Origin: Frigoribacterium sp. PvP032
GTDB lineage: Bacteria; Actinomycetota; Actinomycetes; Actinomycetales; Microbacteriaceae
Assembly (NCBI RefSeq): GCF_017833035.1
Contig: NZ_JAFIBM010000001.1
Location: 1,178,001-1,242,000, forward strand
DNA length: 64,000 nt
Direction: 5' to 3'
Shown here: piece by piece, positions 1 through 64,000 of the stretch
Layout: each line of letters opens with the position of its first letter
Position numbering within the stretch: position 1 is the first letter of the stretch
Program-made: the position numbers and the translations under genes
The notes under the pieces: model-generated
Databases searched by the model: none
What the model was told of the DNA's origin: nothing
Seen by the model: the letters and a program-made list of their open reading frames with translations, nothing else

Positions 1-69
1 AGGAGGGGCGTGGTCGGCTGGGCAGGCTCGGCGGGCGTCGTCACCTCGCCAGTCTCGCACCGCGCCCGC

Positions 70-75
70 TAGGGT
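70..75 (+). promoter_or_regulatory. Leaderless -10 box (TAGGGT)
   Basis: TAGGGT lies 8 bases before the ATG at 84, so transcription would begin at or next to the start codon. No Shine-Dalgarno sequence is present between them. Confidence 0.6.
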
Positions 76-83
76 CGACCACC

Positions 84-464
84 ATGGCCGCGCCCGATCT
101 GACCCCGTCCGACGACGCCGAGTCGCCCGCCGAGGGGCTCGCGATCTTCGACGACCAGACCCACGACGAGTCCGCCGCCCCGGCGCGCAGCTCGCGGCTG
201 GGCGTCGTCGTGCTCGTGCTCGCCGTGGTCCTGCTCGCCCTCGACGGCGTCGCGATCGCCCTGCTCGCGGGCGACGCCGTCACCGCCGCGGCGTCGATCG
301 CCCTCGTCACGATGCTCGCCTCGATCGGCGTCGGTGTCGTCGCCCTCGTGGCCGTCGCCACGCGCCGCGGCCGGTGGCAGGCCGTCGCCGCGGTGCTGCT
401 CAGCGTCCTGGCCAACCCGTTCGTGTTCGTCTGGCTGCTGGGCGCCCTCGTCCCCTCCCTCTGA
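84..464 (+). CDS. Small three-helix membrane protein
   Basis: This 126-residue protein has a hydrophilic, acidic N-terminus (about residues 1-30) followed by three hydrophobic stretches near residues 33-57, 62-88 and 97-122, so it should be an integral membrane protein. I do not recognise a named family. The ATG was chosen because a TAGGGT box sits 8 bases upstream and nothing better precedes it. It lies 37 bases upstream of menB in the same direction, but menB has its own leaderless-type promoter, so the two need not be one transcript. Function unknown. Confidence 0.6.
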   Translation: MAAPDLTPSDDAESPAEGLAIFDDQTHDESAAPARSSRLGVVVLVLAVVLLALDGVAIALLAGDAVTAAASIALVTMLASIGVGVVALVAVATRRGRWQAVAAVLLSVLANPFVFVWLLGALVPSL

Positions 465-488
465 CGCGCCGCCTCCTCGGCCCGGTCG

Positions 489-494
489 TAGGCT
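489..494 (+). promoter_or_regulatory. Leaderless -10 box (TAGGCT) of menB
   Basis: TAGGCT is 7 bases upstream of the menB ATG at 502. The same arrangement recurs before many genes of the window. Confidence 0.6.
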
Positions 495-501
495 GGTGGG
501 C

Positions 502-1410
502 ATGTCCGCCGCAGTGTCCGACCTGTTCGATCCAGCCGAGTGGCGAGAGGTGCCGGGCTTCGACGGCCTCACCGACGTCACCTACCACCTCGACGTCGAC
601 GGCCGGGTGGCCCGCGTCGCGATCGACCGGCCCGAGGTGCGGAACGCGTTCCGGCCGCGCACCGTCGACGAGCTGTACCGCGTGCTCGACCACGCACGCC
701 AGCAGAGCAGGGTCGGCGTCGTGCTGCTCACGGGCAACGGCCCGAGCCCGAAGGACGGCGGCTGGGCCTTCTGCAGCGGCGGCGACCAGCGCATCCGCGG
801 CCGTGACGGCTACAAGGCCGAGGGCGCCGAGGCCAACGTGGCCGATCCTGCCTCGGCGGGGCGCCTCCACATCCTCGAGGTGCAGCGCCTCATCCGGTTC
901 ATGCCCAAGGTCGTCATCGCGGTCGTGCCCGGCTGGGCGGCGGGCGGCGGCCACTCGCTCCACGTCGTCTGCGACCTCACGATCGCCAGCCGTGAGCACG
1001 GCAAGTTCAAGCAGACGGACGCCGACGTCGGCTCGTTCGACGCCGGCTACGGCAGCGCCTACTTCGCGAAGCAGATCGGCCAGAAGCTCGCCCGCGAGGT
1101 GTTCTTCCTCGCCGAGGAGTACAGCGCCGACCGCGCCCACGAGATGGGCGCCGTCAACCGCGTCGTCGCGCACGCCGACCTCGAGAAGGAGGCGCTGGCC
1201 ATGGCCCGCGTCGTCCTCACGAAGTCGCCCACCGCCATCCGCATGCTCAAGTTCGCGTTCAACGCCACGGACGACGGCATCGTGGGCCAGCAGGTCTTCG
1301 CCGGCGAGGCGACGCGCCTCGCGTACGGCACCGACGAGGCCGTCGAGGGGCGCGACTCGTTCCTCGAGAAGCGCGAGCCCGACTGGTCGCCGTTCCCGTG
1401 GCAGTACTGA
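502..1410 (+). CDS. menB: 1,4-dihydroxy-2-naphthoyl-CoA synthase
   Basis: A crotonase-fold enzyme of 302 residues that closes the second ring of menaquinone by converting o-succinylbenzoyl-CoA to 1,4-dihydroxy-2-naphthoyl-CoA. Visible family signatures are the oxyanion-hole segment FCSGGDQRIRG near residue 90, the glycine-rich AAGGGHSLHVVCDLTIAS near 145, DVGSFDAGYGSAYFA near 175, and the SPFPWQY C-terminus typical of MenB rather than of general enoyl-CoA hydratases. The reading frame is open upstream, but the ATG at 502 follows a TAGGCT box by 7 bases and gives the usual family length. It is followed by menE (46-base gap) and menA, so it opens the first men group. Confidence 0.95.
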   Translation: MSAAVSDLFDPAEWREVPGFDGLTDVTYHLDVDGRVARVAIDRPEVRNAFRPRTVDELYRVLDHARQQSRVGVVLLTGNGPSPKDGGWAFCSGGDQRIRGRDGYKAEGAEANVADPASAGRLHILEVQRLIRFMPKVVIAVVPGWAAGGGHSLHVVCDLTIASREHGKFKQTDADVGSFDAGYGSAYFAKQIGQKLAREVFFLAEEYSADRAHEMGAVNRVVAHADLEKEALAMARVVLTKSPTAIRMLKFAFNATDDGIVGQQVFAGEATRLAYGTDEAVEGRDSFLEKREPDWSPFPWQY

Positions 1411-1456
1411 CGCCGACGGGGCGCGCAGCAGGGCACGACACGAGGAGGCGCGGCGC

Positions 1457-2662
1457 GTGACCCGCCCCCTCCTCCCCGTCGACGCGCGACGCCCGCTCGA
1501 CGTGCTCGAGGCCCTCCGCGAGGCCCTGGCAGGTGGTCCCGCCGTCGCTCCGCGCACCGACGACCACGTCCCCGCCGACCTGCCCGGCTCGGTGCCGCAG
1601 CCCGTGGCGCTCGTCGTCGAGACGAGCGGGTCGAGCGGCGTGCCGAAGCGCGTGATGCTGCCGGCCGACGCCCTGCTCGCCGGCGCGGCCGCGGCCGACG
1701 GTGCGCTCAGCGGCCCCGGGCAGTGGCTGCTCGCACTGCCGGCGCACTACGTCGCAGGGACGAACGTGCTCGTGCGCAGCATCGCCGCCGACACCGAGCC
1801 CGAGGTCCTCGCCCCGGGGCACTTCGACCCGGTCGCGTTCGCCGAGGCCGCTCGTCGCCTCGAGCACCCCGTCCGCTACGCGTCGCTCGTGCCCGCGCAG
1901 CTCGCCGCGGTGCTCGACGCCGCCGAGCACGACGACGGCGTGGCCGACGCGGCGCAGAGCTTCGCCGCGGTGCTGGTGGGCGGGCAGGCGACGCCCGCCT
2001 CCCTCGTCGACAGGGCCCGCGCCTCCGGCGTGAGGATCGTCCGCACCTACGGGTCGAGCGAGACGAGCGGGGGCTGCGTCTACGACGGCGTGCCCGTCGG
2101 TCGCACGCGCGTGGAGATCGTCGACGGACAGGTCGAGCTGGCCGGTCCGTCGCTCGCCCTCGGCTACCTGGGCGACGACGCCCGCACCACGGCAGCGTTC
2201 GTCGAACGCGACGGAGAGCGCTGGTACCGCACGGGCGACGCCGGCGAGCTGTCCGACGTCGGTGTCCTGACCGTCGCCGGGCGTCTCGACGACGTCGTCG
2301 TCTCCGGGGGAGAGAAGGTCTCGCTGGGGCTCGTCGAGCGGGTCGTCCGCGAGCAGCCGGGGCTCGGCTCCGCGGTCGTCGTGCGGGCGCCGCACGAGCG
2401 GTGGGGCGAGGTGCCCGTCGTCGTCGTGGGGGAGCCGGTCAGCCGCGGCCTGCCCGAGGCGCCGGGCCTGCCCGAGTCGCCTGGCCTACCAGCGCTGCCA
2501 GGCCTGCCCGAGCTGCGGGCCGCTGTCGCTGCCGCCCTCGGTCGAGCGGCGGCGCCCGACCGGCTCGTCGTCCTCCCCGAGCTGCCCCTGCTCGCCAGCG
2601 GCAAGCCCGACCGCCGCGCCCTGCAGGCCCTCGTCGCGGGCGGCGACCCCGCCCGGAACTAG
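1457..2662 (+). CDS. menE: o-succinylbenzoate-CoA ligase
   Basis: An AMP-forming acyl-CoA synthetase of 401 residues, on the short side for MenE, that activates o-succinylbenzoate as its CoA thioester. Motifs in order: the P-loop-like TSGSSGVPK near residue 53, GSSETSGG near 200, YRTGDAG near 256, GGEKV near 284 and the C-terminal catalytic lysine in SGKPDRR near 381. The GTG start at 1457 is preceded by GAGGAGG 8-9 bases upstream. An imperfect proline/glycine-rich repeat (GLPE-type, about residues 330-353) joins the large domain to the C-terminal lid and is absent from standard homologues. It lies 46 bases after menB and 10 bases before menA. Confidence 0.92.
   Translation: MTRPLLPVDARRPLDVLEALREALAGGPAVAPRTDDHVPADLPGSVPQPVALVVETSGSSGVPKRVMLPADALLAGAAAADGALSGPGQWLLALPAHYVAGTNVLVRSIAADTEPEVLAPGHFDPVAFAEAARRLEHPVRYASLVPAQLAAVLDAAEHDDGVADAAQSFAAVLVGGQATPASLVDRARASGVRIVRTYGSSETSGGCVYDGVPVGRTRVEIVDGQVELAGPSLALGYLGDDARTTAAFVERDGERWYRTGDAGELSDVGVLTVAGRLDDVVVSGGEKVSLGLVERVVREQPGLGSAVVVRAPHERWGEVPVVVVGEPVSRGLPEAPGLPESPGLPALPGLPELRAAVAAALGRAAAPDRLVVLPELPLLASGKPDRRALQALVAGGDPARN
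2448..2514 (+). repeat. Imperfect in-frame repeat inside menE
   Basis: Three to four degenerate copies of an approximately 17-18 base unit rich in GGCCTGCC encode the GLPE/PGLP-type linker of MenE. Copies differ by several bases. Confidence 0.55.
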
Positions 2663-2665
2663 GAT
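2660..2665 (+). promoter_or_regulatory. Leaderless -10 box (TAGGAT) of menA
   Basis: TAGGAT overlaps the menE stop codon and ends 7 bases before the menA GTG. It would allow menA to be transcribed independently of menBE. Confidence 0.55.
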
Positions 2666-2672
2666 CGGTCCC

Positions 2673-3620
2673 GTGGCACGAGCGACGACATCCCAGAAGA
2701 AGAAGCGCGGCGGCCGACCGGGAGGCCGACCGGGCGCCCAGCGAGCCCGCCGCGTCACGCCCGGCGACTGGATCGGCGGCGCCCGGCTGCGCACGCTGCC
2801 CCTCGGGGTCGCGCCCGTCGCGCTCGGCACCGGTGTCGCCCGGGCGAACGGCAGCTGGGACCTCCCGCTGGCCCTGCTCTGCCTCGCGATCGCCGTGTTC
2901 CTGCAGATCGGCGTCAACTACGCCAACGACTACTCCGACGGCATCCGCGGCACCGACGCGCATCGGGTCGGCCCGGCACGTCTGACGGGCTCGGGCAGCG
3001 TCCGGCCGAAGACGGTGCTGCGGGTCGCCCTCGTCTTCTTCGGCCTCGCGGCGCTCGCCGGCGTGGTCGTCGTCGTGACCACCGGCTACTGGTGGATGCT
3101 CGCGGTCGGCGCGGCTGCCGTCGTCGCCGCCTGGTACTACACGGGCGGCAAGCGCCCCTACGGCTACAACGCCCTCGGCGAGGTCTTCGTCTTCGTCTTC
3201 TTCGGCCTGGTGGCCACCGTCGGCACCGCGTTCGTGCAGCTGCACAGGTTCCCCGCCGACGCCTGGATCGCGGGCATCGCCGCCGGGCTCTTCGCCTGCG
3301 CCGTGCTGATGGTCAACAACATCCGCGACATCCCGCAAGACGCTGCGGCAGGCAAGCGCACCCTCGCGGTCGTCGTCGGCGACACCGTGGCACGGGCGCT
3401 CTACGCGCTGTTCCTGCTGCTGCCGTTCCTGCTGCTGGTCTACTTCGGCTTCCTGTACTTCAACGCGCCGTACGTCTACTTCGTGCTGATCACGGCGGTG
3501 CCCGCAGCGGTCATCGGCGTCACCGGCAAGACGCCGCGCGAGCTGATCCTCGCCCTGCAGCTGTCGTCGCTCACGGCGCTGCTGTTCGGGCTCGGCCTCG
3601 GGGCCGCCCTCTTCTTCTAG
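2673..3620 (+). CDS. menA: 1,4-dihydroxy-2-naphthoate polyprenyltransferase
   Basis: An integral membrane UbiA-family prenyltransferase (315 residues) that transfers the polyprenyl chain to DHNA in the cytoplasmic membrane, yielding demethylmenaquinone. The first aspartate-rich motif NYANDYSDGIRGTD lies near residue 84 and the second, NNIRDIPQDAAAGKR, near 214. Several hydrophobic segments follow the family pattern of 8-9 helices. The N-terminal 35 residues are very basic (KKKRGG, RPGGRPG). The GTG start is 10 bases after menE and 7 bases after a TAGGAT box. Its tail partner is probably the polyprenyl diphosphate synthase at 10916. Confidence 0.95.
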   Translation: MARATTSQKKKRGGRPGGRPGAQRARRVTPGDWIGGARLRTLPLGVAPVALGTGVARANGSWDLPLALLCLAIAVFLQIGVNYANDYSDGIRGTDAHRVGPARLTGSGSVRPKTVLRVALVFFGLAALAGVVVVVTTGYWWMLAVGAAAVVAAWYYTGGKRPYGYNALGEVFVFVFFGLVATVGTAFVQLHRFPADAWIAGIAAGLFACAVLMVNNIRDIPQDAAAGKRTLAVVVGDTVARALYALFLLLPFLLLVYFGFLYFNAPYVYFVLITAVPAAVIGVTGKTPRELILALQLSSLTALLFGLGLGAALFF

Positions 3621-3641
3621 ACAACTGCCCTCTTCTTCTAG
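3606..3641 (+). repeat. 15-base direct repeat duplicating the menA stop region
   Basis: GCCCTCTTCTTCTAG occurs at 3606-3620, where it contains the menA stop, and again at 3627-3641 after a 6-base spacer. Two copies of AGGAGGCGCGTCC follow at 3645 and 3670. Confidence 0.8.
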
Positions 3642-3667
3642 ATCAGGAGGCGCGTCCCGCGTCGGTC

Positions 3668-4009
3668 CTAGGAGGCGCGTCCAGCGTCGTGCGCGTCGCG
3701 AGCGTCGTCAGCAGCGTCGCCCTCGTGAGCGCCGCGAACAGCATCGGCCTCGCGGGCGTCGCGCTCGGCCAGCTCGGCGTCCTCGGCGAGGCTGTCGCCG
3801 TCGAGCGGCTCCGGCTTCGACCGACGCTCGGCGAGCTCGAGCGCGACCTGTCGGCGCAGCGGCGCGAAGAAGAGGTACGAGACGCAGAACGCCACCACGG
3901 CGGCGATGAGCGTCGCGAGGTACGGGTTCGGCAGCAGGAGCACCAGCACGACCAGCGCGACGAGGAACACGCCGAGGCGGACGATCGTGTACTTGACCCA
4001 GGGTTTCAC
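3668..4009 (-). CDS. DUF4229 small membrane protein
   Basis: A 113-residue protein with two transmembrane segments (about residues 9-26 and 29-51, including LLPNPYLATLIAAVVAF and CVSYLFFAPLRR) followed by a charged, alanine/aspartate-rich tail. This matches the DUF4229 family, commonly found beside menA in actinobacteria; its function is unknown. It converges on menA. The GTG start at 4009 is 6 bases downstream of a TAGACT box on its own strand, which supports the start. The last 40 residues are low-complexity (DAxD, RDA repeats). Confidence 0.75.
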   Translation of the reverse strand: MKPWVKYTIVRLGVFLVALVVLVLLLPNPYLATLIAAVVAFCVSYLFFAPLRRQVALELAERRSKPEPLDGDSLAEDAELAERDAREADAVRGAHEGDAADDARDAHDAGRAS

Positions 4010-4015
4010 GCGGCG

Positions 4016-4021
4016 AGTCTA
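4016..4021 (-). promoter_or_regulatory. Leaderless -10 box (TAGACT) of the DUF4229 gene
   Basis: On the minus strand TAGACT ends 6 bases before the GTG start at 4009. Confidence 0.55.
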
Positions 4022-4206
4022 CGCGCGCCCCCCGCACCTCCTCGTCGCCCAGGTCGCCCCCTCGCCCTGTGCGCCCATCGAGTTGCCCCGAAGCGCTGCC
4101 CCGACCGGCACGAGGCAGCAGTTCGGGGAAACTCGACGTCGAAGCGGTTGATCGGCGGAGAGCAGGGCTCCCTGCCGACCATCAGGCGACGTCCTGCCGG
4201 CCCGCC

Positions 4207-4212
4207 TATGCT
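4207..4212 (+). promoter_or_regulatory. Leaderless -10 box (TATGCT)
   Basis: TATGCT is separated by 6 bases from the ATG at 4219. Confidence 0.55.
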
Positions 4213-4218
4213 CTGTCC

Positions 4219-4584
4219 ATGGTGAAGTTCTTGGTCGTGGCGATCGTCGCAGCGTCAGCCTTCGTCATCTACGCCCTGATCGACTGCCTCTTCGCCGAGT
4301 CGTCGAAGTTCCGGGCCCTCAACAAGCCTCTCTGGGCGCTCGTCATCGTCCTGCTGCCCGTCATCGGCGCCGTCCTGTGGTTCCTCATCGGCCGTGCGCG
4401 CAAGACCGGCCAGGCCGAGTCGCGTCGGTTCGTCGCCCCCGACGACGACCCCGAGTTCTCGGGCCGGTCCAGCTCGACCGTCACCGACCTCGACCGGGAG
4501 ACGACCGACGAGCGCATCCGTCGCCTCGAAGAAGAGCTGGCCGAGCTCGACGGAGACGACAAGAACGACAAGAACAACGCCTGA
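4219..4584 (+). CDS. PLDc_N-domain membrane protein
   Basis: A 121-residue protein with the phospholipase D nuclease N-terminal domain pattern (PLDc_N): a first helix at residues 4-22, the conserved ALIDCLF, then LNKPLWALVIVLLPVIGAVLWFLIGR near residues 36-60. The remaining tail is hydrophilic and ends in an acidic coiled-coil-like stretch (IRRLEEELAELDGDD). No catalytic HKD motif is present, so it is not a nuclease; the role is unknown. It sits 10 bases before menD, an association often seen in Microbacteriaceae. The ATG follows a TATGCT box by 6 bases. Confidence 0.8.
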   Translation: MVKFLVVAIVAASAFVIYALIDCLFAESSKFRALNKPLWALVIVLLPVIGAVLWFLIGRARKTGQAESRRFVAPDDDPEFSGRSSSTVTDLDRETTDERIRRLEEELAELDGDDKNDKNNA

Positions 4585-4594
4585 GGCCCACCCC

Positions 4595-6424
4595 GTGACA
4601 CCTCCTGAGGGCGACCGGCCCGACACGGCCGAGTCCGAGCTGCCGTCCCGCCGGGATGCCGTCAGCCACGATGACGGGTCTCCGTCGATGTCGGGCAGCG
4701 TCGCCACCGACTACGCCGTGGCCCTCCTGGCCGGGCTGGTCGACGCAGGCGTCCGCGAGGTCGTCCTCAGCCCCGGGTCACGCTCGCAGGCGATCGCCCT
4801 CGCGGCCGCCGAGTTCGAGCGTGCCGGTCGGCTGCGCCTCCGCGTCCGCATCGACGAGCGCTCGGCGGGCTTCCTCGCGCTCGGCCTCGCCGTCGAGTCC
4901 GGTCTCCCCGCAGTCGTGGTCACCACCTCCGGCACGGCGGTGGCCAACCTGCACCCGGCGGTGCTCGAGGCCCACCACTCCGGCGTCCCCATGATCGTGC
5001 TGACGGCCGACCGTCCCGTCGAGCTGCGGGGCATCGGCGCCAACCAGACCACCCAGCAGCCCGGCGTCTTCGGCGTCGCAGCCCGGATCGTCCACGATCT
5101 CGAGGCCCCGCGGTCGGGCGCGGTCGAGCCCGCGACCGTCCGCGACGTCGCCCGTGCGGCCGTCACGACGGCCCTCGGCGCCCCCGACGCTGACCGGGCC
5201 GAGGGCGCCCCGGTCGTCCCGGGGCCCGTCCACCTCAACATCGCGTTCCGCGAGCCGCTGTCGGCGGCGCTCGACTCCCTCCCCGCTGCCCGTCCCGAAC
5301 CGGTCGACGCCGCCTCCTGGTCGGACGCCGCCCGCGTCGCCGCCGTGCGCGTCGAGGTCGACGTCGAGCCGTCCACGGTCGTCGTCGCCGGCCACGGGGC
5401 CGGCCCCGAGGCCGAGCGGCTGGCCCGCGCCCTCGGCGCCCCCCTCGTCGCCGAGGTCTCGAGCGGGGCCCACTTCGGCCCGAACCTCTCGCTCGGCTTC
5501 CGCACTCTGCTCGGCGAGCCCGAGTTCGGCGGTGCCGTGCGTCGTGCCTTCGTGCTCGGGCACCCGACCCTGACCCGGCAGGTGCCTGCTCTCCTCACGC
5601 GAGCGGGCGTCGAGGTGCTCGTGGTGCGCGGAGCCACCGCCGACGCCTACGATCCGGGCCGGTCGGCCACGGTCGTCGACGCCGTCGACGTAGTCCAGAG
5701 CGAAGGAGGCGCGCCCGACGACCGCGCTCACCGCGCCTGGGTGGGCCGCTGGGTGCACGCCGGACGCCGGGTGGTCGGCGACGACGAGGCCCCGCCCGAC
5801 CTCGAGGCAGCCACGAGCGACGACGGCTCCGCGCGAGCCGAGTTCCTCCGGGGCGAGGTCGCGCTGTTGCGGCGCCCCGTGACGCGGCGCGCCCTGGCCG
5901 AGACCCTGTGGCGCGTGACCTGGCCGCACGACCGTCTCGTCCTCGGGGCCTCCCGCCTCATCCGCGAGGTCGACGAGGTCGTGCCCGGCAAGGCGATCCG
6001 CGTGCACGCGAACCGCGGCCTCGCCGGCATCGACGGCACGGTCGCCACGGCAACGGGCATCGCCCTCGCGAGCCAGGTCGACGACGGCGCGCCCGGCGTC
6101 ACCCGCGTGCTCGTCGGCGACCTGACCCTGCTGCACGACGTCGGGTCGCTCCTCCTCGGCGACGGCGAGGTGCGGCCGCGACTGCAGGTCGTCGTCGGCA
6201 ACGACGGGGGCGGCACGATCTTCGACGGCCTCGAGGTCGCCGCCACGGCGCCCGTCGACGCGATGCGTCGGGTGCAGTTCACGCCGCACTCCGTCCAGCT
6301 CGCCGGGTTGGCGGCCGCCTACGGCTGGCACCACGTGCTCGCCTCGACGCGCGCCGAGCTCAACCAGGCACTCGCCCGCGCGTGGGACGGCCCCGTGCTG
6401 ATCGAGGTGCCGCTCGCGCGCTGA
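4595..6424 (+). CDS. menD: 2-succinyl-5-enolpyruvyl-6-hydroxy-3-cyclohexene-1-carboxylate synthase
   Basis: A thiamine-diphosphate enzyme that condenses isochorismate with 2-oxoglutarate, the first committed step of the menaquinone branch. Visible signatures: SPGSRSQAIALAA near residue 60, RIDERSAGF near 88 (with the cofactor-activating glutamate), TTSGTAVANLHPAV near 110, and the TPP/Mg site GNDGGGTIFDGLE near 536. From the GTG at 4595, with GAGG 8 bases upstream, the protein has 609 residues. An ATG at 4688 begins MSGSVATDYAVAL, which aligns with the usual MenD N-terminus and gives 578 residues, so the first 31 residues may be an artefact. Neighbours: PLDc_N gene upstream, PPK2 downstream. 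Confidence 0.9.
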   Translation: MTPPEGDRPDTAESELPSRRDAVSHDDGSPSMSGSVATDYAVALLAGLVDAGVREVVLSPGSRSQAIALAAAEFERAGRLRLRVRIDERSAGFLALGLAVESGLPAVVVTTSGTAVANLHPAVLEAHHSGVPMIVLTADRPVELRGIGANQTTQQPGVFGVAARIVHDLEAPRSGAVEPATVRDVARAAVTTALGAPDADRAEGAPVVPGPVHLNIAFREPLSAALDSLPAARPEPVDAASWSDAARVAAVRVEVDVEPSTVVVAGHGAGPEAERLARALGAPLVAEVSSGAHFGPNLSLGFRTLLGEPEFGGAVRRAFVLGHPTLTRQVPALLTRAGVEVLVVRGATADAYDPGRSATVVDAVDVVQSEGGAPDDRAHRAWVGRWVHAGRRVVGDDEAPPDLEAATSDDGSARAEFLRGEVALLRRPVTRRALAETLWRVTWPHDRLVLGASRLIREVDEVVPGKAIRVHANRGLAGIDGTVATATGIALASQVDDGAPGVTRVLVGDLTLLHDVGSLLLGDGEVRPRLQVVVGNDGGGTIFDGLEVAATAPVDAMRRVQFTPHSVQLAGLAAAYGWHHVLASTRAELNQALARAWDGPVLIEVPLAR

Positions 6425-6503
6425 CGGCCCTGGTCTCGTCGGCAGAGTCGACCGAGCCGACCGCGCACACCGCGCCGACCGCGCGGAGATCAGCCCCCGG
6501 CCG

Positions 6504-6509
6504 TAGGCT
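6504..6509 (+). promoter_or_regulatory. Leaderless -10 box (TAGGCT) of the PPK2 gene
   Basis: TAGGCT ends 7 bases before the ATG at 6517. Confidence 0.55.
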
Positions 6510-6516
6510 CGCACCC

Positions 6517-7368
6517 ATGGCCAAGACCTGGACGACCCTGCCCACCGAGATCCTCCGTGCCGGCCCCGAGCTGAGCCTCGCCGACGTCGACCCGGCCTCG
6601 ACCCCCGGCTTCCCCGGCGACAAGCGCTACGCCGCGCAGGTCCTCGAGTCGGGCCGTGACACGCTCGGCGAGCTGCAGGAGAAGCTCTTCGCCGGCAGCC
6701 GTACCGGAGGGTCGCAGGGGAACGTCCTGCTCGTCCTCCAGGGCACCGACACCGCAGGCAAGGGCGGCATCGTCCGCCACGTCGTCGGCGCCGTCGACCC
6801 GCAGGGCGTCGCGCACCACGCCTTCAAGGCCCCCACGGAGGAGGAGCTTGCACACGACTTCCTCTGGCGCGTCCGGCGCGAGCTGCCGGGGCCCGGCATG
6901 ATCGGGGTCTTCGACCGCTCCCACTACGAGGACGTCCTGATCGGCAAGGTCCGTCGGCTCGCCCCGCCCGAGGAGATCGAGCGCCGCTACGAGGCGATCG
7001 TCGAGTTCGAGCGCGAGCTCGTCGAGGCCGGGACGACCATCGTCAAGGTGATGCTGCACCTCTCGCGCGACGAGCAGAAGCAGCGCCTGACGGAGCGGCT
7101 CGACCGACCCGACAAGCACTGGAAGTTCAACCCCGGCGACATCGAGGAGCGCCTGGTGTGGGACGACTACCAGGACGCCTACGAGACCGCCCTGCGTCGC
7201 ACGTCGACGGACGCGGCGCCGTGGTTCGTCGTGCCGGCCGATCGCAAGTGGTACGCACGGGTGGCCGTCCAGCGCCTCCTCGTCGACGCCCTCGCTGCTC
7301 GTGGACTCGACTGGCCCGCCGCCGACTTCGACGTCGAGCTCGAGCGCACCCGCCTCGCCTCGACCTAG
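6517..7368 (+). CDS. Polyphosphate kinase 2 family phosphotransferase
   Basis: A 283-residue PPK2-family enzyme, which transfers phosphate between inorganic polyphosphate and nucleotides. The Walker A loop GTDTAGKGG is near residue 77, followed by FDRSHYEDVL (Walker B region, near 131) and the lid arginines in QRLTERLDRPDKHWKF near 188; WDDYQDAYE and ADRKWYAR complete the family pattern. Length and the single domain fit the AMP/ADP phosphorylating class (polyP:AMP or polyP:NDP), but the preferred nucleotide cannot be read from sequence. It stands alone between menD and the convergent MFS gene, with 10 bases between the two stop codons. Confidence 0.88.
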   Translation: MAKTWTTLPTEILRAGPELSLADVDPASTPGFPGDKRYAAQVLESGRDTLGELQEKLFAGSRTGGSQGNVLLVLQGTDTAGKGGIVRHVVGAVDPQGVAHHAFKAPTEEELAHDFLWRVRRELPGPGMIGVFDRSHYEDVLIGKVRRLAPPEEIERRYEAIVEFERELVEAGTTIVKVMLHLSRDEQKQRLTERLDRPDKHWKFNPGDIEERLVWDDYQDAYETALRRTSTDAAPWFVVPADRKWYARVAVQRLLVDALAARGLDWPAADFDVELERTRLAST

Positions 7369-7378
7369 GCGGGGGCGC

Positions 7379-8857
7379 CTAGGCCGAGCGGCTCCGCAGC
7401 GAGTCGCCCGCGCCTCGCGGCAGTCGCAGCCCCTCTGGCAGGCTCAGCAGGGCCAGCGCCGCCAGCACGACGAGCGCGACCTGGTAGCCGGTGGCGGCGC
7501 CTCCGACGCCCTCGGCCGTGGCGACCGTGTCGGCGACGCGCACGGTGAGGGCCGTGAGCGCGACGCCGAGGCCGACGGCGAGCTGGCCCGTGATCGACGC
7601 GATGGCGTTGGCCGGGGCGATCTGGGCGGCCGGCACGTCGGCGAACTGCAGGGTGTTGTAGGCCGTGAACCCCACCGAGCGGAAGACGCCGCTGACGAGC
7701 AGGATCCCGGCCACGAGCACGGGCGAGGTGTCCGGCCCGACGAACGCGGCGGCGACGAAGGTCGCGGCCAGCCCGACTGTGGCGACGACGATGATCGGCA
7801 CGATCCGGAACCGATGCATCAGCGGAGTCGTGAAGGGCTTGACCCCGAGGTTGCCGACGAAGACCCACATCAGCATCAGGCCGGCCTCGACGGGCGACCA
7901 GCCGAAGCCGTCCTGCAGCAGCAACGGGACGACGAACGGGACGCCGTTGACGACGGCCCTGTAGAGCGAGCCGCTGAGGTTCGTGACCCTGAACGTCGCG
8001 ACGCGGAAGGGCTCGAGATCGAGGAGGGGGTGCCTGGCCCGACGGAACCACCGGCCGGCCGCGAGCCCCAGGGCCACCGCCACGACGGCGAGGAGAGCCC
8101 CGAACAGCACCGTCGCCTGGTCGCCGAGCAGCTCGAAGGCGACCACCAGCGCGACGATCGCGCCGACGACGAGCAGCAGCCCCGGCCAGTCGAGCGGGTG
8201 CCGGTCGCCGAGCTCGGGCGACGGCACGACGCGCCAGGCCGCGACGAGCAGCAGCGCGCCGATCGGCACGTTGACGAGGAACACCCACTCCCAGCCCAGG
8301 TGCTCGGTGAGGAGGCCGCCGATCAGCGGCGCCACGACGGGCGCCGCGAGGGCAGGCCAGGTCAGGTAGGCGATGGCCTTGATCAGCTCGGACTTCTCGG
8401 TGCTGCGCAGCACGATGAGACGCCCGATCGGCACCATCATCGCGCCGGCGGCCCCCTGGACGACCCGTGCCGTCGTGAGCGCCGCCAGGTCGGGGCTGAG
8501 GGCGCACGCGAGCGACGCCAGCGTGAACAGCACCACGGCCGCGAGGAACACCCGACGTGCGCCCCACCGCTCGGCGAGCCAGGCGCCCAGCGGGATGAAC
8601 GCGGCCACCGCGACCAGGTAGCCGGTGACGGCGATCCCGAGCTGGGCCGGCTGCACGCCGAAGTCCTGGGCGACGGAGGCGGTGGCCGTCGACAGGATCG
8701 TGGCGTCGAGGTTCTCCATGAAGAAGGCCGCCGCGACCACGAGCGCCACCGGTCGCGACCAGCGCGGCGCTGCCGCCGCCTCCTCGGTGCCGCCCTGGGA
8801 GTCGGCGGCACCCGCCCCGCCCGGCCGGCCGGCCTCGGGACCGGGCGTCGACGTCAC
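7379..8857 (-). CDS. MFS drug-efflux-type transporter
   Basis: A 492-residue membrane transporter of the major facilitator superfamily. The first helix carries ENLDATILSTATASVAQDFG, close to the LDATI-VA motif of the DHA2 (14-helix) efflux group, and GRLIVLRS and RWGARRVFL correspond to loop 2-3 and motif A regions. The GTG start at 8857 overlaps the menF stop as GTGA, so translation is coupled to menF. That pairing is unusual: an exporter tied to isochorismate synthase could handle a chorismate-derived product, but a chance operon is equally possible. Substrate unknown. Confidence 0.82.
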   Translation of the reverse strand: MTSTPGPEAGRPGGAGAADSQGGTEEAAAAPRWSRPVALVVAAAFFMENLDATILSTATASVAQDFGVQPAQLGIAVTGYLVAVAAFIPLGAWLAERWGARRVFLAAVVLFTLASLACALSPDLAALTTARVVQGAAGAMMVPIGRLIVLRSTEKSELIKAIAYLTWPALAAPVVAPLIGGLLTEHLGWEWVFLVNVPIGALLLVAAWRVVPSPELGDRHPLDWPGLLLVVGAIVALVVAFELLGDQATVLFGALLAVVAVALGLAAGRWFRRARHPLLDLEPFRVATFRVTNLSGSLYRAVVNGVPFVVPLLLQDGFGWSPVEAGLMLMWVFVGNLGVKPFTTPLMHRFRIVPIIVVATVGLAATFVAAAFVGPDTSPVLVAGILLVSGVFRSVGFTAYNTLQFADVPAAQIAPANAIASITGQLAVGLGVALTALTVRVADTVATAEGVGGAATGYQVALVVLAALALLSLPEGLRLPRGAGDSLRSRSA

Positions 8858-10086
8858 AGCGAGAACGCCTCGACGACGGGCCGGAACTTCATCGTCGTCT
8901 CGGCCACCTCGCGCTCGGGGGCGCTCTCGGCGACGATCCCGGCGCCGGCGAAGGCCCTGACGGTGCCGTCGGCGTGCACCTGCGCGCAGCGGAGCGCGAT
9001 CGCCCACTCGCCGTCGCCGTCGGCGCCCACCCAGCCCACCGGGCCGGCGTAGCGGCCGCGGTCGAACGGCTCGAGGCGACGGATCAGCTCGAGCGCCCGC
9101 GGGGTGGGAGTGCCGGCCACGGCGGCGGTCGGGTGCAGGGCGGCGATCAGGTCGAGCGACGACGACCCGTCGGTGAGCCGGCCGCGCACATCGCTGGCGA
9201 GGTGCCACAGGTTCGGCAGCTTGAGGGTGAACGGCTGCTCGCCGCTCACGACGTCGTCGGCGTGCGGGGCGAGCGACAGCAGCAGGCTGCGGAGCGCGAA
9301 GGCGTGCTCGTCGAGGTCCTTGGTCGAGGTGGCGAGTGCGTGGGCGGCCTGCTCGTCGGTGACGGCGTCGACGCCGCGGGCGCTGCTGCCCGCGAGGACG
9401 CGCGCGCTCACCTCGCCGCGCTCGGTGCGGACGAGGGTCTCGGGGCTGGCCCCGATCAGGCCGCCCACGGCGAAGGCGTAGCAGTCGGGGTAGGCCGTGA
9501 GGAGGGTCGCGGCCACGAGCCGCAGGTCGGCCTCGGCGGGCAGCCGGCCCACGAGGTCGCGCGCGAGCACGACCTTGTTCACCTCGCCGCGCCGGATCGC
9601 CTGGACGGCCTGCGCGACGGCGGCCGCGTAGCCCGGCCCTGACAGCTCGCCGTCGACCAGGCGCAGCTTCGCGGCCGCGCCCACCGGCGAGGCCGGGGGC
9701 AGCTCAGCCCCGTCGACCCTCGTGATCCAGGCCACGCCGTCACGCCGCCCGAGCACGATGCGCGGCACGATCAGGACGCTCGTGTCGGCCGACCCGTCGT
9801 CGAACGCGAACGAGCCGAACGCCATCAGGCCCGTGCCCGGCACGCCGACCTCGTCCACGACCGAGGCGCGGCTCGCGACCGCGCGCCAGGCGTCTGCGGC
9901 GTCGCGCATCCGGTCCGGCCCGGTGAACTCGAGCCGGAGCGCCTCGCCGATGCCCGCCATGCCGGCGCCGCCCCGGACGAACACGAGCGGGCTGCGCGGG
10001 TCGACGACGTCCAGGAGGGGACTGATGTGGTCGATCTGCGTGGTGCGGACGGACAGGGGAGGAACGTGCAGCGACGGGAGGACCAC
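8854..10086 (-). CDS. menF: Isochorismate synthase
   Basis: A 410-residue chorismate-utilising enzyme (MenF/EntC/DhbC family) that isomerises chorismate to isochorismate, the substrate of MenD. Family features are VNKVVLARD near residue 175, GLIGASPETLV near 215, LPNLWHLASDVRG near 300, HPTAAVAGTPTP near 325 and GWVGADGDGEWAIALR near 360. The GTG start is 6 bases from a TAGGGT box on its own strand. It is divergent from menG with only 52 bases between start codons. It is the right gene for the menaquinone set, although a siderophore or salicylate role cannot be excluded by sequence alone. Confidence 0.9.
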   Translation of the reverse strand: MVLPSLHVPPLSVRTTQIDHISPLLDVVDPRSPLVFVRGGAGMAGIGEALRLEFTGPDRMRDAADAWRAVASRASVVDEVGVPGTGLMAFGSFAFDDGSADTSVLIVPRIVLGRRDGVAWITRVDGAELPPASPVGAAAKLRLVDGELSGPGYAAAVAQAVQAIRRGEVNKVVLARDLVGRLPAEADLRLVAATLLTAYPDCYAFAVGGLIGASPETLVRTERGEVSARVLAGSSARGVDAVTDEQAAHALATSTKDLDEHAFALRSLLLSLAPHADDVVSGEQPFTLKLPNLWHLASDVRGRLTDGSSSLDLIAALHPTAAVAGTPTPRALELIRRLEPFDRGRYAGPVGWVGADGDGEWAIALRCAQVHADGTVRAFAGAGIVAESAPEREVAETTMKFRPVVEAFSL

Positions 10087-10092
10087 GCCTCG

Positions 10093-10098
10093 ACCCTA
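10093..10098 (-). promoter_or_regulatory. Leaderless -10 box (TAGGGT) of menF
   Basis: Read on the minus strand, TAGGGT is 6 bases from the menF GTG at 10086. It faces the menG box 27 bases away. Confidence 0.55.
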
Positions 10099-10124
10099 CT
10101 CGGGCCACGCACGGGGCATGCCGG

Positions 10125-10130
10125 TAGGAT
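10125..10130 (+). promoter_or_regulatory. Leaderless -10 box (TAGGAT) of menG
   Basis: TAGGAT ends 8 bases before the GTG at 10139, forming a very compact divergent promoter with menF. Confidence 0.55.
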
Positions 10131-10138
10131 CGACCATC

Positions 10139-10870
10139 GTGACCAAGGCCGACATGAACAAGCAACCTGACGAGGTCGCGTCGATGTTCGACGGCGTCGC
10201 CCGCCACTACGACCGCACGAACGACGTGCTCTCCGCGGGCAACGCCGTCCTATGGCGCATCGCGACCGTCAAGGCGATCGGCGCGGGCCCGGCAGACCGG
10301 GTGCTCGACATCGCCGCCGGCACCGGCACCAGCTCGGTGGCGATCGCGGCGCGGGGCGCCGAGGTGGTCGCGCTCGACTTCTCGCACGGCATGGTCGAGG
10401 TCGGTCGGGAGCGTCACCCCGAGATCGAGTTCGTCGAGGGCGACGCCGAGCAGCTGCCCTTCGACGATGCCACCTTCGACGCCGTCACCATCTCGTTCGG
10501 CCTGCGCAACGTCAACCGGCCGAAGCAGGCGCTCGCCGAGATGTACCGGGTGCTCAAGCCCGGCGGCCGTCTCGTCGTCTGCGAGTTCTCGACGCCGCCC
10601 TTCGGTCCGCTGCGCGCCGCGTACCGCACCTACCTCCGGCACGTCATGCCGGTCGTCGCCCGGGCGGTGAGCAGCAACACGCCCGCCTACTCGTACCTCG
10701 CCGACTCGATCGACGCGTGGCCAGAGCAGCAGGTGCTGAGCCAGTGGCTGCGCGGCGCCGGTTTCACCCGGGTGGCTCACCGCGACCTGACGCTGGGCAT
10801 CGTCGCCCTGCACAGGGGCCGCAAGCCGGCCGACCAGTCGACCCGCGCCTCCGCGGCGAAGAAGAAGTAG
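10139..10870 (+). CDS. menG: Demethylmenaquinone methyltransferase
   Basis: A class I SAM-dependent methyltransferase (UbiE/MenG family, 243 residues) that performs the last step of menaquinone synthesis. Family landmarks are VASMFDGVARHYDRTNDVLS near residue 13, SAM motif I LDIAAGTGTSS near 55, GDAEQLPFDDATFDAVTISFGLRN near 100-125, and KPGGRLVVCEFSTPP near 139. The GTG at 10139 gives the family-like beginning MTKADMNKQPDEV; an in-frame ATG five codons later is an alternative. The C-terminus is lysine-rich. It is 45 bases upstream of the polyprenyl diphosphate synthase. Confidence 0.93.
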   Translation: MTKADMNKQPDEVASMFDGVARHYDRTNDVLSAGNAVLWRIATVKAIGAGPADRVLDIAAGTGTSSVAIAARGAEVVALDFSHGMVEVGRERHPEIEFVEGDAEQLPFDDATFDAVTISFGLRNVNRPKQALAEMYRVLKPGGRLVVCEFSTPPFGPLRAAYRTYLRHVMPVVARAVSSNTPAYSYLADSIDAWPEQQVLSQWLRGAGFTRVAHRDLTLGIVALHRGRKPADQSTRASAAKKK

Positions 10871-10915
10871 CCGCCGCCCCCGGGCGGTCGACCAGACCAG
10901 ACGAAGGTGACCCCT

Positions 10916-12004
10916 GTGAACCCGAGTGTGCCGCTCACCCGCCGCAGCTCCCTGAGCTCGTCGCTCGGCCTCGGCGAGAAGCTCTTCGCCTCGCCCTCCG
11001 ACCGCCGTTTCGTGCAGTCGGTCGACGACGGGCTCGAGCTCGTCGAGCAGGGCCTGCTCCGCGAGATCGCGTTCGCCGACGAGATCGCCGACGCGACGAC
11101 GCGCTACCTGCTCGCCGCGGGCGGCAAGCGCGTGCGCCCGACCCTGACCCTGCTCATCGCGCAGCTCGGCGACGGGGCCACACCGGGGATCGTCGCGTCG
11201 GCGCAGGCCACCGAGATCACGCACCTGGCGTCCCTATACCACGACGACGTCATGGACGAGGCGCAGATGCGCCGCGGGGTGCCCAGCGCCCAGACCGTGT
11301 GGGGCAACAACGTCGCGATCCTCGCCGGCGACCTGCTCTTCGCCCGCGCCAGCACCATCGTCTCCGGCCTCGGTCAGGAGGCGATCCTGCTGCAGGCCGA
11401 GACGTTCGAGCGCCTGTGCCTCGGCCAGCTGCACGAGACGGTCGGCCCGCGCGAGGGCGACGACCCGATCGCGCACTACATCGACGTGCTCGGCGACAAG
11501 ACCGGCTCGCTCATCTCGACCGCCGCCCGTGCCGGCGTGATGTTCTCGGGCGCGCCCCGCGAGTACCTCGCCCCCGTCGCCGAGTTCGGCGAGAAGATCG
11601 GCATCGCGTTCCAGCTGATCGACGACGTCATCGACCTCTCCGACCAGGCTGAGGAGACGGGCAAGCGCGCGGGCACCGACCTGCGTGCGGGCGTCGTCAC
11701 GCTGCCTCTCCTCTACCTGCGCCAGGAGGCGCAGACCGACATGGAGGCGGCCGCCCTGCTGGGCGTCATCGACCAGGTCGTCGACGCCACCCGGGCGGCC
11801 GAGGACGGCGCGGACCCCGTCGACGAGGCCGAGTTCGCGCGGATCGTCCGTCAGCTCCGCGAGCACGAGGTCACCGACCGCACGCGTCGCGAGGCGCACC
11901 GCTGGGCGTCGGAGGCGCTGGCCGCCCTCGACGCGCTGCCGGCGGGCCCCGTCAAGAAGGCCCTCACCCGCTTCGCCGACCGCGTCGTCGAGCGGTCCGC
12001 CTGA
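10916..12004 (+). CDS. Long-chain polyprenyl diphosphate synthase
   Basis: A trans-isoprenyl diphosphate synthase of 362 residues that builds the side chain used by MenA. The first aspartate-rich motif [12 protein letters not shown] is near residue 109 and the second, [10 protein letters not shown], near 234. The residues before the first motif are small or aromatic (ASLYH), compatible with long products, but chain length cannot be fixed by eye. The GTG at 10916 was chosen because GAAGG lies 8 bases upstream; a GTG three codons earlier (10907) overlaps that ribosome site. Gene order menG then prenyl synthase mirrors the hepST/ubiE arrangement of other Gram-positives. Confidence 0.88.
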
Positions 12005-12103
12005 CGGGCGACGCGCCTCCTCGGCACCGCACCACCCCCCCCAGACACAGCACCGTCAGCACGGCCGGCACCGCCGCGCCGCCCACCAGGAGAGAGACAA
12101 CTC

Positions 12104-13501
12104 GTGACCACCCTTCGACTGGCCATCGTCGGAGCCGGCCCTGCCGGCATCTACGCCGCCGACATCCTGCTCAAGGCCGAGAAGGCCTTCGACGTGTCGA
12201 TCGACCTCTTCGAGCAGCTGCCTGCCCCCTACGGGCTCGTCCGCTACGGCGTGGCGCCCGACCACCCGCGCATCAAGGGCATCGTCAACGCCCTGCGCGA
12301 CGTGCTCGACAGCGGCGACATCCGCGTCTTCGGCAACGTCCGCTACGGCGAGGACATCACGCTCGACGACCTCAAGGCGCACTACAACGCGGTCATCTTC
12401 TCGACCGGCGCCATCAAGGACGCGGACCTCGACGTCCCCGGCATCGAGCTCGAGGGCAGCTACGGCGCCGCCGACTTCGTCAGCTGGTTCGACGGCCACC
12501 CCGACTTCCCCCGCACCTGGCCCCTCGACGCGCAGTCGGTGGCCGTGGTCGGCGTCGGCAACGTCGCCCTCGACGTGTCGCGCATCCTCGCCAAGCACGC
12601 CGACGACCTGCTGCCGACCGAGATCCCCGACAACGTCTACGCCGGGCTCAAGCAGTCGTCCATCACGGACGTGCACGTCTTCGGCCGACGCGGCCCCGCC
12701 CAGGTCAAGTTCACGCCCCTCGAGCTGCGCGAGCTCGGCGAGGTGCGCGACGTCGACATGATCGTGCACGACGAGGACTTCGACCACGACGAGGCCTCGA
12801 AGACCGCGATCGCGACGAACAAGCAGGTGTTCGTGATCGACAAGGTGCTGAACCAGTGGCGCCAGCGCGAGGTCGGCACGGCGTCGCGACGCCTGCACCT
12901 GCACTTCTACGCGAAGCCGCTCGAGGTCGTCGGCGACGACGCGGGCCGTGTCGCGGCCTTCCGGTACGAGCGCACCCGGCCCGACGGCCAGGGCGGCGTC
13001 GAGGGCACGGGCGAGATCCGCGAGGTCCCCGTGCAGGCGATCTACCGTGCCGTGGGCTACTTCGGCTCGCCCCTCGACGGCATCCCGTTCGACGAGCGCC
13101 GTGGCGTGATCCCGAACCACGAGGGCCAGGTGATGGACGACGACAACCAGATCATGCCCGGCGTCTACGCCACCGGCTGGATCAAGCGCGGCCCTGTCGG
13201 CCTGATCGGGCACACGAAGTCCGACGCGATGGAGACCGTCAAGCACGTCATCAACGACCAGGCGAGCTGGTGGCAGCCCGCCGACACCTCCGACGAGGCG
13301 ATCCCGGCCCTGCTCGAGGCGCGCGGCGTGGAGTACACCGACCTCGAGGGGTGGCACCGCCTCGACGAGCACGAGCAGTCGCTCGGCGCGCAGCACGAGC
13401 ACGAGCGGGTCCGCGTCAAGGTCGTGCCCCGCGACGAGATGGTCCGCGTCTCGCGGTCCGGCTCGGAGCCCGTCACCGGCTCGGAGTCCGTCTCGGCCTA
13501 G
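12104..13501 (+). CDS. fprA: Ferredoxin--NADP+ reductase, FprA type
   Basis: A 465-residue flavoprotein of the adrenodoxin-reductase/FprA family, which moves electrons between NADPH and ferredoxin. The FAD-binding motif [15 protein letters not shown] is at residues 7-21, [13 protein letters not shown] near 44, the NADP site [15 protein letters not shown] near 147, [18 protein letters not shown] near 192, and the C-terminal FAD segment [19 protein letters not shown] near 358. The GTG start has AGGAGA 9 bases upstream. About 100 bases separate it from the prenyl synthase. The last 15 residues (GSEPV/GSESV) are a short imperfect repeat. A ferredoxin partner is not in this window. Confidence 0.92.
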
Positions 13502-13574
13502 GCACAGGGCGGGCCGCGCCTCCTCTCGGGGGCCCGGCCCGCTCCTCCTGCGCACCGGCCCGTGCGTGCGTGGC

Positions 13575-13580
13575 TAAGCT
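13575..13580 (+). promoter_or_regulatory. Leaderless -10 box (TAAGCT) of yajQ
   Basis: TAAGCT ends 7 bases before the ATG at 13588. Confidence 0.55.
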
Positions 13581-13587
13581 GGTCGAC

Positions 13588-14076
13588 ATGGCAGACAGCT
13601 CCTTCGACGTGGTCAGCAAGGTCGACAAGATGGAGGCGGACAACGCCCTCCACCAGGCGCAGAAGGAGATCGAGCAGCGCTACGACTTCAAGGGCGTCGG
13701 CGCATCGGTCGACTGGAGCGGCGAGAAGCTGCTGCTCAAGGCAGCGACGGAGGAGCGGGTCAAGGCCGTCCTCGACGTCCTGGAGTCGAAGTTCATCAAG
13801 CGCAGCATCAGCCTGAAGCACCTCGACGCCGGCGAGCCGTTCGCCAGCGGCAAGGAGTACCGCATCGAGGCGGCCCTCAAGGAGGGGATCGAGCAGGACG
13901 CCGCGAAGAAGATCGGCAAGATCATCCGCGACGAGGGCCCCAAGAGCGTCAAGAGCCAGATCCAGGGCGACGAGCTGCGCGTCCAGTCGAAGAGCCGCGA
14001 CGACCTGCAGGCCACCATGGCGCTGCTCAAGAAGGCCGACCTCGACGTCGACCTCCAGTTCGTCAACTTCCGCTAG
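13588..14076 (+). CDS. yajQ: YajQ family nucleotide-binding protein
   Basis: A 162-residue YajQ/DUF520 protein with the full set of conserved segments: [10 protein letters not shown] at the N-terminus, [14 protein letters not shown] near residue 30, [13 protein letters not shown] near 70, [21 protein letters not shown] near 114, and the C-terminal DLQFVNFR. Some YajQ proteins bind cyclic di-GMP or nucleic acid; nothing here shows which ligand this one uses. The ATG follows a TAAGCT box by 7 bases. It is monocistronic as far as the sequence shows. Confidence 0.93.
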
Positions 14077-14174
14077 CCCCCAGCCGCCCGGCCGCTCCCT
14101 CTCCGGCCGCCCCGCCCAGCCCGCCCCGCGCCCTGCCCGCTCCGCCCTCTTCGGCACCGCGCCCCGAGATCCGT

Positions 14175-14191
14175 CCCGCAAATGCCGACCG
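14175..14191 (+). repeat. Short repeat CCGCAAATSCCGACCG, copy 1
   Basis: The 17 bases CCCGCAAATGCCGACCG are the exact inverse complement of 15337-15353. With a third, direct copy at 15268 they bracket the frameshifted DUF559-like gene. Confidence 0.7.
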
Positions 14192-14209
14192 CACGGGCCG
14201 CGGGCGGCC

Positions 14210-15132
14210 TCATCTGACGGGATCTGCCACTTCTATGGCTCCCCCGGTCGGGTTCTGCAGGCGTCCTCGATCAAGGAGGCGCGAGATGGCTGCCCAGAGA
14301 GAGTCCCAGTCGTCGAAGACCTGGTGGTACGAGATCTCGATCACGACGTAGCCCAGGGCGATGAGGGTCGCGATCCTCACTCGGTCGTCGTTGTACTGCT
14401 TCGGCGACGAGTGGAACTCGTAGCTCGTGCACTCGACGACCAGCCAGCCGTCCAGGAGCAGGTCGACGCGGATCTCGGTCGTCAGCCAGACCTGGATCTC
14501 CGGACGGAGCCCGTGGCCGACGAGGCGGACTCTGGCAACTGACTCAGTGCCCGACTCGGATCGAGCGTCCATCAGCACGAGGAGGCCGCCAGCGGACCGC
14601 CCGAGAAGATGACGCTCGACGGCTGCGAGGGAGGGGCGTGTCGTTCGAGGCAGCCGCAGGGCGGAATCGATCACCGCGACGGCCCGGTCGACGGGCTCGT
14701 GCAGCAGAGTCTGTGCCGCCGCCCGGCTAGGCGAGACGGACAGCCGCTCACCCGCGGTGAGCTCCGTCGCGTCGCGGAGGACGAGGACATGAGGGTGGGT
14801 GCTGCCGAGCCGTCGACCTGCGTCGTCAGGATCACGCAGATCGCGGGCGTTGTGGGGCACGGACACGACGAGGCGGTCTACTGGCGGGGACCACGCACCT
14901 CGAAGGGTCAGGGCGCTGACTCCGGCGAGCACCCCTCCGACCCTGGCTGCACGTACGACGTCGACGGGCAGGCCGGGCAGGGCGTAGAGCCCGTGCCGGA
15001 CACGCTCTACGTCGCCGCGCCGCCAAGCGTCGCCAGTTCCTGTCGTGTGCACCCGGCCCTCAGTAGTTCCCGTCTGTGCGCCAGCCCCTGGTGGCGTGAA
15101 CGGATGATGGTGGCGACTCGCTGATGCTCCAT
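14210..15132 (-). pseudogene. DUF559-like protein with AbiEi-type N-terminus, frameshifted
   Basis: Two minus-strand reading frames together make one typical protein. The first, from an ATG at 15132, reads MEHQRVATIIRSRHQGL then RRELLRAGCTRQELATL before stopping at 15007. The second continues as WRRGDVERVRHGLYALPGLP from about 15025 and runs to 14210. N-terminally this resembles the winged-helix AbiEi-like antitoxin domain; the C-terminal part (VDLLLDGWLVVECTSYEFH, YVVIEISYHQVFDDW) resembles the Vsr/DUF559 nuclease-like fold. The join needs a -1 shift, or one missing base, at about 15015-15027 (minus strand CTTGGCGGCGCGG). It may be a pseudogene, a sequencing error, or much less likely programmed frameshifting. 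The C-terminal part alone spans roughly 270 residues. Confidence 0.65.
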
Positions 15133-15267
15133 GTCGCCCGACCCTGCCCCGGTCGTCACGTGCGTGTCTTCGCTGGAACCTGGCCTGTGGACGACTCCCG
15201 GACCTGGGGCACCTTGTGGGGGAGCGGCGCGAACTCTCCTGTGCACGAGGCGCCCGCAGTTCTCCAT

Positions 15268-15283
15268 CCGCAAATCCCGACCG
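15268..15283 (+). repeat. Short repeat CCGCAAATSCCGACCG, copy 2
   Basis: CCGCAAATCCCGACCG, same orientation as copy 1 with one base difference. Confidence 0.6.
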
Positions 15284-15336
15284 CTGACGCCATTTCGCTA
15301 AGTTCATGACGGAAAATCCCCTCATGAGAGGTCGCT

Positions 15337-15353
15337 CGGTCGGCATTTGCGGG
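15337..15353 (-). repeat. Short repeat CCGCAAATSCCGACCG, copy 3 (inverted)
   Basis: CGGTCGGCATTTGCGGG on the plus strand, an exact 17-base inverted match to 14175-14191. Confidence 0.7.
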
Positions 15354-15404
15354 CGAGAGAGGGGGAGGAGGGGCGGGGTGGTCAGCGGGACCCTCCGGAG
15401 GCTG

Positions 15405-15410
15405 TATATT
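15405..15410 (+). promoter_or_regulatory. Candidate -10 box (TATATT) for tRNA-Tyr
   Basis: TATATT is one of the very few AT-rich hexamers in the region and lies 44 bases before the tRNA. No clear -35 box could be assigned. Confidence 0.4.
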
Positions 15411-15454
15411 TGTCGGGCGCCTCCGGTCGGTGATTACATGGGCCGGGCGTGCAT

Positions 15455-15536
15455 GGCAAGTTACCCAAGCGGCCAAAGGGATCTGACTGTAAATCAGCTG
15501 GCGTAGCCTTCGGGGGTTCGAATCCCTCACTTGCCA
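15455..15536 (+). tRNA. tRNA-Tyr (GTA)
   Basis: An 82-base class II tRNA. Acceptor GGCAAGT pairs with the 3' ACTTGCC, the anticodon loop reads CTGTAAA with anticodon GTA, a long variable arm follows, and GGTTCGAATCC forms the T arm. CCA is not fully encoded. Confidence 0.95.
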
Positions 15537-15666
15537 CAGTGTCATCCGGAACACGTGTTCCACCACGACGGACTCGAGAGATCGGGTCCGTTCGTCGTCT
15601 CGGGGGTCGTCCGCGCGGCGGCCCGGCTGGGCGGCGACTCATCGAGCACGCCCACGAGGAGAGCCC

Positions 15667-16539
15667 ATGGACGACAGCGCCGACCGCGACGACAGCACCC
15701 GCACCAGCACCAGCACCAGCACCAGCACCAGCACAGTCCCGGACGTCGCCGAGCTCCTCGCCATCGCCGTCGAGGTGACGACCGCCGCGGCCAGGCTCGC
15801 CGCCGCCCGGCGTGCCGAGGGGGTCGAGGTCGCCGACACGAAGAGCAGCCTGGTGGACGTCGTCACGCACACCGACCGCGAGGTCGAGGACCACCTGCGC
15901 GGCCGCCTCGCCGAGTTGCGACCCGGCGACGGGTTCCTCGGCGAGGAGGGCGACCCCGACGACTCGACCACCGGGCTCACGTGGGTCGTCGACCCGATCG
16001 ACGGCACCGTCAACTTCCTCTACGGCATCCCGCAGTGGGCGGTCAGCGTCGCCCTCGTCGAGGGCGGACCCGACCCGCTGACCTGGACGGCCCTCGCCGC
16101 CTGCGTCGTGAACCCGCTCTCCGGCGAGGTGTTCACCGCGAGTCGAGGAGGCGGCGCCTGGCTGGGCGAGGCACGTCTCGTCCCGTCCGCCCCGGCCTCG
16201 GTCGCGGAGTCGCTGTTCGCGACGGGGTTCTCGTACGAGGCCGACCGGAGGGTCGAGCAGGCCGCCGTGCTCGGCCGGCTGATCGGGCAGGTGCGCGACC
16301 TGCGCCGCCTGGGCGCCGCCTCCCTCGATCTGTGTGCCGTGGCGGCGGGGCGCCTCGACGCGTACGCCGAGCGGGGGCTCAAGCCGTGGGACCACGCCGC
16401 CGGCGTGCTCATCGCTGAGGAGGCGGGTGCGGTGGTGCGCGGCGAGGTGGGGCAGGCCCCGAGCGGCAGGCTCGTGGTCGCGTCGGCGCCGAGCGTCGCG
16501 GGGGCGGTCGACGTGCTCCTCGAGGACGCACAGTTCTGA
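15667..16539 (+). CDS. Inositol monophosphatase family protein
   Basis: A 290-residue Mg-dependent sugar/inositol phosphatase. Metal-binding motifs are FLGEEGD near residue 91, WVVDPIDGTVNFLYG near 106 and the C-terminal WDHAAG near 241. It could act on inositol-1-phosphate, histidinol phosphate or another phosphomonoester; the substrate is undecided by sequence. The ATG at 15667 has GAGGAGA 6-7 bases upstream. The N-terminus carries a TSTSTSTSTS tract encoded by a perfect hexanucleotide repeat and is not part of the fold. It follows tRNA-Tyr by 130 bases. Confidence 0.88.
   Translation: MDDSADRDDSTRTSTSTSTSTSTVPDVAELLAIAVEVTTAAARLAAARRAEGVEVADTKSSLVDVVTHTDREVEDHLRGRLAELRPGDGFLGEEGDPDDSTTGLTWVVDPIDGTVNFLYGIPQWAVSVALVEGGPDPLTWTALAACVVNPLSGEVFTASRGGGAWLGEARLVPSAPASVAESLFATGFSYEADRRVEQAAVLGRLIGQVRDLRRLGAASLDLCAVAAGRLDAYAERGLKPWDHAAGVLIAEEAGAVVRGEVGQAPSGRLVVASAPSVAGAVDVLLEDAQF
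15703..15732 (+). repeat. (ACCAGC)5 microsatellite
   Basis: Five perfect ACCAGC units, in frame, encode the Thr-Ser tract of the phosphatase. Gain or loss of a unit would not shift the frame. Confidence 0.85.
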
Positions 16540-16618
16540 CCTCGACTCCGCCATCAGGCCCCTGACCAGGCATGTATCCTGGATATCGGCTGCAGATCCG
16601 GTCGTGACACCCGAACTC

Positions 16619-16649
16619 GGGTAGCCATCCGGTGAACGACCGGCTACCC
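16619..16649 (+). promoter_or_regulatory. Hairpin upstream of the M23 peptidase promoter
   Basis: GGGTAG and CTACCC pair around an inner CCGGT/ACCGG stem with a GAACG loop and a CCAT bulge. It ends immediately before the TTGACG box, so it may terminate upstream transcription or be a protein site. Confidence 0.45.
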
Positions 16650-16678
16650 TTGACGAGTTCGTTACTTCTCCGTGACAT
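16650..16678 (+). promoter_or_regulatory. Promoter of the M23 peptidase gene
   Basis: TTGACG at 16650 and TGACAT at 16673 with a 17-base spacer form a plausible housekeeping promoter 77 bases before the start codon. Confidence 0.5.
16661..16676 (+). promoter_or_regulatory. GTNAC direct repeat, MtrA-like site
   Basis: GTTAC and GTGAC in direct orientation are separated by 6 bases and overlap the -10 region. The arrangement resembles the paired GTNAC sites bound by MtrA upstream of cell-wall hydrolase genes in actinobacteria. The same layout recurs at 62401. Confidence 0.4.
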
Positions 16679-16755
16679 TTGTCCGGCGTCGTCTCGACTA
16701 CGACCTCGAGAGCCGATGAGCCCTCTTCCCGCCTGACCCCGAGGATCCATCACCC

Positions 16756-18012
16756 GTGTCGAAGTCCCACACCATCGCCGAGCCCGAAGGCGACCAGCAG
16801 TCGCGTCGTGCACCCGTCGATCAGCGGGACGACGCTGCCGGAGCCCCGGCGCAGCAGGTCTTCACGACCCGCCGTGAGGCCCGCGAGGCCGAGCGTCGCG
16901 CTGCGGCCTCCGTGGCCGCCCCCGCTGCGTCCGCCGCACCCGACGAGTCCGCCCCCGCTGTGTCCCTTCCGGCCGTGTCCCTCCCCGCCGTGTCGGCTGC
17001 CGACGCGGCCCCGGCCCAGATCGTGGCCCCGGCCCCAGCCGCCGCCCAGACCGCGACGCCGGCCCACGCCACCAGGGCAGAGCGTCGCGCCGCCGAGGCA
17101 GAAGCCGCTCGTCGTCGTGGCCGTCGCCCGGCCGTGTCCGAGACGGCCTCCCTGCCCCGGGCGACCCGCTCGACCGCGCGTGCCGCTCAGCGCCCCGTGG
17201 CGGCGCTCGCCTCGCGCGCCGCGGCGACACCCGCGTCCGCCGCGAGTCCGGCTCCGGCTCCGGCCGCGACTGCTCGTCCTCCGGCTCCGGCCGCGACTGC
17301 TCGTCGGAAGGGCTCGCTCCGCGGCGCCGGCAAGCGCGTCACGGTCGTGGGCGCCATGGTCTTCGCCGGCGCGATGCTCGTCTCCACCTCCGTGCCCGCG
17401 AACGCCTTCTTCGTCGACACCGACGAGCGCACGGTCGCCAAGAACGCCGCTGCCAGCCAGACCTTCGTCGCCGGCGCGACGGCCGAGGCCGCCGCGTCTC
17501 GCGACGGCTACTCGGTCACCGAGATGAAGGTCGCGCCCGTCAGCGAGTACGCGTCGACCAGCGCCAGCACCTTCTCCAACGACGTCGCCGGCACCGTCCA
17601 GTGGCCGTTCGCGACCGGCGTGCCGATCAGCAGCGGCTTCGGCGCCCGTCACGTCTCGAACTGCGGCTTCTGCAGCACGTTCCACAACGGCCTCGACTTC
17701 ATCCCCGGCGCGGGCTCGCCCATCCAGGCGATCGCCGACGGCACCGTCAGCGCGGTCACCGGCCCGGGCGGCGCCTTCGGCAACCACGTCGAGATCGAGC
17801 ACGTCATCAACGGCCAGAAGGTCACGTCGACGTACTCGCACATGCAGACGGGCTCCGTGCAGGTCTCCGTCGGCCAGACGGTCACCGTCGGCCAGCTCGT
17901 CGGCAAGGTCGGCAGCACCGGCAACAGCACCGGCGCCCACCTGCACTTCGAGATCCACCTCGGCGGCGTGCCGGTCGACCCGTACCCGTGGCTCACCGCC
18001 AACACGAACTGA
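16756..18012 (+). CDS. M23 family peptidoglycan metallopeptidase
   Basis: A 418-residue envelope protein. Residues 1-190 are a long alanine/proline-rich, charged cytoplasmic region, 196-217 a membrane anchor or signal-anchor (TVVGAMVFAGAMLV), and the C-terminal 120 residues an LytM/M23 domain with the zinc ligands HNGLDF near 310 and HLHFE near 395. It should cut peptide cross-bridges of peptidoglycan outside the membrane. The GTG start was chosen over later codons because it is the first in-frame start after the promoter at 16650; no strong ribosome site is visible. A perfect 27-base tandem duplication lies at 17252. A GTNAC pair suggests MtrA control. Confidence 0.85.
   Translation: MSKSHTIAEPEGDQQSRRAPVDQRDDAAGAPAQQVFTTRREAREAERRAAASVAAPAASAAPDESAPAVSLPAVSLPAVSAADAAPAQIVAPAPAAAQTATPAHATRAERRAAEAEAARRRGRRPAVSETASLPRATRSTARAAQRPVAALASRAAATPASAASPAPAPAATARPPAPAATARRKGSLRGAGKRVTVVGAMVFAGAMLVSTSVPANAFFVDTDERTVAKNAAASQTFVAGATAEAAASRDGYSVTEMKVAPVSEYASTSASTFSNDVAGTVQWPFATGVPISSGFGARHVSNCGFCSTFHNGLDFIPGAGSPIQAIADGTVSAVTGPGGAFGNHVEIEHVINGQKVTSTYSHMQTGSVQVSVGQTVTVGQLVGKVGSTGNSTGAHLHFEIHLGGVPVDPYPWLTANTN
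17252..17305 (+). repeat. Perfect 27-base tandem duplication in the M23 gene
   Basis: Two head-to-tail identical 27-base units (17252-17278 and 17279-17305) encode two copies of PPAPAATAR-like sequence in the linker. Confidence 0.9.
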
Positions 18013-18061
18013 GCCGTCGGAGGCGCCCGCCGGCCTGAGCAGGCCGGTGCGTCCCCGCCGA

Positions 18062-18101
18062 CACGACGAAGCCCCCGACCTCGGTCGGGGGCTTCGTCGT
18101 G
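18062..18101 (+). terminator. Bidirectional terminator hairpin
   Basis: An 18-base perfect stem starting CACGACGAAGCCCCCGAC with a 4-base loop separates the convergent M23 and glucosidase genes. It lacks a T tract; the descending arm ends in CTTCGTCGTG. Confidence 0.8.
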
Positions 18102-18123
18102 GGCGCAGCAGGTGCGCGGGCGG

Positions 18124-19881
<1,758 letters not shown>

Positions 19882-19887
19882 CCCGCC

Positions 19888-19893
19888 ACGATA
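19888..19893 (-). promoter_or_regulatory. Leaderless -10 box (TATCGT) of the glucosidase gene
   Basis: On the minus strand TATCGT ends 6 bases before the ATG at 19881. Confidence 0.55.
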
Positions 19894-19956
19894 CGGCAGC
19901 GGCGGGGCCCGTCCGCCCGGTAGCGTGGGGCTCCCACGACACGGATCGGAGGACCC

Positions 19957-20949
19957 CTGGACTCCTTCAGCGACCTCGCGAACGGCGACTGGTCCGACGA
20001 CCCCCGCCCGTTCCCCCTGGCCCTCGGCACGAACGTCTTCGGCTGGACGGTCGGCGCCCCGACGGCTCTCGAGCTGCTCGACCTGTTCGTCGGCGACGGC
20101 GGGCGCATCGTCGACACGGCCGACGTCTACTCGGCCTGGCTGCCGGGCAACTCGGGCGGCGAGTCCGAGGCGATCATCGGCCGCTGGCTCGCCCGTCCCG
20201 GCAACCGCGACCGCGTGCTCGTGAGCACCAAGTGCGGTCAGCACCCGGCCGCGCCCGGCCTGTCGCGAGCCAGCATCCGCACCGCCGTCGAGGCCTCGCT
20301 CACCCGGCTCCGCACCGACCGCATCGACCTCTACTCGGCGCACTTCGACGACGACGAGACGCCGCTCCGCGAGACGGTGACGGCGTTGAGCGAGCTCGTC
20401 GACGAGGGCAAGATCCGCTTCGCCGGCGCCTCCAACTACTCGCCCGCGCGGCTGCGCCAGGCCCTCGCCATCGCCGACAGCGACGGCCTGCACCCGTTCT
20501 CCGTCGTGCAGCACGCCTACAACCTGGTGAGGAGGGGCGAGTACGAGACCGAGACCGCCCCGGTCGTCGACCACTTCGGCCTCGCCGTCCTGCCGCACTC
20601 GTCGCTCGCCAGCGGACTGCTCACGGGCAAGTACCGGGGCGGCGACGCCCCTCGGTCGTCGCCCCGTGAGGGCCGCGCGGCGAGCTACTCGACGCCGCAG
20701 GCCCTCGGGGTGGTCGAGGTCGTCGCCGAGGTCGCCGATCGCCACGGCGTCGCGCCGGCGGCGGTCGCCGTGGCCTGGCTCGCCTCGAGGCCCGGCGTCG
20801 TGGGCGCACTGGCCAGCGCGCGCACCGTCGAGCAGCTGGACGACCTGCTGGGCGCGGCGTCGATCGAGCTCGACGAGCGCGACCTGGCGGCCCTCGACGC
20901 GGCGTCCGTCCCGCAGCCCTCCGAGGGGGCGGGGCGCGTCAGCTCCTGA
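19957..20949 (+). CDS. Aldo/keto reductase with a probable CTG start
   Basis: A 330-residue NADPH-dependent oxidoreductase of the aldo/keto reductase superfamily. The catalytic tetrad is visible: Asp and Tyr in DTADVYS near residue 52, Lys in VSTKCG near 88 and His in LYSAHFDDDE near 128; GKIRFAGASNYS and the C-terminal AVAVAWLASRPGVVGAL also fit. These N-terminal motifs require translation from before 20005, yet between the in-frame TAG at 19921 and that point there is no ATG, GTG or TTG. The only candidate is CTG at 19957, with GGAGG 4 bases upstream; a TAGCGT box at 19921 would give a 20-30 base leader. It overlaps the convergent ligase-like gene by 11 bases. Confidence 0.75.
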   Translation: MDSFSDLANGDWSDDPRPFPLALGTNVFGWTVGAPTALELLDLFVGDGGRIVDTADVYSAWLPGNSGGESEAIIGRWLARPGNRDRVLVSTKCGQHPAAPGLSRASIRTAVEASLTRLRTDRIDLYSAHFDDDETPLRETVTALSELVDEGKIRFAGASNYSPARLRQALAIADSDGLHPFSVVQHAYNLVRRGEYETETAPVVDHFGLAVLPHSSLASGLLTGKYRGGDAPRSSPREGRAASYSTPQALGVVEVVAEVADRHGVAPAAVAVAWLASRPGVVGALASARTVEQLDDLLGAASIELDERDLAALDAASVPQPSEGAGRVSS

Positions 20950-21487
20950 GGACGACGACCGTGCGGACGCTCGGGTCCCAGCGCCGAGCCCCGGCGAGCG
21001 TGGGGGCGGGAGCGTCCTCGAGTGCCTCGCGCGCCTCCTCGTCCTCGAGGGCCTCGACCGCGGCGAGGGCCCGGCCCACGGCCTCGGCGTCGAGCCTGCT
21101 CGCCAGCGTCACGTGGGGCACCCAGAGGCCGGGGGAGGAGTGCGGCACGTCGTCCTCGCCGCCCACGATCGCGTGGACCTCTGCCTGGAGCTCGAGGAGG
21201 CCACGGGTCGCGATGATCGACCTCACGAGCACGTGACCCCGACCGTGTCCGAAGACGAGCGGTGCGCCCAGCGCGATCGGCAGCGGCAACAGGGCCTCGA
21301 GCAGCTCGGCCAGCGCCGGATCGGTGCTGTCGTCGATGCGGCGACGGGCGAGCAGCGTCACGTGCGGGGCGTTCGAGCCGCTCGCGTGGTCGGCCTGCGA
21401 GGGGAGCCCGGCGTCGGAGAGCGCGGCCCACTGGGCGCGGATCCGGGCGTCGGCCGGCTCGTCGAGCAGGAGTTCGATGCTGTGCAC
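20939..21487 (-). CDS. 2'-5' RNA ligase family protein
   Basis: A 182-residue member of the 2H phosphoesterase (2'-5' RNA ligase/cyclic phosphodiesterase) superfamily. The two catalytic HxT motifs are NAPHVTLLA near residue 39 and WVPHVTLAS near 123. Such proteins act on 2',3'-cyclic phosphate ends of RNA or related nucleotides; the physiological substrate is unknown. The GTG at 21487 is the best start, giving MHSIELLLDE, a usual first strand for the family. It converges on the aldo/keto reductase, sharing 11 bases. Confidence 0.82.
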   Translation of the reverse strand: MHSIELLLDEPADARIRAQWAALSDAGLPSQADHASGSNAPHVTLLARRRIDDSTDPALAELLEALLPLPIALGAPLVFGHGRGHVLVRSIIATRGLLELQAEVHAIVGGEDDVPHSSPGLWVPHVTLASRLDAEAVGRALAAVEALEDEEAREALEDAPAPTLAGARRWDPSVRTVVVLRS

Positions 21488-21609
21488 CCGTCGATGATGG
21501 CCTCGTCGGGGAGGCGCGGCCCCGGTGTCCTCAGAGGGGTCTCGGCTCTGCTACCCTTGTGTGGTGCCGAACGGCAGTCGCCCTCCTGGGTCAAACTGAA
21601 CGCGGTCAC

Positions 21610-21681
<72 letters not shown>

Positions 21682-21717
21682 CCGGCTGGTCACGGTCACA
21701 CCGTGCAGACAGCTTGC

Positions 21718-21791
21718 GGCGGGGTAGCTCAGTTGGTTAGAGCACACGGCTCATAATCGTGGTGTCGCGGGTTCGAGTCCCGCCCTCGCTA
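21718..21791 (+). tRNA. tRNA-Met (CAT)
   Basis: A 74-base tRNA with anticodon loop CTCATAA (anticodon CAT) and T arm GCGGGTTCGAGTCCCGC. The first acceptor pair is G-T rather than an initiator-type mismatch, and the anticodon stem lacks the three G-C pairs of initiators, so it is the elongator. It is 36 bases after tRNA-Thr, likely one transcript. Confidence 0.92.
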
Positions 21792-21796
21792 CCGCA

Positions 21797-21827
21797 GGCC
21801 CTGATCGTGCATCGCACGACCGGGGCC
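21797..21827 (+). terminator. Possible terminator after tRNA-Met
   Basis: GGCCC...TCGTGC and GCACGA...GGGCC pair with small bulges, 6 bases after the tRNA. No T tract. Confidence 0.4.
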
Positions 21828-21906
21828 ACTGTACTTTCTGGAGCTGCTTCCCGAGACGCTGCTCGCCGGTGCGGCTCTTCCTGATCGCCGTGCGCCGGCA
21901 GTCGCA

Positions 21907-21912
21907 TACGCT
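21907..21912 (+). promoter_or_regulatory. Leaderless -10 box (TACGCT) of the type III PKS operon
   Basis: TACGCT ends 6 bases before the ATG at 21919. This is the only promoter-like element seen for the three-gene operon. Confidence 0.55.
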
Positions 21913-21918
21913 CAGGGG

Positions 21919-23127
21919 ATGTCCCCGAGCATCCACAGCATCGGCACGGCCGTTCCCTCGACGATCATCGGGCAGGACCACATCCGTGACGTGTTCCGCA
22001 GCCAGCCGGGGCTCGGCCGACTCGCGCCCCGGCTGATCGGGGCGGTCTTCGACGGTGCCCAGATCGACACCCGCCACACGGTGATCGACGAGCTCGCCGC
22101 AGATCAGCCGGAGCAGCCCGGCCAGCCCGGCCAGCCCGGCCAGCCCGGCCAGCCCGACACCGCCCCCGTCTTCTTCGACCGTGCCGAGGGCCGCATCCTC
22201 CGCCCTGGCACCGGAGCCCGCAACGACGTCTACGTCGAGCGCAGCCCCGACCTCTTCGTCCGCGCCGCCGAGGAGGCGCTGGCCGGTGCCCCGGGGATCA
22301 CCGCGGCCGACGTCACCCACGTCGTCACCGTCTCGTGCACCGGCTTCTTCGCGCCGGGACCGGACTACCTGCTGGTGCGCCGGCTCGGCCTCGCGCCCTC
22401 GACCCGCCGCCTGCACATCGGCTTCATGGGCTGCTACGGCGCCTTCCCTGCCCTCCGGGCCGCCCGCGACACCTGCCTCGCGGAGCCGGACGCCGTCGTG
22501 CTCGTCGTCTGCGCCGAGCTCTGCACCCTGCACCTGCGGAGCTCGGACGACCCCGACGCGATCATCGCCTCCTCCGTCTTCGCGGACGGCGCCGCCGCGG
22601 CCGTCGTGTCGTCCCGGCCCGCCGCCGTCGGCGCTCCGGTGCTCGACCTCGACGTGCTCGAGACCGTGCTGACGCCCGTCGGCGAGGACGACATGGCCTG
22701 GAGCATCGGAGACCAGGGCTTCGACATGGTGCTGAGCAGCTACGTGCCCCACATCGTCGAGGAGCACGTCGACGCGGCGCTCGCCCCGCTGCTGGAGGCC
22801 GGGGGCGTGACGGTCGGCGAGATCGACGACTGGGCCGTGCACCCCGGCGGCCGCAGCATCCTCGACCGGGTCGAGTCGCAGGTCGGCCTCAGCGAGGCGC
22901 AGCTGGCGCCGTCGCGCCGGGTGCTCCGCGACTACGGCAACATGTCGAGCGCGACGGTGCTGTTCATCCTGCGCGAGCACCTCGAGGGGCGTGGGGCCGA
23001 GGGTCGAGGAGGTGCGGGCGCGGCCGACGCACCGGTCACGCCGGCTGCCCGTCGGGTCTGCGCCATGGCCTTCGGGCCGGGCCTCACCGTCGAGAGCGCG
23101 CTGCTCACCCGTCGCGTCGGCGCGTGA
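21919..23127 (+). CDS. Type III polyketide synthase
   Basis: A 402-residue chalcone/stilbene-synthase-fold enzyme that extends an acyl-CoA starter with malonyl-CoA and cyclises it. The catalytic triad is complete: Cys in TVSCTGFFAPGPD near residue 140, His in AVHPGGRSIL near 307 and Asn in DYGNMSSATV near 338. Fatty-acid starters leading to alkylresorcinols or alkylpyrones are typical of bacterial relatives, but the pocket cannot be read here. A QPGQPGQPGQP insertion at residues 66-80, encoded by perfect 9-base repeats, is unusual. It opens an operon with a methyltransferase and a flavin monooxygenase, all joined by 4-base overlaps, an order like srsABC of Streptomyces griseus. Confidence 0.92.
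   Translation: MSPSIHSIGTAVPSTIIGQDHIRDVFRSQPGLGRLAPRLIGAVFDGAQIDTRHTVIDELAADQPEQPGQPGQPGQPGQPDTAPVFFDRAEGRILRPGTGARNDVYVERSPDLFVRAAEEALAGAPGITAADVTHVVTVSCTGFFAPGPDYLLVRRLGLAPSTRRLHIGFMGCYGAFPALRAARDTCLAEPDAVVLVVCAELCTLHLRSSDDPDAIIASSVFADGAAAAVVSSRPAAVGAPVLDLDVLETVLTPVGEDDMAWSIGDQGFDMVLSSYVPHIVEEHVDAALAPLLEAGGVTVGEIDDWAVHPGGRSILDRVESQVGLSEAQLAPSRRVLRDYGNMSSATVLFILREHLEGRGAEGRGGAGAADAPVTPAARRVCAMAFGPGLTVESALLTRRVGA
22114..22158 (+). repeat. (CAGCCCGGC)4-5 minisatellite in the PKS gene
   Basis: Four perfect and one variant 9-base units in frame encode the QPG repeat. Unit number could vary without a frameshift. Confidence 0.9.
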
Positions 23128-23894
23128 CCGTGGTCCTCTCCGAGACCCGCGGGTCGCGAGACCCGCGCGGCCCGTTCGTCGACGTCGGGCAGCGGGCCGT
23201 CGGGCTCCGCGAGCTGATGGACGATCCTGACTGCGACCTCGGCCAGCTGAGACGCACCTACGCCGTCTTCCCGGTCGTGAACGGGCTCGTCGCCGGCTGG
23301 CGTCGTGCGTACCGCGAGCGGATCCGGCCCCTCCTGTCCGCGGACCGGCCCACGAGCCTCCTCGACCTCGGATCCGGCGGGGGCGATCTCGCCCGGTCCC
23401 TGGCCCGGTGGGCGCGCCGCGACGGCGTGCGCCTGACGGTGACGGCGGTCGACCCCGACCGCCGCGCGCACGAGTTCGCGAGCGCGCGACCGGCAGAGGG
23501 CGTCGTCCACCGCTGCGCGTCCAGCGGCGACCTCGTCGCCGCCGGCGAGCAGTTCGACGTGGTCGTGTCCAACCACGTGCTGCACCACCTCGACGACGAC
23601 GCCAGGGCCGCCGTGCTCGCCGACAGCCGGGCGCTGGCCCGGCGCCTCGCGCTGCACAGCGACATCCGGCGGTCGCCCGCGGCCTACGCCGGGTACTGGG
23701 TCGGGACGCTGCCGCTGGCGCGCACCTCCTTCGTCCGGGTGGACGGGCTGCGCTCGATCCGCCGCAGCTGGACCGACACGGAGCTGGCCCGTGAGCTGCC
23801 GATCGGCTGGACGGTCGTCCGTCGACCGCCGTTCCGCGTCTGGGCCGTGCTCGACCTCGACGAGCACACGGGCGTTCGGGGGCCGCGCTCGTGA
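23124..23894 (+). CDS. Class I SAM-dependent methyltransferase
   Basis: A 256-residue methyltransferase with motif I LLDLGSGGGDLARSLA near residue 78, an acidic motif II (TAVDPDRRAHEFA near 109), and VVVSNHVLHHLDDD near 150 in place of motif IV. It resembles the small UbiE/polyketide O- or C-methyltransferases. Its GTG start overlaps the PKS stop as GTGA and its stop overlaps the next start, so it is translationally coupled and probably methylates the PKS product. In srsABC the equivalent gene encodes an unrelated type of methyltransferase. Confidence 0.85.
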   Translation: MTVVLSETRGSRDPRGPFVDVGQRAVGLRELMDDPDCDLGQLRRTYAVFPVVNGLVAGWRRAYRERIRPLLSADRPTSLLDLGSGGGDLARSLARWARRDGVRLTVTAVDPDRRAHEFASARPAEGVVHRCASSGDLVAAGEQFDVVVSNHVLHHLDDDARAAVLADSRALARRLALHSDIRRSPAAYAGYWVGTLPLARTSFVRVDGLRSIRRSWTDTELARELPIGWTVVRRPPFRVWAVLDLDEHTGVRGPRS

Positions 23895-25078
23895 TCACGC
23901 ACGACGTCGTCGTCGTCGGCGGGGGACCGGTGGGCGTGCTCGCCGCGGCCCTGCTGGCGGCGCGCGGCCTCGACGTCGCGGTCTGGGAACGCCGCGCCGA
24001 GGCGCCGAGCCTCTCACGGGCCATCGGCGTCCACCCCCCGTCCCTCGACGTGCTGGACCGGGTGGGCGCGGCCGAGCCGCTCGTCGCGGAGGCAGTCCCC
24101 GTCCGCCGTGGCGTCGCCCGCAGCGGCGGGCGCACCCTCGGCACGGTCGACTTCGACCGGGCGCACCCCCGCTGGCCGTTCGTCGCCGCCCTGCAGCAGC
24201 ACCGCACCGAGCAGCTGCTGCGCGACAGGCTGGAGGCACTCGCCCCTGGCTCGTTGCGGCGCGGAGTCTCGCTCGACACGCTGGAGCAGGAGCCCGACCG
24301 CGTCCTGCTCCGCGGCACGGCCGACGACGGACCTGTGGAGGCGGCAGCCCGCTTCGTCCTCGCCGCCGACGGCGCCCGCAGCCCCGTGCGCGGCGCCCTG
24401 GGCATCGACGCGCCCCTGCGCCGCTACCCCGACCGCTACGTGATGTGCGACGTGGCCGACGACACCGGGCTCGGCGCCGACGCGGTCGTGCACCTCGAGC
24501 GACGCGGCGTCGTGGAGTCGTTCCCGCTGCCCGGCGGGGTGCGCCGCTTCGTGGTGCTGCTCGACGACGACGCCGCACGCACGTCCGACGGGACCCGGCC
24601 GACCGAGGCCGTGCCCGACCCCGAGATGATCGCGAGGCTCGTCGCGGAGCGGACCGGGATCGAGGTCGATCCCGGCACGGCGACCATGACGAGCGCGTTC
24701 GGCGTGCAGCGACGGCTGGCCCGCCGCACGGTCGCCGGGCGGGTCGTCCTGATCGGCGACGCCGCCCACGAGATCAGCCCGATCGGCGGCCAGGGGATGA
24801 ACCTCGGCTGGCTCGACGCCGACGCCGTGGCACCCGTCATCGCGAGGGCACTGCGCTCTGCCGGAGGGCGGCGCCTCGACCCGACCGTGTTCCGGGCCTA
24901 CGAGGAGGCGCGTCGCCGGTCGGTCGGCCGCTCGGCTCGGCAGGCGGAGATCAACATGGCCCTCGGCCGCCCCGTCGGGCCCGCGGTCGGCGTCGCACGA
25001 CAGGTCGGCCTGTCGGCGGCGCTGCACCTGCCGACCCGCCGCCTCCTCGCCTCGCTCTACTCGATGCGCTTCGTCTGA
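23891..25078 (+). CDS. FAD-dependent aromatic monooxygenase
   Basis: A 395-residue class A flavoprotein monooxygenase (PHBH fold). The Rossmann FAD motif VVVGGGPVGVLAAALLAARG is at residues 6-25, the DG motif FVLAADGARSPVRGALG near 156 and the second FAD motif VVLIGDAAHEISPIGGQGMNLG near 284. It should hydroxylate a phenolic ring using NAD(P)H and O2. The GTG start overlaps the methyltransferase stop by 4 bases, giving a PKS, methyltransferase, hydroxylase operon that could convert an alkylresorcinol to a methoxylated hydroquinone or quinone, as SrsC does. No partner reductase is needed for this class. Confidence 0.87.
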   Translation: MITHDVVVVGGGPVGVLAAALLAARGLDVAVWERRAEAPSLSRAIGVHPPSLDVLDRVGAAEPLVAEAVPVRRGVARSGGRTLGTVDFDRAHPRWPFVAALQQHRTEQLLRDRLEALAPGSLRRGVSLDTLEQEPDRVLLRGTADDGPVEAAARFVLAADGARSPVRGALGIDAPLRRYPDRYVMCDVADDTGLGADAVVHLERRGVVESFPLPGGVRRFVVLLDDDAARTSDGTRPTEAVPDPEMIARLVAERTGIEVDPGTATMTSAFGVQRRLARRTVAGRVVLIGDAAHEISPIGGQGMNLGWLDADAVAPVIARALRSAGGRRLDPTVFRAYEEARRRSVGRSARQAEINMALGRPVGPAVGVARQVGLSAALHLPTRRLLASLYSMRFV

Positions 25079-25150
25079 CCCGCGTCGCGCCGCCTCGCGC
25101 CGCCTCGCGTTCTCGCGGCCAGGAACGAGCCCATCGCCCTGCTCACGCTT

Positions 25151-25241
25151 TTCAGGACGCTGAGTCCTGAGTTGGCGTTGTGCAGGACTCTCTGTCCTGA
25201 ATCGTGCACAGTTCAGGAGGCGGCAGCCGAAACTCCTGAAT
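25151..25241 (+). repeat. Multi-hairpin TCAGGA/TCCTGA element, copy A
   Basis: Three successive inverted repeats: TTCAGGAC-GTCCTGAG, CAGGAC-GTCCTGAA, and TTCAGGAG-CTCCTGAA. Copy B at 25333 differs at only a few positions. A diverged member is at 49743. Confidence 0.9.
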
Positions 25242-25332
25242 ACGGCCCGAATCGATCGGGCGGCGGCCGCGGCGAGTTCTTGAACGAGGTGGACGGGGTC
25301 CGGCATGCGCAGCCGGCCAGCTGCTGGCCTCA

Positions 25333-25424
25333 TTCAGGACGCTGAGTCCTGAGTTGGCGTTGTGCAGGACTCTGCGTCCTGAATCGTGCACACTTCAGGA
25401 GGCGGCAGCCGAGAACTCCTGAAT
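25333..25424 (+). repeat. Multi-hairpin TCAGGA/TCCTGA element, copy B
   Basis: Near-identical to copy A including the TCCTGAATCGTGCACA linker. The few differences lie mainly in loops (TCTCT versus TCTGC) and preserve the stems. Confidence 0.9.
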
Positions 25425-25479
25425 CAGGGCGTCCTTACGTGGCCCGTCCAGGTGGCGCGGCCGGCGCGGACGGCCCGGG

Positions 25480-26343
25480 TCAGGCGACGAGCGCCGTGCC
25501 CGCGAGGGCCAGCGACACGACGAGCACGAGAGCGGCGGCGATGACGAGCCGGAACAGGCCCCTGGTCGCCCCGCCCCGGCGGACCAGCCTCGCCCCGACC
25601 GCGGACAGCACCAGCGCGGTGGCCGCCCCGACGAGGCCTGCGCCGGTCCGGACAGGAGTCAGGGACTCGTCGAGGAGGAGCCCCGCCGCCGTCACGACCG
25701 CAGCCGTCCCCAGGGCGGCGAAGGCCACGAGCCCGGCGCGCAGGCGTCCGAGCCGGTGCGGGAGCCCGACGACGCCCGTCCGGGCATCGTCGTCGAGGTC
25801 GGGCAGGACGTTGGTGAAGTGGATCGCGACGCCGAAGGCCGCTCCGACGATCAGGGCCCAGGCGGCGGGCTCGGCCGGGGGCGCAGCGGCGAGGGTGACC
25901 ACGGCGGGCAGGGCCCCGAAGCCGACGACGAACGGCACGACCGACCATGCCGTGCGCTTGAGCCCGAGGTTGTAGGCCCAGCCGGAGACGAGGAAGACGA
26001 GGTGGGCGACGCCGGCGGCCCAGCCGAGCAAGAAGGTCAGGCCGACCGCGAGGACGGTGACGACCGTGACGGCGACCATGGCCGCCCTGGTCGAGACGAG
26101 GCCCAGGGCGAGCGGCTTGTCGAGGCGCCCGACCTGGCGGTCGCGCGCGGCGTCGACGAGGTCGTTCGAGAGCCCGATCGAGAGCTGCCCGGCCAGCACG
26201 GCCGCTCCGAGCACCAGGGTGCGTCCCGCGTCGAGGCCGACTGCCGTCGCGAGGACGACCGAGAGCAGCGTGACGGCGACGGTCGGGCCGGGGTGCGTGG
26301 AGCGTGCCAGGGCCGCGACGGTCGAGACGGGTGAGGTCGTCAC
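25480..26343 (-). CDS. UbiA family prenyltransferase
   Basis: A 287-residue integral membrane prenyltransferase with roughly eight hydrophobic segments. The first aspartate motif NDLVDAARDRQVGR is near residue 60 and the second, NVLPDLDDDARTG, near 178. It is distinct from MenA (2673) and shares little beyond the motifs. It lies convergent to the type III PKS operon across the repeat arrays, which suggests, but does not prove, prenylation of that operon's aromatic product; haem, chlorophyll-like or phospholipid roles of UbiA enzymes are alternatives. The GTG at 26343 gives MTTSPVSTVAAL; no ribosome site is evident. Confidence 0.85.
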   Translation of the reverse strand: MTTSPVSTVAALARSTHPGPTVAVTLLSVVLATAVGLDAGRTLVLGAAVLAGQLSIGLSNDLVDAARDRQVGRLDKPLALGLVSTRAAMVAVTVVTVLAVGLTFLLGWAAGVAHLVFLVSGWAYNLGLKRTAWSVVPFVVGFGALPAVVTLAAAPPAEPAAWALIVGAAFGVAIHFTNVLPDLDDDARTGVVGLPHRLGRLRAGLVAFAALGTAAVVTAAGLLLDESLTPVRTGAGLVGAATALVLSAVGARLVRRGGATRGLFRLVIAAALVLVVSLALAGTALVA

Positions 26344-26384
26344 GCGCGCGATCTCCGATGGAGAAGGAGGGTCGATCGAGTGAG

Positions 26385-26414
26385 CACGTCCGGGCCGGGG
26401 GTGACCCGGACGTG
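26385..26414 (+). repeat. Inverted repeat CACGTCCGGG/CCCGGACGTG
   Basis: A perfect 10-base stem with a 10-base loop in the divergent gap after the UbiA start. Confidence 0.7.
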
Positions 26415-26440
26415 CCCGTCAGCCGCTCGCGGCCCATGTC

Positions 26441-26466
26441 GGGACAGGTGGATCAGGACCTGTCCC
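26441..26466 (+). repeat. Inverted repeat GGGACAGGT/ACCTGTCCC
   Basis: A perfect 9-base stem with an 8-base loop, 26 bases after the previous hairpin. Confidence 0.7.
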
Positions 26467-26478
26467 GGGCCGTCGATC

Positions 26479-26536
26479 GAGGGCTCGCGTCGAGTTACCA
26501 TCCCAGACGTGGGGGAAGTGTACGACGCGAGCCCTC
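26479..26536 (+). repeat. 14-base inverted repeat around a 30-base loop
   Basis: GAGGGCTCGCGTCG (26479-26492) and its exact complement CGACGCGAGCCCTC (26523-26536) bracket a loop that contains TACCAT and a GTG 7 bases later. It is the largest of three consecutive stems and could be the terminator of the DUF3072 gene, a regulatory RNA or a protein site. Confidence 0.7.
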
Positions 26537-26565
26537 GCAGCGGTAGAGCCATCGAGCAGACTCGG

Positions 26566-26892
26566 CTACTGGCCGCGACCGGTCTTCTCCTGGAGGCGGT
26601 CGATGTGCTCGCTCGCCTTGGCCTTGCTGAGGTCGGCGGGCAGCTCTTCGCCTGCCTCGCGGGCGAGCGTGTCGAGGTAGCTCTTCTGCGGGCCGGTCAT
26701 CGGCTCGTCGCCGGTCACCCAGTCCTCAGGGTCCTTGGAGGCGGTGGTGGAGGGGTCGGGACGATTGCCGCCCAGGGTCTCTCCGGAGCCGGAGCCGGAG
26801 CCGGCGTCGGCGCCGGAGGCAGGTGCCCCGCCGCCCTCGGGTGCTGCGGGGTCGACGGGCGTGATGTCAGGGTCGATGTTCGAGTCGCTCAT
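26566..26892 (-). CDS. DUF3072 family protein
   Basis: A 108-residue protein whose N-terminal half is disordered and rich in Gly, Ser and Pro (GSGSGS near residues 31-36), followed by the conserved DUF3072 core PMTGPQKSYLDTLAREAGEE near 64 and SKAKASEHIDRLQEKTG at the end. The family is small, soluble and of unknown function. The ATG is 6 bases from a TACGTT box, so it is probably leaderless. It is divergent from hadA with 52 bases between starts. Confidence 0.8.
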   Translation of the reverse strand: MSDSNIDPDITPVDPAAPEGGGAPASGADAGSGSGSGETLGGNRPDPSTTASKDPEDWVTGDEPMTGPQKSYLDTLAREAGEELPADLSKAKASEHIDRLQEKTGRGQ

Positions 26893-26898
26893 GGGGAG

Positions 26899-26904
26899 AA
26901 CGTA
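26899..26904 (-). promoter_or_regulatory. Leaderless -10 box (TACGTT) of the DUF3072 gene
   Basis: Minus-strand TACGTT, 6 bases from the ATG at 26892. Confidence 0.55.
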
Positions 26905-26931
26905 CGCCGCGCCCCCGACATCGGCCCCGGT

Positions 26932-26937
26932 TAGACT
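26932..26937 (+). promoter_or_regulatory. Leaderless -10 box (TAGACT) of hadA
   Basis: TAGACT ends 7 bases before the GTG at 26945. Confidence 0.6.
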
Positions 26938-26944
26938 CGACGCC

Positions 26945-27394
26945 GTGCCAGTGAACCCCGATCTGCAAGGGCGGGTCCTCCCGCCGGCTCCCGCCTACCT
27001 CGTCGGCCGGGAGAAGGTGCGCGAGTTCGCCCGCGCCACCGGCTCGACCAGCGCCCTGTCGCTCGACCCCGAAGCCGCGCGTGCCGCGGGCCACGCCGAC
27101 GTCGTCGCCCCGCCGACCTTCCCCGTCGTGGTGCAGGAGGCGACCCTCGCGCAGCTCCTCGCCGAGCCCGACGCAGGCATCGACTACTCCCGGGTGGTGC
27201 ACGGCGAGCAGCGCTTCCGCTACAGCCGTCCCGTCGTGGCCGGCGACGAGCTCACGGCCACGCTCACGGTGACCAGCGTCAAGTCCCTCGGCGGCAACTC
27301 CATGGTGACCGCCTCCTCCGACATGGTCGACCAGGCCGGGGCGCACGTCGTCACCGCGGTGTCCACCCTCGTGGTGCGGGGGGACGACGCGTGA
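26945..27394 (+). CDS. hadA: MaoC-like dehydratase N-terminal subunit
   Basis: A 149-residue hot-dog-fold protein corresponding to the HadA-like, non-catalytic half of a (3R)-hydroxyacyl-ACP/CoA dehydratase. Visible landmarks are VNPDLQGRVLPP at the N-terminus, VVAPPTFPVVV near residue 54 and VVHGEQRFRYSRPVVAGDELTA near 82, all usual in this subunit. The GTG start is fixed by the TAGACT box 7 bases upstream; an upstream extension would run antisense through the DUF3072 gene. It overlaps the next gene by 4 bases (GTGA), which fits obligate HadA-HadB pairing. Confidence 0.85.
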   Translation: MPVNPDLQGRVLPPAPAYLVGREKVREFARATGSTSALSLDPEAARAAGHADVVAPPTFPVVVQEATLAQLLAEPDAGIDYSRVVHGEQRFRYSRPVVAGDELTATLTVTSVKSLGGNSMVTASSDMVDQAGAHVVTAVSTLVVRGDDA

Positions 27395-27822
27395 GCGCCC
27401 TCGAGGTCGGCCAGGTCGTGGCCCACAAGACGTACCCGCTGACGCGCGACTCGCTCGTCCGCTACGCCGGCGCGTCCGGTGACTTCAACCCGATCCACTA
27501 CCGCGACGACGTCGCCGAGTCGGTCGGCCTGCCCGGCGTGCTCGCCCACGGCATGCTGACCATGGGCACCGCGGTGCAGCCCGTGGTCGAGTGGCTCGAC
27601 GGCTCGGGCGACGACGCCGGCGTGATCGGCTGGGTCTCCGACTACCAGGTCCGCTTCACCCGTCCGGTGGTCGTGCACCCGTCCGACGGCGCCGAGCTGT
27701 CCGTCACCGCCAAGGTCGCGGCGCTCGACGACGAGGCCGGCACGGCGCGGGTCGACCTCACGGTGACGGTCGACGAGAAGACCGTGCTGGGCAAGGCCCA
27801 GGTCGTGGTGACCCTGGCGTGA
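27391..27822 (+). CDS. hadB: MaoC-like dehydratase catalytic subunit
   Basis: A 143-residue hot-dog-fold dehydratase. The hydratase-2 motif is complete: YAGASGDFNPIHYRDD near residue 25 with the catalytic Asp and His, and GLPGVLAHGMLTMG near 45. With the upstream HadA-like subunit it should dehydrate (3R)-hydroxyacyl chains in fatty-acid elongation. Mycobacterial relatives sit just upstream of secE-nusG-rplKA, and the same neighbourhood is preserved here at a larger distance. It overlaps hadA and murB by 4 bases each. Confidence 0.88.
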   Translation: MSALEVGQVVAHKTYPLTRDSLVRYAGASGDFNPIHYRDDVAESVGLPGVLAHGMLTMGTAVQPVVEWLDGSGDDAGVIGWVSDYQVRFTRPVVVHPSDGAELSVTAKVAALDDEAGTARVDLTVTVDEKTVLGKAQVVVTLA

Positions 27823-28910
27823 CCTCCTTCTCCGAGCTGACGACGATGCGCGTCGGCGGCGAGCCCGCGCGGTTCGTCACGGCCGACGGCACGGACGAGC
27901 TGATCGACGCCGTCCGGGCCGTCTGGGCCGACGACGAGCCCTGGTTCGTCCTCGGCGGCGGCTCGAACACGGTCGCCTCCGACGAGCCCTTCGACGGCAC
28001 CGTCGTCCACGTGCGCACCCGTGGCGTCGAGAGGCTGCACGACGTCGACGGCCGGGTCCGCCTGCGGGTCGCCGCGGGCGAGCCCTGGGACGACCTCGTG
28101 GCGCGCACGGTCGACGAGGGCTGGTCCGGCCTCGAGGCGCTGAGCGGCATCCCCGGCTCGACAGGCGCCTCCCCGATCCAGAACATCGGCGCGTACGGAC
28201 AAGAGGTGTCGTCGACGGTCGTCTCGGTCGACTTCCTCGACGCCGACACGGGCGAGTTCGTCCGCGTGCCCGCGGCCAACCTCGGCCTCGGCTACCGCAC
28301 GAGCGTGTTCAAGCAGGGCCGGGCGGGCGTCGTGACCGCCGTCGAGTTCGCGCTCCGCGACGCAGGAGGCGCGAGCGAGCAGGTCTCGTACCCGCAGCTC
28401 GCCGGGGCCCTCGGCGTCGACCTCGGGGCCCGGGTCTCGGTCGCCGACGTGCGGTCGAGCGTGCTGGCCCTCCGCGCCTCCAAGGGCATGGTGCTCGACG
28501 CCGACGACCGCGACACGTGGTCGAGCGGCTCGTTCTTCACGAACCCCGTGGTGTCCCGTCAGGCGTCCTCGGAGCTGCCCTCGGACGCCCCGCGCTGGCC
28601 GATCGACCCCGAGCCCGAAGATCAGGTGGTGCCGCTCGGCGAGGCTCCGGCACCGCCGCCTCCGCCGACGAGCGGGGCCGTCAAGCTCAGCGCCGCATGG
28701 CTGATCGAGCGCGCGGGCGTCGCGCGCGGTTTCCGGCTGCCGGGTTCGGGAGCCGCGATCTCGACGAAGCACACGCTCGCCCTGACCAACCGGGGCAGCG
28801 CCTCCTCCGACGACGTGGTCGAGCTCGCCCGCTTCGTGCAGCAGCGGGTCCTCGCCGAGTTCGGCGTCCTGCTCCGCCCCGAGCCCGTGCTGCTCGGCCT
28901 CGACCTCTGA
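27819..28910 (+). CDS. murB: UDP-N-acetylenolpyruvoylglucosamine reductase
   Basis: A 363-residue flavoenzyme that reduces UDP-GlcNAc-enolpyruvate to UDP-N-acetylmuramate for peptidoglycan. FAD-binding segments VLGGGSNTVASDEP near residue 45 and GIPGSTGASPIQNIGAYG near 110 are clear; the catalytic serine lies in SGSFFTNPV near 236, and the C-terminal VLAEFGVLLRPEPVLLG carries the general acid glutamate. A proline-rich insertion (EAPAPPPPPTSG near 277) is unusual. The GTG at 27819 overlaps the hadB stop. Being translated as the third gene of the hadAB operon links wall and fatty-acid synthesis. Confidence 0.92.
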   Translation: MTSFSELTTMRVGGEPARFVTADGTDELIDAVRAVWADDEPWFVLGGGSNTVASDEPFDGTVVHVRTRGVERLHDVDGRVRLRVAAGEPWDDLVARTVDEGWSGLEALSGIPGSTGASPIQNIGAYGQEVSSTVVSVDFLDADTGEFVRVPAANLGLGYRTSVFKQGRAGVVTAVEFALRDAGGASEQVSYPQLAGALGVDLGARVSVADVRSSVLALRASKGMVLDADDRDTWSSGSFFTNPVVSRQASSELPSDAPRWPIDPEPEDQVVPLGEAPAPPPPPTSGAVKLSAAWLIERAGVARGFRLPGSGAAISTKHTLALTNRGSASSDDVVELARFVQQRVLAEFGVLLRPEPVLLGLDL

Positions 28911-28917
28911 CCTGACG

Positions 28918-29604
28918 TCAGCCCCGTGCGGAGGGCAGCCAGCCGCGCTCCATCGCGAGGGTGACCGCCCGGGTGCGGTCGCCCACGCCGAGCTTCTCGA
29001 AGACGTGCTGCAGGTGCGTCTTGACGGTGGCCTCGCCCACGAAGAGCCGCAGGCCGATCTCACGGTTCGAGCAGCCCTCGGCGACCAGGACGAGCACCTG
29101 GGTCTCACGGGGGCTCAGCGGCGTCGGTCCCGAGCTCACGGAGTCACGCGACCCGACGCCCGCGCCGTCAGCCTGCGCCGCCGTCCGGCGAGCACGCCCC
29201 ACGAGCAGCGCCGCCATCGACGGCGCGAGCGCGACCTGTCCGGCGACCACCGAGCGGAGCCCCGCGAGCAGCTCCTCCTCGGGCGCCGCCTTGAGCAGGT
29301 ACCCGCTGGCGCCCGCCTCGACGGCGCCGAGGATGGCGTCGTCCGACTCGTAGGTGGTCAGCACGACGACGCGGGCCGTCGGCACGTCCCGGAGCACCGC
29401 CTCCGTCGCGGCGACGCCGTCGAGCCGTGGCATGCGGAGGTCCATCAGCACGAGGTCCGGCCGCAGCTCGGCGGCGAGCTGAACCGCCTCGACGCCGTCG
29501 GAGGCCTGGCCGACGACCTCGAAGTCGGGCGTGGCCGTGAGCATCGCGGTCAGGCCCTGCCGCATGATCGGGTGGTCGTCGACGACCAGGGTGCGGACGC
29601 TCAC
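28918..29604 (-). CDS. NarL/LuxR-type response regulator
   Basis: A 228-residue response regulator. The receiver domain carries VVDDH at residues 7-11, the phospho-acceptor Asp in LVLMDLRMP near 54 and the Lys in YLLKAAPE near 105. The C-terminal HTH of the LuxR class is LSPRETQVLVLVAEGCSNREIG near 164 and GEATVKTHLQHVFEKLGV. Its GTG overlaps the histidine kinase stop by 4 bases, so the kinase at 29601 is its partner. The neighbouring ABC exporter genes are the likeliest targets, as in other DesK/LiaS-like modules. Confidence 0.92.
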   Translation of the reverse strand: MSVRTLVVDDHPIMRQGLTAMLTATPDFEVVGQASDGVEAVQLAAELRPDLVLMDLRMPRLDGVAATEAVLRDVPTARVVVLTTYESDDAILGAVEAGASGYLLKAAPEEELLAGLRSVVAGQVALAPSMAALLVGRARRTAAQADGAGVGSRDSVSSGPTPLSPRETQVLVLVAEGCSNREIGLRLFVGEATVKTHLQHVFEKLGVGDRTRAVTLAMERGWLPSARG

Positions 29605-30893
29605 GACCGCTCGCCGCCGGGCAGGTGCGCCGTCACGGTCGTCCCGGCCGCGCCGCTGACGACCTCGAGCCGCCCGCCGGCCAGCCGCAGCCGCTCGTCG
29701 AGGCCGTCGAGCCCGAAGCCGTCCCGAGCGGCGGCGGGGTCGAACCCGCGGCCCTCGTCCCGCACCGACAGGACCACGGCGCCGACGGTGCCCGAGCCCT
29801 CGGCGACGTCGTCCCCGCGGGCGAGCGCGACGTGCGCCGAGCGCGACCCGCTGTGCTTGCGGACGTTGGCCAGCGCCTCCTGCGCCGCCCGGATCACCAC
29901 GACCTGGTGGTCGCGAGGAAGGGCGAGCCCCGGCTCGACGTCGACGGTCACGGCGACGCCGCTCTCGCGCGAGAACCGCGCGGCGAGTCGGCGCAGGGCG
30001 TCGGCGAGGTCGCCGCTGTCGAGTCCCGAGGAGGCGGTGGCCGCGACGAGCGTGCGGGCGTCGGTGAGCGCGTCCCTGGCCGACGACTCGATCAGCTCGA
30101 GCTGGGCGAGGCCGGCGGCGGCGTCGCCAGCGGCCACCGACGACCGTGCCTGCTGGCTGAGCATCACCAGCCCGGTCAGGCTCTGCGCGACGGTGTCGTG
30201 GATCTCGCGGGCGAGGCGCTCGCGCTCGGCCACGGTGCCGGCCTCGCGGTGCCGGGTGGCCAGCTCGTCCTGGGCGGCGCGCAGCTCGTCGAGCAGCCGG
30301 CCGCGCTCGACGCCGGTGTGGGCGATCGACGTGATCCAGAAGCCGAGGGCGATGCTGAACAGCAGCGAGAGCCCCTCGCTCGTGGCTGCCGTCGCGAGCG
30401 TGTCGGGCGACCAGCCGAGGCTGACGACGAAGCCCGCCGAGATCGCCAGGCAGAGCAGGACGTTGGCGACGATCGCCGAGCGGGGCGTCGGCAGCACGGT
30501 CCAGAGCAGCGGCATCAGGAACGCCTGGACGACGGCGAGCGGCGGGGCACCGGCGACGGCGAGCCCGCCGACGACCACGACCGCCGCGACGACCACGACC
30601 TCCGCCCGGCCCACCCGGTCGTCGTCCCGCCTCACCACCGGCCGGGCGAGCAGCAGCCAGGTCAGGACGAAGAGCCCGGTCGCCGCCAGGGCGAGCGGGC
30701 GGCTGCCGACGGCGCTCCCGCCGTCGCCGCTGCTGCCGGCCTCGGAGGCCAGTGCGAGCACGACCAGCACCACGGCCGTCGCCCCGGCCCCGACGTCCCA
30801 CCAGCGCATCGCGACGCGGCTCGTGCCGCGGCCCGCGCCGGATCCCGCGCCGCGGCTCACGGCGGGGGCGCCCTCGGCTGCCGTGGCGGTCAT
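29601..30893 (-). CDS. DesK/LiaS-like sensor histidine kinase
   Basis: A 430-residue membrane histidine kinase. About six hydrophobic segments occupy residues 35-185; the dimerisation/phosphoacceptor region is ERERLAREIHDTVAQSLTGL near 220 with the HisKA_3-type His, followed by an ATPase domain with AQEALANVRKHS (N box) near 330 and DEGRGFD and GFGLDGLDERL (G boxes). It has no extracytoplasmic sensory domain of note, so it may sense membrane state or the adjacent transporter. The ATG at 30893 is 7 bases from a TACGGT box. Confidence 0.88.
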   Translation of the reverse strand: MTATAAEGAPAVSRGAGSGAGRGTSRVAMRWWDVGAGATAVVLVVLALASEAGSSGDGGSAVGSRPLALAATGLFVLTWLLLARPVVRRDDDRVGRAEVVVVAAVVVVGGLAVAGAPPLAVVQAFLMPLLWTVLPTPRSAIVANVLLCLAISAGFVVSLGWSPDTLATAATSEGLSLLFSIALGFWITSIAHTGVERGRLLDELRAAQDELATRHREAGTVAERERLAREIHDTVAQSLTGLVMLSQQARSSVAAGDAAAGLAQLELIESSARDALTDARTLVAATASSGLDSGDLADALRRLAARFSRESGVAVTVDVEPGLALPRDHQVVVIRAAQEALANVRKHSGSRSAHVALARGDDVAEGSGTVGAVVLSVRDEGRGFDPAAARDGFGLDGLDERLRLAGGRLEVVSGAAGTTVTAHLPGGERS

Positions 30894-30900
30894 GTCCGTC

Positions 30901-30906
30901 ACCGTA
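30901..30906 (-). promoter_or_regulatory. Leaderless -10 box (TACGGT) of the two-component operon
   Basis: Minus-strand TACGGT, 7 bases before the ATG at 30893. It falls in the 32-base gap after the permease stop. Confidence 0.5.
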
Positions 30907-30925
30907 CCGTCCCGCGCGGCCGCGG

Positions 30926-31738
30926 TCAGGCGTCCTTCCTGCCCCAGCGGAACGTCAGCCGGGCCGCGACCGCGCCGGCCACGAGCCAGACGGCCAGCCA
31001 GAGGGCCACGCCCGCCAGGTCCCAGGTGCCGCCCACCTCGGCCGCCGCCGACGACTCGGGCAGGAACACGCTCCGCATCCCCTGGGCGAGCCACTTCAGC
31101 GGGAACGCCGAGGCGACCTGCTGCAGCCACGTGGGCAGCTGCGTGAAGGGCAGGTACACGCCCGAGATGAACTGCAGCACGAGCGTGATCGGCACGATGA
31201 CGGCCGTGGCGCTGCGCCCGGTGCGGGGGACCCGCGACAGGGCGATCCCGATCAGCGCCGAGCCGGCGAGGCCGAGCAGCCACACCCAGCCGAACGTCGC
31301 CCACGACGACGCCTCGGTCGGCAGCGGCACCCGGAACAGCACCCGGGCGACGACGAGGAGGAGCGCCACCTGCAGCAGGTTCGTCACGACCACCTGCCCC
31401 AGCTTCCCGAGGAACCAGGAGGCGACGGGCAGCGGGGTGCCCGCGAGCCGCTTCAGGGTGCCGTCGGAGCGCTCCACGGCGATGTCGATCCCGAGGGCCT
31501 GGACGCCCGAGAGCAGGACGCCCGCGGCGATCATCCCCGGCAGGTAGTACGCGGCGGCGTCGACGGCCGAGCCGTCGGGCCGCACCCCGTACGAGCCAGA
31601 GGCGCTGAACGCCGTCGAGAAGATCGCGAGCATCACGACGGGGAAGAGGAACGTGAAGAACACCGTGTCGCCGGCGCGGAAGTAGGTCCGCACCTCGTGG
31701 CGCACCTGGACGCCCGCGAGGGCCAGCACGCGGCTCAC
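30926..31738 (-). CDS. ABC-2 type exporter permease
   Basis: A 270-residue integral membrane protein with six predicted helices. The conserved first segment (RAGDTVFFTFLFPVVMLAIFS near residue 22), ERSDGTLKRLAGTPLP near 88 and ISGVYLPFTQLPTWLQQVASAFPLKW near 190 place it in the ABC2_membrane/DrrB-like family. The GTG start overlaps the ATPase stop by 4 bases. With that ATPase it should export a drug, lipid or peptide; substrate unknown. Confidence 0.88.
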   Translation of the reverse strand: MSRVLALAGVQVRHEVRTYFRAGDTVFFTFLFPVVMLAIFSTAFSASGSYGVRPDGSAVDAAAYYLPGMIAAGVLLSGVQALGIDIAVERSDGTLKRLAGTPLPVASWFLGKLGQVVVTNLLQVALLLVVARVLFRVPLPTEASSWATFGWVWLLGLAGSALIGIALSRVPRTGRSATAVIVPITLVLQFISGVYLPFTQLPTWLQQVASAFPLKWLAQGMRSVFLPESSAAAEVGGTWDLAGVALWLAVWLVAGAVAARLTFRWGRKDA

Positions 31739-32586
31739 GACGCTGCCGCCTCGGCGACGAGCTCGAGGTAGACGTCCTCGAGCGACGGACGGACCACCTC
31801 GAGGTCGCGCAGCTCCGCGCCCGCGCCGTGCAGGCGCGCGACGAGCCCGCCCGGGTCGGCCGTCCTCTCCTCGTGACGGCCTCTCGCATCCGACCACCGC
31901 ACGAGCGGGGTCCTGGCCGCGACGCTGCCGATCTCGTCGGGGCGTCCCTCGGCGACGACCCGCCCCTCCGTGATGACCGCGACGCGGTCGCTCAGCTGAG
32001 CGGCCTCGTCGAGGTAGTGGGTGGTCAGCAGGATGCTCGTGCCGTCGTCGGACAGCGACCGGATCAGCCCCCAGAACTGCCGCCGCGCCTCCGGGTCGAA
32101 GCCCGTCGTCGGCTCGTCGAGGAACAGCAGCTCGGGGTCGCCGACGATGCCGAGCGCGACGTCGACTCGACGCCGCTGCCCGCCCGAGAGCGCGCGGACG
32201 CGGGTGCCCGCCTGCGCCTCGAGCCCGACGGCGGCGACGACCTCGTCCACGTCGCGCGACCGGGGGTAGAGGGCCGCCATGTGCGCGACCTGCTCCCGCA
32301 CGGTCGAGGTGCCCTGCTCGGCCGAGGTCTGCAGCACGATGCCGATGCGCGCCTTCCAGTCGAGGCCGCCGTGGCGCGGGTCCGTGCCGAGCACGAGGGC
32401 CTCGCCGCCGCTGCGGTCGCGGTGCCCCTCGAGGATCTCGATCGTCGTCGACTTGCCGGCGCCGTTCGGGCCGAGCAGGCCGAGGGTCTCGCCGGGCTGG
32501 AGGTCGAACGAGACGCCGTGCAGGGCGGTGGCGCGCCCGTAGGTCTTGGTGAGGTCGCGCACTCGCACGACGGGCTGTGGGGTCAT
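31735..32586 (-). CDS. ABC exporter ATP-binding protein
   Basis: A 283-residue ATPase of the DrrA/CcmA-like group. Walker A GPNGAGKST is near residue 39, the signature LSGGQRRRVDVAL near 133, Walker B LLFLDEPTTGFD near 153 and the H-loop LTTHYLDEA near 186; a C-terminal regulatory extension (SLEDVYLELV) follows. It is the first gene of an apparent four-gene minus-strand unit, ATPase, permease, kinase and regulator, although the kinase also has its own -10 box. GGAG precedes the ATG by only 2-5 bases, so initiation is unclear. Confidence 0.9.
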   Translation of the reverse strand: MTPQPVVRVRDLTKTYGRATALHGVSFDLQPGETLGLLGPNGAGKSTTIEILEGHRDRSGGEALVLGTDPRHGGLDWKARIGIVLQTSAEQGTSTVREQVAHMAALYPRSRDVDEVVAAVGLEAQAGTRVRALSGGQRRRVDVALGIVGDPELLFLDEPTTGFDPEARRQFWGLIRSLSDDGTSILLTTHYLDEAAQLSDRVAVITEGRVVAEGRPDEIGSVAARTPLVRWSDARGRHEERTADPGGLVARLHGAGAELRDLEVVRPSLEDVYLELVAEAAAS

Positions 32587-32724
32587 GCTCCGAGCCTCGG
32601 GCAGGAGGCGCGGGCGCGGCACCCCGGACCGGGCTACCCGCATCCCCCGACCGGTGGACCCGGCAGGGGGACGCCGCCGGTGGACCGGGCCGGCGAGCGG
32701 GTCCGGGGACCCGGCCGGCGCCTC

Positions 32725-33927
32725 CTACGAGAAGAGGCGCTGGAGGCGCTGCACGCCCTCGAGCAGCTGGTCGTCGCCGAGGGCGTACGACAGGCGCAGG
32801 TAGCCGCTCGGCCCGAAGGCCTCGCCGGGCACGGTGGCGACGTCGGCCTGGTCGAGGATCAGGTCGGCGAGCTCGAGGGAGGTGGTGGGCGTGACCCCGC
32901 CCCACTCACGACCCAGCAGGCCGCTGACGTCGGGGTAGACGTAGAACGCGCCCTCGGGGGTCGGGGCGACGACGCCGTCGATCGCGTTGAGCTCGTCGAC
33001 GATGCGGCGGCGGCGGACGTCGAAGGCGCGGCGCATGGCCTCGACCTCGTCCTGCGGGCCGGTGAGGGCCGCGAGGGCAGCGCGCTGCGAGACGTTCGAC
33101 ACGTTCGACGTGAGGTGCGACTGCAGGTTCGAGGCGCCGGCGATCACGTCGGCAGGGCCCACCATCCAGCCGACACGCCAGCCGGTCATCGCGTAGGTCT
33201 TGGCGACGCCGTTGACGAGGATCGTCTGGTCGGCGAGCTCGGGCACGGCCTCGGTGATCGAGACGGCGCGCACGCCGTCGTAGACGAGGCTCTGGTAGAT
33301 CTCGTCGCTGATGACCCAGGTGCCTGTCTCGAGCGCCCATCGGCCGATGGCCTCGACCTCGGCGGGGGAGTAGACGGCGCCCGTGGGGTTCGAGGGCGAG
33401 CAGAACAGCAGCACCTTGGTGCGGGGGGTGCGAGCGGCCTCGAGCTGCTCGACGGTGACCTTGTAGCCCTGGTCGGCGCCGGCGAAGACCTCGACCGAGA
33501 CGCCGCCCGCGAGCGAGATCGCCTCGGGGTAGGTGGTCCAGTAGGGCGCGGGCAGCAGGACCTCGTCGCCCTCGTCGAGCAGCGCCTGGAACGCCTGGTA
33601 GACGGCCTGCTTGCCGCCGTTGGTCACGACCACCTGCGTCGGGCGCACCGACGTGCCGCTGTCGCGGAGGGTCTTCTCGGCGATCGCCTCGCGCAGCTCG
33701 GGCAGGCCCGCGCCGGCCGAGTAGCGGTGGTTGCGCGGGTCACGGGCCGCCGCGACAGCCGCCTCGACGATGTGGTCGGGGGTGGGGAAGTCGGGCTCGC
33801 CGGGGCCGTAGCTGATGATCGGCCGGCCCTCGGCCAGGAGCGACTTGGCCTTGGCGTCCACCTTGAGGGTGGCCGACTCGGCGATGGAGGCGATGCGGGA
33901 CGAGAGGCGGCGTGTCGGCTGGGTCAC
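32725..33927 (-). CDS. Pyridoxal-phosphate aminotransferase (aspartate type)
   Basis: A 400-residue fold-type I aminotransferase of the AspC/AAT subfamily Ib. Key segments: [15 protein letters not shown] near residue 36, [17 protein letters not shown] near 90, [14 protein letters not shown] near 165 with the PLP-contacting Asn, [12 protein letters not shown] near 197, and the Schiff-base lysine in [18 protein letters not shown] near 232. It interconverts aspartate and oxaloacetate or a related pair. The GTG at 33927 is 7 bases from a TAGGGT box. In several actinobacteria an aspC-like gene lies close to secE-nusG, as here. Confidence 0.9.
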
Positions 33928-33934
33928 GACGGCC

Positions 33935-33940
33935 ACCCTA
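33935..33940 (-). promoter_or_regulatory. Leaderless -10 box (TAGGGT) of the aminotransferase gene
   Basis: Minus-strand TAGGGT, 7 bases before the GTG at 33927. Confidence 0.6.
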
Positions 33941-33999
33941 TCCGGCGGCCCGCGGCCCCGACAGGGCACCCCGGCCGGGCCCGTCGGCGCGTCCCGGCT

Positions 34000-34028
34000 T
34001 TGCAACACCGCAGGCGCTCACCTACACT
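34000..34028 (+). promoter_or_regulatory. Promoter of tRNA-Trp/secE
   Basis: TTGCAA at 34000 and TACACT at 34023 with a 17-base spacer; the tRNA starts 85 bases downstream. This is one of the best -35/-10 pairs in the window. Confidence 0.6.
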
Positions 34029-34113
34029 TGTCGAGGCGGTCGGACACCGCGGAGTCGGCGCGCGCCTCAGGGCGAGCACGAGTCGCAGTCCGGCCCGGGG
34101 GTTCAGGCCCCAT

Positions 34114-34186
34114 AGGGCGGTGGCTCAATTGGTAGAGCAGCGGTCTCCAAAACCGCAGGTTGCAGGTTCGAGTCCTGTCCGCCCTG
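34114..34186 (+). tRNA. tRNA-Trp (CCA)
   Basis: A 73-base tRNA with acceptor AGGGCGG paired to CCGCCCT, anticodon loop TCTCCAAAA with anticodon CCA, and T arm TTCGAGT. Its position just upstream of secE is conserved in actinobacteria. Confidence 0.95.
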
Positions 34187-34287
34187 CAGCCCGGCCGGGT
34201 CGCCCCGACTGGTCCACCAGAGACCAGCGGGGCGGCCCGGATCACGGACCAGGCCCTCGGGTCGACCCTCGGAAGGTAGATACGACA

Positions 34288-34569
34288 GTGGCGAGAAAAG
34301 ACCTCGACGTCCCCAGTGAGGACGTCGTCGACAAGGCGAAGTCCGACAGCGCAGCGCGTCGCAGTCCCTTCGCCCGCATCGCCCTGTTCATCCGCCAGGT
34401 GATCGCCGAGCTCAAGAAGGTCGTCACCCCGACCCGCAAAGAGCTGCTGAGCTACACCGGCGTCGTGCTGGTCTTCGTCGTCATCATGATGGCGCTGGTC
34501 ACCGGCCTCGACTCCCTCTTCGGCCTCGTCGTCGGCTACGTCTTCGGCAACGGTCCCACCGGCAGCTGA
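34288..34569 (+). CDS. secE: Preprotein translocase subunit SecE
   Basis: A 93-residue single-pass SecE. The charged N-terminus (RKDLDVPSEDVVDKAKSD) precedes the conserved amphipathic segment FIRQVIAELKKVVTPTRKEL near residues 36-55 and one transmembrane helix (YTGVVLVFVVIMMALVTGLD). It stabilises SecY in the translocon. The GTG start has GGAAGG 11 bases upstream. It probably shares the tRNA-Trp promoter and leads into nusG. Confidence 0.95.
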   Translation: MARKDLDVPSEDVVDKAKSDSAARRSPFARIALFIRQVIAELKKVVTPTRKELLSYTGVVLVFVVIMMALVTGLDSLFGLVVGYVFGNGPTGS

Positions 34570-34699
34570 CCCTGCCCGCCGGCTGACGGACCACCCGGTC
34601 CGCGCCGTGCCCCTCGACCCTGTGGGGTCGGCGAGGACGACCCGGTCCGCCAGGTCCCTCTCCACACGGCCCCACTCTTCAAACGGAAGTTGAAATCCA

Positions 34700-35821
34700 G
34701 TGCCTGACAACGAGCGCGACGACATCGATCTCGCCCCCGCCGCCGAGCAGTCCTCCGAGGTCGCCGAGACGCAGGAGGGCGACGTCACCGACATCGACTC
34801 CGACGGCGACCAGGGCTCGGCCGAGGAGTCCGCGATCACCGTCGTCGACGAGGGCGACGCGGGCACCACCGACACGGACGACCTCGACGGCCTGCTCGAC
34901 ACGCTCGCCGAGGCCAGCGACCCCGAGGCCGACGCCGTCGTCGACGACGCGCTCGACATCGACGACGCCGCCGAGGCGGAGGCCGCCGTCGAGGCGACCG
35001 ACGACGAGGCCGACTCCGAGGCGGAAGAGCTCGCGAACGAGGGCGATGCGGCCGGCGCGAACGCCGTGATCGCCGAGGCCGAGCAGTCCGTGCAGGACGC
35101 CGACGCGCAGGTCGCCCAGGACGACGTCGACCTCGACGTCGTCAGCGAGCCGACCGACGAGGTCGCGACCGACGGCGACGAGGCCGACGACGAGGCCGAG
35201 GTCGACCCGTACGAGGCCTTCCGCTACGACCTGCGCGGCAAGCCCGGCAAGTGGTACGTCATCCACAGCTACGCCGGCTTCGAGCGTCGCGTGAAGCAGA
35301 ACATCGAGAACCGCATGGTCTCCCTGACCATGGAGGACTACATCTACCAGGTCGAGGTCCCGATGGAGGACGTCGTCGAGATCAAGAACGGGCAGCGCAA
35401 GCTGGTCACCCGCGTGCGGATCCCCGGCTACGTGCTCGTCCGCATGGACCTCAACGAAGACTCCTGGTCGGTCGTCCGCCACACCCCCGGCGTCACGGGC
35501 TTCGTGGGCAACGCCCACAACCCGACGCCCCTCCGCTTCGAGGAGGCCTTCCAGATGCTGAAGAGCCTCGTCCAGGTGCAGGAGGCGGCCCCCGCCGCCA
35601 AGGGCTCGGCCAAGGGCGGCAAGCAGGCCCAGCGGGTCATCCCCGCCGAGGTCGACTTCGAGATCGGCGAGACGATCACCATCAAGGAGGGCTCGTTCGC
35701 CGGTCTTCCCGGTACCATCAACGAGATCAAGCCCGAGAGCGGCAAGCTCACGGTGCTGGTCTCCCTGTTCGAGCGCGAGACTCCCGTCGAGCTCAGCTTC
35801 GACCAGGTCACCAAGCTCTAG
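34700..35821 (+). CDS. nusG: Transcription antitermination factor NusG with long acidic extension
   Basis: The core NusG, about 205 residues, begins near residue 166 ([28 protein letters not shown]) with the NGN domain and ends with a KOW domain ([25 protein letters not shown]). It binds RNA polymerase and couples it to Rho or ribosomes. In front is an extension of about 165 residues, strongly acidic and rich in Asp, Glu and Ala, with no recognisable fold. NusG of other actinobacteria carries a shorter acidic extension, so this 373-residue form is long. The GTG follows a GGAAG ribosome-site-like element by about 11 bases. It precedes rplK by 113 bases. Confidence 0.95.
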
Positions 35822-35934
35822 CCCCAGGGCGACAGCCCCACAGCTCCCCTAGATCACCGGAGTCCGCACCGCGGACCACCGGGAGAGCGGACCGCGACCG
35901 CGGCCAGCTCGAACCCCACGAGAAGGAAAAGAAC

Positions 35935-36366
35935 ATGGCACCGAAAAAGAAGGTCACGGGTCTGATCAAGCTTCAGATCAACGCCGGCGCCGCGAACCCG
36001 GCCCCGCCCATCGGCCCGGCCCTGGGTCAGCACGGCGTGAACATCATGGAGTTCTGCAAGGCGTACAACGCCGCGACCGAGTCGCAGCGCGGCAACGTCG
36101 TCCCCGTAGAGATCACCGTCTACGAGGACCGTTCGTTCACGTTCGTCCTCAAGACCCCGCCCGCCGCGGAGCTCATCAAGAAGGCCGCCGGCGTCGCCAA
36201 GGGCTCGTCGACTCCCCACACCGACAAGGTCGGCAAGCTCACCATGGACCAGGTCCGTGAGATCGCCACCACCAAGCAGGCCGACCTGAACGCCAACGAC
36301 ATCGACGCCGCGGCGAAGATCATCGCCGGCACCGCCCGTTCCATGGGCATCACGGTCGACGCCTAG
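35935..36366 (+). CDS. rplK: 50S ribosomal protein L11
   Basis: A 143-residue L11, nearly complete in conserved positions: [25 protein letters not shown] at the N-terminus with the proline-rich hinge, FKTPPAAE-type [17 protein letters not shown] near residue 66, and the rRNA-binding C-terminal domain [23 protein letters not shown]. The ATG has AGAAGGAAAAG upstream. It forms an operon with rplA. Confidence 0.97.
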
Positions 36367-36379
36367 CCACACCCCCCTC

Positions 36380-36400
36380 GTGCAGGCGGCCCGCCTGCAC
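36380..36400 (+). promoter_or_regulatory. Hairpin between rplK and rplA
   Basis: GTGCAGGCGG and CCGCCTGCAC form a 10-base stem in the 101-base gap. It could be a mRNA processing or L1 feedback site; family knowledge supports L1 autoregulation, but the motif itself does not prove it. Confidence 0.45.
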
Positions 36401-36467
36401 GCACCAGACACCAGTGGGAGAGCCGGCCAGGCTCGCTACCACGTCCCCAGTAACGAAGAGGTCCAAC

Positions 36468-37157
36468 ATGGCTCAGAAGTCCAAGGCGTACCGCGCCGCC
36501 GCCGAGAAGATCGAGGCCGGCAAGTTCTACAGCACCAGCGAGGCCGTCGCCGTCGCTCGTGAGACCGGCTCCAAGAAGTTCGACTCCACCGTCGAGGTCG
36601 CGCTGAAGCTCGGCGTCGACCCCCGCAAGGCGGACCAGATGGTGCGCGGCACCGTCATCCTCCCGCACGGCACGGGCAAGACCGCCCGCGTCATCGTCTT
36701 CGCCACGGGCGCTGCGGCCGAGGCCGCCATCGCCGCCGGTGCGGACGAGGTCGGCGGCGACGAGCTCATCGAGAAGGTCGCCGGCGGCTACACGTCGTTC
36801 GACTCGGCCGTCTCGACGCCCGAGCTCATGGGCAAGGTCGGCCGCCTCGGAAAGGTCCTCGGACCCCGTGGCCTCATGCCCAACCCGAAGACGGGCACCG
36901 TGACACCCAACGTCGCGCAGGCCGTCAACGACATCAAGGGCGGAAAGATCGAGTTCCGTGTCGACAAGCACGCCAACGTGCACTTCGTCATCGGCAAGGC
37001 CGGCTTCTCGGAAGAGCAGCTGAACACCAACCTCGACGCCGCCCTCGACGAGGTCGTCCGTCTGAAGCCGTCCTCCTCCAAGGGCCGCTACATCACCAAG
37101 GGCACGCTGTCGACGACCTTCGGTCCCGGCATCCCCCTCGACATCAACGTCTTCTAG
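36468..37157 (+). CDS. rplA: 50S ribosomal protein L1
   Basis: A 229-residue L1 with the expected segments: [15 protein letters not shown] near the N-terminus, [19 protein letters not shown] near residue 61, [20 protein letters not shown] near 125 and [21 protein letters not shown] at the C-terminus. The ATG at 36468 has GAAGAGG 7-8 bases upstream; a GTG at 36414 would add a non-homologous leader. A strong hairpin terminator follows 47 bases after the stop, ending the secE-nusG-rplKA unit. Confidence 0.97.
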
Positions 37158-37204
37158 GCCGCAGCTGCTCACGCAGCGCACCTCGATCACCTGATCGTCA
37201 CGAC

Positions 37205-37234
37205 AGGCCGTCCCGCTCTCGAGCGGGACGGCCT
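37205..37234 (+). terminator. Terminator after rplA
   Basis: AGGCCGTCCCGCT and its exact complement form a 13-base stem with a CTCG loop, followed by TCGTCGTCC instead of a T tract. Confidence 0.85.
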
Positions 37235-37425
37235 TCGTCGTCCCCGGCGCACGGGCGCAGCGCTGAGCGGCCGTGCGCAGCGTCCACACCCCCCGATCCC
37301 GCGCACACCCCTCGGCGCGCGCGAGGGTCTGCGCGGGTTCCGCGGGTGTCGGCGCGAGCGCACGAGCGCACGGGCCCGGTGGGCACGGTGAGCACGAGGA
37401 GGCGCGGGTGCGGCACCATGGAGGC

Positions 37426-38016
37426 GTGACCGTCACCGCACGCCCTGCCACCGCTTCCGACGCCCCGGCCCTCGCCTCCGTGGCGGCCCTCACGTTCCCC
37501 CTGGCCTGCCCGCCCGGCACCGCCCTGGTCGACATGGCCCGGTTCGTCACGACGGTGCTCAGCGAGGAGCGCTTCGACGACTACCTGGCCGACCCGACGC
37601 GGCACGTGCTCGCCCTGGAGGACGACGCGCCCGCGCCCGGCGCCCCGCTGCCCGGCTCTGCGCTTCCCGGTGCGCCGCTGCTCGGAGCACCGCTGCGGGG
37701 CTACGCGATGCTCGTCACGGGCGACCCGGCCGACGCCGACGTGGCCGCCGCGGTCGAGGTCCGCCCGACCGTCGAGCTGAGCAAGCTCTACGTCGCGCCC
37801 GACGCCCACGGGCAGGGGGCTGCGCGGGTGCTCATGGAGGCGGCGCTGGCGACGGCCCGCGCGACCGGCGCCTCCTCGATCTGGCTGGGCGTCAACCAGC
37901 AGAACTCCCGCGCGCAGGCCTTCTACGCCAAGCACGGCTTCGAGCGGGTCGGCACGAAGCGGTTCACCGTGGGCACCGAGACCCACGACGACTTCGTGCT
38001 CGCCCGCGGCCTCTAG
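37426..38016 (+). CDS. GNAT family N-acetyltransferase
   Basis: A 196-residue acetyltransferase. The acetyl-CoA loop is PDAHGQGAARVLMEAAL near residue 124 (a Q/RxxGxA variant), preceded by ELSKLYVAP and followed by IWLGVNQQNSRAQAFYAKHGFERVG. The middle contains an imperfect repeat of PGAPLPGS-type residues not seen in the fold. The GTG start is 6 bases after CACCAT, a weak -10 candidate, and directly after GGAGG, which is too close to act as a ribosome site. Substrate unknown. It begins the accessory block between rplA and rplJ. Confidence 0.82.
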   Translation: MTVTARPATASDAPALASVAALTFPLACPPGTALVDMARFVTTVLSEERFDDYLADPTRHVLALEDDAPAPGAPLPGSALPGAPLLGAPLRGYAMLVTGDPADADVAAAVEVRPTVELSKLYVAPDAHGQGAARVLMEAALATARATGASSIWLGVNQQNSRAQAFYAKHGFERVGTKRFTVGTETHDDFVLARGL

Positions 38017-38105
38017 CCCGACAGGCGCCCGTCAGGCCCGCGCCCGTCAGGCGGGCACCCGACAGGCGTGCACCCGTCAGGCCCGCGCCCGTCAGGCGGG
38101 CAGGC
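38017..38105 (+). repeat. 15-base tandem repeat, about six units
   Basis: Units of the form CCCGWCAGGCSBGCR run head to tail between the GNAT stop and the convergent oxidoreductase stop. Units 2-3 and 5-6 are identical pairs, suggesting duplication of a 45-base block. Confidence 0.85.
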
Positions 38106-38111
38106 GGCGAC

Positions 38112-39077
38112 TCACTCGTCGGCCACGCGCAGCACGAGCTTGCCCCGCGTGTGGCTCTGCTCGAGCCGGCTGTGGGCGTCGGCGGCGTCGGCCAGGTCGT
38201 AGATGTCGTCGACGTGCACCCGCAGGTCGCCCGAGTCGATCAGGCGGGAGAGCACCGTGAGGGTGGACGCATCGGGGCAGACGGCGAAGCCCGTGGACCG
38301 GACGCCCTTCGCCTCGGCCTTGGCGGCGAAGGTCCGCCACGAGCGCACCGGTGCGTGCACGGCGAGGCCCCCCGGCCGCAGCACCGCGAGTGACTGCTCG
38401 GCGACGTCGTCGTCGTCGACCAGCCCGATGACCACGTCCACGTCGCGCACGCTGCGGGTCAGCTCGGCCGAGCCGTAGTCGACGACCTCGTCGGCGCCGA
38501 GCTCGCGCAGCCAGCTGCTGTTGCGCTGCGATCCGGTGGCGACCACGTGTGCTCCGAAGTACGACGCGAGCTGCACGGCGAAGTGGCCCACGCCTCCTGC
38601 GCCGGCCTGCACGAGCACTCGTTGGCCCTCGTGTGCCTTGGCGACCTCGACGACCATGCCCCAGGCCGTCAGGGCCGCGAGCGGCACTCCGGCGGCCTCG
38701 ACGTGCGAGAGCGTCGCGGGCTTCCGGGCGAGGGAGGTGGCAGGCACGCTGATGTACTCCGCGTACGTGCCGCTCGTGTGCGGGAAGGCGGCCATGCCGA
38801 AGACCTCGTCGCCCGGCCGCAGCGGGTGGGCGGCGTAGGGGGCCTCGACGACGACGCCGCTGAAGTCGTGGCCGAGCACCGCGGGCCAGGCCCGGACGGC
38901 GCCGCTGTCGGCGCGGCCGGCGCGGGCCTCGGCGTCGACCCGGTTGACGCCCGCGGCGTGCACCTTCACCAGCACGTCCGAGCCGACGCGGCAGGGCCAC
39001 GGCAGGTCGGCCGCGATCAGCTCCTCGGGCCCGCCCGTCTTCTCGATCACCATGGCACGCATCGTCGTGTGCGTCAT
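38112..39077 (-). CDS. Zinc-independent medium-chain oxidoreductase (quinone reductase-like)
   Basis: A 321-residue NADPH-dependent MDR-family enzyme. Substrate-domain markers are VLVKVHAAGVNRVD near residue 39 and VLGHDFSGVVVE near 64, and the nucleotide-binding motif is VLVQAGAGGVGHFAVQLA near 147. The zinc-binding cysteines of alcohol dehydrogenases are absent, which fits quinone or enone reductases. The ATG at 39077 was chosen for the AGAGGAG ribosome site 6 bases upstream; an ATG four codons in (MRAMVIEK) is the alternative. It stands alone. Confidence 0.85.
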   Translation of the reverse strand: MTHTTMRAMVIEKTGGPEELIAADLPWPCRVGSDVLVKVHAAGVNRVDAEARAGRADSGAVRAWPAVLGHDFSGVVVEAPYAAHPLRPGDEVFGMAAFPHTSGTYAEYISVPATSLARKPATLSHVEAAGVPLAALTAWGMVVEVAKAHEGQRVLVQAGAGGVGHFAVQLASYFGAHVVATGSQRNSSWLRELGADEVVDYGSAELTRSVRDVDVVIGLVDDDDVAEQSLAVLRPGGLAVHAPVRSWRTFAAKAEAKGVRSTGFAVCPDASTLTVLSRLIDSGDLRVHVDDIYDLADAADAHSRLEQSHTRGKLVLRVADE

Positions 39078-39187
39078 CGGGCTCCTCTGTCCGTCCACGG
39101 CGCCCCGCCGGGGCGCCCGTCACCCCAGTGTCGACAGCAGATGAGTCGGACGTGTTTCGCGGGTGTCACCGTCTGGCGAAACCTCGC

Positions 39188-39193
39188 TACGGT
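39188..39193 (+). promoter_or_regulatory. Leaderless -10 box (TACGGT) of the Pr6Pr gene
   Basis: TACGGT ends 6 bases before the ATG at 39200. Confidence 0.55.
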
Positions 39194-39199
39194 GACGGG

Positions 39200-39901
39200 A
39201 TGACACCGTCGACGCCCGCCGTGACCACCGTGCCCGCCGTCGTGCCCGCGGCCTTCCGCCTCCTCGCGGCGCTGGCCGTGCTCGCGGCCGTCGTGGGCCA
39301 GTGGGTGCGGAGCGTGGAGAGCCCCGTGTACCAGTTCGCCAACTTCTTCGGCTACTTCACGATCCAGTCGAACCTGATCGCCGCGGTGGCGTTCGTCGTC
39401 GGGGCGGTGTTCCTGCTGCGCCGCCGTGAGGCGCCCGAGTGGAGCGTCGTGCTGCGCGGCGCCGCCGCGACGTACATGGTCACGACCGGCATCGTCTACA
39501 ACGTGTTGCTGACGGACGTCGCCCTCGACAACTCGTTCAACGTGCAGTGGTCGAACGACACCCTGCACAAGTGGATCCCGCTCTTCGCGCTGCTCGACTG
39601 GGTGCTGGTCGGCGACCGGGGGCGCATCGCGTGGCGTCGGCTCTGGGTCTTCCTGGTGTACCCGCTGGTCTGGGTCGTCGTGGTGCTGCTGCGCGGGCAG
39701 TCGTTCGTGCCGTACCCGTTCCTCGACGTCGAGCGCCTCGGCGCGGGCGGGGTCGCGGTCTGGTGCCTCGTCATCGCCGTGGTCATCGCGGGGCTGAGCG
39801 CTGCCGTGATCTGGCTGAGCCGGTGGCGCGTGCTCGGGGTCGACCACGAGCCAGCGCGCGGCGGGTCAGGACAGGGCGCGCCTCAGCGCAGCGGGTCGTA
39901 G
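39200..39901 (+). CDS. Pr6Pr family membrane protein
   Basis: A 233-residue protein with six hydrophobic segments and the characteristic YFTIQSNLIAAV near residue 50, TTGIVYNVLL near 93 and HKWIPLFALLDW near 122, all typical of the Pr6Pr (FAR-17a/AIG1-like) membrane family. Bacterial members are of unknown function. The ATG is placed by the TACGGT box 6 bases upstream. The last 19 bases overlap the convergent YqaJ gene. Confidence 0.8.
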   Translation: MTPSTPAVTTVPAVVPAAFRLLAALAVLAAVVGQWVRSVESPVYQFANFFGYFTIQSNLIAAVAFVVGAVFLLRRREAPEWSVVLRGAAATYMVTTGIVYNVLLTDVALDNSFNVQWSNDTLHKWIPLFALLDWVLVGDRGRIAWRRLWVFLVYPLVWVVVVLLRGQSFVPYPFLDVERLGAGGVAVWCLVIAVVIAGLSAAVIWLSRWRVLGVDHEPARGGSGQGAPQRSGS

Positions 39902-40596
39902 GGCGGCGGCTCGTACGCACGCACTCCCGGGGCGAACGGGTCGACCGGCGCCTGGCGCGCGAGCGTGTCGAGCACGGTGTCGGCGAGGCCCACGAGGCGG
40001 TGGATCTCGTCGTCGTCGCGATCGACCCAGCGGCACTGCGGCACCGCGTCGACGGGCACGAAGTCGAGGTGCTGCTCCCACACGACGAGCGTGCGCTCGG
40101 CCCCGAGCACGTACTGCTGCCAGAACACTTGCCGCAGGTACGAGCGCGGGATGCTCGTCCAGGCCTTCTTCGTCGTCTTGATCTCGCAGAGCTCGACGGT
40201 GCCGTCGTCGCGCACGGCCACGCCGTCGGGCGTCGCGAGGTGGCGCTGCTGCTCGTGGGCGTGGAACAACTTCGAGCTCGGCGCGATGCGGTGCTCGGAC
40301 AGCACCCAGCGGGCGATCTCCGGCTCGCGGGCGCGTCCGTGGTCGGTGTAGGCGTTGCCGCCGAAGCCGTTGCCGTAGAGCTTGTCGAGCACGACCGCCT
40401 GCACGGCCCTGGGGCTCGAGAGCCGCGCCACGTCGGTGGCCGTGATGCCGCGGCTGCGGGCACGGAGCCACGCGATGCGGTCGGTCGAGTCGGCGAGCAC
40501 GCGCAGCTCGTGCGCCGGCCGGCGCGGTGCCGCAGGAGGCGCGGCGAGGGTCTCGTCGTCGTCCCAGAGCGAGAGCATGGGCTGGACGACGGACAT
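39883..40596 (-). CDS. YqaJ-like PD-(D/E)XK nuclease
   Basis: A 237-residue protein resembling the YqaJ/lambda-exonuclease recombinase family. It has RSRGITATDVARL near residue 47 (equivalent to the tGIgaSD motif), GRAREPEIARWVL near 88, and the nuclease core ATPDGVAV...ELCEIKTTKKAW near 119-142, giving the D-ExK pattern. Such nucleases usually occur in phages with a RecT-like annealing partner; none is nearby. The ATG has a GACAAT box 6 bases upstream and GGAGGC just before it, so either mode of initiation is possible. Confidence 0.78.
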   Translation of the reverse strand: MSVVQPMLSLWDDDETLAAPPAAPRRPAHELRVLADSTDRIAWLRARSRGITATDVARLSSPRAVQAVVLDKLYGNGFGGNAYTDHGRAREPEIARWVLSEHRIAPSSKLFHAHEQQRHLATPDGVAVRDDGTVELCEIKTTKKAWTSIPRSYLRQVFWQQYVLGAERTLVVWEQHLDFVPVDAVPQCRWVDRDDDEIHRLVGLADTVLDTLARQAPVDPFAPGVRAYEPPPYDPLR

Positions 40597-40602
40597 GCCT
40601 CC

Positions 40603-40608
40603 ATTGTC
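40603..40608 (-). promoter_or_regulatory. Possible -10 box (GACAAT) of the YqaJ gene
   Basis: Minus-strand GACAAT ends 6 bases before the ATG at 40596, matching the leaderless spacing but not the T of TANNNT. Confidence 0.35.
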
Positions 40609-40719
40609 GCTCGTGACCGGGGCAGGTCGCGACAGGGCGCCTCCTCGTGTCGGCGGCGGGCGATCGGCGGCGGGCGACCGGCGGTCAGCGACCGCGGGGC
40701 ACCAGCCGGGGCCGGCGCC

Positions 40720-41910
40720 TCAGACGGCGGCGGCCAGCTCGTCGATGGCCGCGGGGGAGAGCGCGTGGTGGATGGCCAGCATGCTGGCGCCGATCACGGC
40801 CGCCCTGTCGCCCGACCGCGACTGGACGATGCTCAGGTGCTCGGTGGCCAGGGGCATCGACCGCGAGTAGACGACCTCGCGCACCCCGGCGATGAGGTGC
40901 TCGCCGGCCTGGGCCATCGAGCCCCCGATCGCGATCGTCGACGGGTTGATCATGTTGACGCAGGCGGTCAGCACCTCGCCGATGTCGCGGCCGGCCTGGC
41001 GGACGGCCTGGATGGCGTCGATGTCGCCCGCCCGCACCAGGTCGATCACCTCGGCGCCGCCGGCCACGTCGTGCCCCGCGCGGCGCAGGGCGGCGGCGAT
41101 GGCCGGACCCGAGGCGACGGCCTCGAGGCAGCCGACGTTGCCGCAGTGGCACGCGATGCCGGCGCCGCGCGGCACCTGCACGTGGCCGATGTCGCCGGCG
41201 ATGCCCTGGGCACCCCGCTGCAGCCGGCCGCCCGAGATGATGCCGGAGCCGATGCCCGTGGCCACCTTGACGAACATGAAGTGGTCGACGGCCGGCCACG
41301 CGAAGCTGCGCTCGCCGAGGGCCATGATGTTGACGTCGTTGTCGACGAGCACCGGCACGTCGAGGTGGCCCCGCACCCAGCCGGGCACGTCGAAGCCGTC
41401 CCAGCCGGGCATGATCGGCGGGTTGACGGGCCTGCCCGTGCTGAACTGCACGGGGCCGGGGAGGCCGATGCCCACCCCGATCAGGTCGCGGCGGGTGCGC
41501 CCCAGCTGGGCGAGCAGGGCGTCGGCCTCGGCGACCATGGTCGCGAGCACCGGCTCCGGCCCGTCGGCGACGTCGAGCAGCGAGCGTCGCCCGATGAGCG
41601 TCTCGCCGACGAGGTCGGTGAGCACGAGGTTGAGGTGGCCGGCCCCGAAGTCGGCGCCGAGCACGACCCTGGCCGACGGCACGAGGGCGACCCGGGACGG
41701 CGGGCGTCCGCCGGTCGAGACGGCGTCCGCGAAGGGGCCGACGAGCCCGAGCTCGACGAGGGCGTCGAGCCGCAGGCCGACGGTCGAGCGGGCGAGCCCG
41801 GTCATGGCGGCGAGCTCGGCCCTGGTGCGCGGGCGACCGTCGCGGAGCAGCTGGAAGAGCTCGCTGGCCCCCGTGCTGCCGAGCGCGGACGACCGCGTCG
41901 TGTCGGACAT
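40720..41910 (-). CDS. ROK family transcriptional regulator
   Basis: A 396-residue sugar-responsive repressor or activator. Residues 12-70 form a winged helix (LAAMTGLARSTVGLRLDALVELGLV); the rest is an actin-like ROK domain with VLGADFGAGHLNLVLTD near 83, VGIGLPGPVQ near 146, VDNDVNIMALGE near 187 and the zinc motif CHCGNVGCLEAVASG near 252. It is divergent from the sugar cluster starting at 42086, so it most likely binds the intergenic inverted repeat at 42012 and answers to the imported sugar or a derivative. Confidence 0.9.
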   Translation of the reverse strand: MSDTTRSSALGSTGASELFQLLRDGRPRTRAELAAMTGLARSTVGLRLDALVELGLVGPFADAVSTGGRPPSRVALVPSARVVLGADFGAGHLNLVLTDLVGETLIGRRSLLDVADGPEPVLATMVAEADALLAQLGRTRRDLIGVGIGLPGPVQFSTGRPVNPPIMPGWDGFDVPGWVRGHLDVPVLVDNDVNIMALGERSFAWPAVDHFMFVKVATGIGSGIISGGRLQRGAQGIAGDIGHVQVPRGAGIACHCGNVGCLEAVASGPAIAAALRRAGHDVAGGAEVIDLVRAGDIDAIQAVRQAGRDIGEVLTACVNMINPSTIAIGGSMAQAGEHLIAGVREVVYSRSMPLATEHLSIVQSRSGDRAAVIGASMLAIHHALSPAAIDELAAAV

Positions 41911-41917
41911 GGTGAGC

Positions 41918-41923
41918 AGTAAA
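41918..41923 (-). promoter_or_regulatory. Possible -10 box (TTTACT) of the ROK gene
   Basis: Minus-strand TTTACT, 7 bases before the ATG at 41910. It deviates from TANNNT at position 2. Confidence 0.4.
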
Positions 41924-41977
41924 GCACAGGCCGAGGCGACGGCCGAGACAAGACCGCCGATCGGTGACGACTTTTGC

Positions 41978-42006
41978 TTGCGCTCCGACAGAAGTGGTCC
42001 TATGGT
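41978..42006 (+). promoter_or_regulatory. Promoter of the sugar cluster
   Basis: TTGCGC at 41978 and TATGGT at 42001 with a 17-base spacer, placing the transcription start near 42013, inside the inverted repeat described next. Confidence 0.55.
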
Positions 42007-42011
42007 CGGTC

Positions 42012-42029
42012 TCGATCAGCGGTGATCGA
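42012..42029 (+). promoter_or_regulatory. Putative ROK operator TCGATCA-GCGG-TGATCGA
   Basis: A perfect 7-base inverted repeat with a 4-base spacer sits just downstream of the -10 box, a position that would block transcription when bound. Confidence 0.5.
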
Positions 42030-42085
42030 CTCCCCACGAGGGGCAGCGACGCCGTACTCGCCCCACTCGAAGAGGAGTACCCCTG

Positions 42086-42823
42086 GTGACATCACCGATC
42101 TCGGTCCAGCTCTACACGGTCAGGGACGCCATCGCGGCCGACCTGCCCGGCACCCTCCAGCGCATCGCCGACATCGGCTACACGCAGGTCGAGCCGTGGG
42201 GCTTCGTCGAGCGCGTCGAGGAGTACGCGGAGGCGCTGCCCGCCGCCGGCCTCACCGCGCCGAGCGCCCACGCCAAGCTCGTCGGCCAGGACCTCGAGCC
42301 GATCTTCGCCGCCGCCGTCCGGCTCGGCGTCGGCACCGTGATCGATCCCCACATCGACGAGACGCGCTGGGTCACCCGAGAGGACGTCGAGGCGATCGCC
42401 GCCGAGTTCGTCGCGATCTCGGACGCCGCGGCGGCCCACGGCCTCTCGGTCGGCTACCACAACCACGAGTTCGAGCTCGAGGCCGTCATCGACGGCACCC
42501 CTGCCCTCGAGATCTTCGCGGCGGCCCTGCCGGCCGGCGTCGTGCTCGAGATCGACACCTACTGGGTCGAGGTCGGCGGCGTGGACGCGGCCGAGCTGCT
42601 GGCCCGTCTCGGCGACCAGGTCCAGTTCCTGCACGTCAAGGACGGGCCGAAGAGCAAGGACGACTCCGAGCAGGTAGCCGTCGGCAAGGGCGTCATGCCC
42701 GTGCGCGACATCCTCCGGGCCGCTCCCCAGGCCCTCGCCGTCGTCGAGCTCGACGACACCCGCGGCGACGTGTTCACCGCGCTGACCGACAGCTACGAGT
42801 TCCTGCAGGGAGTCCGCGCATGA
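42086..42823 (+). CDS. Sugar phosphate isomerase/epimerase (xylose isomerase-like TIM barrel)
   Basis: A 245-residue TIM-barrel protein of the AP_endonuc_2/IolE-like family. It starts SVQLYTVRDAIAADLPGTL and carries the metal-site strands GYTQVEPWG near residue 31, VGYHNHEFEL near 127, VLEIDTYW near 152 and QFLHVKDGP near 179. It may isomerise, epimerise or eliminate on a keto-sugar. The GTG start has AAGAGGAG about 9 bases upstream. It is the first gene after the ROK-controlled promoter and its stop overlaps the next ATG. Confidence 0.82.
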   Translation: MTSPISVQLYTVRDAIAADLPGTLQRIADIGYTQVEPWGFVERVEEYAEALPAAGLTAPSAHAKLVGQDLEPIFAAAVRLGVGTVIDPHIDETRWVTREDVEAIAAEFVAISDAAAAHGLSVGYHNHEFELEAVIDGTPALEIFAAALPAGVVLEIDTYWVEVGGVDAAELLARLGDQVQFLHVKDGPKSKDDSEQVAVGKGVMPVRDILRAAPQALAVVELDDTRGDVFTALTDSYEFLQGVRA

Positions 42824-43968
42824 CCGACACCGCCACGACCTCCGACAGCGTCGCCGCCCGCGACGCCCGCACCGGCCCCGTCGGGGTCGGCGTCATCGGC
42901 GCCGGCGTCATCAGCGACCAGTACCTCGGCAACCTGACGAAGTTCCCCGACCTCGAGGTGCTCTTCGTCGCCGACATCGACGAGCCCCGCGCCGCCGCGC
43001 AGGCCGAGAAGTGGGGCGTGCCCGGCAGCGGCTCGGTCGACGAGCTGCTCGCCCACGACGGCGTCGAGATCGTCGTCAACCTCACCATCCCCGCCGCCCA
43101 CGTCGAGGTCGCGCTCAAGGCCGTCGCGGCCGGCAAGCACGTCTGGGGCGAGAAGCCCTACGCCCTCGACCGCGAGAGCGGCGCCCGTCTGCTGCAGGCA
43201 GCGAAGGAGGCGGGGGTGCGGGTCGCCGTCGCTCCCGACACGTTCCTCGGGTCGGGCATCCAGACCGGGCTCCGCGTCGTCCGCCGCGGCGACATCGGCA
43301 CGCCCCTCACCGGCCTGACGCTGTTCCAGGTGCCCGGCCCCGAGTCGTGGCACCCGAGCCCCGAGTTCCTGTTCGCGCACGGTGCCGGACCGATGTTCGA
43401 CGTCGGACCGTACTACCTCACGACCCTCGTGCAGGTCTTCGGCCCGGTCGCGAAGGTGACCGCCACCTCCTCGAAGGCCCGCGAGACGCGCGTCATCGGC
43501 TCCGGCCCCAAGGCGGGCACCGAGTTCCCGGTCGAGGTCCCGACCCACATCAGCGCCCTGCTCCAGTTCGAGAACGGCGCCAGCGCGCAGGCCGTCTTCA
43601 GCTTCGACTCGAAGCTGGCCCGTGCCGGCTTCGTCGAGATCGCGGGCACCGAGGGCACGGCCGTGTTCCCCGACCCGAACGAGTTCGAGGGCGACACCGT
43701 CGTGCACACCGGCGGCGAGCAGCCGACCGTCGTGCCGGCCTCCGGCTCGACCTTCACCCGCGGCACCGGCGTGGCCGAGCTCGCCCAGGCGATCCGCGAG
43801 GGCCGTCGCGAGCGCGTCCCCGGCGAGCTGGCGTTCCACGTGCTCGACGTCATGGTCTCGCTGGCCGAGTCGGCCGAGCGCGGCGAGGGCGTCGTCGTCG
43901 AGTCGTCGCTCGAGCCCACGCCCGAGCTGCCAGAGGACTGGGACCCGTCCGTCCCGACCCTCGGCTGA
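42820..43968 (+). CDS. Gfo/Idh/MocA family oxidoreductase (first)
   Basis: A 382-residue NAD(P)-dependent dehydrogenase. The dinucleotide motif VGVIGAGVISDQYLGNL is near residue 22, the conserved EKPYA near 111, and the C-terminal alpha/beta domain contains GPMFDVGPYYLTTLVQVFG near 190. Relatives oxidise a hydroxyl of inositols, hexoses or glycosides, often at C3. It overlaps the preceding isomerase by 4 bases (ATGA). With that gene it makes the first of two dehydrogenase/TIM-barrel pairs in the cluster. Confidence 0.88.
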   Translation: MTDTATTSDSVAARDARTGPVGVGVIGAGVISDQYLGNLTKFPDLEVLFVADIDEPRAAAQAEKWGVPGSGSVDELLAHDGVEIVVNLTIPAAHVEVALKAVAAGKHVWGEKPYALDRESGARLLQAAKEAGVRVAVAPDTFLGSGIQTGLRVVRRGDIGTPLTGLTLFQVPGPESWHPSPEFLFAHGAGPMFDVGPYYLTTLVQVFGPVAKVTATSSKARETRVIGSGPKAGTEFPVEVPTHISALLQFENGASAQAVFSFDSKLARAGFVEIAGTEGTAVFPDPNEFEGDTVVHTGGEQPTVVPASGSTFTRGTGVAELAQAIREGRRERVPGELAFHVLDVMVSLAESAERGEGVVVESSLEPTPELPEDWDPSVPTLG

Positions 43969-43974
43969 GCCCTG

Positions 43975-44008
43975 GGCGGGCCGACCTCGACGACGAGGCC
44001 GGCCCGCC
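43975..44008 (+). terminator. Hairpin before the solute-binding protein gene
   Basis: GGCGGGCCG/CGGCCCGCC plus CCTCG/CGAGG make a 14-pair stem with one mismatch, starting 6 bases after the dehydrogenase stop. It may attenuate read-through or protect mRNA. Confidence 0.6.
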
Positions 44009-44040
44009 ACCGGGACACCGCCCCTCCACTTTCCCTCCCA

Positions 44041-44080
44041 CAGCACCACAGCACCACAGCACCACAGCACCACAGCACCA
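44041..44080 (+). repeat. (CAGCACCA)5 perfect octamer array
   Basis: Five identical 8-base units lie 90-130 bases upstream of the solute-binding protein ATG, in untranslated sequence. Degenerate units continue to 44120. Confidence 0.95.
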
Positions 44081-44169
44081 CTGCACCGAAGCAGCTCAGC
44101 ACCACAGCCACACAGCACTTCCCCCGCTCGATGAAGAGACCTCTCGAAGATGAGAAACCAGGAGAAGAC

Positions 44170-45498
44170 ATGAACACCAAGAAGTTCCGCTGGGTCGCCG
44201 CCCTCGCCGTCGGCGTCGTCGCGGCAGGCTCGATGACCGCCTGCTCCGCCTCCGGCGGCAGCGGCGACAGCGACACGATCACCTACTGGGCCAGCAACCA
44301 GGCCCCGACGGTCGAGCGCGACGCCGAGATCCTGCAGGAGTCCATCGACCGCTACACCGAGGAGACCGGGGTGAAGGTCGACCTCGAGGTCATCCCGTGG
44401 TCGGACCTCTACAACCGCATCCTCACCGCCGTCTCGAGCGGCGAGGGCCCCGACGTGCTCAACATCGGCAACACGTGGGCGGTGTCGCTGCAGTCGAGCG
44501 GCGCGTTCGTGCCGTGGGAGGGCGAGGCCCTCGACGCGATCGGCGGCCAGGACCGCTTCGTGCAGTCGAGCTTCGCCACGGGCGGCGCCGAGGGCCAGGC
44601 CCCGACGTCCGTGCCGATCTACGGCCTGTCGTACTCGCTGTACTACAACACGGCCATGTTCGAGGCGGCCGGCATCACCACTCCGCCCGCCACGTGGGAC
44701 GAGTTCGTCGAGGACGCCAAGAAGCTGACGATCGACACGGACGGGGACGGCCAGATCGACCAGTGGGGCGTCACGATGGCCGGCTCGAGCATCGCGAACA
44801 ACGCCCACCAGGCGTTCGTCCGCGGCCTGCAGAACGGCGGCTCGCTCTACGACGACGACGGCAACCCCGACTTCGGCAACGACGGCGTCGTGACCGGCGT
44901 GAAGGAGTGGGTCGACCTGATGGCCGTCGACAAGGTCGTCTCGCCGTCCGACGCCGAGAGCGTGAACGGCTCCGACATGGCGGCGACCTTCGCCGAGGGC
45001 CAGGCCGCGATGTTCTTCGACCAGGCTCCCGGTGACAACCTCAAGTCGCGCAACTTCACGGACTACGCCGCGGCACCCGTGCCGATGGAGACCGCCGACG
45101 CCACCGGCCTCGAGGGCACCCAGAGCCACGTCGCCGGCATCAACGTCAGCGTCTTCGAGAACTCGGGCAACAAGGAGGCGGCGATCGACTTCGTCAAGCA
45201 CCTCACGAGCGACGACGAGCAGAAGTACCTCAACGAGTCGTTCGGCTCGCTGCCCGTGGTCACGACCGCGTACGACGACCCGGCGTTCCAGACGGACGTC
45301 ATCAAGCTGAAGCAGACGATCCTCGCGGACCACGCCCAGCCCATGCCCCTCTACCCCTCCGAGGGACAGATGGAGACCCTGGTCGGCACCGCGATCAAGG
45401 ACCTCCTCGCCACCGCGGCCCAGGGCGGCTCCGTCAGCGAGGCCGACGTGAAGTCGGCCCTCGAGGACGCGAACAGCCAGATGACCACGGGTCAGTAG
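44170..45498 (+). CDS. Carbohydrate ABC transporter solute-binding lipoprotein
   Basis: A 442-residue family 1 extracellular solute-binding protein. The N-terminus is a lipoprotein signal (basic KKFRW, hydrophobic core, lipobox SMTAC, Cys near residue 25). The mature part has ITYWASNQAP near 37, VIPWSDLYNRILTAVSSGEGPDVLNIGNTW near 76 and YGLSYSLYYN near 154, as in maltose/multiple-sugar binders. It should capture the sugar and deliver it to the permeases that follow. AGGAGAAG lies 5 bases before the ATG. Hairpins on both sides of the gene may raise its level over the permeases. Confidence 0.92.
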   Translation: MNTKKFRWVAALAVGVVAAGSMTACSASGGSGDSDTITYWASNQAPTVERDAEILQESIDRYTEETGVKVDLEVIPWSDLYNRILTAVSSGEGPDVLNIGNTWAVSLQSSGAFVPWEGEALDAIGGQDRFVQSSFATGGAEGQAPTSVPIYGLSYSLYYNTAMFEAAGITTPPATWDEFVEDAKKLTIDTDGDGQIDQWGVTMAGSSIANNAHQAFVRGLQNGGSLYDDDGNPDFGNDGVVTGVKEWVDLMAVDKVVSPSDAESVNGSDMAATFAEGQAAMFFDQAPGDNLKSRNFTDYAAAPVPMETADATGLEGTQSHVAGINVSVFENSGNKEAAIDFVKHLTSDDEQKYLNESFGSLPVVTTAYDDPAFQTDVIKLKQTILADHAQPMPLYPSEGQMETLVGTAIKDLLATAAQGGSVSEADVKSALEDANSQMTTGQ

Positions 45499-45519
45499 CC
45501 CCGTCCCACCGTGCGGGGA

Positions 45520-45559
45520 CCCGTCCGGCCGACAGCGTCAGCGCAGTCGGCCGGACGGG
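45520..45559 (+). terminator. Hairpin between binding protein and permease genes
   Basis: CCCGTCCGGCCGAC and its exact complement form a 14-base stem with a 12-base loop. It is well placed to limit expression of the downstream permeases relative to the binding protein. Confidence 0.7.
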
Positions 45560-45586
45560 CCCCCCAGCCCCGCCGAGAGGACCGTC

Positions 45587-46585
45587 ATGACCGTCAACGT
45601 TCTGCCCCCCGCCACCGCCGAGAAAGAGTCGGCCCCTGATCCGCACCAGCTGGCTCCGATCGAGCCCGCGAAGCGCAAGAAGCACCGCTCGCCGCTCGCC
45701 TACTTCCTGGTCGCCCCCGCGGCCCTGGCCGAGCTGCTCGTCCACATCGTCCCCATGGTGCTCGGCATCTGGATCGCGTTCATCACGCTGAACCAGCTCA
45801 GCATCGCCAACTGGGTGAACGCGCCCTTCGTCGGCCTGCAGAACTTCGTCACGGCCCTCGACCCCAGCTCGCCCATCGCGGGCCAGCTCTACGGGGCCCT
45901 CGGCCGCACCCTGCTCTTCACCGTGATCGTCGTCGCGATCGCGTGGAGCATGGGCATGCTCGGCGCCGTGCTGCTGACCAGCTCGTTCAAGGGCCGGGGC
46001 CTGCTCCGCACCCTGTTCCTCGTGCCCTACGCGCTGCCCTCGTACGTCGGCACCATCGCCTGGGCCTTCATGTTCAACCAGCGCGACGGGGCCATCAACC
46101 GGTTCCTGGTCGACGACCTCGGGATCCTGCAGGACAGGCCGTTCTGGCTGCTCGGCGGGAACTCGTTCTGGGCGATCGTCATCGTGACGGCCTGGCAGTT
46201 CTGGCCCTTCGCGTTCCTGATGCTGCTCGCGGCGCTGCAGAACATCCCGGGCGACGTCTACGAGGCCGCCAGCCTCGACGGCGCCAGCCTCTGGAAGCAG
46301 TTCACGAACATCACGCTGCCGATGGTGAAGCCCGCCAACGCCGTGCTGCTGCTCATCATGAGCCTCTGGATCTTCAACCAGTTCAACGTGCCGTACGTGC
46401 TCTTCGGCCCGGCCTCGCCCGAGCAGGCGACGCTCATCTCGCCGCTGATCTACCAGCAGAGCTTCAACAACTGGAACTTCGGCCTCGGCGGCGCCATGAG
46501 CGTCATGCTCCTGGTCGTGCTGCTGATCGCGTCGGCGTTCTACATCCGGATGGTCCTCCCGAAGGGGCAGCACGACAATGATTGA
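45587..46585 (+). CDS. Carbohydrate ABC transporter permease (MalF type)
   Basis: A 332-residue CUT1-family permease with six helices after a charged, proline-rich cytoplasmic tail of about 38 residues. The EAA loop that docks the ATPase is YEAASLDGASLWKQFTNITLP near residue 226. It starts with ATG at 45587 after GAGAGG. It overlaps the second permease by 8 bases. No ATPase gene is present in the cluster, so a shared MsiK-type ATPase encoded elsewhere is likely. Confidence 0.92.
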   Translation: MTVNVLPPATAEKESAPDPHQLAPIEPAKRKKHRSPLAYFLVAPAALAELLVHIVPMVLGIWIAFITLNQLSIANWVNAPFVGLQNFVTALDPSSPIAGQLYGALGRTLLFTVIVVAIAWSMGMLGAVLLTSSFKGRGLLRTLFLVPYALPSYVGTIAWAFMFNQRDGAINRFLVDDLGILQDRPFWLLGGNSFWAIVIVTAWQFWPFAFLMLLAALQNIPGDVYEAASLDGASLWKQFTNITLPMVKPANAVLLLIMSLWIFNQFNVPYVLFGPASPEQATLISPLIYQQSFNNWNFGLGGAMSVMLLVVLLIASAFYIRMVLPKGQHDND

Positions 46586-47417
46586 GACCCGCGGCTTCAA
46601 GATCTTCCGCTTCTTCGGCCTGGCGTTCCTGTCGCTGGTCGTGATCGTCCCGCTCTACGTGGTGCTCACGACCTCGATCAAGCCGCTGGCCGACGTGCAG
46701 GGCCTGTTCACCTGGATCCCCTCGCGCGTCACCCTCGAGCCGTACGTCCAGATCTGGCAGACGGTGCCCCTGGCGTCGTACTTCAAGAACAGCCTGATCG
46801 TGACGATCTCGGCGACGATCCTGTCGGTGGCCATGGCCGTGCTGGCCGCCTACGCTCTGGCCCGGCTCCGCTTCAAGGGCCAGCGCAGCTTCAGCCTCGT
46901 GGTGCTCTCGACCCAGATGTTCCCCGGCATCCTGTTCCTCCTGCCGCTGTTCCTGATCTTCGTGCAGATCCAGCGCACGGTCGGGGTGCAGCTGACAGGC
47001 AGCTACCTCGGGCTGATCATCACCTACATGACGTTCAGCCTGCCGTTCTCGATCTGGATGCTGACGGGCTACTTCGCCTCCATCCCGAAAGAACTCGAGG
47101 AGGCGTCGATGATCGACGGCACCGGACGCCTCGGCGCCCTGTTCCGCGTGATCATCCCCGTCGCGAAGCCCGGCATCATCGCCGTCGCGGTCTACGCCTT
47201 CATCACGGCGTGGGGCGAGGTGCTCTTCGCCTCGGTGCTCACGAGCAAGGACACCAGGACCCTGTCGATCGGCCTCAGGGCGTACGCCTCGCAGCAGGAC
47301 GTCTACTGGAACCAGCTGATGGCGGCCTCGGTCGTCGTCTCGCTGCCCGTGCTGATCGGCTTCATGCTCGTGCAGAAGCACCTCATCACCGGTCTGTCGT
47401 CCGGTGCCGTCAAGTGA
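46578..47417 (+). CDS. Carbohydrate ABC transporter permease (MalG type)
   Basis: A 279-residue CUT1 permease with six helices and the EAA loop LEEASMIDGTGRLGALFRVIIP near residue 173. It begins inside the end of the preceding permease gene, so the two are translationally coupled and should be made in equal amounts to form the channel. It is followed after 36 bases by the second dehydrogenase. Confidence 0.92.
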   Translation: MIETRGFKIFRFFGLAFLSLVVIVPLYVVLTTSIKPLADVQGLFTWIPSRVTLEPYVQIWQTVPLASYFKNSLIVTISATILSVAMAVLAAYALARLRFKGQRSFSLVVLSTQMFPGILFLLPLFLIFVQIQRTVGVQLTGSYLGLIITYMTFSLPFSIWMLTGYFASIPKELEEASMIDGTGRLGALFRVIIPVAKPGIIAVAVYAFITAWGEVLFASVLTSKDTRTLSIGLRAYASQQDVYWNQLMAASVVVSLPVLIGFMLVQKHLITGLSSGAVK

Positions 47418-47453
47418 CGGCGACCGGCCGGGCCTGACCACGGGGGAGGGGCG

Positions 47454-48602
47454 GTGACCGACGTGGGGGAGGCGGCGCCTCGCCTGGCGGACGTCGCCCC
47501 GACCCGGAGGGGCGTGACCTCGGTCGCGCCCCTCCGGGTGGGGGTGGTCGGCGGCGGCTTCATGGGGCGGGTCCACACGGCCGCGGCCAGGGCGGCCGGC
47601 GCGCAGGTGGTCGCGGTCGCGTCGTCGAGCCCGGCCAGCGCCTCCTGGGCCGCCGCCGCACTCGGCATCCAGACCGCCCACGACACCGTGCAGGACCTGC
47701 TCGACGACCCCGGCGTCGACGTGGTCCACCTCTGCACGCCGAACACCCTGCACGCGCGGCTCGCCCTCGCGGCCCTGGCAGCCGGCAAGCACGTGGTCTG
47801 CGAGAAGCCGCTGGCCACCTCGACGGCCGAGGCCGACGAGCTCGTGCGGGCAGCCCGGACGGCAGGCAGGACCGCCGCGGTCCCGTTCGTCTACCGGTAC
47901 CACCCGATGGTGCGGGAGGCGCGGGCCAGGGTGGCCTCGGGCGTCACGGGCCGCGTGCTGAGCGTCCGCGGCAGCTACCTGCAGGACTGGCTGCTCGACC
48001 GCGACGACGTCGACTGGCGGGTCGACTCGGCCTCGGGCGGCCCCTCGCGTGCCTTCGCCGACATCGGCAGCCACCTCGTCGACCTGGTCGAGTTCGTCCT
48101 GGGCGACCGCGTCGCGAGCCTCTCCGCCGTCGTCGACCGCGTCCACGACGAACGCGGCGGCCGCCCGGTCGACACCGAGGACGAGGCCGCGGTCGTCTTC
48201 GAGACGGCCGCCGGCGTCATCGGCACCCTCTTCGTGTCGCAGGTGGCGCCGGGGCGGAAGAACCGCCTCCTCGTCGACGTCGCCGGCACGGCCGAGAGCC
48301 TCGAGTTCTCGCAGGAGGAGCCCGACCGGCTCTGGATCGGCCGTCGCGCCGCGTCCGAGGTCGTGGTGCGCGACGCGGCCCGGCTCGTGCCGGACGCCGC
48401 CCGCCTCTCGACGCTGCCTGCCGGGCACCCGATGGGCTACCACGACGCCTTCGCCTCGTTCGTCCGCGACGTGCACGACGCCGTGCGCGGCGGACGGCCG
48501 GACGGGCTGCCGACCTTCGAGGACGGCCGCCGCGCCGTCGTCGTCACCGAGAGCGTCCTGCTCGCCGCCGCCGAGCGGCGCTGGGTGGACGTGCCCTCGT
48601 GA
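47454..48602 (+). CDS. Gfo/Idh/MocA family oxidoreductase (second)
   Basis: A 382-residue dehydrogenase with the dinucleotide motif VGVVGGGFMGRVHTAAA near residue 29, VCEKPLATS near 118, and ADIGSHLVDLVEFVLG near 199, where the catalytic His is expected. It differs clearly from the first Gfo/Idh protein of this cluster. The GTG start has GGGGGAGGGG about 5 bases upstream. Its stop overlaps a GTG that could extend the next gene. Likely oxidises or reduces a sugar intermediate. Confidence 0.88.
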   Translation: MTDVGEAAPRLADVAPTRRGVTSVAPLRVGVVGGGFMGRVHTAAARAAGAQVVAVASSSPASASWAAAALGIQTAHDTVQDLLDDPGVDVVHLCTPNTLHARLALAALAAGKHVVCEKPLATSTAEADELVRAARTAGRTAAVPFVYRYHPMVREARARVASGVTGRVLSVRGSYLQDWLLDRDDVDWRVDSASGGPSRAFADIGSHLVDLVEFVLGDRVASLSAVVDRVHDERGGRPVDTEDEAAVVFETAAGVIGTLFVSQVAPGRKNRLLVDVAGTAESLEFSQEEPDRLWIGRRAASEVVVRDAARLVPDAARLSTLPAGHPMGYHDAFASFVRDVHDAVRGGRPDGLPTFEDGRRAVVVTESVLLAAAERRWVDVPS

Positions 48603-48709
48603 ACGACCGACCCGTGGGGGGCCGCCTCGTGGACCGGCGCGGAGTGGACCAGGATGGAGCTGCACCGACGCGCCGACGCGCCGACGCACCGACGACGAGA
48701 GAGGCCGAC

Positions 48710-49723
48710 ATGGGCGAGAGCTCGCACCCCGTCACGCTGTTCACCGGCCAGTGGGCCGACCTGCCGCTCGAGGAGGTCGCGGCGCTCGCCGCGGGCTGGG
48801 GCTACGACGGCCTCGAGATCGCCGCGTCGGGCGACCACCTCGACCTCGAGCGCGCCGACAAGGACGACGCGTACCTGCGCGGCCGGCTCGACGTGCTCGA
48901 GCGGCACGGCCTCGGCGTCTGGGCCATCTCGAACCACCTCACGGGCCAGGCCGTCTGCGACGACCCGATCGACTTCCGGCACCAGGCGATCGTCCGCCCG
49001 AGCACGTGGGGCGACGGTGAGCCGGAGGGCGTCCGCCAGCGCGCGGCCGAGGACATGAAACGGGCGGCCAGGGTCGCCCGGCGGATGGGCGTCGACACGG
49101 TCGTCGGCTTCACGGGCTCGTCGATCTGGCCGTACGTCGCGATGTTCCCTCCGGTGCCCGAGAGCGTCATCGACGCCGGCTACGAGGACTTCGCCGCCCG
49201 CTGGAACCCCATCCTCGACGTCTTCGACGGCGAGGGCGTGCGGTTCGCCCACGAAGTGCACCCGTCCGAGATCGCGTACGACCACTGGACGAGCGTCCGC
49301 GCCCTCGACGCGATCGAGCACCGCGAGGCCTTCGGCTTCAACTGGGACCCGTCGCACATGCTGTGGCAGGGCGTCGACACGATCGGCTTCATCGTCGACT
49401 TCGCCGACAGGATCTACCACGTCGACTGCAAGGACACGCGGGTCAGGCCGAGCAGCGGCCGTGCCGGGGTGCTCGGCTCGCACCTCCCCTGGGGCGACCC
49501 TCGTCGCGGCTGGGACTTCGTCTCGACCGGGCACGGCGACGTCGACTGGGAGTCGGCGTTCCGCACCCTCGACGCCGTCGGCTACGCCGGGCCGATCTCG
49601 ATCGAGTGGGAGGACGCCGGCATGGACCGGCTGCACGGGGCGCCCGAGGCGCTGGCCCACGTGCGCTCGCTGCTCTGGCCCCGGCCCACCGCCTCCTTCG
49701 ACGCCGCCTTCTCCAACCAGTAG
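48710..49723 (+). CDS. Sugar phosphate isomerase/epimerase (second TIM barrel)
   Basis: A 337-residue xylose-isomerase-like TIM-barrel protein. Landmarks: VTLFTGQWADLPLEEVA at the start, WGYDGLEIAASGDHLDLE near residue 30, FAHEVHPSEIAYD near 182, FNWDPSHMLWQGVD near 211, YHVDCKDTR near 236 and ISIEWEDAGMD near 297, which together supply the usual Glu/Asp/His metal site. The ATG at 48710 has GAGAGAGG 6 bases upstream. A GTG at 48599 overlapping the previous stop would add 37 non-homologous residues encoded by a GC-rich tandem (CCGACGCG). It pairs with the second dehydrogenase. Confidence 0.85.
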   Translation: MGESSHPVTLFTGQWADLPLEEVAALAAGWGYDGLEIAASGDHLDLERADKDDAYLRGRLDVLERHGLGVWAISNHLTGQAVCDDPIDFRHQAIVRPSTWGDGEPEGVRQRAAEDMKRAARVARRMGVDTVVGFTGSSIWPYVAMFPPVPESVIDAGYEDFAARWNPILDVFDGEGVRFAHEVHPSEIAYDHWTSVRALDAIEHREAFGFNWDPSHMLWQGVDTIGFIVDFADRIYHVDCKDTRVRPSSGRAGVLGSHLPWGDPRRGWDFVSTGHGDVDWESAFRTLDAVGYAGPISIEWEDAGMDRLHGAPEALAHVRSLLWPRPTASFDAAFSNQ

Positions 49724-49742
49724 CCCTGCCCTGCCCCTCCTC

Positions 49743-49836
49743 ATTCAGGAACATCAGTCCTGATCCGCGCGGCGGGGGGAGGCGGAGTCCTGATCGGTGC
49801 ACCGTTCAGGATCAAGCAAGCCTGCGTTCCTGAATG
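49743..49836 (+). repeat. Multi-hairpin TCAGGA/TCCTGA element, diverged copy C
   Basis: Contains ATTCAGGA-TCCTGA, then TCCTGATCGGTGCACCGTTCAGGA (a near-palindrome matching TCCTGAATCGTGCACA-TTCAGGA of copies A and B), then TTCCTGAAT. It occupies the gap between the sugar cluster and the TolB-like gene. Confidence 0.8.
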
Positions 49837-49869
49837 CCGAGACCCGAACGACGAGAGAAGAGAACCCCC

Positions 49870-50835
49870 GTGCCCCGCACCCTGCAGCCCGGACAGTCGA
49901 GCCGCGTGCTCGTCGTCGACCCCGCGACCGGCGCCGTCGAGGTCGTGCTCGAGAGCACGAGCGTGCTCGTCGAGGCGCCCAACTGGAGCCCCGACGGCCA
50001 CTGGCTGGTCGTCAACGCCGACGGCCTGCTCTGGCGCCTGCCCGCGGACGCCCGCGGCGTCGACGAGTCGGCGCTCGTGCCGGTCCCGCTGGGCGACGTG
50101 CCCGAGATCAACAACGACCACGTGATCGCGCCCGACCAGGGCGGCGTGTTCGTCAGCTCGCGCGACGGCCACCTCTACGAGGTCCCGTGGGACGGCGTCG
50201 CGCCCGGCGGGGAGGCACGCCGCGTCACGCGCGAGCACCCTGCCGACCGCAACCACAAGAACTACCTGCACGGCGTCTCGCCCGACGGCGCGACCCTCAG
50301 CGTGATCGTCGGGGCGCTGCCCGAGGCAGCAGCAGACCCCGGCGACGAGGAGGCGCGGGCCGGCTGGCAGACGAACGTCGTGCTGGTCTCGGTGGCCGAC
50401 GGCGCCCCGACCCCCGTCACCTCGGACGTCCACCCCGACGACGGCGCCGAGTTCTCGCCCGACGGGCAGCACGTCTGGTTCAACTCCGAGCGGGCGTCGG
50501 GCGGCGTGGCGGGCCACGCCCAGCTGTTCCGGGCCCGGCCCGACGGCGGCGAGCTCGTGCAGGTCACGGACGACGAGCTCGTGAACTGGTTCCCGCACGT
50601 CTCGCTCGACGGGGCGACCCTGCTCTGGCTCGGCTACCCGACGGGCACGCTCGGCCACCCCGAGGACCGCGACGTCGTGCTCCGCACCCTGCCGCTCGGC
50701 CCGGACGGGCTGCCGACGCCGGGGGAGCAGCCGCACGACGTGCTGCGGCTGCTCGGCGGCCAGGGCACGATCAACGTGCCCTGCTGGGCGCCCGACTCGA
50801 CGCGCTTCGCCTGCGCGGACTACCCGCGCGGCTGA
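49870..50835 (+). CDS. TolB-like beta-propeller protein
   Basis: A 321-residue soluble protein without a signal peptide, built of WD40-like PD40 repeats as in TolB: NWSPDGHWLVV near residue 38, HGVSPDGATLSV near 136, EFSPDGQHVWFNSE near 194, HVSLDGATLLWLG near 245 and CWAPDSTRFACADYPRG at the C-terminus. It may be a cytoplasmic sugar-lyase-like or scaffold protein; function unknown. The GTG at 49870 has AGAAGAG 9 bases upstream. Same direction as the sugar cluster, but separated by repeat copy C. Confidence 0.75.
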   Translation: MPRTLQPGQSSRVLVVDPATGAVEVVLESTSVLVEAPNWSPDGHWLVVNADGLLWRLPADARGVDESALVPVPLGDVPEINNDHVIAPDQGGVFVSSRDGHLYEVPWDGVAPGGEARRVTREHPADRNHKNYLHGVSPDGATLSVIVGALPEAAADPGDEEARAGWQTNVVLVSVADGAPTPVTSDVHPDDGAEFSPDGQHVWFNSERASGGVAGHAQLFRARPDGGELVQVTDDELVNWFPHVSLDGATLLWLGYPTGTLGHPEDRDVVLRTLPLGPDGLPTPGEQPHDVLRLLGGQGTINVPCWAPDSTRFACADYPRG

Positions 50836-50909
50836 CCTGAGGACGAGGACGAGGACGAGGACGAGGCAGGACCCGGCACCGCGCCGGGTCCCGCCCTCGG
50901 ACTCGGACG

Positions 50910-51671
50910 TCAGGCCGTCGGCAGCAGCTCGGCGACCTTCCCGCCCGCGATCCGCAGGCGCCGCTCGGCACGCCGGGCGACGGCCGAGTCGTGCGTGACG
51001 ATGACGAGGGTCAGCCCGCGGTCGCGCCAGACGCCCTCGAGCAGGTCCATGATCTCGTCGCGGGTGGTCTCGTCGAGCGACCCGGTCGGCTCGTCGGCCA
51101 GCAGCACGGTCGGCTCCTTGACCAGGGCACGCGCGATGGCGACCCGCTGCTGCTGGCCGCCGCTGAGCTCGCCTGGCAGGTGGTCGGCCCGCTCCGCGAG
51201 CCCGACCGAGACCAGCGCCTCCTTCGCCCGCGCTCGCCGCTCGGGGCGCGGCACGGAGTCGTCCGCGAACGCCGTCTCGACGTTCTCCGCGGCCGTCAGC
51301 GTCGGGATCAGGTTGAAGCCCTGGAACACGAAGCCGACGTCGCGGGCCCGCACCGCCGCCAGCGCACGGTCGCCCGCCGTCGAGAGGTCGGAGTCGCCCA
51401 GCCGCACCGTGCCGCTCGTCGGCCGGTCGAGCGCCCCGAGCATCTGCAGCAGCGTCGACTTGCCGCCTCCGGTCGGGCCCTGGATCGCGACCAGCTGGCC
51501 CGCGGGGATCTCGAGGTCGACCCCGTCGAGAGCCGTGACGGTTCTCTTGCCCTGCGAGTAGGTCTTGGTGACGGCGGTGAGCGTGTACATGGGCGGGGTG
51601 CCTCCGGAGGTGGTGGTCGGGTCGACGAGGCCGGCGGGTGCCGACGAGGTGGTGGTGCTGATGTCGGTCAC
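50910..51671 (-). CDS. MacB/LolD-type ABC transporter ATP-binding protein
   Basis: A 253-residue ATPase. Walker A GPTGGGKST is near residue 65, signature LSGGQQQRVAIARAL near 165, Walker B VLLADEPTGSLD near 187 and the H-loop VIVTHDSAVA near 220. The GTG at 51671 overlaps the permease stop by 4 bases and adds about 27 disordered residues in front of MYTLTAVTKTYSQ; the inner ATG near 51590 would give a standard-length protein. Works with the permease at 51668 as a mechanotransmission-type complex. Confidence 0.9.
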   Translation of the reverse strand: MTDISTTTSSAPAGLVDPTTTSGGTPPMYTLTAVTKTYSQGKRTVTALDGVDLEIPAGQLVAIQGPTGGGKSTLLQMLGALDRPTSGTVRLGDSDLSTAGDRALAAVRARDVGFVFQGFNLIPTLTAAENVETAFADDSVPRPERRARAKEALVSVGLAERADHLPGELSGGQQQRVAIARALVKEPTVLLADEPTGSLDETTRDEIMDLLEGVWRDRGLTLVIVTHDSAVARRAERRLRIAGGKVAELLPTA

Positions 51672-53230
51672 GCGACGCTCCTCAGCGCCTCGGCCGGGCG
51701 CAGCCGCGACGCGCGCCAGCCGCCCGCGGCCCCGGCGAGCAGCCCGCCGACGACGGCCAGGCCGACCGCGAGCAGCACGACCGAGATCGTGACGGGGGCG
51801 TGCAGGACGACGTCCGTCGTGGCCGCGGCCACCTGCTGGCCGAGGCCGCCGCCGCCGGCCGCCGCCGCGCCTCCTGCGTCGGTGGCCGCGCCGGGACCGC
51901 CCGCGCCGGGGCCGGCCGCCGCCGTGGTGGCCGCAGCCGACAGGGTCGGGGCGACGAGGTTCACCACGAGCAGCCCGACGAGGCCTGCCGCGACGCCGAC
52001 GACGCCGCCGACCAGGCCCTGCACGATCGACTCGCCTGCGACCTGGCGGGTGATGCGCGCGTTGCTCCAGCCGATCGCCTTGAGGGTGCCGAACTCGCGG
52101 GTGCGGCGGCTGACGCCCGAGACGGTGAACAGGATCGCGATGAGGAACGCCGCGGCGAGCACGATCACGGAGAGCCAGGTGCCGAGCTTCCCGATCAGGT
52201 CGGAGGCGGTCGACAGCGAGCCGGAGACGCTCGACGCGAGGTCGGACTGCGTGCTCACGGTGGCGTCGGGCAGGGCGGCCTGCAGGTCGGTCTTCAGGGC
52301 GTCGACGCCGCTGGCGCTCGCCGCGGTCACGTAGACGTCGCTGATCTGGTCGGTCAGCCCGCTGAGCGCCTGCGCCGTGTCGAGGGGGACGTACGCGTCG
52401 GAGGCGGTGGCCGCGTCGGACGACGTGGACGAGACGATCCCCACCACCGTGAAGTCCGTGCCGCCGACGGCCAGCGTGTCGCCGACCGCGAGCTCGGCGC
52501 TCGTGGCGTACGTCTGGTCGAGCACGACGACGTCGGTGCCCGCGTCGTCGGCGGCGAGGGCACGGCCGTCGACGAGCGAGGCGCTGGTCAGGGGGCCGAC
52601 CGCGGCCGCGCTCGGGTCGAGGCCCGTGACCGAGAACTGGTCGACGTCGAAGGCGCTGCCGCCGGCTCCGTCCGCTCCGCCCGTGGGAGGCGCGGGCTGA
52701 GTGCCCGTGTCGGTCCCGTCGGTGCCGGTGCCGGTGTCGGTGTCGGTGCCGGAGCCGGTCGCGCCGTCGGTGCCCGCGCCTCCTGCTGCGCCCTGCGAGA
52801 AGTCGGGCAGCGTGCCCGAGAAGCTCGAGTTCTGCAGGCTCAGCGTGGCCGTCGCGGCGGACACGCCGTCGACGCCCTCGACGGTCGCCAGGGCGGACGA
52901 GTCGAAGGTCGCCGTGCCGCGGGCGGCCGAGAGCGTGCTCTGCGCGACCTCGGTGCTGCCGTCGTCGGTGGTCGTGCCGTCGCCCGAGCCGAACGCGAAC
53001 TGCTGGCCCGGGCCGCCGCCGTCGGCGCCCGGCTCGGCGGTCTGGGTGATCGTGACGTCGGTGCCGACGCCGTAGACGGACTCGAGCACGGACGACTGGG
53101 CGTTCCGCACGCCGGTCGCCACACCGCTGACGACGATGACGAGCGCGATGGCGAGGGCCGTGCCCGCCGCGATGATCATGGTCTGCTTGCGTCTGTTGCG
53201 GAGCTCTCTGAGCAGGTAGGTAAAGAACAT
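51668..53230 (-). CDS. MacB/FtsX-like ABC transporter permease
   Basis: A 520-residue membrane protein with the N-terminal helix RKQTMIIAAGTALAIALVIVVSGVA, a large extracytoplasmic domain of about 290 residues, and three C-terminal helices containing SRRTREFGTLKAIGWSNARITR near 365. The external domain contains a TDTDTGTGTDGTDTGT low-complexity stretch near residue 158. The C-terminal cytoplasmic WRASRLRPAEALRSV is diagnostic of the MacB family. The ATG has GAGGAG 8 bases upstream. It is divergent from its probable regulator, and an inverted repeat lies between. Confidence 0.9.
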   Translation of the reverse strand: MFFTYLLRELRNRRKQTMIIAAGTALAIALVIVVSGVATGVRNAQSSVLESVYGVGTDVTITQTAEPGADGGGPGQQFAFGSGDGTTTDDGSTEVAQSTLSAARGTATFDSSALATVEGVDGVSAATATLSLQNSSFSGTLPDFSQGAAGGAGTDGATGSGTDTDTGTGTDGTDTGTQPAPPTGGADGAGGSAFDVDQFSVTGLDPSAAAVGPLTSASLVDGRALAADDAGTDVVVLDQTYATSAELAVGDTLAVGGTDFTVVGIVSSTSSDAATASDAYVPLDTAQALSGLTDQISDVYVTAASASGVDALKTDLQAALPDATVSTQSDLASSVSGSLSTASDLIGKLGTWLSVIVLAAAFLIAILFTVSGVSRRTREFGTLKAIGWSNARITRQVAGESIVQGLVGGVVGVAAGLVGLLVVNLVAPTLSAAATTAAAGPGAGGPGAATDAGGAAAAGGGGLGQQVAAATTDVVLHAPVTISVVLLAVGLAVVGGLLAGAAGGWRASRLRPAEALRSVA

Positions 53231-53370
53231 CGTGGGTCTCCTCGGTGCAGGGGGATCCGCGGGGGATCAGGTCGGAGGCGACGCTAGGGAGGCGGTCTCG
53301 CAGCACCCGATGGGCCGACCATGAGGTCCCTATGAGAGACGCGCAGGCAACGCATCGGAGCAGCACAGTT

Positions 53371-53384
53371 GGTTCATAGGAACC
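53371..53384 (+). promoter_or_regulatory. Palindrome GGTTC-ATAG-GAACC, candidate operator
   Basis: A perfect 5-base inverted repeat upstream of the response regulator. A related arm GGTCCCTATGA at 53325 is the inverse of TCATAGGAACC here with one mismatch, giving two sites in the divergent gap. Confidence 0.5.
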
Positions 53385-53401
53385 GGCTCGAAGCTGAGTG
53401 C

Positions 53402-54148
53402 GTGACCACGACGACTCCCACCTCCGCACAGGCCCCCCGACTCACCAGGGCCGACGGCTCGCCCCTCCGAGTCCTCGTCGTCGACGACGAGAACAGCCTC
53501 ACCGACCTCCTCTCCATGGCTCTCCGCTACGAGGGCTGGGACGTCAGGGCCGCCTCCGACGGTCAGGGCGCCCTCGCGCTCGCCCGCGAGTTCCAGCCCG
53601 ACGCGATCGTGCTCGACTGGATGCTGCCCGACATCGACGGCATCCAGGTGCTCGGCCGCCTGCGGGCAGGGGGCGACGACACCCCGATCCTGTTCCTCAC
53701 CGCGAAGGACTCGGTCGAGGACCGCGTCTCCGGCCTGACGGCCGGCGGCGACGACTACGTCACCAAGCCGTTCTCCCTCGAGGAGGTGGTGGCCCGGCTG
53801 CGAGGACTCATCCGCCGCTCGGCCTCGGCCGTCAGCGAGGCGGGCGACAGCCGCATCGTGGTCGGCGACCTGGTGCTCGACGAGGAGAGCTACGAGGTGC
53901 ACCGCGGCGGGCGCGAGGTCGAGCTGACGGCGACCGAGTTCGAGCTGCTGCGCTTCCTGATGCGGAACCCTCGCCGCGTGCTCAGCAAGGCCCAGATCCT
54001 CGACCGCGTCTGGAGCTACGACTTCGGCGGCAAGTCGAGCGTCGTCGAGATCTACATCTCGTACCTCCGCAAGAAGATCGACGCGGGTGAAGAGGCGATG
54101 ATCCACACCGTGCGCGGCGTGGGCTACGTCATCAAGCCCACGTCGTGA
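53402..54148 (+). CDS. OmpR/PhoB-type response regulator
   Basis: A 248-residue response regulator: receiver domain with VVDDENS near residue 24, phospho-acceptor Asp in VLDWMLPDIDG near 70 and Lys in YVTKPFSLEE near 122; winged-helix domain with VELTATEFELLRFLMRNPRRVLSK near 178 and YISYLRKKID. The GTG at 53402 is preferred to a TTG at 53369 because the latter adds unrelated residues. It overlaps the kinase by 4 bases and is divergent from the MacB-like permease, which it probably controls. Confidence 0.92.
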   Translation: MTTTTPTSAQAPRLTRADGSPLRVLVVDDENSLTDLLSMALRYEGWDVRAASDGQGALALAREFQPDAIVLDWMLPDIDGIQVLGRLRAGGDDTPILFLTAKDSVEDRVSGLTAGGDDYVTKPFSLEEVVARLRGLIRRSASAVSEAGDSRIVVGDLVLDEESYEVHRGGREVELTATEFELLRFLMRNPRRVLSKAQILDRVWSYDFGGKSSVVEIYISYLRKKIDAGEEAMIHTVRGVGYVIKPTS

Positions 54149-55749
54149 GCTCGGCCGCACCCGGAGGGTCCCGTCTCGCCGGGCTCCTCGGGCGCGTGCC
54201 CCGCGCCTCCGCCCCCCTCACGCTGCGCAACCGCCTGATCCTCAGCATCGTGGCCATCGTGGTGCTCCTCACCGTGGTCATCGGCACCGTGAGCGTCGTC
54301 GCGCTCCGCGGGTCGCTGATGCGTCAGCTCGACGACGACCTCGCCAGCGCGACCAGCCGGGCGGTGGCCGCCGCGTCGATCGGCGGGTCGGCCGGCCGGC
54401 CGAGCCTGAGCCCGGACAGCGACGCGTTCAGCGAGCCTCGCCAGGCACCGGGCACCTTCACCGCCGTGCTCGTCGGCGACGTCGTGCAGCAGGCCTTCAC
54501 CGTGACCGAGACCGGCGAGCTGGTGGATCCCCTCACCGACGAGATCACCGCGGCGCTGGCGAGCGTGCCCGACGCGGGCGGCCCGGTCACCGTGTCGCTC
54601 GGCTCCGACCTCGGCGGCTACCGCGTCGAGGCCGTCCCGGTCACCCTCACCTCGCGGAGCGGCAGCTCGTCGTCGACGGGCGCCGTCTCGACCGGCTACC
54701 TCGTCGTGGGCCTGCCGACCGAGAGCGTGACCCAGACCGTCGCCGGGATGATCGCCTCCATCGCCTTCGTGACCCTGCTCGGCCTCGTCGTCGCGATCCT
54801 CATCGCCTACGCCGTCGTACGGCGCGCCCTGCGGCCCCTCGAGCGGCTGTCGGACACCGCGCTGCGCGTCGCCGAGCTTCCCCTCGACCGCGGCGAGGTG
54901 GCCCTCGCCGAGCGCGTCGACGAGCAGGACACGGACACCCGCACCGAGGTCGGCCGGGTGGGCGCGTCGCTGAACCACATGCTCGGGCACGTCGCTGCGG
55001 CGCTGGAGGCGCGGCAGCAGAGCGAGAACAAGGTGCGTCAGTTCGTCGCCGACGCCTCGCACGAGCTCCGCACCCCCCTCGCGTCGGTGCGCGGCTACGC
55101 CGAGCTGACGCGGCGGATGGGCGCCGGGCTGCCGGACGACGTCGTCTACGCGATGGGCCGGATCGAGTCGGAGTCGCTGCGGATGACGTCGCTCGTCGAG
55201 GACCTGCTGCTGCTCGCCCGCCTCGACGAGGGCCGCGACATCGTCGTGGCCGACGTCGACCTGACCCGTGTGGTGCTCGACGCCGTCAACGACGCCGCTG
55301 TGGCCGACCCGGCCCACGACGTCGACGTCGTGCTGCCCGACGAGCCGGTCGTCGTGCCGGGCGACGCCATGCGGCTGCACCAGATCGTCGCGAACCTGCT
55401 CACCAACTCGCGGACCCACACGCCCGAGGGCACGCCGGTCCACGTCGCCCTCGCCGTCGACGCGGCAGCCCGCTGCGCCGTCGTCACCGTGTCGGACGAG
55501 GGGCCGGGCATCGACCCGGCCGTGCTGCCGGTGCTGTTCGAGCGCTTCGCCCGGGCGGACAGCTCGCGCTCGCGCAAGGCGGGCTCGACCGGGCTCGGGC
55601 TCGCGATCGTCGAGGCCGTCGCGCACGCCCACGGCGGCGACGTCTCGGTCGCGAGCAGCGCCGACGGCGCCGTCTTCACGGTCCGCCTGCCGCTCGCGGG
55701 GATCCCTGCGGCAAGCGCGCCACGGGCTGCAGAACGGGCCACGACCTGA
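54145..55749 (+). CDS. Sensor histidine kinase (HisKA type)
   Basis: A 534-residue two-helix membrane kinase: first helix residues 30-56, an external sensor domain of about 130 residues with a Ser/Gly-rich segment, second helix near 198-222, a HAMP linker (VVRRALRPLERLSD), H box FVADASHELRTPLASVRG near 301, N box HQIVANLLTNSRTHT near 412, and G boxes DEGPGID and STGLGLAIVEAV. It pairs with the regulator just upstream, from whose stop codon its GTG starts. An inverted repeat right after the stop probably terminates the unit. Confidence 0.92.
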   Translation: MSSAAPGGSRLAGLLGRVPRASAPLTLRNRLILSIVAIVVLLTVVIGTVSVVALRGSLMRQLDDDLASATSRAVAAASIGGSAGRPSLSPDSDAFSEPRQAPGTFTAVLVGDVVQQAFTVTETGELVDPLTDEITAALASVPDAGGPVTVSLGSDLGGYRVEAVPVTLTSRSGSSSSTGAVSTGYLVVGLPTESVTQTVAGMIASIAFVTLLGLVVAILIAYAVVRRALRPLERLSDTALRVAELPLDRGEVALAERVDEQDTDTRTEVGRVGASLNHMLGHVAAALEARQQSENKVRQFVADASHELRTPLASVRGYAELTRRMGAGLPDDVVYAMGRIESESLRMTSLVEDLLLLARLDEGRDIVVADVDLTRVVLDAVNDAAVADPAHDVDVVLPDEPVVVPGDAMRLHQIVANLLTNSRTHTPEGTPVHVALAVDAAARCAVVTVSDEGPGIDPAVLPVLFERFARADSSRSRKAGSTGLGLAIVEAVAHAHGGDVSVASSADGAVFTVRLPLAGIPAASAPRAAERATT

Positions 55750-55750
55750 C

Positions 55751-55787
55751 CGCAGGAGGCGCGACTTGCGTCGACGCGCCTCCTGCG
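55751..55787 (+). terminator. 13-base inverted repeat at the kinase/L10 boundary
   Basis: CGCAGGAGGCGCG and CGCGCCTCCTGCG are exact complements with an 11-base loop, beginning 1 base after the kinase stop. It overlaps the -35 region of the rplJ promoter and contains the decamer AGGAGGCGCG on both arms. Confidence 0.65.
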
Positions 55788-55795
55788 TCTACTGT
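55766..55795 (+). promoter_or_regulatory. Promoter of the rplJL operon
   Basis: TTGCGT at 55766 and TACTGT at 55790, 18-base spacer. The -35 box lies in the loop of the preceding inverted repeat. Confidence 0.55.
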
Positions 55796-55799
55796 GTAC

Positions 55800-56013
55800 C
55801 CAGCCCAAGACCGCCGGTTGTCCCTGTCTGCTCGCAGACGGAGACCGAAGGTTCTCGAGAGAGAGCGACCAGCGCAGGTGTGTGAAGTCGTTCCTCGCTT
55901 CTGCGAGATCCAGCTCCGTGCGCCAGCGCCGGAGCTTTTTCCATGCCCCGTCCTCGGACGAGACGTGAGCGAGTGCCAGGGGGCTGCCGGCACACCCACG
56001 TTTTAGGAGAGCC
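55800..56013 (+). ncRNA. L10 leader, rplJL autoregulatory 5' UTR
   Basis: About 210 bases of untranslated leader before rplJ, the position of the L10 leader in many bacteria, where the L10-L12 complex binds. GTTGTCCCTGTCTG and CAGACGGAGAC-like arms and the later terminator stem are visible, but I did not fold the full consensus. Confidence 0.55.
55912..55940 (+). terminator. Attenuator-type terminator with T tract
   Basis: AGCTCCG and CGGAGCT form a 7-base stem followed by TTTTT, inside the rplJ leader and 73 bases before the start. It is the only classical T-tract terminator I found in the window and suggests attenuation. Confidence 0.65.
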
Positions 56014-56529
56014 ATGGCGAACAAGGAAGCATCGGTCGCCGAGCTCACGGAGAACTTCCGTAGCTCGACCGCCGTTCTGCTCACCGAGTACCGCGGTCTC
56101 ACTGTGGCGGAGCTCAAGGAGCTCCGCACCGCCATCAGTGCAGACGCGACGTACGCCGTGGTGAAGAACACGCTCAGCAAGATCGCGGCGAACAACGCCG
56201 GCATCAGCTCGTTCGACGACGAGCTCGTCGGCCCGTCTGCGATCGCCTTCGTGCACGGAGACCCTGTCGCCGTCGCCAAGAGCATGCGTGACTTCGCCAA
56301 GGCACACCCCGCGCTGATCGTGAAGGGCGGTTACTTCGACGGTAACGCCCTGACCGCAGCCGAGGTCACCAAGCTCGCCGACCTCGAGTCGCGGGAGGTG
56401 CTGCTGGGCAAGCTGGCCGGCGCCTTCAAGGCCTCGCTGTTCGGCGCTGCTTACCTGTTCAACGCTCCGCTGTCGCAGGCCGTCCGCACGGTCGAGGCGC
56501 TGCGCGCGAAGCAGGAAGCCGACAGCTAA
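56014..56529 (+). CDS. rplJ: 50S ribosomal protein L10
   Basis: A 171-residue L10: [38 protein letters not shown] at the N-terminus, [12 protein letters not shown] near residue 46, and a hydrophobic C-terminal L12-binding helix ([16 protein letters not shown]). It anchors L7/L12 to the stalk. TTTTAGGAGAGCC gives a strong ribosome site. It forms a dicistronic unit with rplL (51-base gap). Confidence 0.97.
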
Positions 56530-56580
56530 CAGCTGTCGCAGCAACCACCACCACTTACAGAACACAACAAGGAGAACACC

Positions 56581-56964
56581 ATGGCGAAGCTCACGCAGGA
56601 CGAACTGATCGAGGCCTTCAAGGAGCTCACGCTCATCGAGCTCAGCGACTTCGTGAAGAAGTTCGAAGAGGTCTTCGAGGTCACCGCTGCTGCCCCCGTG
56701 GCCGCTGCCGGTGCCGCCGGCCCCGCCGCCCCCGCCGAGGAGGTCGAGGAGAAGGACAGCTTCGACGTCGTCCTCGAGGCTGCCGGCGACAAGAAGATCC
56801 AGGTCATCAAGGAGGTCCGCGCGCTCACGAGCCTCGGCCTCGGCGAGGCGAAGGCCGTCGTCGACGGTGCCCCCAACACCGTCATCGAGGGTGCGAACAA
56901 GGAGACGGCCGAGAAGGCCAAGGCTCAGCTCGAGGCTGCCGGCGCCACCGTCACCCTCAAGTAG
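56581..56964 (+). CDS. rplL: 50S ribosomal protein L7/L12
   Basis: A 127-residue L12: N-terminal dimerisation helices ([31 protein letters not shown]), an Ala/Pro hinge, and the C-terminal factor-binding domain [34 protein letters not shown] lies 7-8 bases before the ATG. A long hairpin terminator ends the operon at 57062. Confidence 0.97.
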
Positions 56965-57032
56965 CACCGGGGGCCGCACGGCCCCTCGCGACCTCGGTCG
57001 CACAGCACTGCCTGCTCGTCCGCGAGCACAGG

Positions 57033-57062
57033 AGGCGCCGCTCCCCACGGGGAGCGGCGCCT
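57033..57062 (+). terminator. Terminator after rplL
   Basis: AGGCGCCGCTCCCC and its exact complement form a 14-base stem with a 2-base formal loop, followed by TCGTCGTT. It also faces the convergent APC permease gene. Confidence 0.85.
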
Positions 57063-57108
57063 TCGTCGTTCCCGGATCCGGTCCACGGCACCGAGGAAGC
57101 AGGAGGCG

Positions 57109-58560
57109 TCAGCCGCGGGCGACGACCGAGTGGCGTCGGCCGTAGAGCGCGTACACCGCGACCCCGACCGCCATCCAGACGGCGAACGCGGCCCAGGTCA
57201 CCCCGCCGAGCGTCACCATGAGCAGCACGCAGGTCGCGAAGCCGAGCAGCGGGACGACGGGGTAGAGCGGCACGCGGAAGGTCCGCTCGAGCTCCGGCCG
57301 GTTGCGCCGCAGCCAGATCACCGACAGGTTGACGAGCGCGAAGGCGAAGAGCGTGCCGATGCTCGTCGCGTCGGCGAGGGCGCCGAGGGGGATGAACGCC
57401 GCGGTGACGGCGACCGCGCCGCCGACGATCAGGGTGCCGGCGACGGGCGTGCGCGTCCGCGGCGAGATCCGGCCGAGGATCGACGGCACGAGCCCGTCGC
57501 GCGCCATCGACAGGAAGATGCGCGTCTGCCCGTAGAGCACGGTGAGGACGACGGAGGCGATGGCCGCGACCGCGGTCACGGCGAACAGGAACGCGACCCA
57601 CGGCTGGCCCGTGATGTCGGCCACGATGGTCACGAGGGTCGCCTCGCCGTCGGTGAAGTCCTGCCACGGGCGGGCGCCGACCGCGGCCACCGCGACCAGG
57701 ATGTACAGCACCGTGATGATGACGATCGAGGCGACGATCGCCCGCGGCAGGTCCCGTCTGGCGTCCCGCGCCTCCTCGCCGGCCGTGGACGCCGCGTCGA
57801 AGCCGATGTACGAGAAGAACAGGCGGGAGGCGGCGGCCGAGACCCCGGCGGCCCCCATCGGGGCGAGGGGCTCGAAGTTGCCGACGCTGAAGGCGGTGAA
57901 CGCGACGGCGACGAAGAAGACGAGCAGGCCGACCTTGACGACGACCAGGACGGTGTTGACCCAGGCGCTCTCGCGGGCCCCCGGGACGAGCACGAGCGTG
58001 GCGAGCAGGACGAGGGCGGCGGCGGGGAGGTTCAGCAGGCCTCCCTCGGCGGGCGGACCGGCGACGACGTCTGGCAGTGCGAGGCCGAAGACGCGCAGCG
58101 CCTCGTCGACGTACTGGCCGGCGCCCACCGCGACGGCCGCGACCGACACGGCGTACTCGAGCACGAGGCACCAGCCGCAGACCCAGGCGATGCCTTCGCC
58201 GAGGGTCGCGTAGGCGTAGCTGTAGCTCGAGCCCGAGACGGGCACGCTGCCCGCCATCTCGGCGTACGACAGGGCCGAGAGCAGGGCGGCGACGCCCGCC
58301 AGGACGAACGCCAGCCAGACCGCGGGCCCGGCCAGCGGCACCGCGGTGCCGAGCACGACCAGGATGCCCGTGCCGAGCGTGGCCCCGATGCTGATGGCGG
58401 TCAGGTGCCAGACGCCCAGGGTGCGCCGGAGGCCCCGCGCGTCGGACGCCTCGGCCTCTCGGGCGAAGGCCTCGAGGGGCTTGCGACGCAGCAGCTGCTC
58501 ACCGAGCGAGGGGCGGGCTGAGGCTGGGGCGGGGGAGGCGGGGGTCGGCTCGTCGTGCAC
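57109..58560 (-). CDS. APC superfamily amino acid permease
   Basis: A 483-residue cationic-amino-acid-transporter-like permease with about 12 helices. The first helix carries AISIGATLGTGILVVLGT near residue 53, followed by LSYAEMAGSVPVSGSSYSYAYATLGEGIAWVCGW near 95, and FFSYIGFDAASTAGEEARDARRDLPRAI near 248, all typical of the YfnA/CAT group. It imports an amino acid by proton coupling. The GTG start is 6 bases from a TAGCCT box. Converges on rplL. Confidence 0.88.
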   Translation of the reverse strand: MHDEPTPASPAPASARPSLGEQLLRRKPLEAFAREAEASDARGLRRTLGVWHLTAISIGATLGTGILVVLGTAVPLAGPAVWLAFVLAGVAALLSALSYAEMAGSVPVSGSSYSYAYATLGEGIAWVCGWCLVLEYAVSVAAVAVGAGQYVDEALRVFGLALPDVVAGPPAEGGLLNLPAAALVLLATLVLVPGARESAWVNTVLVVVKVGLLVFFVAVAFTAFSVGNFEPLAPMGAAGVSAAASRLFFSYIGFDAASTAGEEARDARRDLPRAIVASIVIITVLYILVAVAAVGARPWQDFTDGEATLVTIVADITGQPWVAFLFAVTAVAAIASVVLTVLYGQTRIFLSMARDGLVPSILGRISPRTRTPVAGTLIVGGAVAVTAAFIPLGALADATSIGTLFAFALVNLSVIWLRRNRPELERTFRVPLYPVVPLLGFATCVLLMVTLGGVTWAAFAVWMAVGVAVYALYGRRHSVVARG

Positions 58561-58566
58561 CGCGAG

Positions 58567-58572
58567 AGGCTA
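58567..58572 (-). promoter_or_regulatory. Leaderless -10 box (TAGCCT) of the APC permease gene
   Basis: Minus-strand TAGCCT, 6 bases before the GTG at 58560. Confidence 0.55.
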
Positions 58573-58590
58573 CCGCACGGCGAGGGAACA

Positions 58591-58653
58591 GCCCGGCCCC
58601 CGGCCCGGCAGGCCCGGCCCCCGGCCCGTCAGGCCCGGCCCCCCGGCCCGGCA
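58591..58653 (+). repeat. 21-22 base GC tandem repeat, three units
   Basis: Three copies of a unit close to GGCCCGGCCCCCGGCCCGKCA, the third with one extra C, in the gap between the permease start and the LuxR gene stop. Confidence 0.8.
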
Positions 58654-58676
58654 GGTCAGTGCTCGGCTCGGCGGGA

Positions 58677-60275
58677 TCAGTCCTCGTCGACGTGCAGCCC
58701 GAGCTGGCGCACCCGGGCGATCGCCTCCCGGCGGGACGTCGCCTGCAGCTTCCGGTAGATGCTCCGGACGTGGCTCTTGACCGTGTTGACCGAGATGAAC
58801 AGCTGGCTGCCGATCTGGCCGAGGGTCTGGCCGGTCGCCAGGTGGCGCACGATGACGAGCTCGCGGTCGCTCAGCGGCTCCGCGAGGGGAGGCACGTCCG
58901 GCCCCTCGGCCGTGTGCAGGCGGGCGAGCACGCCGAGGGTCGCCTGCGGCTGGTCGCGCTGCACGGCGCGGGCCACGAGATGGTCGAGCAGCGGCTCCGG
59001 CAGGGTGCCGAAGACCCAGCTGGCGCCCGAGTGGCCTGCCTCGAGCAGGGCGCGGTCGAAGGCGATGTCGGCCTGGGCGGTGTCGCCCTGGGCCAGGTGG
59101 GCGGCCGCGGCGACGGCGTGGACGTGCCCGACGGTGCGCTCCGAGTGCAGGTCGCCGAGCACGAGGCACGCCTCGAGGTCGTCGAGCGCGGCCTGCGGCT
59201 CGCCGGTCGAGAGGTGGATGAGGGCGAGCACGCGGGCGGGGCACTCGATGTGGCGGTCGCCGGGCGAGAGGGGCTGGGCCAGGCGCCGCGCCTCCTGCGC
59301 CTGTCCGAGCTGGAGCATGGTCTCGGCACGGAGGGCCGTGGCCGACCGGCCGAGGACGACGGCGCCGGTGAAGCCCTGCACGAGGCGCGAGATGCGGCCG
59401 AGGTGGTCGAGCACCTCGATCGAGCGGCCCTGGGCGAGCAAGACGGTCGCCTCGGCGAACCAGCCGAGCGCCTCCCAGTCGCTGCCGCGGGCCGCGAGGT
59501 GCACGCGGGCGACGAGGTCGTCGTGCCCGCCGGGGGAGTCGTCCCGCTCGAGAGCGAGGTGCAGCCGGGCGATCTGGGCGAGGGCCCCGAACGAGCTGGC
59601 GAGCAGGTCGGTGCCCTCGGCGAGCTCGGCGGCGTGCTCGAGGTGCTCGTCGGCGAGCGCGAACTCGCCGAGCAGCACGGCGACGTAGGCGAGGGCGGAC
59701 AGGCACTCGACGCGCTCGGCGATGCTGAGGTGCTCCTCGCCGAGGCCCGAGGCGAGCCCGAGCGCGAACTGGGCCTGGTCGTACTCGCCGTAGTGCAGGC
59801 GGATGAGGCCGAGCTGCAGCGAGAAGGAGGCGCTGAGGCTGATGCGGGCCGTGATCGACTCGGAGAGGTCGCTCTCGATCATCGTGCGGGCGACCTCGAG
59901 GTGCTCGTGGGCGACGACGAGGTTGCCGAGCGTCCGCAGCGCGGCGCCGAGGTGCACGTGGTAGCCGGCGCGCACCTCGAGGGGCAGGCCGGGGTCGGCG
60001 TCGATGGCCTTGGCCACGCCGCGGAACCACGGCAGCGCCGCGCTGCGCGAGCGGGAGCCGACCGATCGGTAGCTGGCGGCGAGGGCGAGCAGGATGAGCG
60101 GTCGACCGCTCCACTCCTCCTCGGGAGCCGAGCGGACGGCCTCGCGCAGACGGGCTCCCTGCAGCGGGGCTATCTGCGTCCAGGCCTGCTCGATGGCGTC
60201 GAGAGAGGCCCGCGCGTCGGCGGGCTGGAGCTCGACCCCTGTCGGGTCGGGTGATGCATCGTCAAGGGTGCGCAC
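58677..60275 (-). CDS. Large LuxR-type transcriptional regulator
   Basis: A 532-residue regulator. Residues 1-450 are helical and alanine/leucine-rich with a TPR-like periodicity (for example LGNLVVAHEHLEVARTMIE, YDQAQFALGLASGLG), as in the C-terminal half of MalT-type proteins, but no ATPase domain is present. The LuxR HTH at the C-terminus is LSDRELVIVRHLATGQTLGQIG near 467 with SVNTVKSHVRSIYRKL. The GTG start has GAGG/TAGGA elements upstream. It is divergent from an ABC exporter and may control it; ligand unknown. Confidence 0.82.
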   Translation of the reverse strand: MRTLDDASPDPTGVELQPADARASLDAIEQAWTQIAPLQGARLREAVRSAPEEEWSGRPLILLALAASYRSVGSRSRSAALPWFRGVAKAIDADPGLPLEVRAGYHVHLGAALRTLGNLVVAHEHLEVARTMIESDLSESITARISLSASFSLQLGLIRLHYGEYDQAQFALGLASGLGEEHLSIAERVECLSALAYVAVLLGEFALADEHLEHAAELAEGTDLLASSFGALAQIARLHLALERDDSPGGHDDLVARVHLAARGSDWEALGWFAEATVLLAQGRSIEVLDHLGRISRLVQGFTGAVVLGRSATALRAETMLQLGQAQEARRLAQPLSPGDRHIECPARVLALIHLSTGEPQAALDDLEACLVLGDLHSERTVGHVHAVAAAAHLAQGDTAQADIAFDRALLEAGHSGASWVFGTLPEPLLDHLVARAVQRDQPQATLGVLARLHTAEGPDVPPLAEPLSDRELVIVRHLATGQTLGQIGSQLFISVNTVKSHVRSIYRKLQATSRREAIARVRQLGLHVDED

Positions 60276-60302
60276 GGGTCCTACCTCTGCCGCATCGGGT
60301 AG

Positions 60303-60323
60303 TTCCCCGGTCGGGTCGGGGAA
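60303..60323 (+). promoter_or_regulatory. Inverted repeat TTCCCCG-N7-CGGGGAA
   Basis: A perfect 7-base inverted repeat in the divergent LuxR/ABC exporter gap. It is a candidate regulator site. Confidence 0.45.
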
Positions 60324-60437
60324 TGCGGCGTCAGGGCGTGGTCAGGCACCCTGAGCTCCCAGCATAAATGAGCGATGTTCCCATCTGCGCGTCCCACGGC
60401 CAGATTGCCCCAGGAGTGGGGGGACGCGCCGCGGGCG

Positions 60438-60443
60438 TAGCCT
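60438..60443 (+). promoter_or_regulatory. Leaderless -10 box (TAGCCT) of the ABC exporter gene
   Basis: TAGCCT ends 6 bases before the ATG at 60450. Confidence 0.55.
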
Positions 60444-60449
60444 CGCTCC

Positions 60450-62339
60450 ATGAGCAGCGCGGGCGGGGCAGGCAGAGGAGGCGGCGGTCGAGCAGGAGGA
60501 GGCGGCGGCGGTCGTGGCGGCCGGGTCTCGAGCGGCGACGCCGCGGCCCAGAAGGCGGCCAACGCCGCCGCGCCGAAGATCCCCGACCTCTTCCGGCGCA
60601 TCCGCGGGCTCTTCTCCCCGCACCGACGCGCACTCGTCGTCACCGTCGTGCTGGTGCTCGTCGGCGCGGCGATCAGCGTCGCGCCTCCTCTGCTCACCAA
60701 GCAGGCGTTCGACCGCGGGCTGTTCCCCGCGGGCGGCCCCGACGTCCCGGTGCTGATGGAGCTCGTCGGCCTGATGATCGGGCTGTGGGTGCTGTCGGCC
60801 GGCATCGGCGTCTGGCAGACGTACCTCACGGCCACGGTCGGCAACAGCGTGATGGGCGCCCTCCGCATCCGGCTGTTCGGGCACCTCCAGCGGATGGAGC
60901 TCGCGTTCTTCACCCGGACGAAGACCGGCGTCATCCAGTCCCGGCTGCAGAACGACGTCGGCGGCGTCGCGAACGTGCTGAGCAACACGATCTCGAGCGT
61001 GCTCGGCAACACTGTCACGGTGATCGCGGCGTTCATCTCGATGCTCGTGCTCAGCTGGCAGATGACCGTCGTCACCGTCATCCTGCTGCCGCTGCTCGTC
61101 GTGGCCCAGCGCCGGGTCGGACAGGTGCGGGCGCGCATCGCGACCAAGACGCAGGAGTCGCTCTCGGACATGACCGCGATCACGCAGGAGGCGCTGAGCG
61201 TCAGCGGCATCCTGCTCGCGAAGAGCTTCAACCAGCAGCGCAGCGAGGTCGAACGCTACTCGGCCGAGAACCGCACGCAGATCGGCCTGCAGGTGCGGCA
61301 GCAGATGAGCGGCCAGTGGTTCTTCGCCGTCGTGCAGATCTTCCTGTCGGTCATCCCGGCGCTGATCTACCTGGTCGCCGCCTGGCTCATCCTCCGCGAC
61401 GTGCCGGTGACCGCCGGCACGATCGTCGCGTTCACGACGGTGCAGGCGCGGCTGACCTTCCCGCTGATGGGGCTCCTCCGGGTGGCCCTCGACCTGCAGA
61501 CATCGGGCGCCCTCTTCGCGCGCATCTTCGAGTACCTCGACCTGCGGCCCGCCATCACCGACGGCGGGGCCTCCGCGACGGTCGACGAGGCCCAGCTCGG
61601 CCGCGTCGAGTTCGACGACGTCGAGTTCGCCTACCCCGACGCCGAGCCGGGGCAGCGGACCCTCCGCGGCGTCTCGTTCGACATCGAGCCGGGCCAGTTC
61701 GCGGCCTTCGTCGGGCCGAGCGGCGCGGGCAAGACGACGGTGTCGTACCTCATCCCGCGCTTCTACGAGGCGACCGGCGGCAGCGTGCGCTTCGCCGGCA
61801 CCGACGTCCGCGACCTGCGGCAGGAGTCGCTCGTCGAGAACATCGGCATCGTCAGCCAGGAGACCTACCTGTTCCACGCGACGATCGGCGACAACCTCCG
61901 CTACGCGCGGCCGGACGCGACCGACGAGCAGCTCGTCGACGCCGCCCGGCAGGCGAACATCCACGAGACGATCGCGTCGTTCCCCGACGGCTACGACACC
62001 GTGGTGGGCGAACGCGGCTACCGCCTCTCCGGCGGCGAGAAGCAGCGCATCGCCATCGCCCGCGTGCTGCTCAAGGACCCGGCGGTGCTGGTGCTCGACG
62101 AGGCGACGAGCGCGCTCGACACCGTGTCCGAGCGGGTCGTGCAGGAGGCGCTGGACACGGCCACGAGAGGGCGCACGACGATCGCCATCGCGCACCGCCT
62201 CTCCACGGTCCGCCACGCGGACGTCGTCTTCGTCGTCGACGGCGGGCGCATCGTCGAGCGCGGCACGCACGACGAGCTCGTCGCCCTCGGCGGCGTGTAC
62301 GCCGACCTCTACGGGCAGCAGGTGGCGTCGACGACGTGA
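60450..62339 (+). CDS. ABC transporter, fused permease and ATPase (MsbA type)
   Basis: A 629-residue half-transporter that should act as a homodimer. A glycine-rich N-terminal tail of about 28 residues (GRAGGGGGGRGG) precedes six helices (about 65-350) and an ATPase domain with Walker A GPSGAGKTT near 424, Q-loop VSQETYLFHA near 468, signature LSGGEKQRIAIARVLL near 526, Walker B VLVLDEATSALD near 547 and H-loop IAIAHRLSTV near 577. It exports a lipid or drug. The ATG is 6 bases from a TAGCCT box. Confidence 0.92.
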   Translation: MSSAGGAGRGGGGRAGGGGGGRGGRVSSGDAAAQKAANAAAPKIPDLFRRIRGLFSPHRRALVVTVVLVLVGAAISVAPPLLTKQAFDRGLFPAGGPDVPVLMELVGLMIGLWVLSAGIGVWQTYLTATVGNSVMGALRIRLFGHLQRMELAFFTRTKTGVIQSRLQNDVGGVANVLSNTISSVLGNTVTVIAAFISMLVLSWQMTVVTVILLPLLVVAQRRVGQVRARIATKTQESLSDMTAITQEALSVSGILLAKSFNQQRSEVERYSAENRTQIGLQVRQQMSGQWFFAVVQIFLSVIPALIYLVAAWLILRDVPVTAGTIVAFTTVQARLTFPLMGLLRVALDLQTSGALFARIFEYLDLRPAITDGGASATVDEAQLGRVEFDDVEFAYPDAEPGQRTLRGVSFDIEPGQFAAFVGPSGAGKTTVSYLIPRFYEATGGSVRFAGTDVRDLRQESLVENIGIVSQETYLFHATIGDNLRYARPDATDEQLVDAARQANIHETIASFPDGYDTVVGERGYRLSGGEKQRIAIARVLLKDPAVLVLDEATSALDTVSERVVQEALDTATRGRTTIAIAHRLSTVRHADVVFVVDGGRIVERGTHDELVALGGVYADLYGQQVASTT

Positions 62340-62400
62340 CCGGCGCCTCCTCGACGGGTGTCGCGGAACGACGGCTGAACGTCGCCGGGGTACGCGGCGT

Positions 62401-62416
62401 GTCACCAGTGTGTGAC
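62401..62416 (+). promoter_or_regulatory. GTNAC direct repeat, MtrA-like site
   Basis: GTCAC and GTGAC with a 6-base spacer, identical in layout to 16661-16676. TGTCAC/GTGACA also makes it an inverted repeat, so a CRP-like regulator is an alternative reading. Confidence 0.4.
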
Positions 62417-62525
62417 AGCTCTGGCGCGGTGCCCTCGATCGGTGGTACATCTGGGGGACGGATCAGATGAGGCTGCGTCATGTCGAGCGATGCTGGGCGG
62501 ACGTCCTCGGGGGAAGAGGCCAGGC

Positions 62526-64000
62526 GTGTCGAGCTCCACCCACAGCAACAGCACCGTCAGCCCGGACGAGGCGACGGGCAGACCGACGCGGCGTCGCTCG
62601 CCGCTGCGGGCCCTCTTCGGGCGCGGCTCGCTCGACATCCAGTCGACCTTGCTCGTCATGCTGCTCGCGGTCAGCTTCCTCGCGGCGATCGTGATCGGCA
62701 GCGTCGGCTACGTGAACGGCCGTGACTCGCTCCGCGCGGCGGCGTTCGACCAGGTCACGAGCATCCGCGAGTCGCGCGCCCGCGACGTCGAGCGAACCCT
62801 CGCGGGGGTGCAGCAGGCCGTCGTGCTCGACAGCCGCAACGACAGCGCCGTGCAGGCGTCGCTCGACTTCAACGCCGGCTTCGCCGCGCTCGACGAGCAG
62901 CCTGTCGACCCCGCCCGGCAGCAGGCGGTCACCGCCTACTACGAGGGCACGTTCGTGCCGAGGCTCGACGAGGCCACCGGCTCGACGACCGACCCGTCGC
63001 TGATCGAGCCGACATCGTCGGCCCAGGCGTACCTGCAGTCGATCTACACGGCGCCCTTCGACGACGACTTCGACGCCTCGCTCGCGCTCGACACAGCCGA
63101 CGACGGCAGCGAGTGGTCGCAGGCCAGGGCCGACCACCACGACTACTTCCGCGAGATGGTCGACCAGCTGGGCTACGAGGACGTCCTGCTCCTCGACCTC
63201 GACGGCAACGTCGTCTACTCGGCGTACTCGGGCGTCGACCTCGGCACGAACGTCGAGGACGGGCCGTACTCGCGCACGGCGCTCGCCGACGTCTGGGCCA
63301 CCGCGCTCGAGTCGAACACGGTCGACTCGTCGTTCACGACCGACTTCCAGCCTTACGCCCCGTCGCTCGGCGTGCCCACCGCGTGGATCGCGTCGCCCGT
63401 GGGCACGGGCGCGGACGTCACCGGCGTGCTCGCCGTGCAGGTGCCCACCGAGACCATCGACTCGGTCATGACGGGCGACCAGGGCTGGGCCGACCAGGGC
63501 CTCGGCCGCACCGGCGAGGCCTACCTCGCCGGGCCCGACGAGACGATGCGCTCGACCTCGCGCGAGCTGATCGAGCACCCCGACACGTTCGCCGCCGACG
63601 TCGTCGACCACGGCACCCCGACCGACGTCGCCGAGCGCCAGGTGGCGAGCGGCAGCTCGGTGCTGCTGCAGCCGGTGGCGACCACCGCCGTGGACGCGGC
63701 CCTCCAGGGCCGTACCGCCACGACGGTCAACACCGACTACCTCGGCCACGAGGTGCTGGCGGCCTACGCGCCGATCGACGTCGACGGCCTCAACTGGGTG
63801 ATCGTCGCGAAGGTCGACACGTCAGAGGCGTTCGCGCCCGTGGACGTGTTCACCCGCAACCTGCTGCTCTCGACGGCGGCGATCATCGTCGTGGTGTCGC
63901 TGCTCTCGCTGCTGCTGGCGCAGGTGTTCGTCCGGCCGGTGCGGCGCCTCCAGCACGCCGTCAACCGCGTCAGCGGGGGCGAGATCGGCGTCGAGGTGCC
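62526..64000 (+). CDS. Large Cache/HAMP membrane sensor, 3' end outside the window
   Basis: An open frame from the GTG at 62526 (GAAGAGG 7 bases upstream) runs off the window after about 490 codons. A first helix near residues 37-60 (TLLVMLLAVSFLAAIVIGSVGYV) is followed by an extracytoplasmic sensor of about 370 residues with dCache-like segments (DVLLLDLDGNVVYSAYSGVDLGTN near 220; GEAYLAGPDETMRSTSRELI near 326; NTDYLGHEVLAAYAPI near 400), a second helix near 444-465 (LLSTAAIIVVVSLLSLLLAQVF) and the start of a HAMP domain. The missing output domain could be an adenylate cyclase, kinase or chemoreceptor module; similar actinobacterial proteins end in a class III cyclase. Confidence 0.8.
   Translation, partial: MSSSTHSNSTVSPDEATGRPTRRRSPLRALFGRGSLDIQSTLLVMLLAVSFLAAIVIGSVGYVNGRDSLRAAAFDQVTSIRESRARDVERTLAGVQQAVVLDSRNDSAVQASLDFNAGFAALDEQPVDPARQQAVTAYYEGTFVPRLDEATGSTTDPSLIEPTSSAQAYLQSIYTAPFDDDFDASLALDTADDGSEWSQARADHHDYFREMVDQLGYEDVLLLDLDGNVVYSAYSGVDLGTNVEDGPYSRTALADVWATALESNTVDSSFTTDFQPYAPSLGVPTAWIASPVGTGADVTGVLAVQVPTETIDSVMTGDQGWADQGLGRTGEAYLAGPDETMRSTSRELIEHPDTFAADVVDHGTPTDVAERQVASGSSVLLQPVATTAVDAALQGRTATTVNTDYLGHEVLAAYAPIDVDGLNWVIVAKVDTSEAFAPVDVFTRNLLLSTAAIIVVVSLLSLLLAQVFVRPVRRLQHAVNRVSGGEIGVEV

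What the first reader, a model, noticed from the sequence alone, without database searches (positions are those of the whole stretch)
25151..25424. Two near-identical multi-hairpin intergenic elements, a possible new repeat family
Two elements of 91 and 92 bases, 182 bases apart, each contain three consecutive inverted repeats made of TCAGGA and TCCTGA arms. Differences between copies lie mainly in loops, so stems appear maintained. They sit exactly between the type III PKS operon and the convergent UbiA gene. They encode no protein and do not look like an insertion sequence, CRISPR or a simple terminator.
Basis: seen in the sequence. Interest (0 to 1): 0.75.

Follow-up and report, generated by a model that had tools for sequence, protein, structure and literature searches.

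The report
Dispersed six-half-site intergenic DNA element
The two hairpin-like elements belong to a family of about 70 ~91-bp DNA elements scattered between genes of a few related Frigoribacterium species; selection preserves their short recognition sequences and their spacing but not the DNA in between, and they thin out from the replication origin towards the terminus, which suggests they are docking sites for an unidentified DNA-binding protein.

Summary
In detail: two near-identical 91/92-bp elements lie 182 bp apart between an FAD-monooxygenase gene (end of a type III PKS operon) and a convergent UbiA gene. They belong to a real dispersed family: 70 copies (57 independent loci) in this genome, a third in the window (49735-49835), hundreds of matches in three other Frigoribacterium species, and none in 12 further Frigoribacterium species.

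Architecture is fixed: TCAGGA-N7-TCCTGA / N11 / (T/G)CAGGA-N7-TCCTGA / N3-GTGCAC-N3 / TCAGGA-N16-TCCTGA. At orthologous loci, half-sites and GTGCAC change at 2.5-3% of positions, loops and spacers at 23-29%. Indels are about 3-fold rarer than in flanks.

The "maintained stems" reading needs correcting. Compensatory changes show no excess over shuffles, and one half-site stays invariant where its partner is lost. So duplex sequence and spacing are selected, not RNA folding.

Copies avoid promoter regions, favour convergent gene ends and thin out from dnaA to the terminus (21/19/9/5/3 per fifth). No Y1/RAYT transposase is found; GTAG/CGTC tags, a T-tract and Rfam matches are absent.

Best explanation: scattered sites for an unidentified DNA-binding protein acting on chromosome organisation or division, Noc/SlmA-like in logic (inferred). 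A second fixed-geometry family (~46 copies) turned up in the same genome.

The parts
25151..25241 (+). element copy 1 (91 bp)
   Evidence: G000:C1:1203142-1203241
25152..25170 (+). copy 1, dyad 1: TCAGGA-N7-TCCTGA
25182..25200 (+). copy 1, dyad 2: GCAGGA-N7-TCCTGA
25204..25209 (.). copy 1, GTGCAC palindrome; centre of TCCTGA-N3-GTGCAC-N3-TCAGGA
25213..25239 (+). copy 1, dyad 3: TCAGGA-N15-TCCTGA (family norm N16)
25333..25424 (+). element copy 2 (92 bp), preceded by part of the CTCTCCTCAT 5' motif (CCTCAT)
   Evidence: G000:C1:1203324-1203424
25334..25352 (+). copy 2, dyad 1
25364..25382 (+). copy 2, dyad 2
25386..25391 (.). copy 2, GTGCAC
25395..25422 (+). copy 2, dyad 3: TCAGGA-N16-TCCTGA
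49735..49835 (+). third copy in the window, diverged loops, with 5' CCCTCCTCAT motif; dyads at 49745-49763 and 49806-49833, GTGCAC at 49797-49802
23891..25078 (+). FAD-binding monooxygenase, last gene of the type III PKS operon, upstream of copy 1 (context)
25480..26343 (-). UbiA prenyltransferase, convergent (context)

Best explanation
The element is a compound duplex-DNA recognition site: six alternating TCAGGA/TCCTGA half-sites (one, the left half of dyad 2, often degenerate) and a central GTGCAC palindrome, at fixed spacing over about 91 bp. The best-conserved core is the symmetric TCCTGA-N3-GTGCAC-N3-TCAGGA. SHOWN: a ~70-copy family, fixed geometry, strong purifying selection on half-sites and spacing at fixed orthologous loci, intergenic placement avoiding promoter-only gaps, and an origin-to-terminus gradient. 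INFERRED: an unidentified sequence-specific protein binds several half-sites cooperatively at each copy, and the population of sites scattered round the origin-proximal chromosome is what the cell uses (chromosome organisation, segregation or timing of division), working like the Noc or SlmA site sets. The 91-bp unit also still multiplies now and then by an unknown route (local duplications, and a lineage-specific gain in this window).
For: 70 copies at 57-59 loci; 61 copies align over 101 columns without a gap. Orthologous loci: arms and GTGCAC 2.5-3% substituted versus loops and spacers 23-29% and 40-nt flanks 25%. In the subset not selected on dyad 1, its arms/loop ratio is 0.10 (95% CI 0.04-0.20; Fisher p=6e-10). 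Indels 0.0086/bp in the element versus 0.029/bp in flanks. No excess of compensatory changes; the TCCTGA of dyad 2 is as conserved without its partner (8/216 mismatches) as with it (5/186). Both orientations relative to genes occur (24 sense, 12 antisense). Convergent gaps enriched (20/57, p=0.007), divergent depleted (4/57, p=1e-5). Mean direction 29 kb from dnaA, V-test p=3.6e-6 (95% CI -198 to +267 kb). Noc has about 70 palindromic sites, underrepresented at Ter (PMC4726725). Upstream genes share no function.
Against: No candidate binder was identified, and a clade-specific gene could not be searched for with these tools. A control palindrome family in the same genome is also thin in the terminus-most fifth, and the difference from it is only p=0.026. 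Copies are largely inherited, so loci are not fully independent. 12 of 16 Frigoribacterium species live without the family. Sense orientation just after stop codons is commoner than antisense (24:12, p=0.065), which a purely DNA-level role would not need.
Confidence: 0.42

Rival explanations
1. A REP/MITE-like non-autonomous mobile repeat: the conserved arms are ends and sites for a recombinase or transposase acting in trans, and the family is mostly selfish.
For: Discrete 91-bp unit; the two window copies are 88% identical in variable positions and absent from the 36-bp gap of two sister species; other young local pairs or triples at 145-204 bp spacing; ATTCAGGA...TCCTGAAT terminal inverted repeats; patchy species distribution.
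Against: Selfish copies should decay at fixed loci, yet orthologous copies keep arms at about 10-fold lower substitution than loops; hardly any decayed or partial copies in the genome scan; no Y1 transposase in any of 16 genomes; no clean target-site duplication or split autonomous copy seen.
Confidence: 0.25
2. An RNA-level 3'-end element: transcribed hairpins that terminate transcription, stabilise mRNA 3' ends or bind an RNA protein.
For: Lies 12-69 nt after a stop codon in 23 of 24 sense tandem copies; convergent gaps enriched; folds better than shuffles (z -3.6 and -2.6).
Against: No excess of compensatory pairs in 61 copies; a half-site kept when its pairing partner is lost; no T-tract after any of 70 copies on either side; canonical-looking hairpins precede some copies (sequence at 642104 and 832964); 12 of 36 tandem copies are antisense.
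Confidence: 0.2
3. A recombinase site set, resembling a serine-resolvase res site (three subsites of inverted half-sites with unequal spacing).
For: Three dyads with 19, 19 and 28 bp spans built from one half-site at fixed spacing; local duplications.
Against: Centres of the dyads vary freely with no conserved crossover bases; 70 directly and inversely oriented copies would delete or invert the chromosome if active; resemblance recalled from memory, not tested against resolvase site models.
Confidence: 0.07
4. A DNA-uptake or similar short-word signal that happens to be arranged in dyads.
For: TTCAGGA dyads recur in other Microbacteriaceae genera, each with its own layout.
Against: Single TTCAGGA words are not overrepresented outside the elements (10 seen, 12.6 expected in 389 kb).
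Confidence: 0.03

Closest known systems
Noc binding sites (B. subtilis) and SlmA binding sites (E. coli)
   Same: Tens of dispersed palindromic protein sites (about 70 for Noc) underrepresented in the terminus region (PMC4726725); copy number and distribution here are similar.
   Different: Those are single short palindromes (14 bp for Noc); here a 91-bp array of six half-sites plus GTGCAC. No ParB- or TetR-type binder was shown, and no division role tested.
REP / BIME elements with RAYT transposases (GTAG and CGTC families)
   Same: Dispersed, intergenic, palindromic, often downstream of genes; tens to hundreds of copies (PMC3733652).
   Different: No GTAG or CGTC tag, no Y1/RAYT gene in the genus, invariant arm sequence rather than covarying stems, three dyads in one fixed unit.
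Bacterial MITEs (ERIC/RUP/Correia type)
   Same: Short, non-coding, terminal inverted repeats, multi-copy, intergenic (general knowledge; review PMC10969869 listed).
   Different: Internal half-sites and their spacing are under purifying selection at fixed loci; no parent transposon or target duplication seen.
Tn3-family res sites
   Same: Three subsites of inverted half-sites with unequal spacing (from memory).
   Different: 70 chromosomal copies, no conserved crossover centre; no association with a resolvase gene was looked for systematically.

Membership tests
REP/BIME (RAYT-mobilised) | terminal GTAG (or CGTC) tetranucleotide next to the palindrome | tested here: not met
   61-copy alignment: conserved flank is CTCTCCTCAT / AT, no GTAG or CGTC column; definition from PMC3733652
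REP/BIME (RAYT-mobilised) | REP-associated Y1 tyrosine transposase in the genome | tested here: not met
   Y1_Tnp PF01797: 0 of 16 genus genomes, controls positive in 5 of 14 named genomes
REP/BIME (RAYT-mobilised) | dispersed, extragenic, palindromic | tested here: met
   57 of 57 independent loci intergenic (one clustered copy called inside a gene)
MITE | terminal inverted repeats | tested here: met
   ATTCAGGA...TCCTGAAT
MITE | target-site duplication and a parent autonomous element | tested here: inconclusive
   No clean empty site with duplication among the loci compared; no half-element flanking a gene seen in the genome scan
Intrinsic terminator | hairpin followed by a T-tract | tested here: not met
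   0 of 70 copies with 5 or more T in the 10 nt after the element, either side
Structured RNA family | compensatory base-pair changes | tested here: not met
   14 cells with changes on both sides, fewer than shuffles (20.7), 13 of them in a speculative inner helix; arms invariant; no Rfam hit at the locus
Noc/SlmA-type chromosome site set | sites depleted near the terminus | tested here: met
   21/19/9/5/3 loci per fifth from dnaA, V-test p=3.6e-6; control family weaker
Noc/SlmA-type chromosome site set | bound by a nucleoid-occlusion protein that inhibits FtsZ ring assembly | not testable with these tools
   needs binding and cell-biology experiments
DNA uptake sequence | short word overrepresented as single copies across the genome | tested here: not met
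   TTCAGGA 10 observed, 12.6 expected outside elements

The most novel reading that the evidence does not exclude
A new chromosome-organising or division-timing system in Actinobacteria: a clade-specific DNA-binding protein reads about 70 compound sites (six half-sites plus GTGCAC) spread in a gradient from the origin, a nucleoid-occlusion-like or macrodomain-like system where none of this site type is known, with a second, independent fixed-geometry site family (TCGAGGGCGGGT x4, 20-bp period) in the same species.
Probability: 0.25. Interest if true: 0.85.

Novelty: new variant of a known kind. Interest (0 to 1): 0.62.

Why it matters
Most dispersed bacterial palindromes are read either as RAYT-moved REPs or as RNA hairpins. 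This family fits neither: selection at fixed loci acts on duplex sequence and spacing, there is no Y1 transposase, and the copies thin out from the origin. It gives a concrete bait (TCCTGA-N3-GTGCAC-N3-TCAGGA and the whole 91 bp) for finding the protein, in organisms where four species carry the system and a dozen close relatives do not, so presence/absence genetics can be done. If the protein turns out to act on the nucleoid or the division site, it would bear on how Actinobacteria, which lack known Noc and SlmA systems as far as I know, couple division to the chromosome.

Tried and rejected
Rfam search at the locus: only a chance miRNA hit far below threshold. RAYT/Y1 transposase: none in the genus. 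Structural RNA: no covariation excess. Uptake sequence: no excess of single words. Phage origin: no match to the core palindrome in viral contigs. Common function of the genes upstream: none, 61 proteins scanned, top family shared by 3. Orientation against replication direction: 42 co-directed versus 28, not convincing. Empty-site comparison to define a target duplication: sister intergenic regions differ too much for clean boundaries. The covariance model's middle helix was entered one column out of register; it still recovers the copies, and no pairing claim rests on it (searches were done separately). Literature: no paper combining Frigoribacterium with such repeats, and none for the arm words in Microbacteriaceae.

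Full report
OBSERVATION. They lie between an FAD-binding monooxygenase gene ending at 25078 (last gene after a type III PKS and a methyltransferase) and the convergent UbiA gene at 25480-26343. Six TCAGGA-gap-TCCTGA matches occur in the window against 0.05 expected; two of these mark a third copy at 49735-49835.

FAMILY. A DNA search of the window's genome (3.33 Mb, one contig) gave 26 copies, the dyad pattern 114 matches against 8 for the reversed control, and a covariance model from 61 copies 70 non-overlapping copies at about 57-59 loci. The genus is inferred to be Frigoribacterium: an exact pattern for the right half of the element, scanned over 84,980 species genomes, hit only three Frigoribacterium genomes, 56 stretches. 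In the genus set, the window's genome and three others carry the family (61-137 model matches each, both strands counted) and 12 carry none. By DNA identity at the PKS/UbiA locus the four carriers are each other's closest relatives (80-89% versus about 70-75%), so the family probably arose or expanded in one clade.

ANATOMY. 61 copies align over 101 columns without a gap: CTCTCCTCAT | TCAGGA-N7-TCCTGA | N11 | (T/G/C)CAGGA or GGGGGA-N7-TCCTGA | N3-GTGCAC-N3 | TCAGGA-N16-TCCTGA | AT. Loops differ almost freely (median 42% identity between copies in 48 variable positions) but keep their length. The best-conserved core is itself a palindrome, TCCTGA-N3-GTGCAC-N3-TCAGGA.

SELECTION. Many copies sit at the same place in several species. 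In 34 orthologous pairs (28 loci), arms and GTGCAC differ at 2.5-3% of positions (the often degenerate left arm of dyad 2 at 9%), CTCTCCTCAT at 9%, loops and spacers at 23-29%, the 12-base linker at 16%, adjacent flanks at 25%. Some loci were found through parts of the element, so I repeated this on loci selected only on the right half: dyad 1 arms 7/251, loop 1 33/147, ratio 0.10 with 95% CI 0.04-0.20. Indels per base are 0.0086 in the element and 0.029 in flanks although substitutions are not rarer. Both sequence and spacing are therefore constrained at fixed loci. The two window copies are young: sister species G001 and G011 have only about 36 bp between the two genes.

SEQUENCE, NOT FOLD. 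The arms show no excess of compensatory changes over shuffles. In dyad 2 the right half-site is equally conserved whether the left one is intact (5/186 mismatches) or degenerate (8/216). None of 70 copies has a T-tract, and a third of tandem copies are antisense. RNA folding energy is better than shuffles, as expected from any dyad. In another Microbacteriaceae genus the same TTCAGGA word also occurs in direct repeats about 22 bp apart, a layout that forms no hairpin.

PLACEMENT. With a home-made codon-model gene caller, all 57 independent loci are intergenic; convergent gaps are enriched (20/57, p=0.007) and divergent gaps depleted (4/57, p=1e-5). Sense copies start 12-69 nt after a stop codon in 23 of 24 cases. 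dnaA lies at 218.7 kb. Loci per fifth of the half-chromosome from dnaA are 21, 19, 9, 5, 3; the mean direction is 29 kb from dnaA (95% CI -198 to +267 kb), V-test p=3.6e-6. A control palindrome family has 11, 9, 9, 12, 2 (V-test p=0.12; difference p=0.026), so part of the terminus depletion may be general. The terminus position is assumed opposite dnaA. The genes upstream share no function.

WHAT IT IS NOT. Y1/RAYT transposase is absent from all 16 genus genomes, and GTAG/CGTC tags, which define the REP superfamilies (PMC3733652), are absent. No Rfam family matches, no viral contig carries the core, and single TTCAGGA words are not in excess.

MECHANISM. Shown: a multi-copy, fixed-geometry element under selection for half-site sequence and spacing, intergenic, in a gradient from the origin. 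Inferred: a sequence-specific protein binds several half-sites at once, and the site population serves a chromosome-scale role. The nearest working analogy is the site set of Noc (about 70 palindromic sites) or SlmA (24-52), both underrepresented at the terminus (PMC4726725); it is not a claim of membership. How new copies arise is unknown; local duplications exist, some including flanks (833168/833315), while the window pair shares no obvious flank.

WIDER. Other Microbacteriaceae genera have an excess of TTCAGGA dyads with different layouts, mostly between convergent genes in the genus studied most. A second fixed-geometry family, TCGAGGGCGGGT-N8-TCGAGGGCGGGT-N8-ACCCGCCCTCGA-N8-ACCCGCCCTCGA, exists in the same species: about 46 palindrome centres in this genome, 21 distinct full copies in DNA in hand, all with 8-base spacers, four of them within 400 bp of a family-1 copy (0.67 expected, p=0.004).

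LIMITS.

Noticed in passing
G000:C1, e.g. 8739-8762, 207519-207542, 2467790-2467813; full copies in L191:4735-4810, L194:282-357, L216:3567-3642 (approx.): A second dispersed family: four half-sites TCGAGGGCGGGT (two forward, two reverse) with exactly 8-base variable spacers (20-bp period), 46 palindrome centres in the genome against 5 in the reversed control; also in sister carriers.
   Followed up: partly
L190:3155-3200 (G000:C1 about 294754-294799): A strong palindrome AGGAGGCGCGGTGCAGG...CCTGCACCGCGCCTCCT with relatives across the whole genus, including species without the TCAGGA element; possibly a terminator or third repeat family.
   Followed up: no
L268, L269, L300-L314 (genomes G117, G276), L315-L318 (G255), L319 (G348): Other Microbacteriaceae genera have their own excess of TTCAGGA...TCCTGAA dyads (up to 15 versus 0-1 typical). 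In G117/G276 the outer stem appears to covary (CTTTCACAA/CTTTCAGAA/GTTCAGTA) around the invariant TTCAGGA, mostly between convergent genes 9-50 bp from stop codons.
   Followed up: partly
L269 about 3260-3400 (G117:C1:2236260-2236400): TTTCMCAATTCAGGACCTGTC half-sites in direct repeats with a period of about 22 bp.
   Followed up: no
G001:C6, C8, C9, C10, C11; G011:C6; G012:C4: Several draft contigs of carrier genomes end within 20-550 bp of an element copy, as if assemblies or sequencing break near these elements.
   Followed up: no
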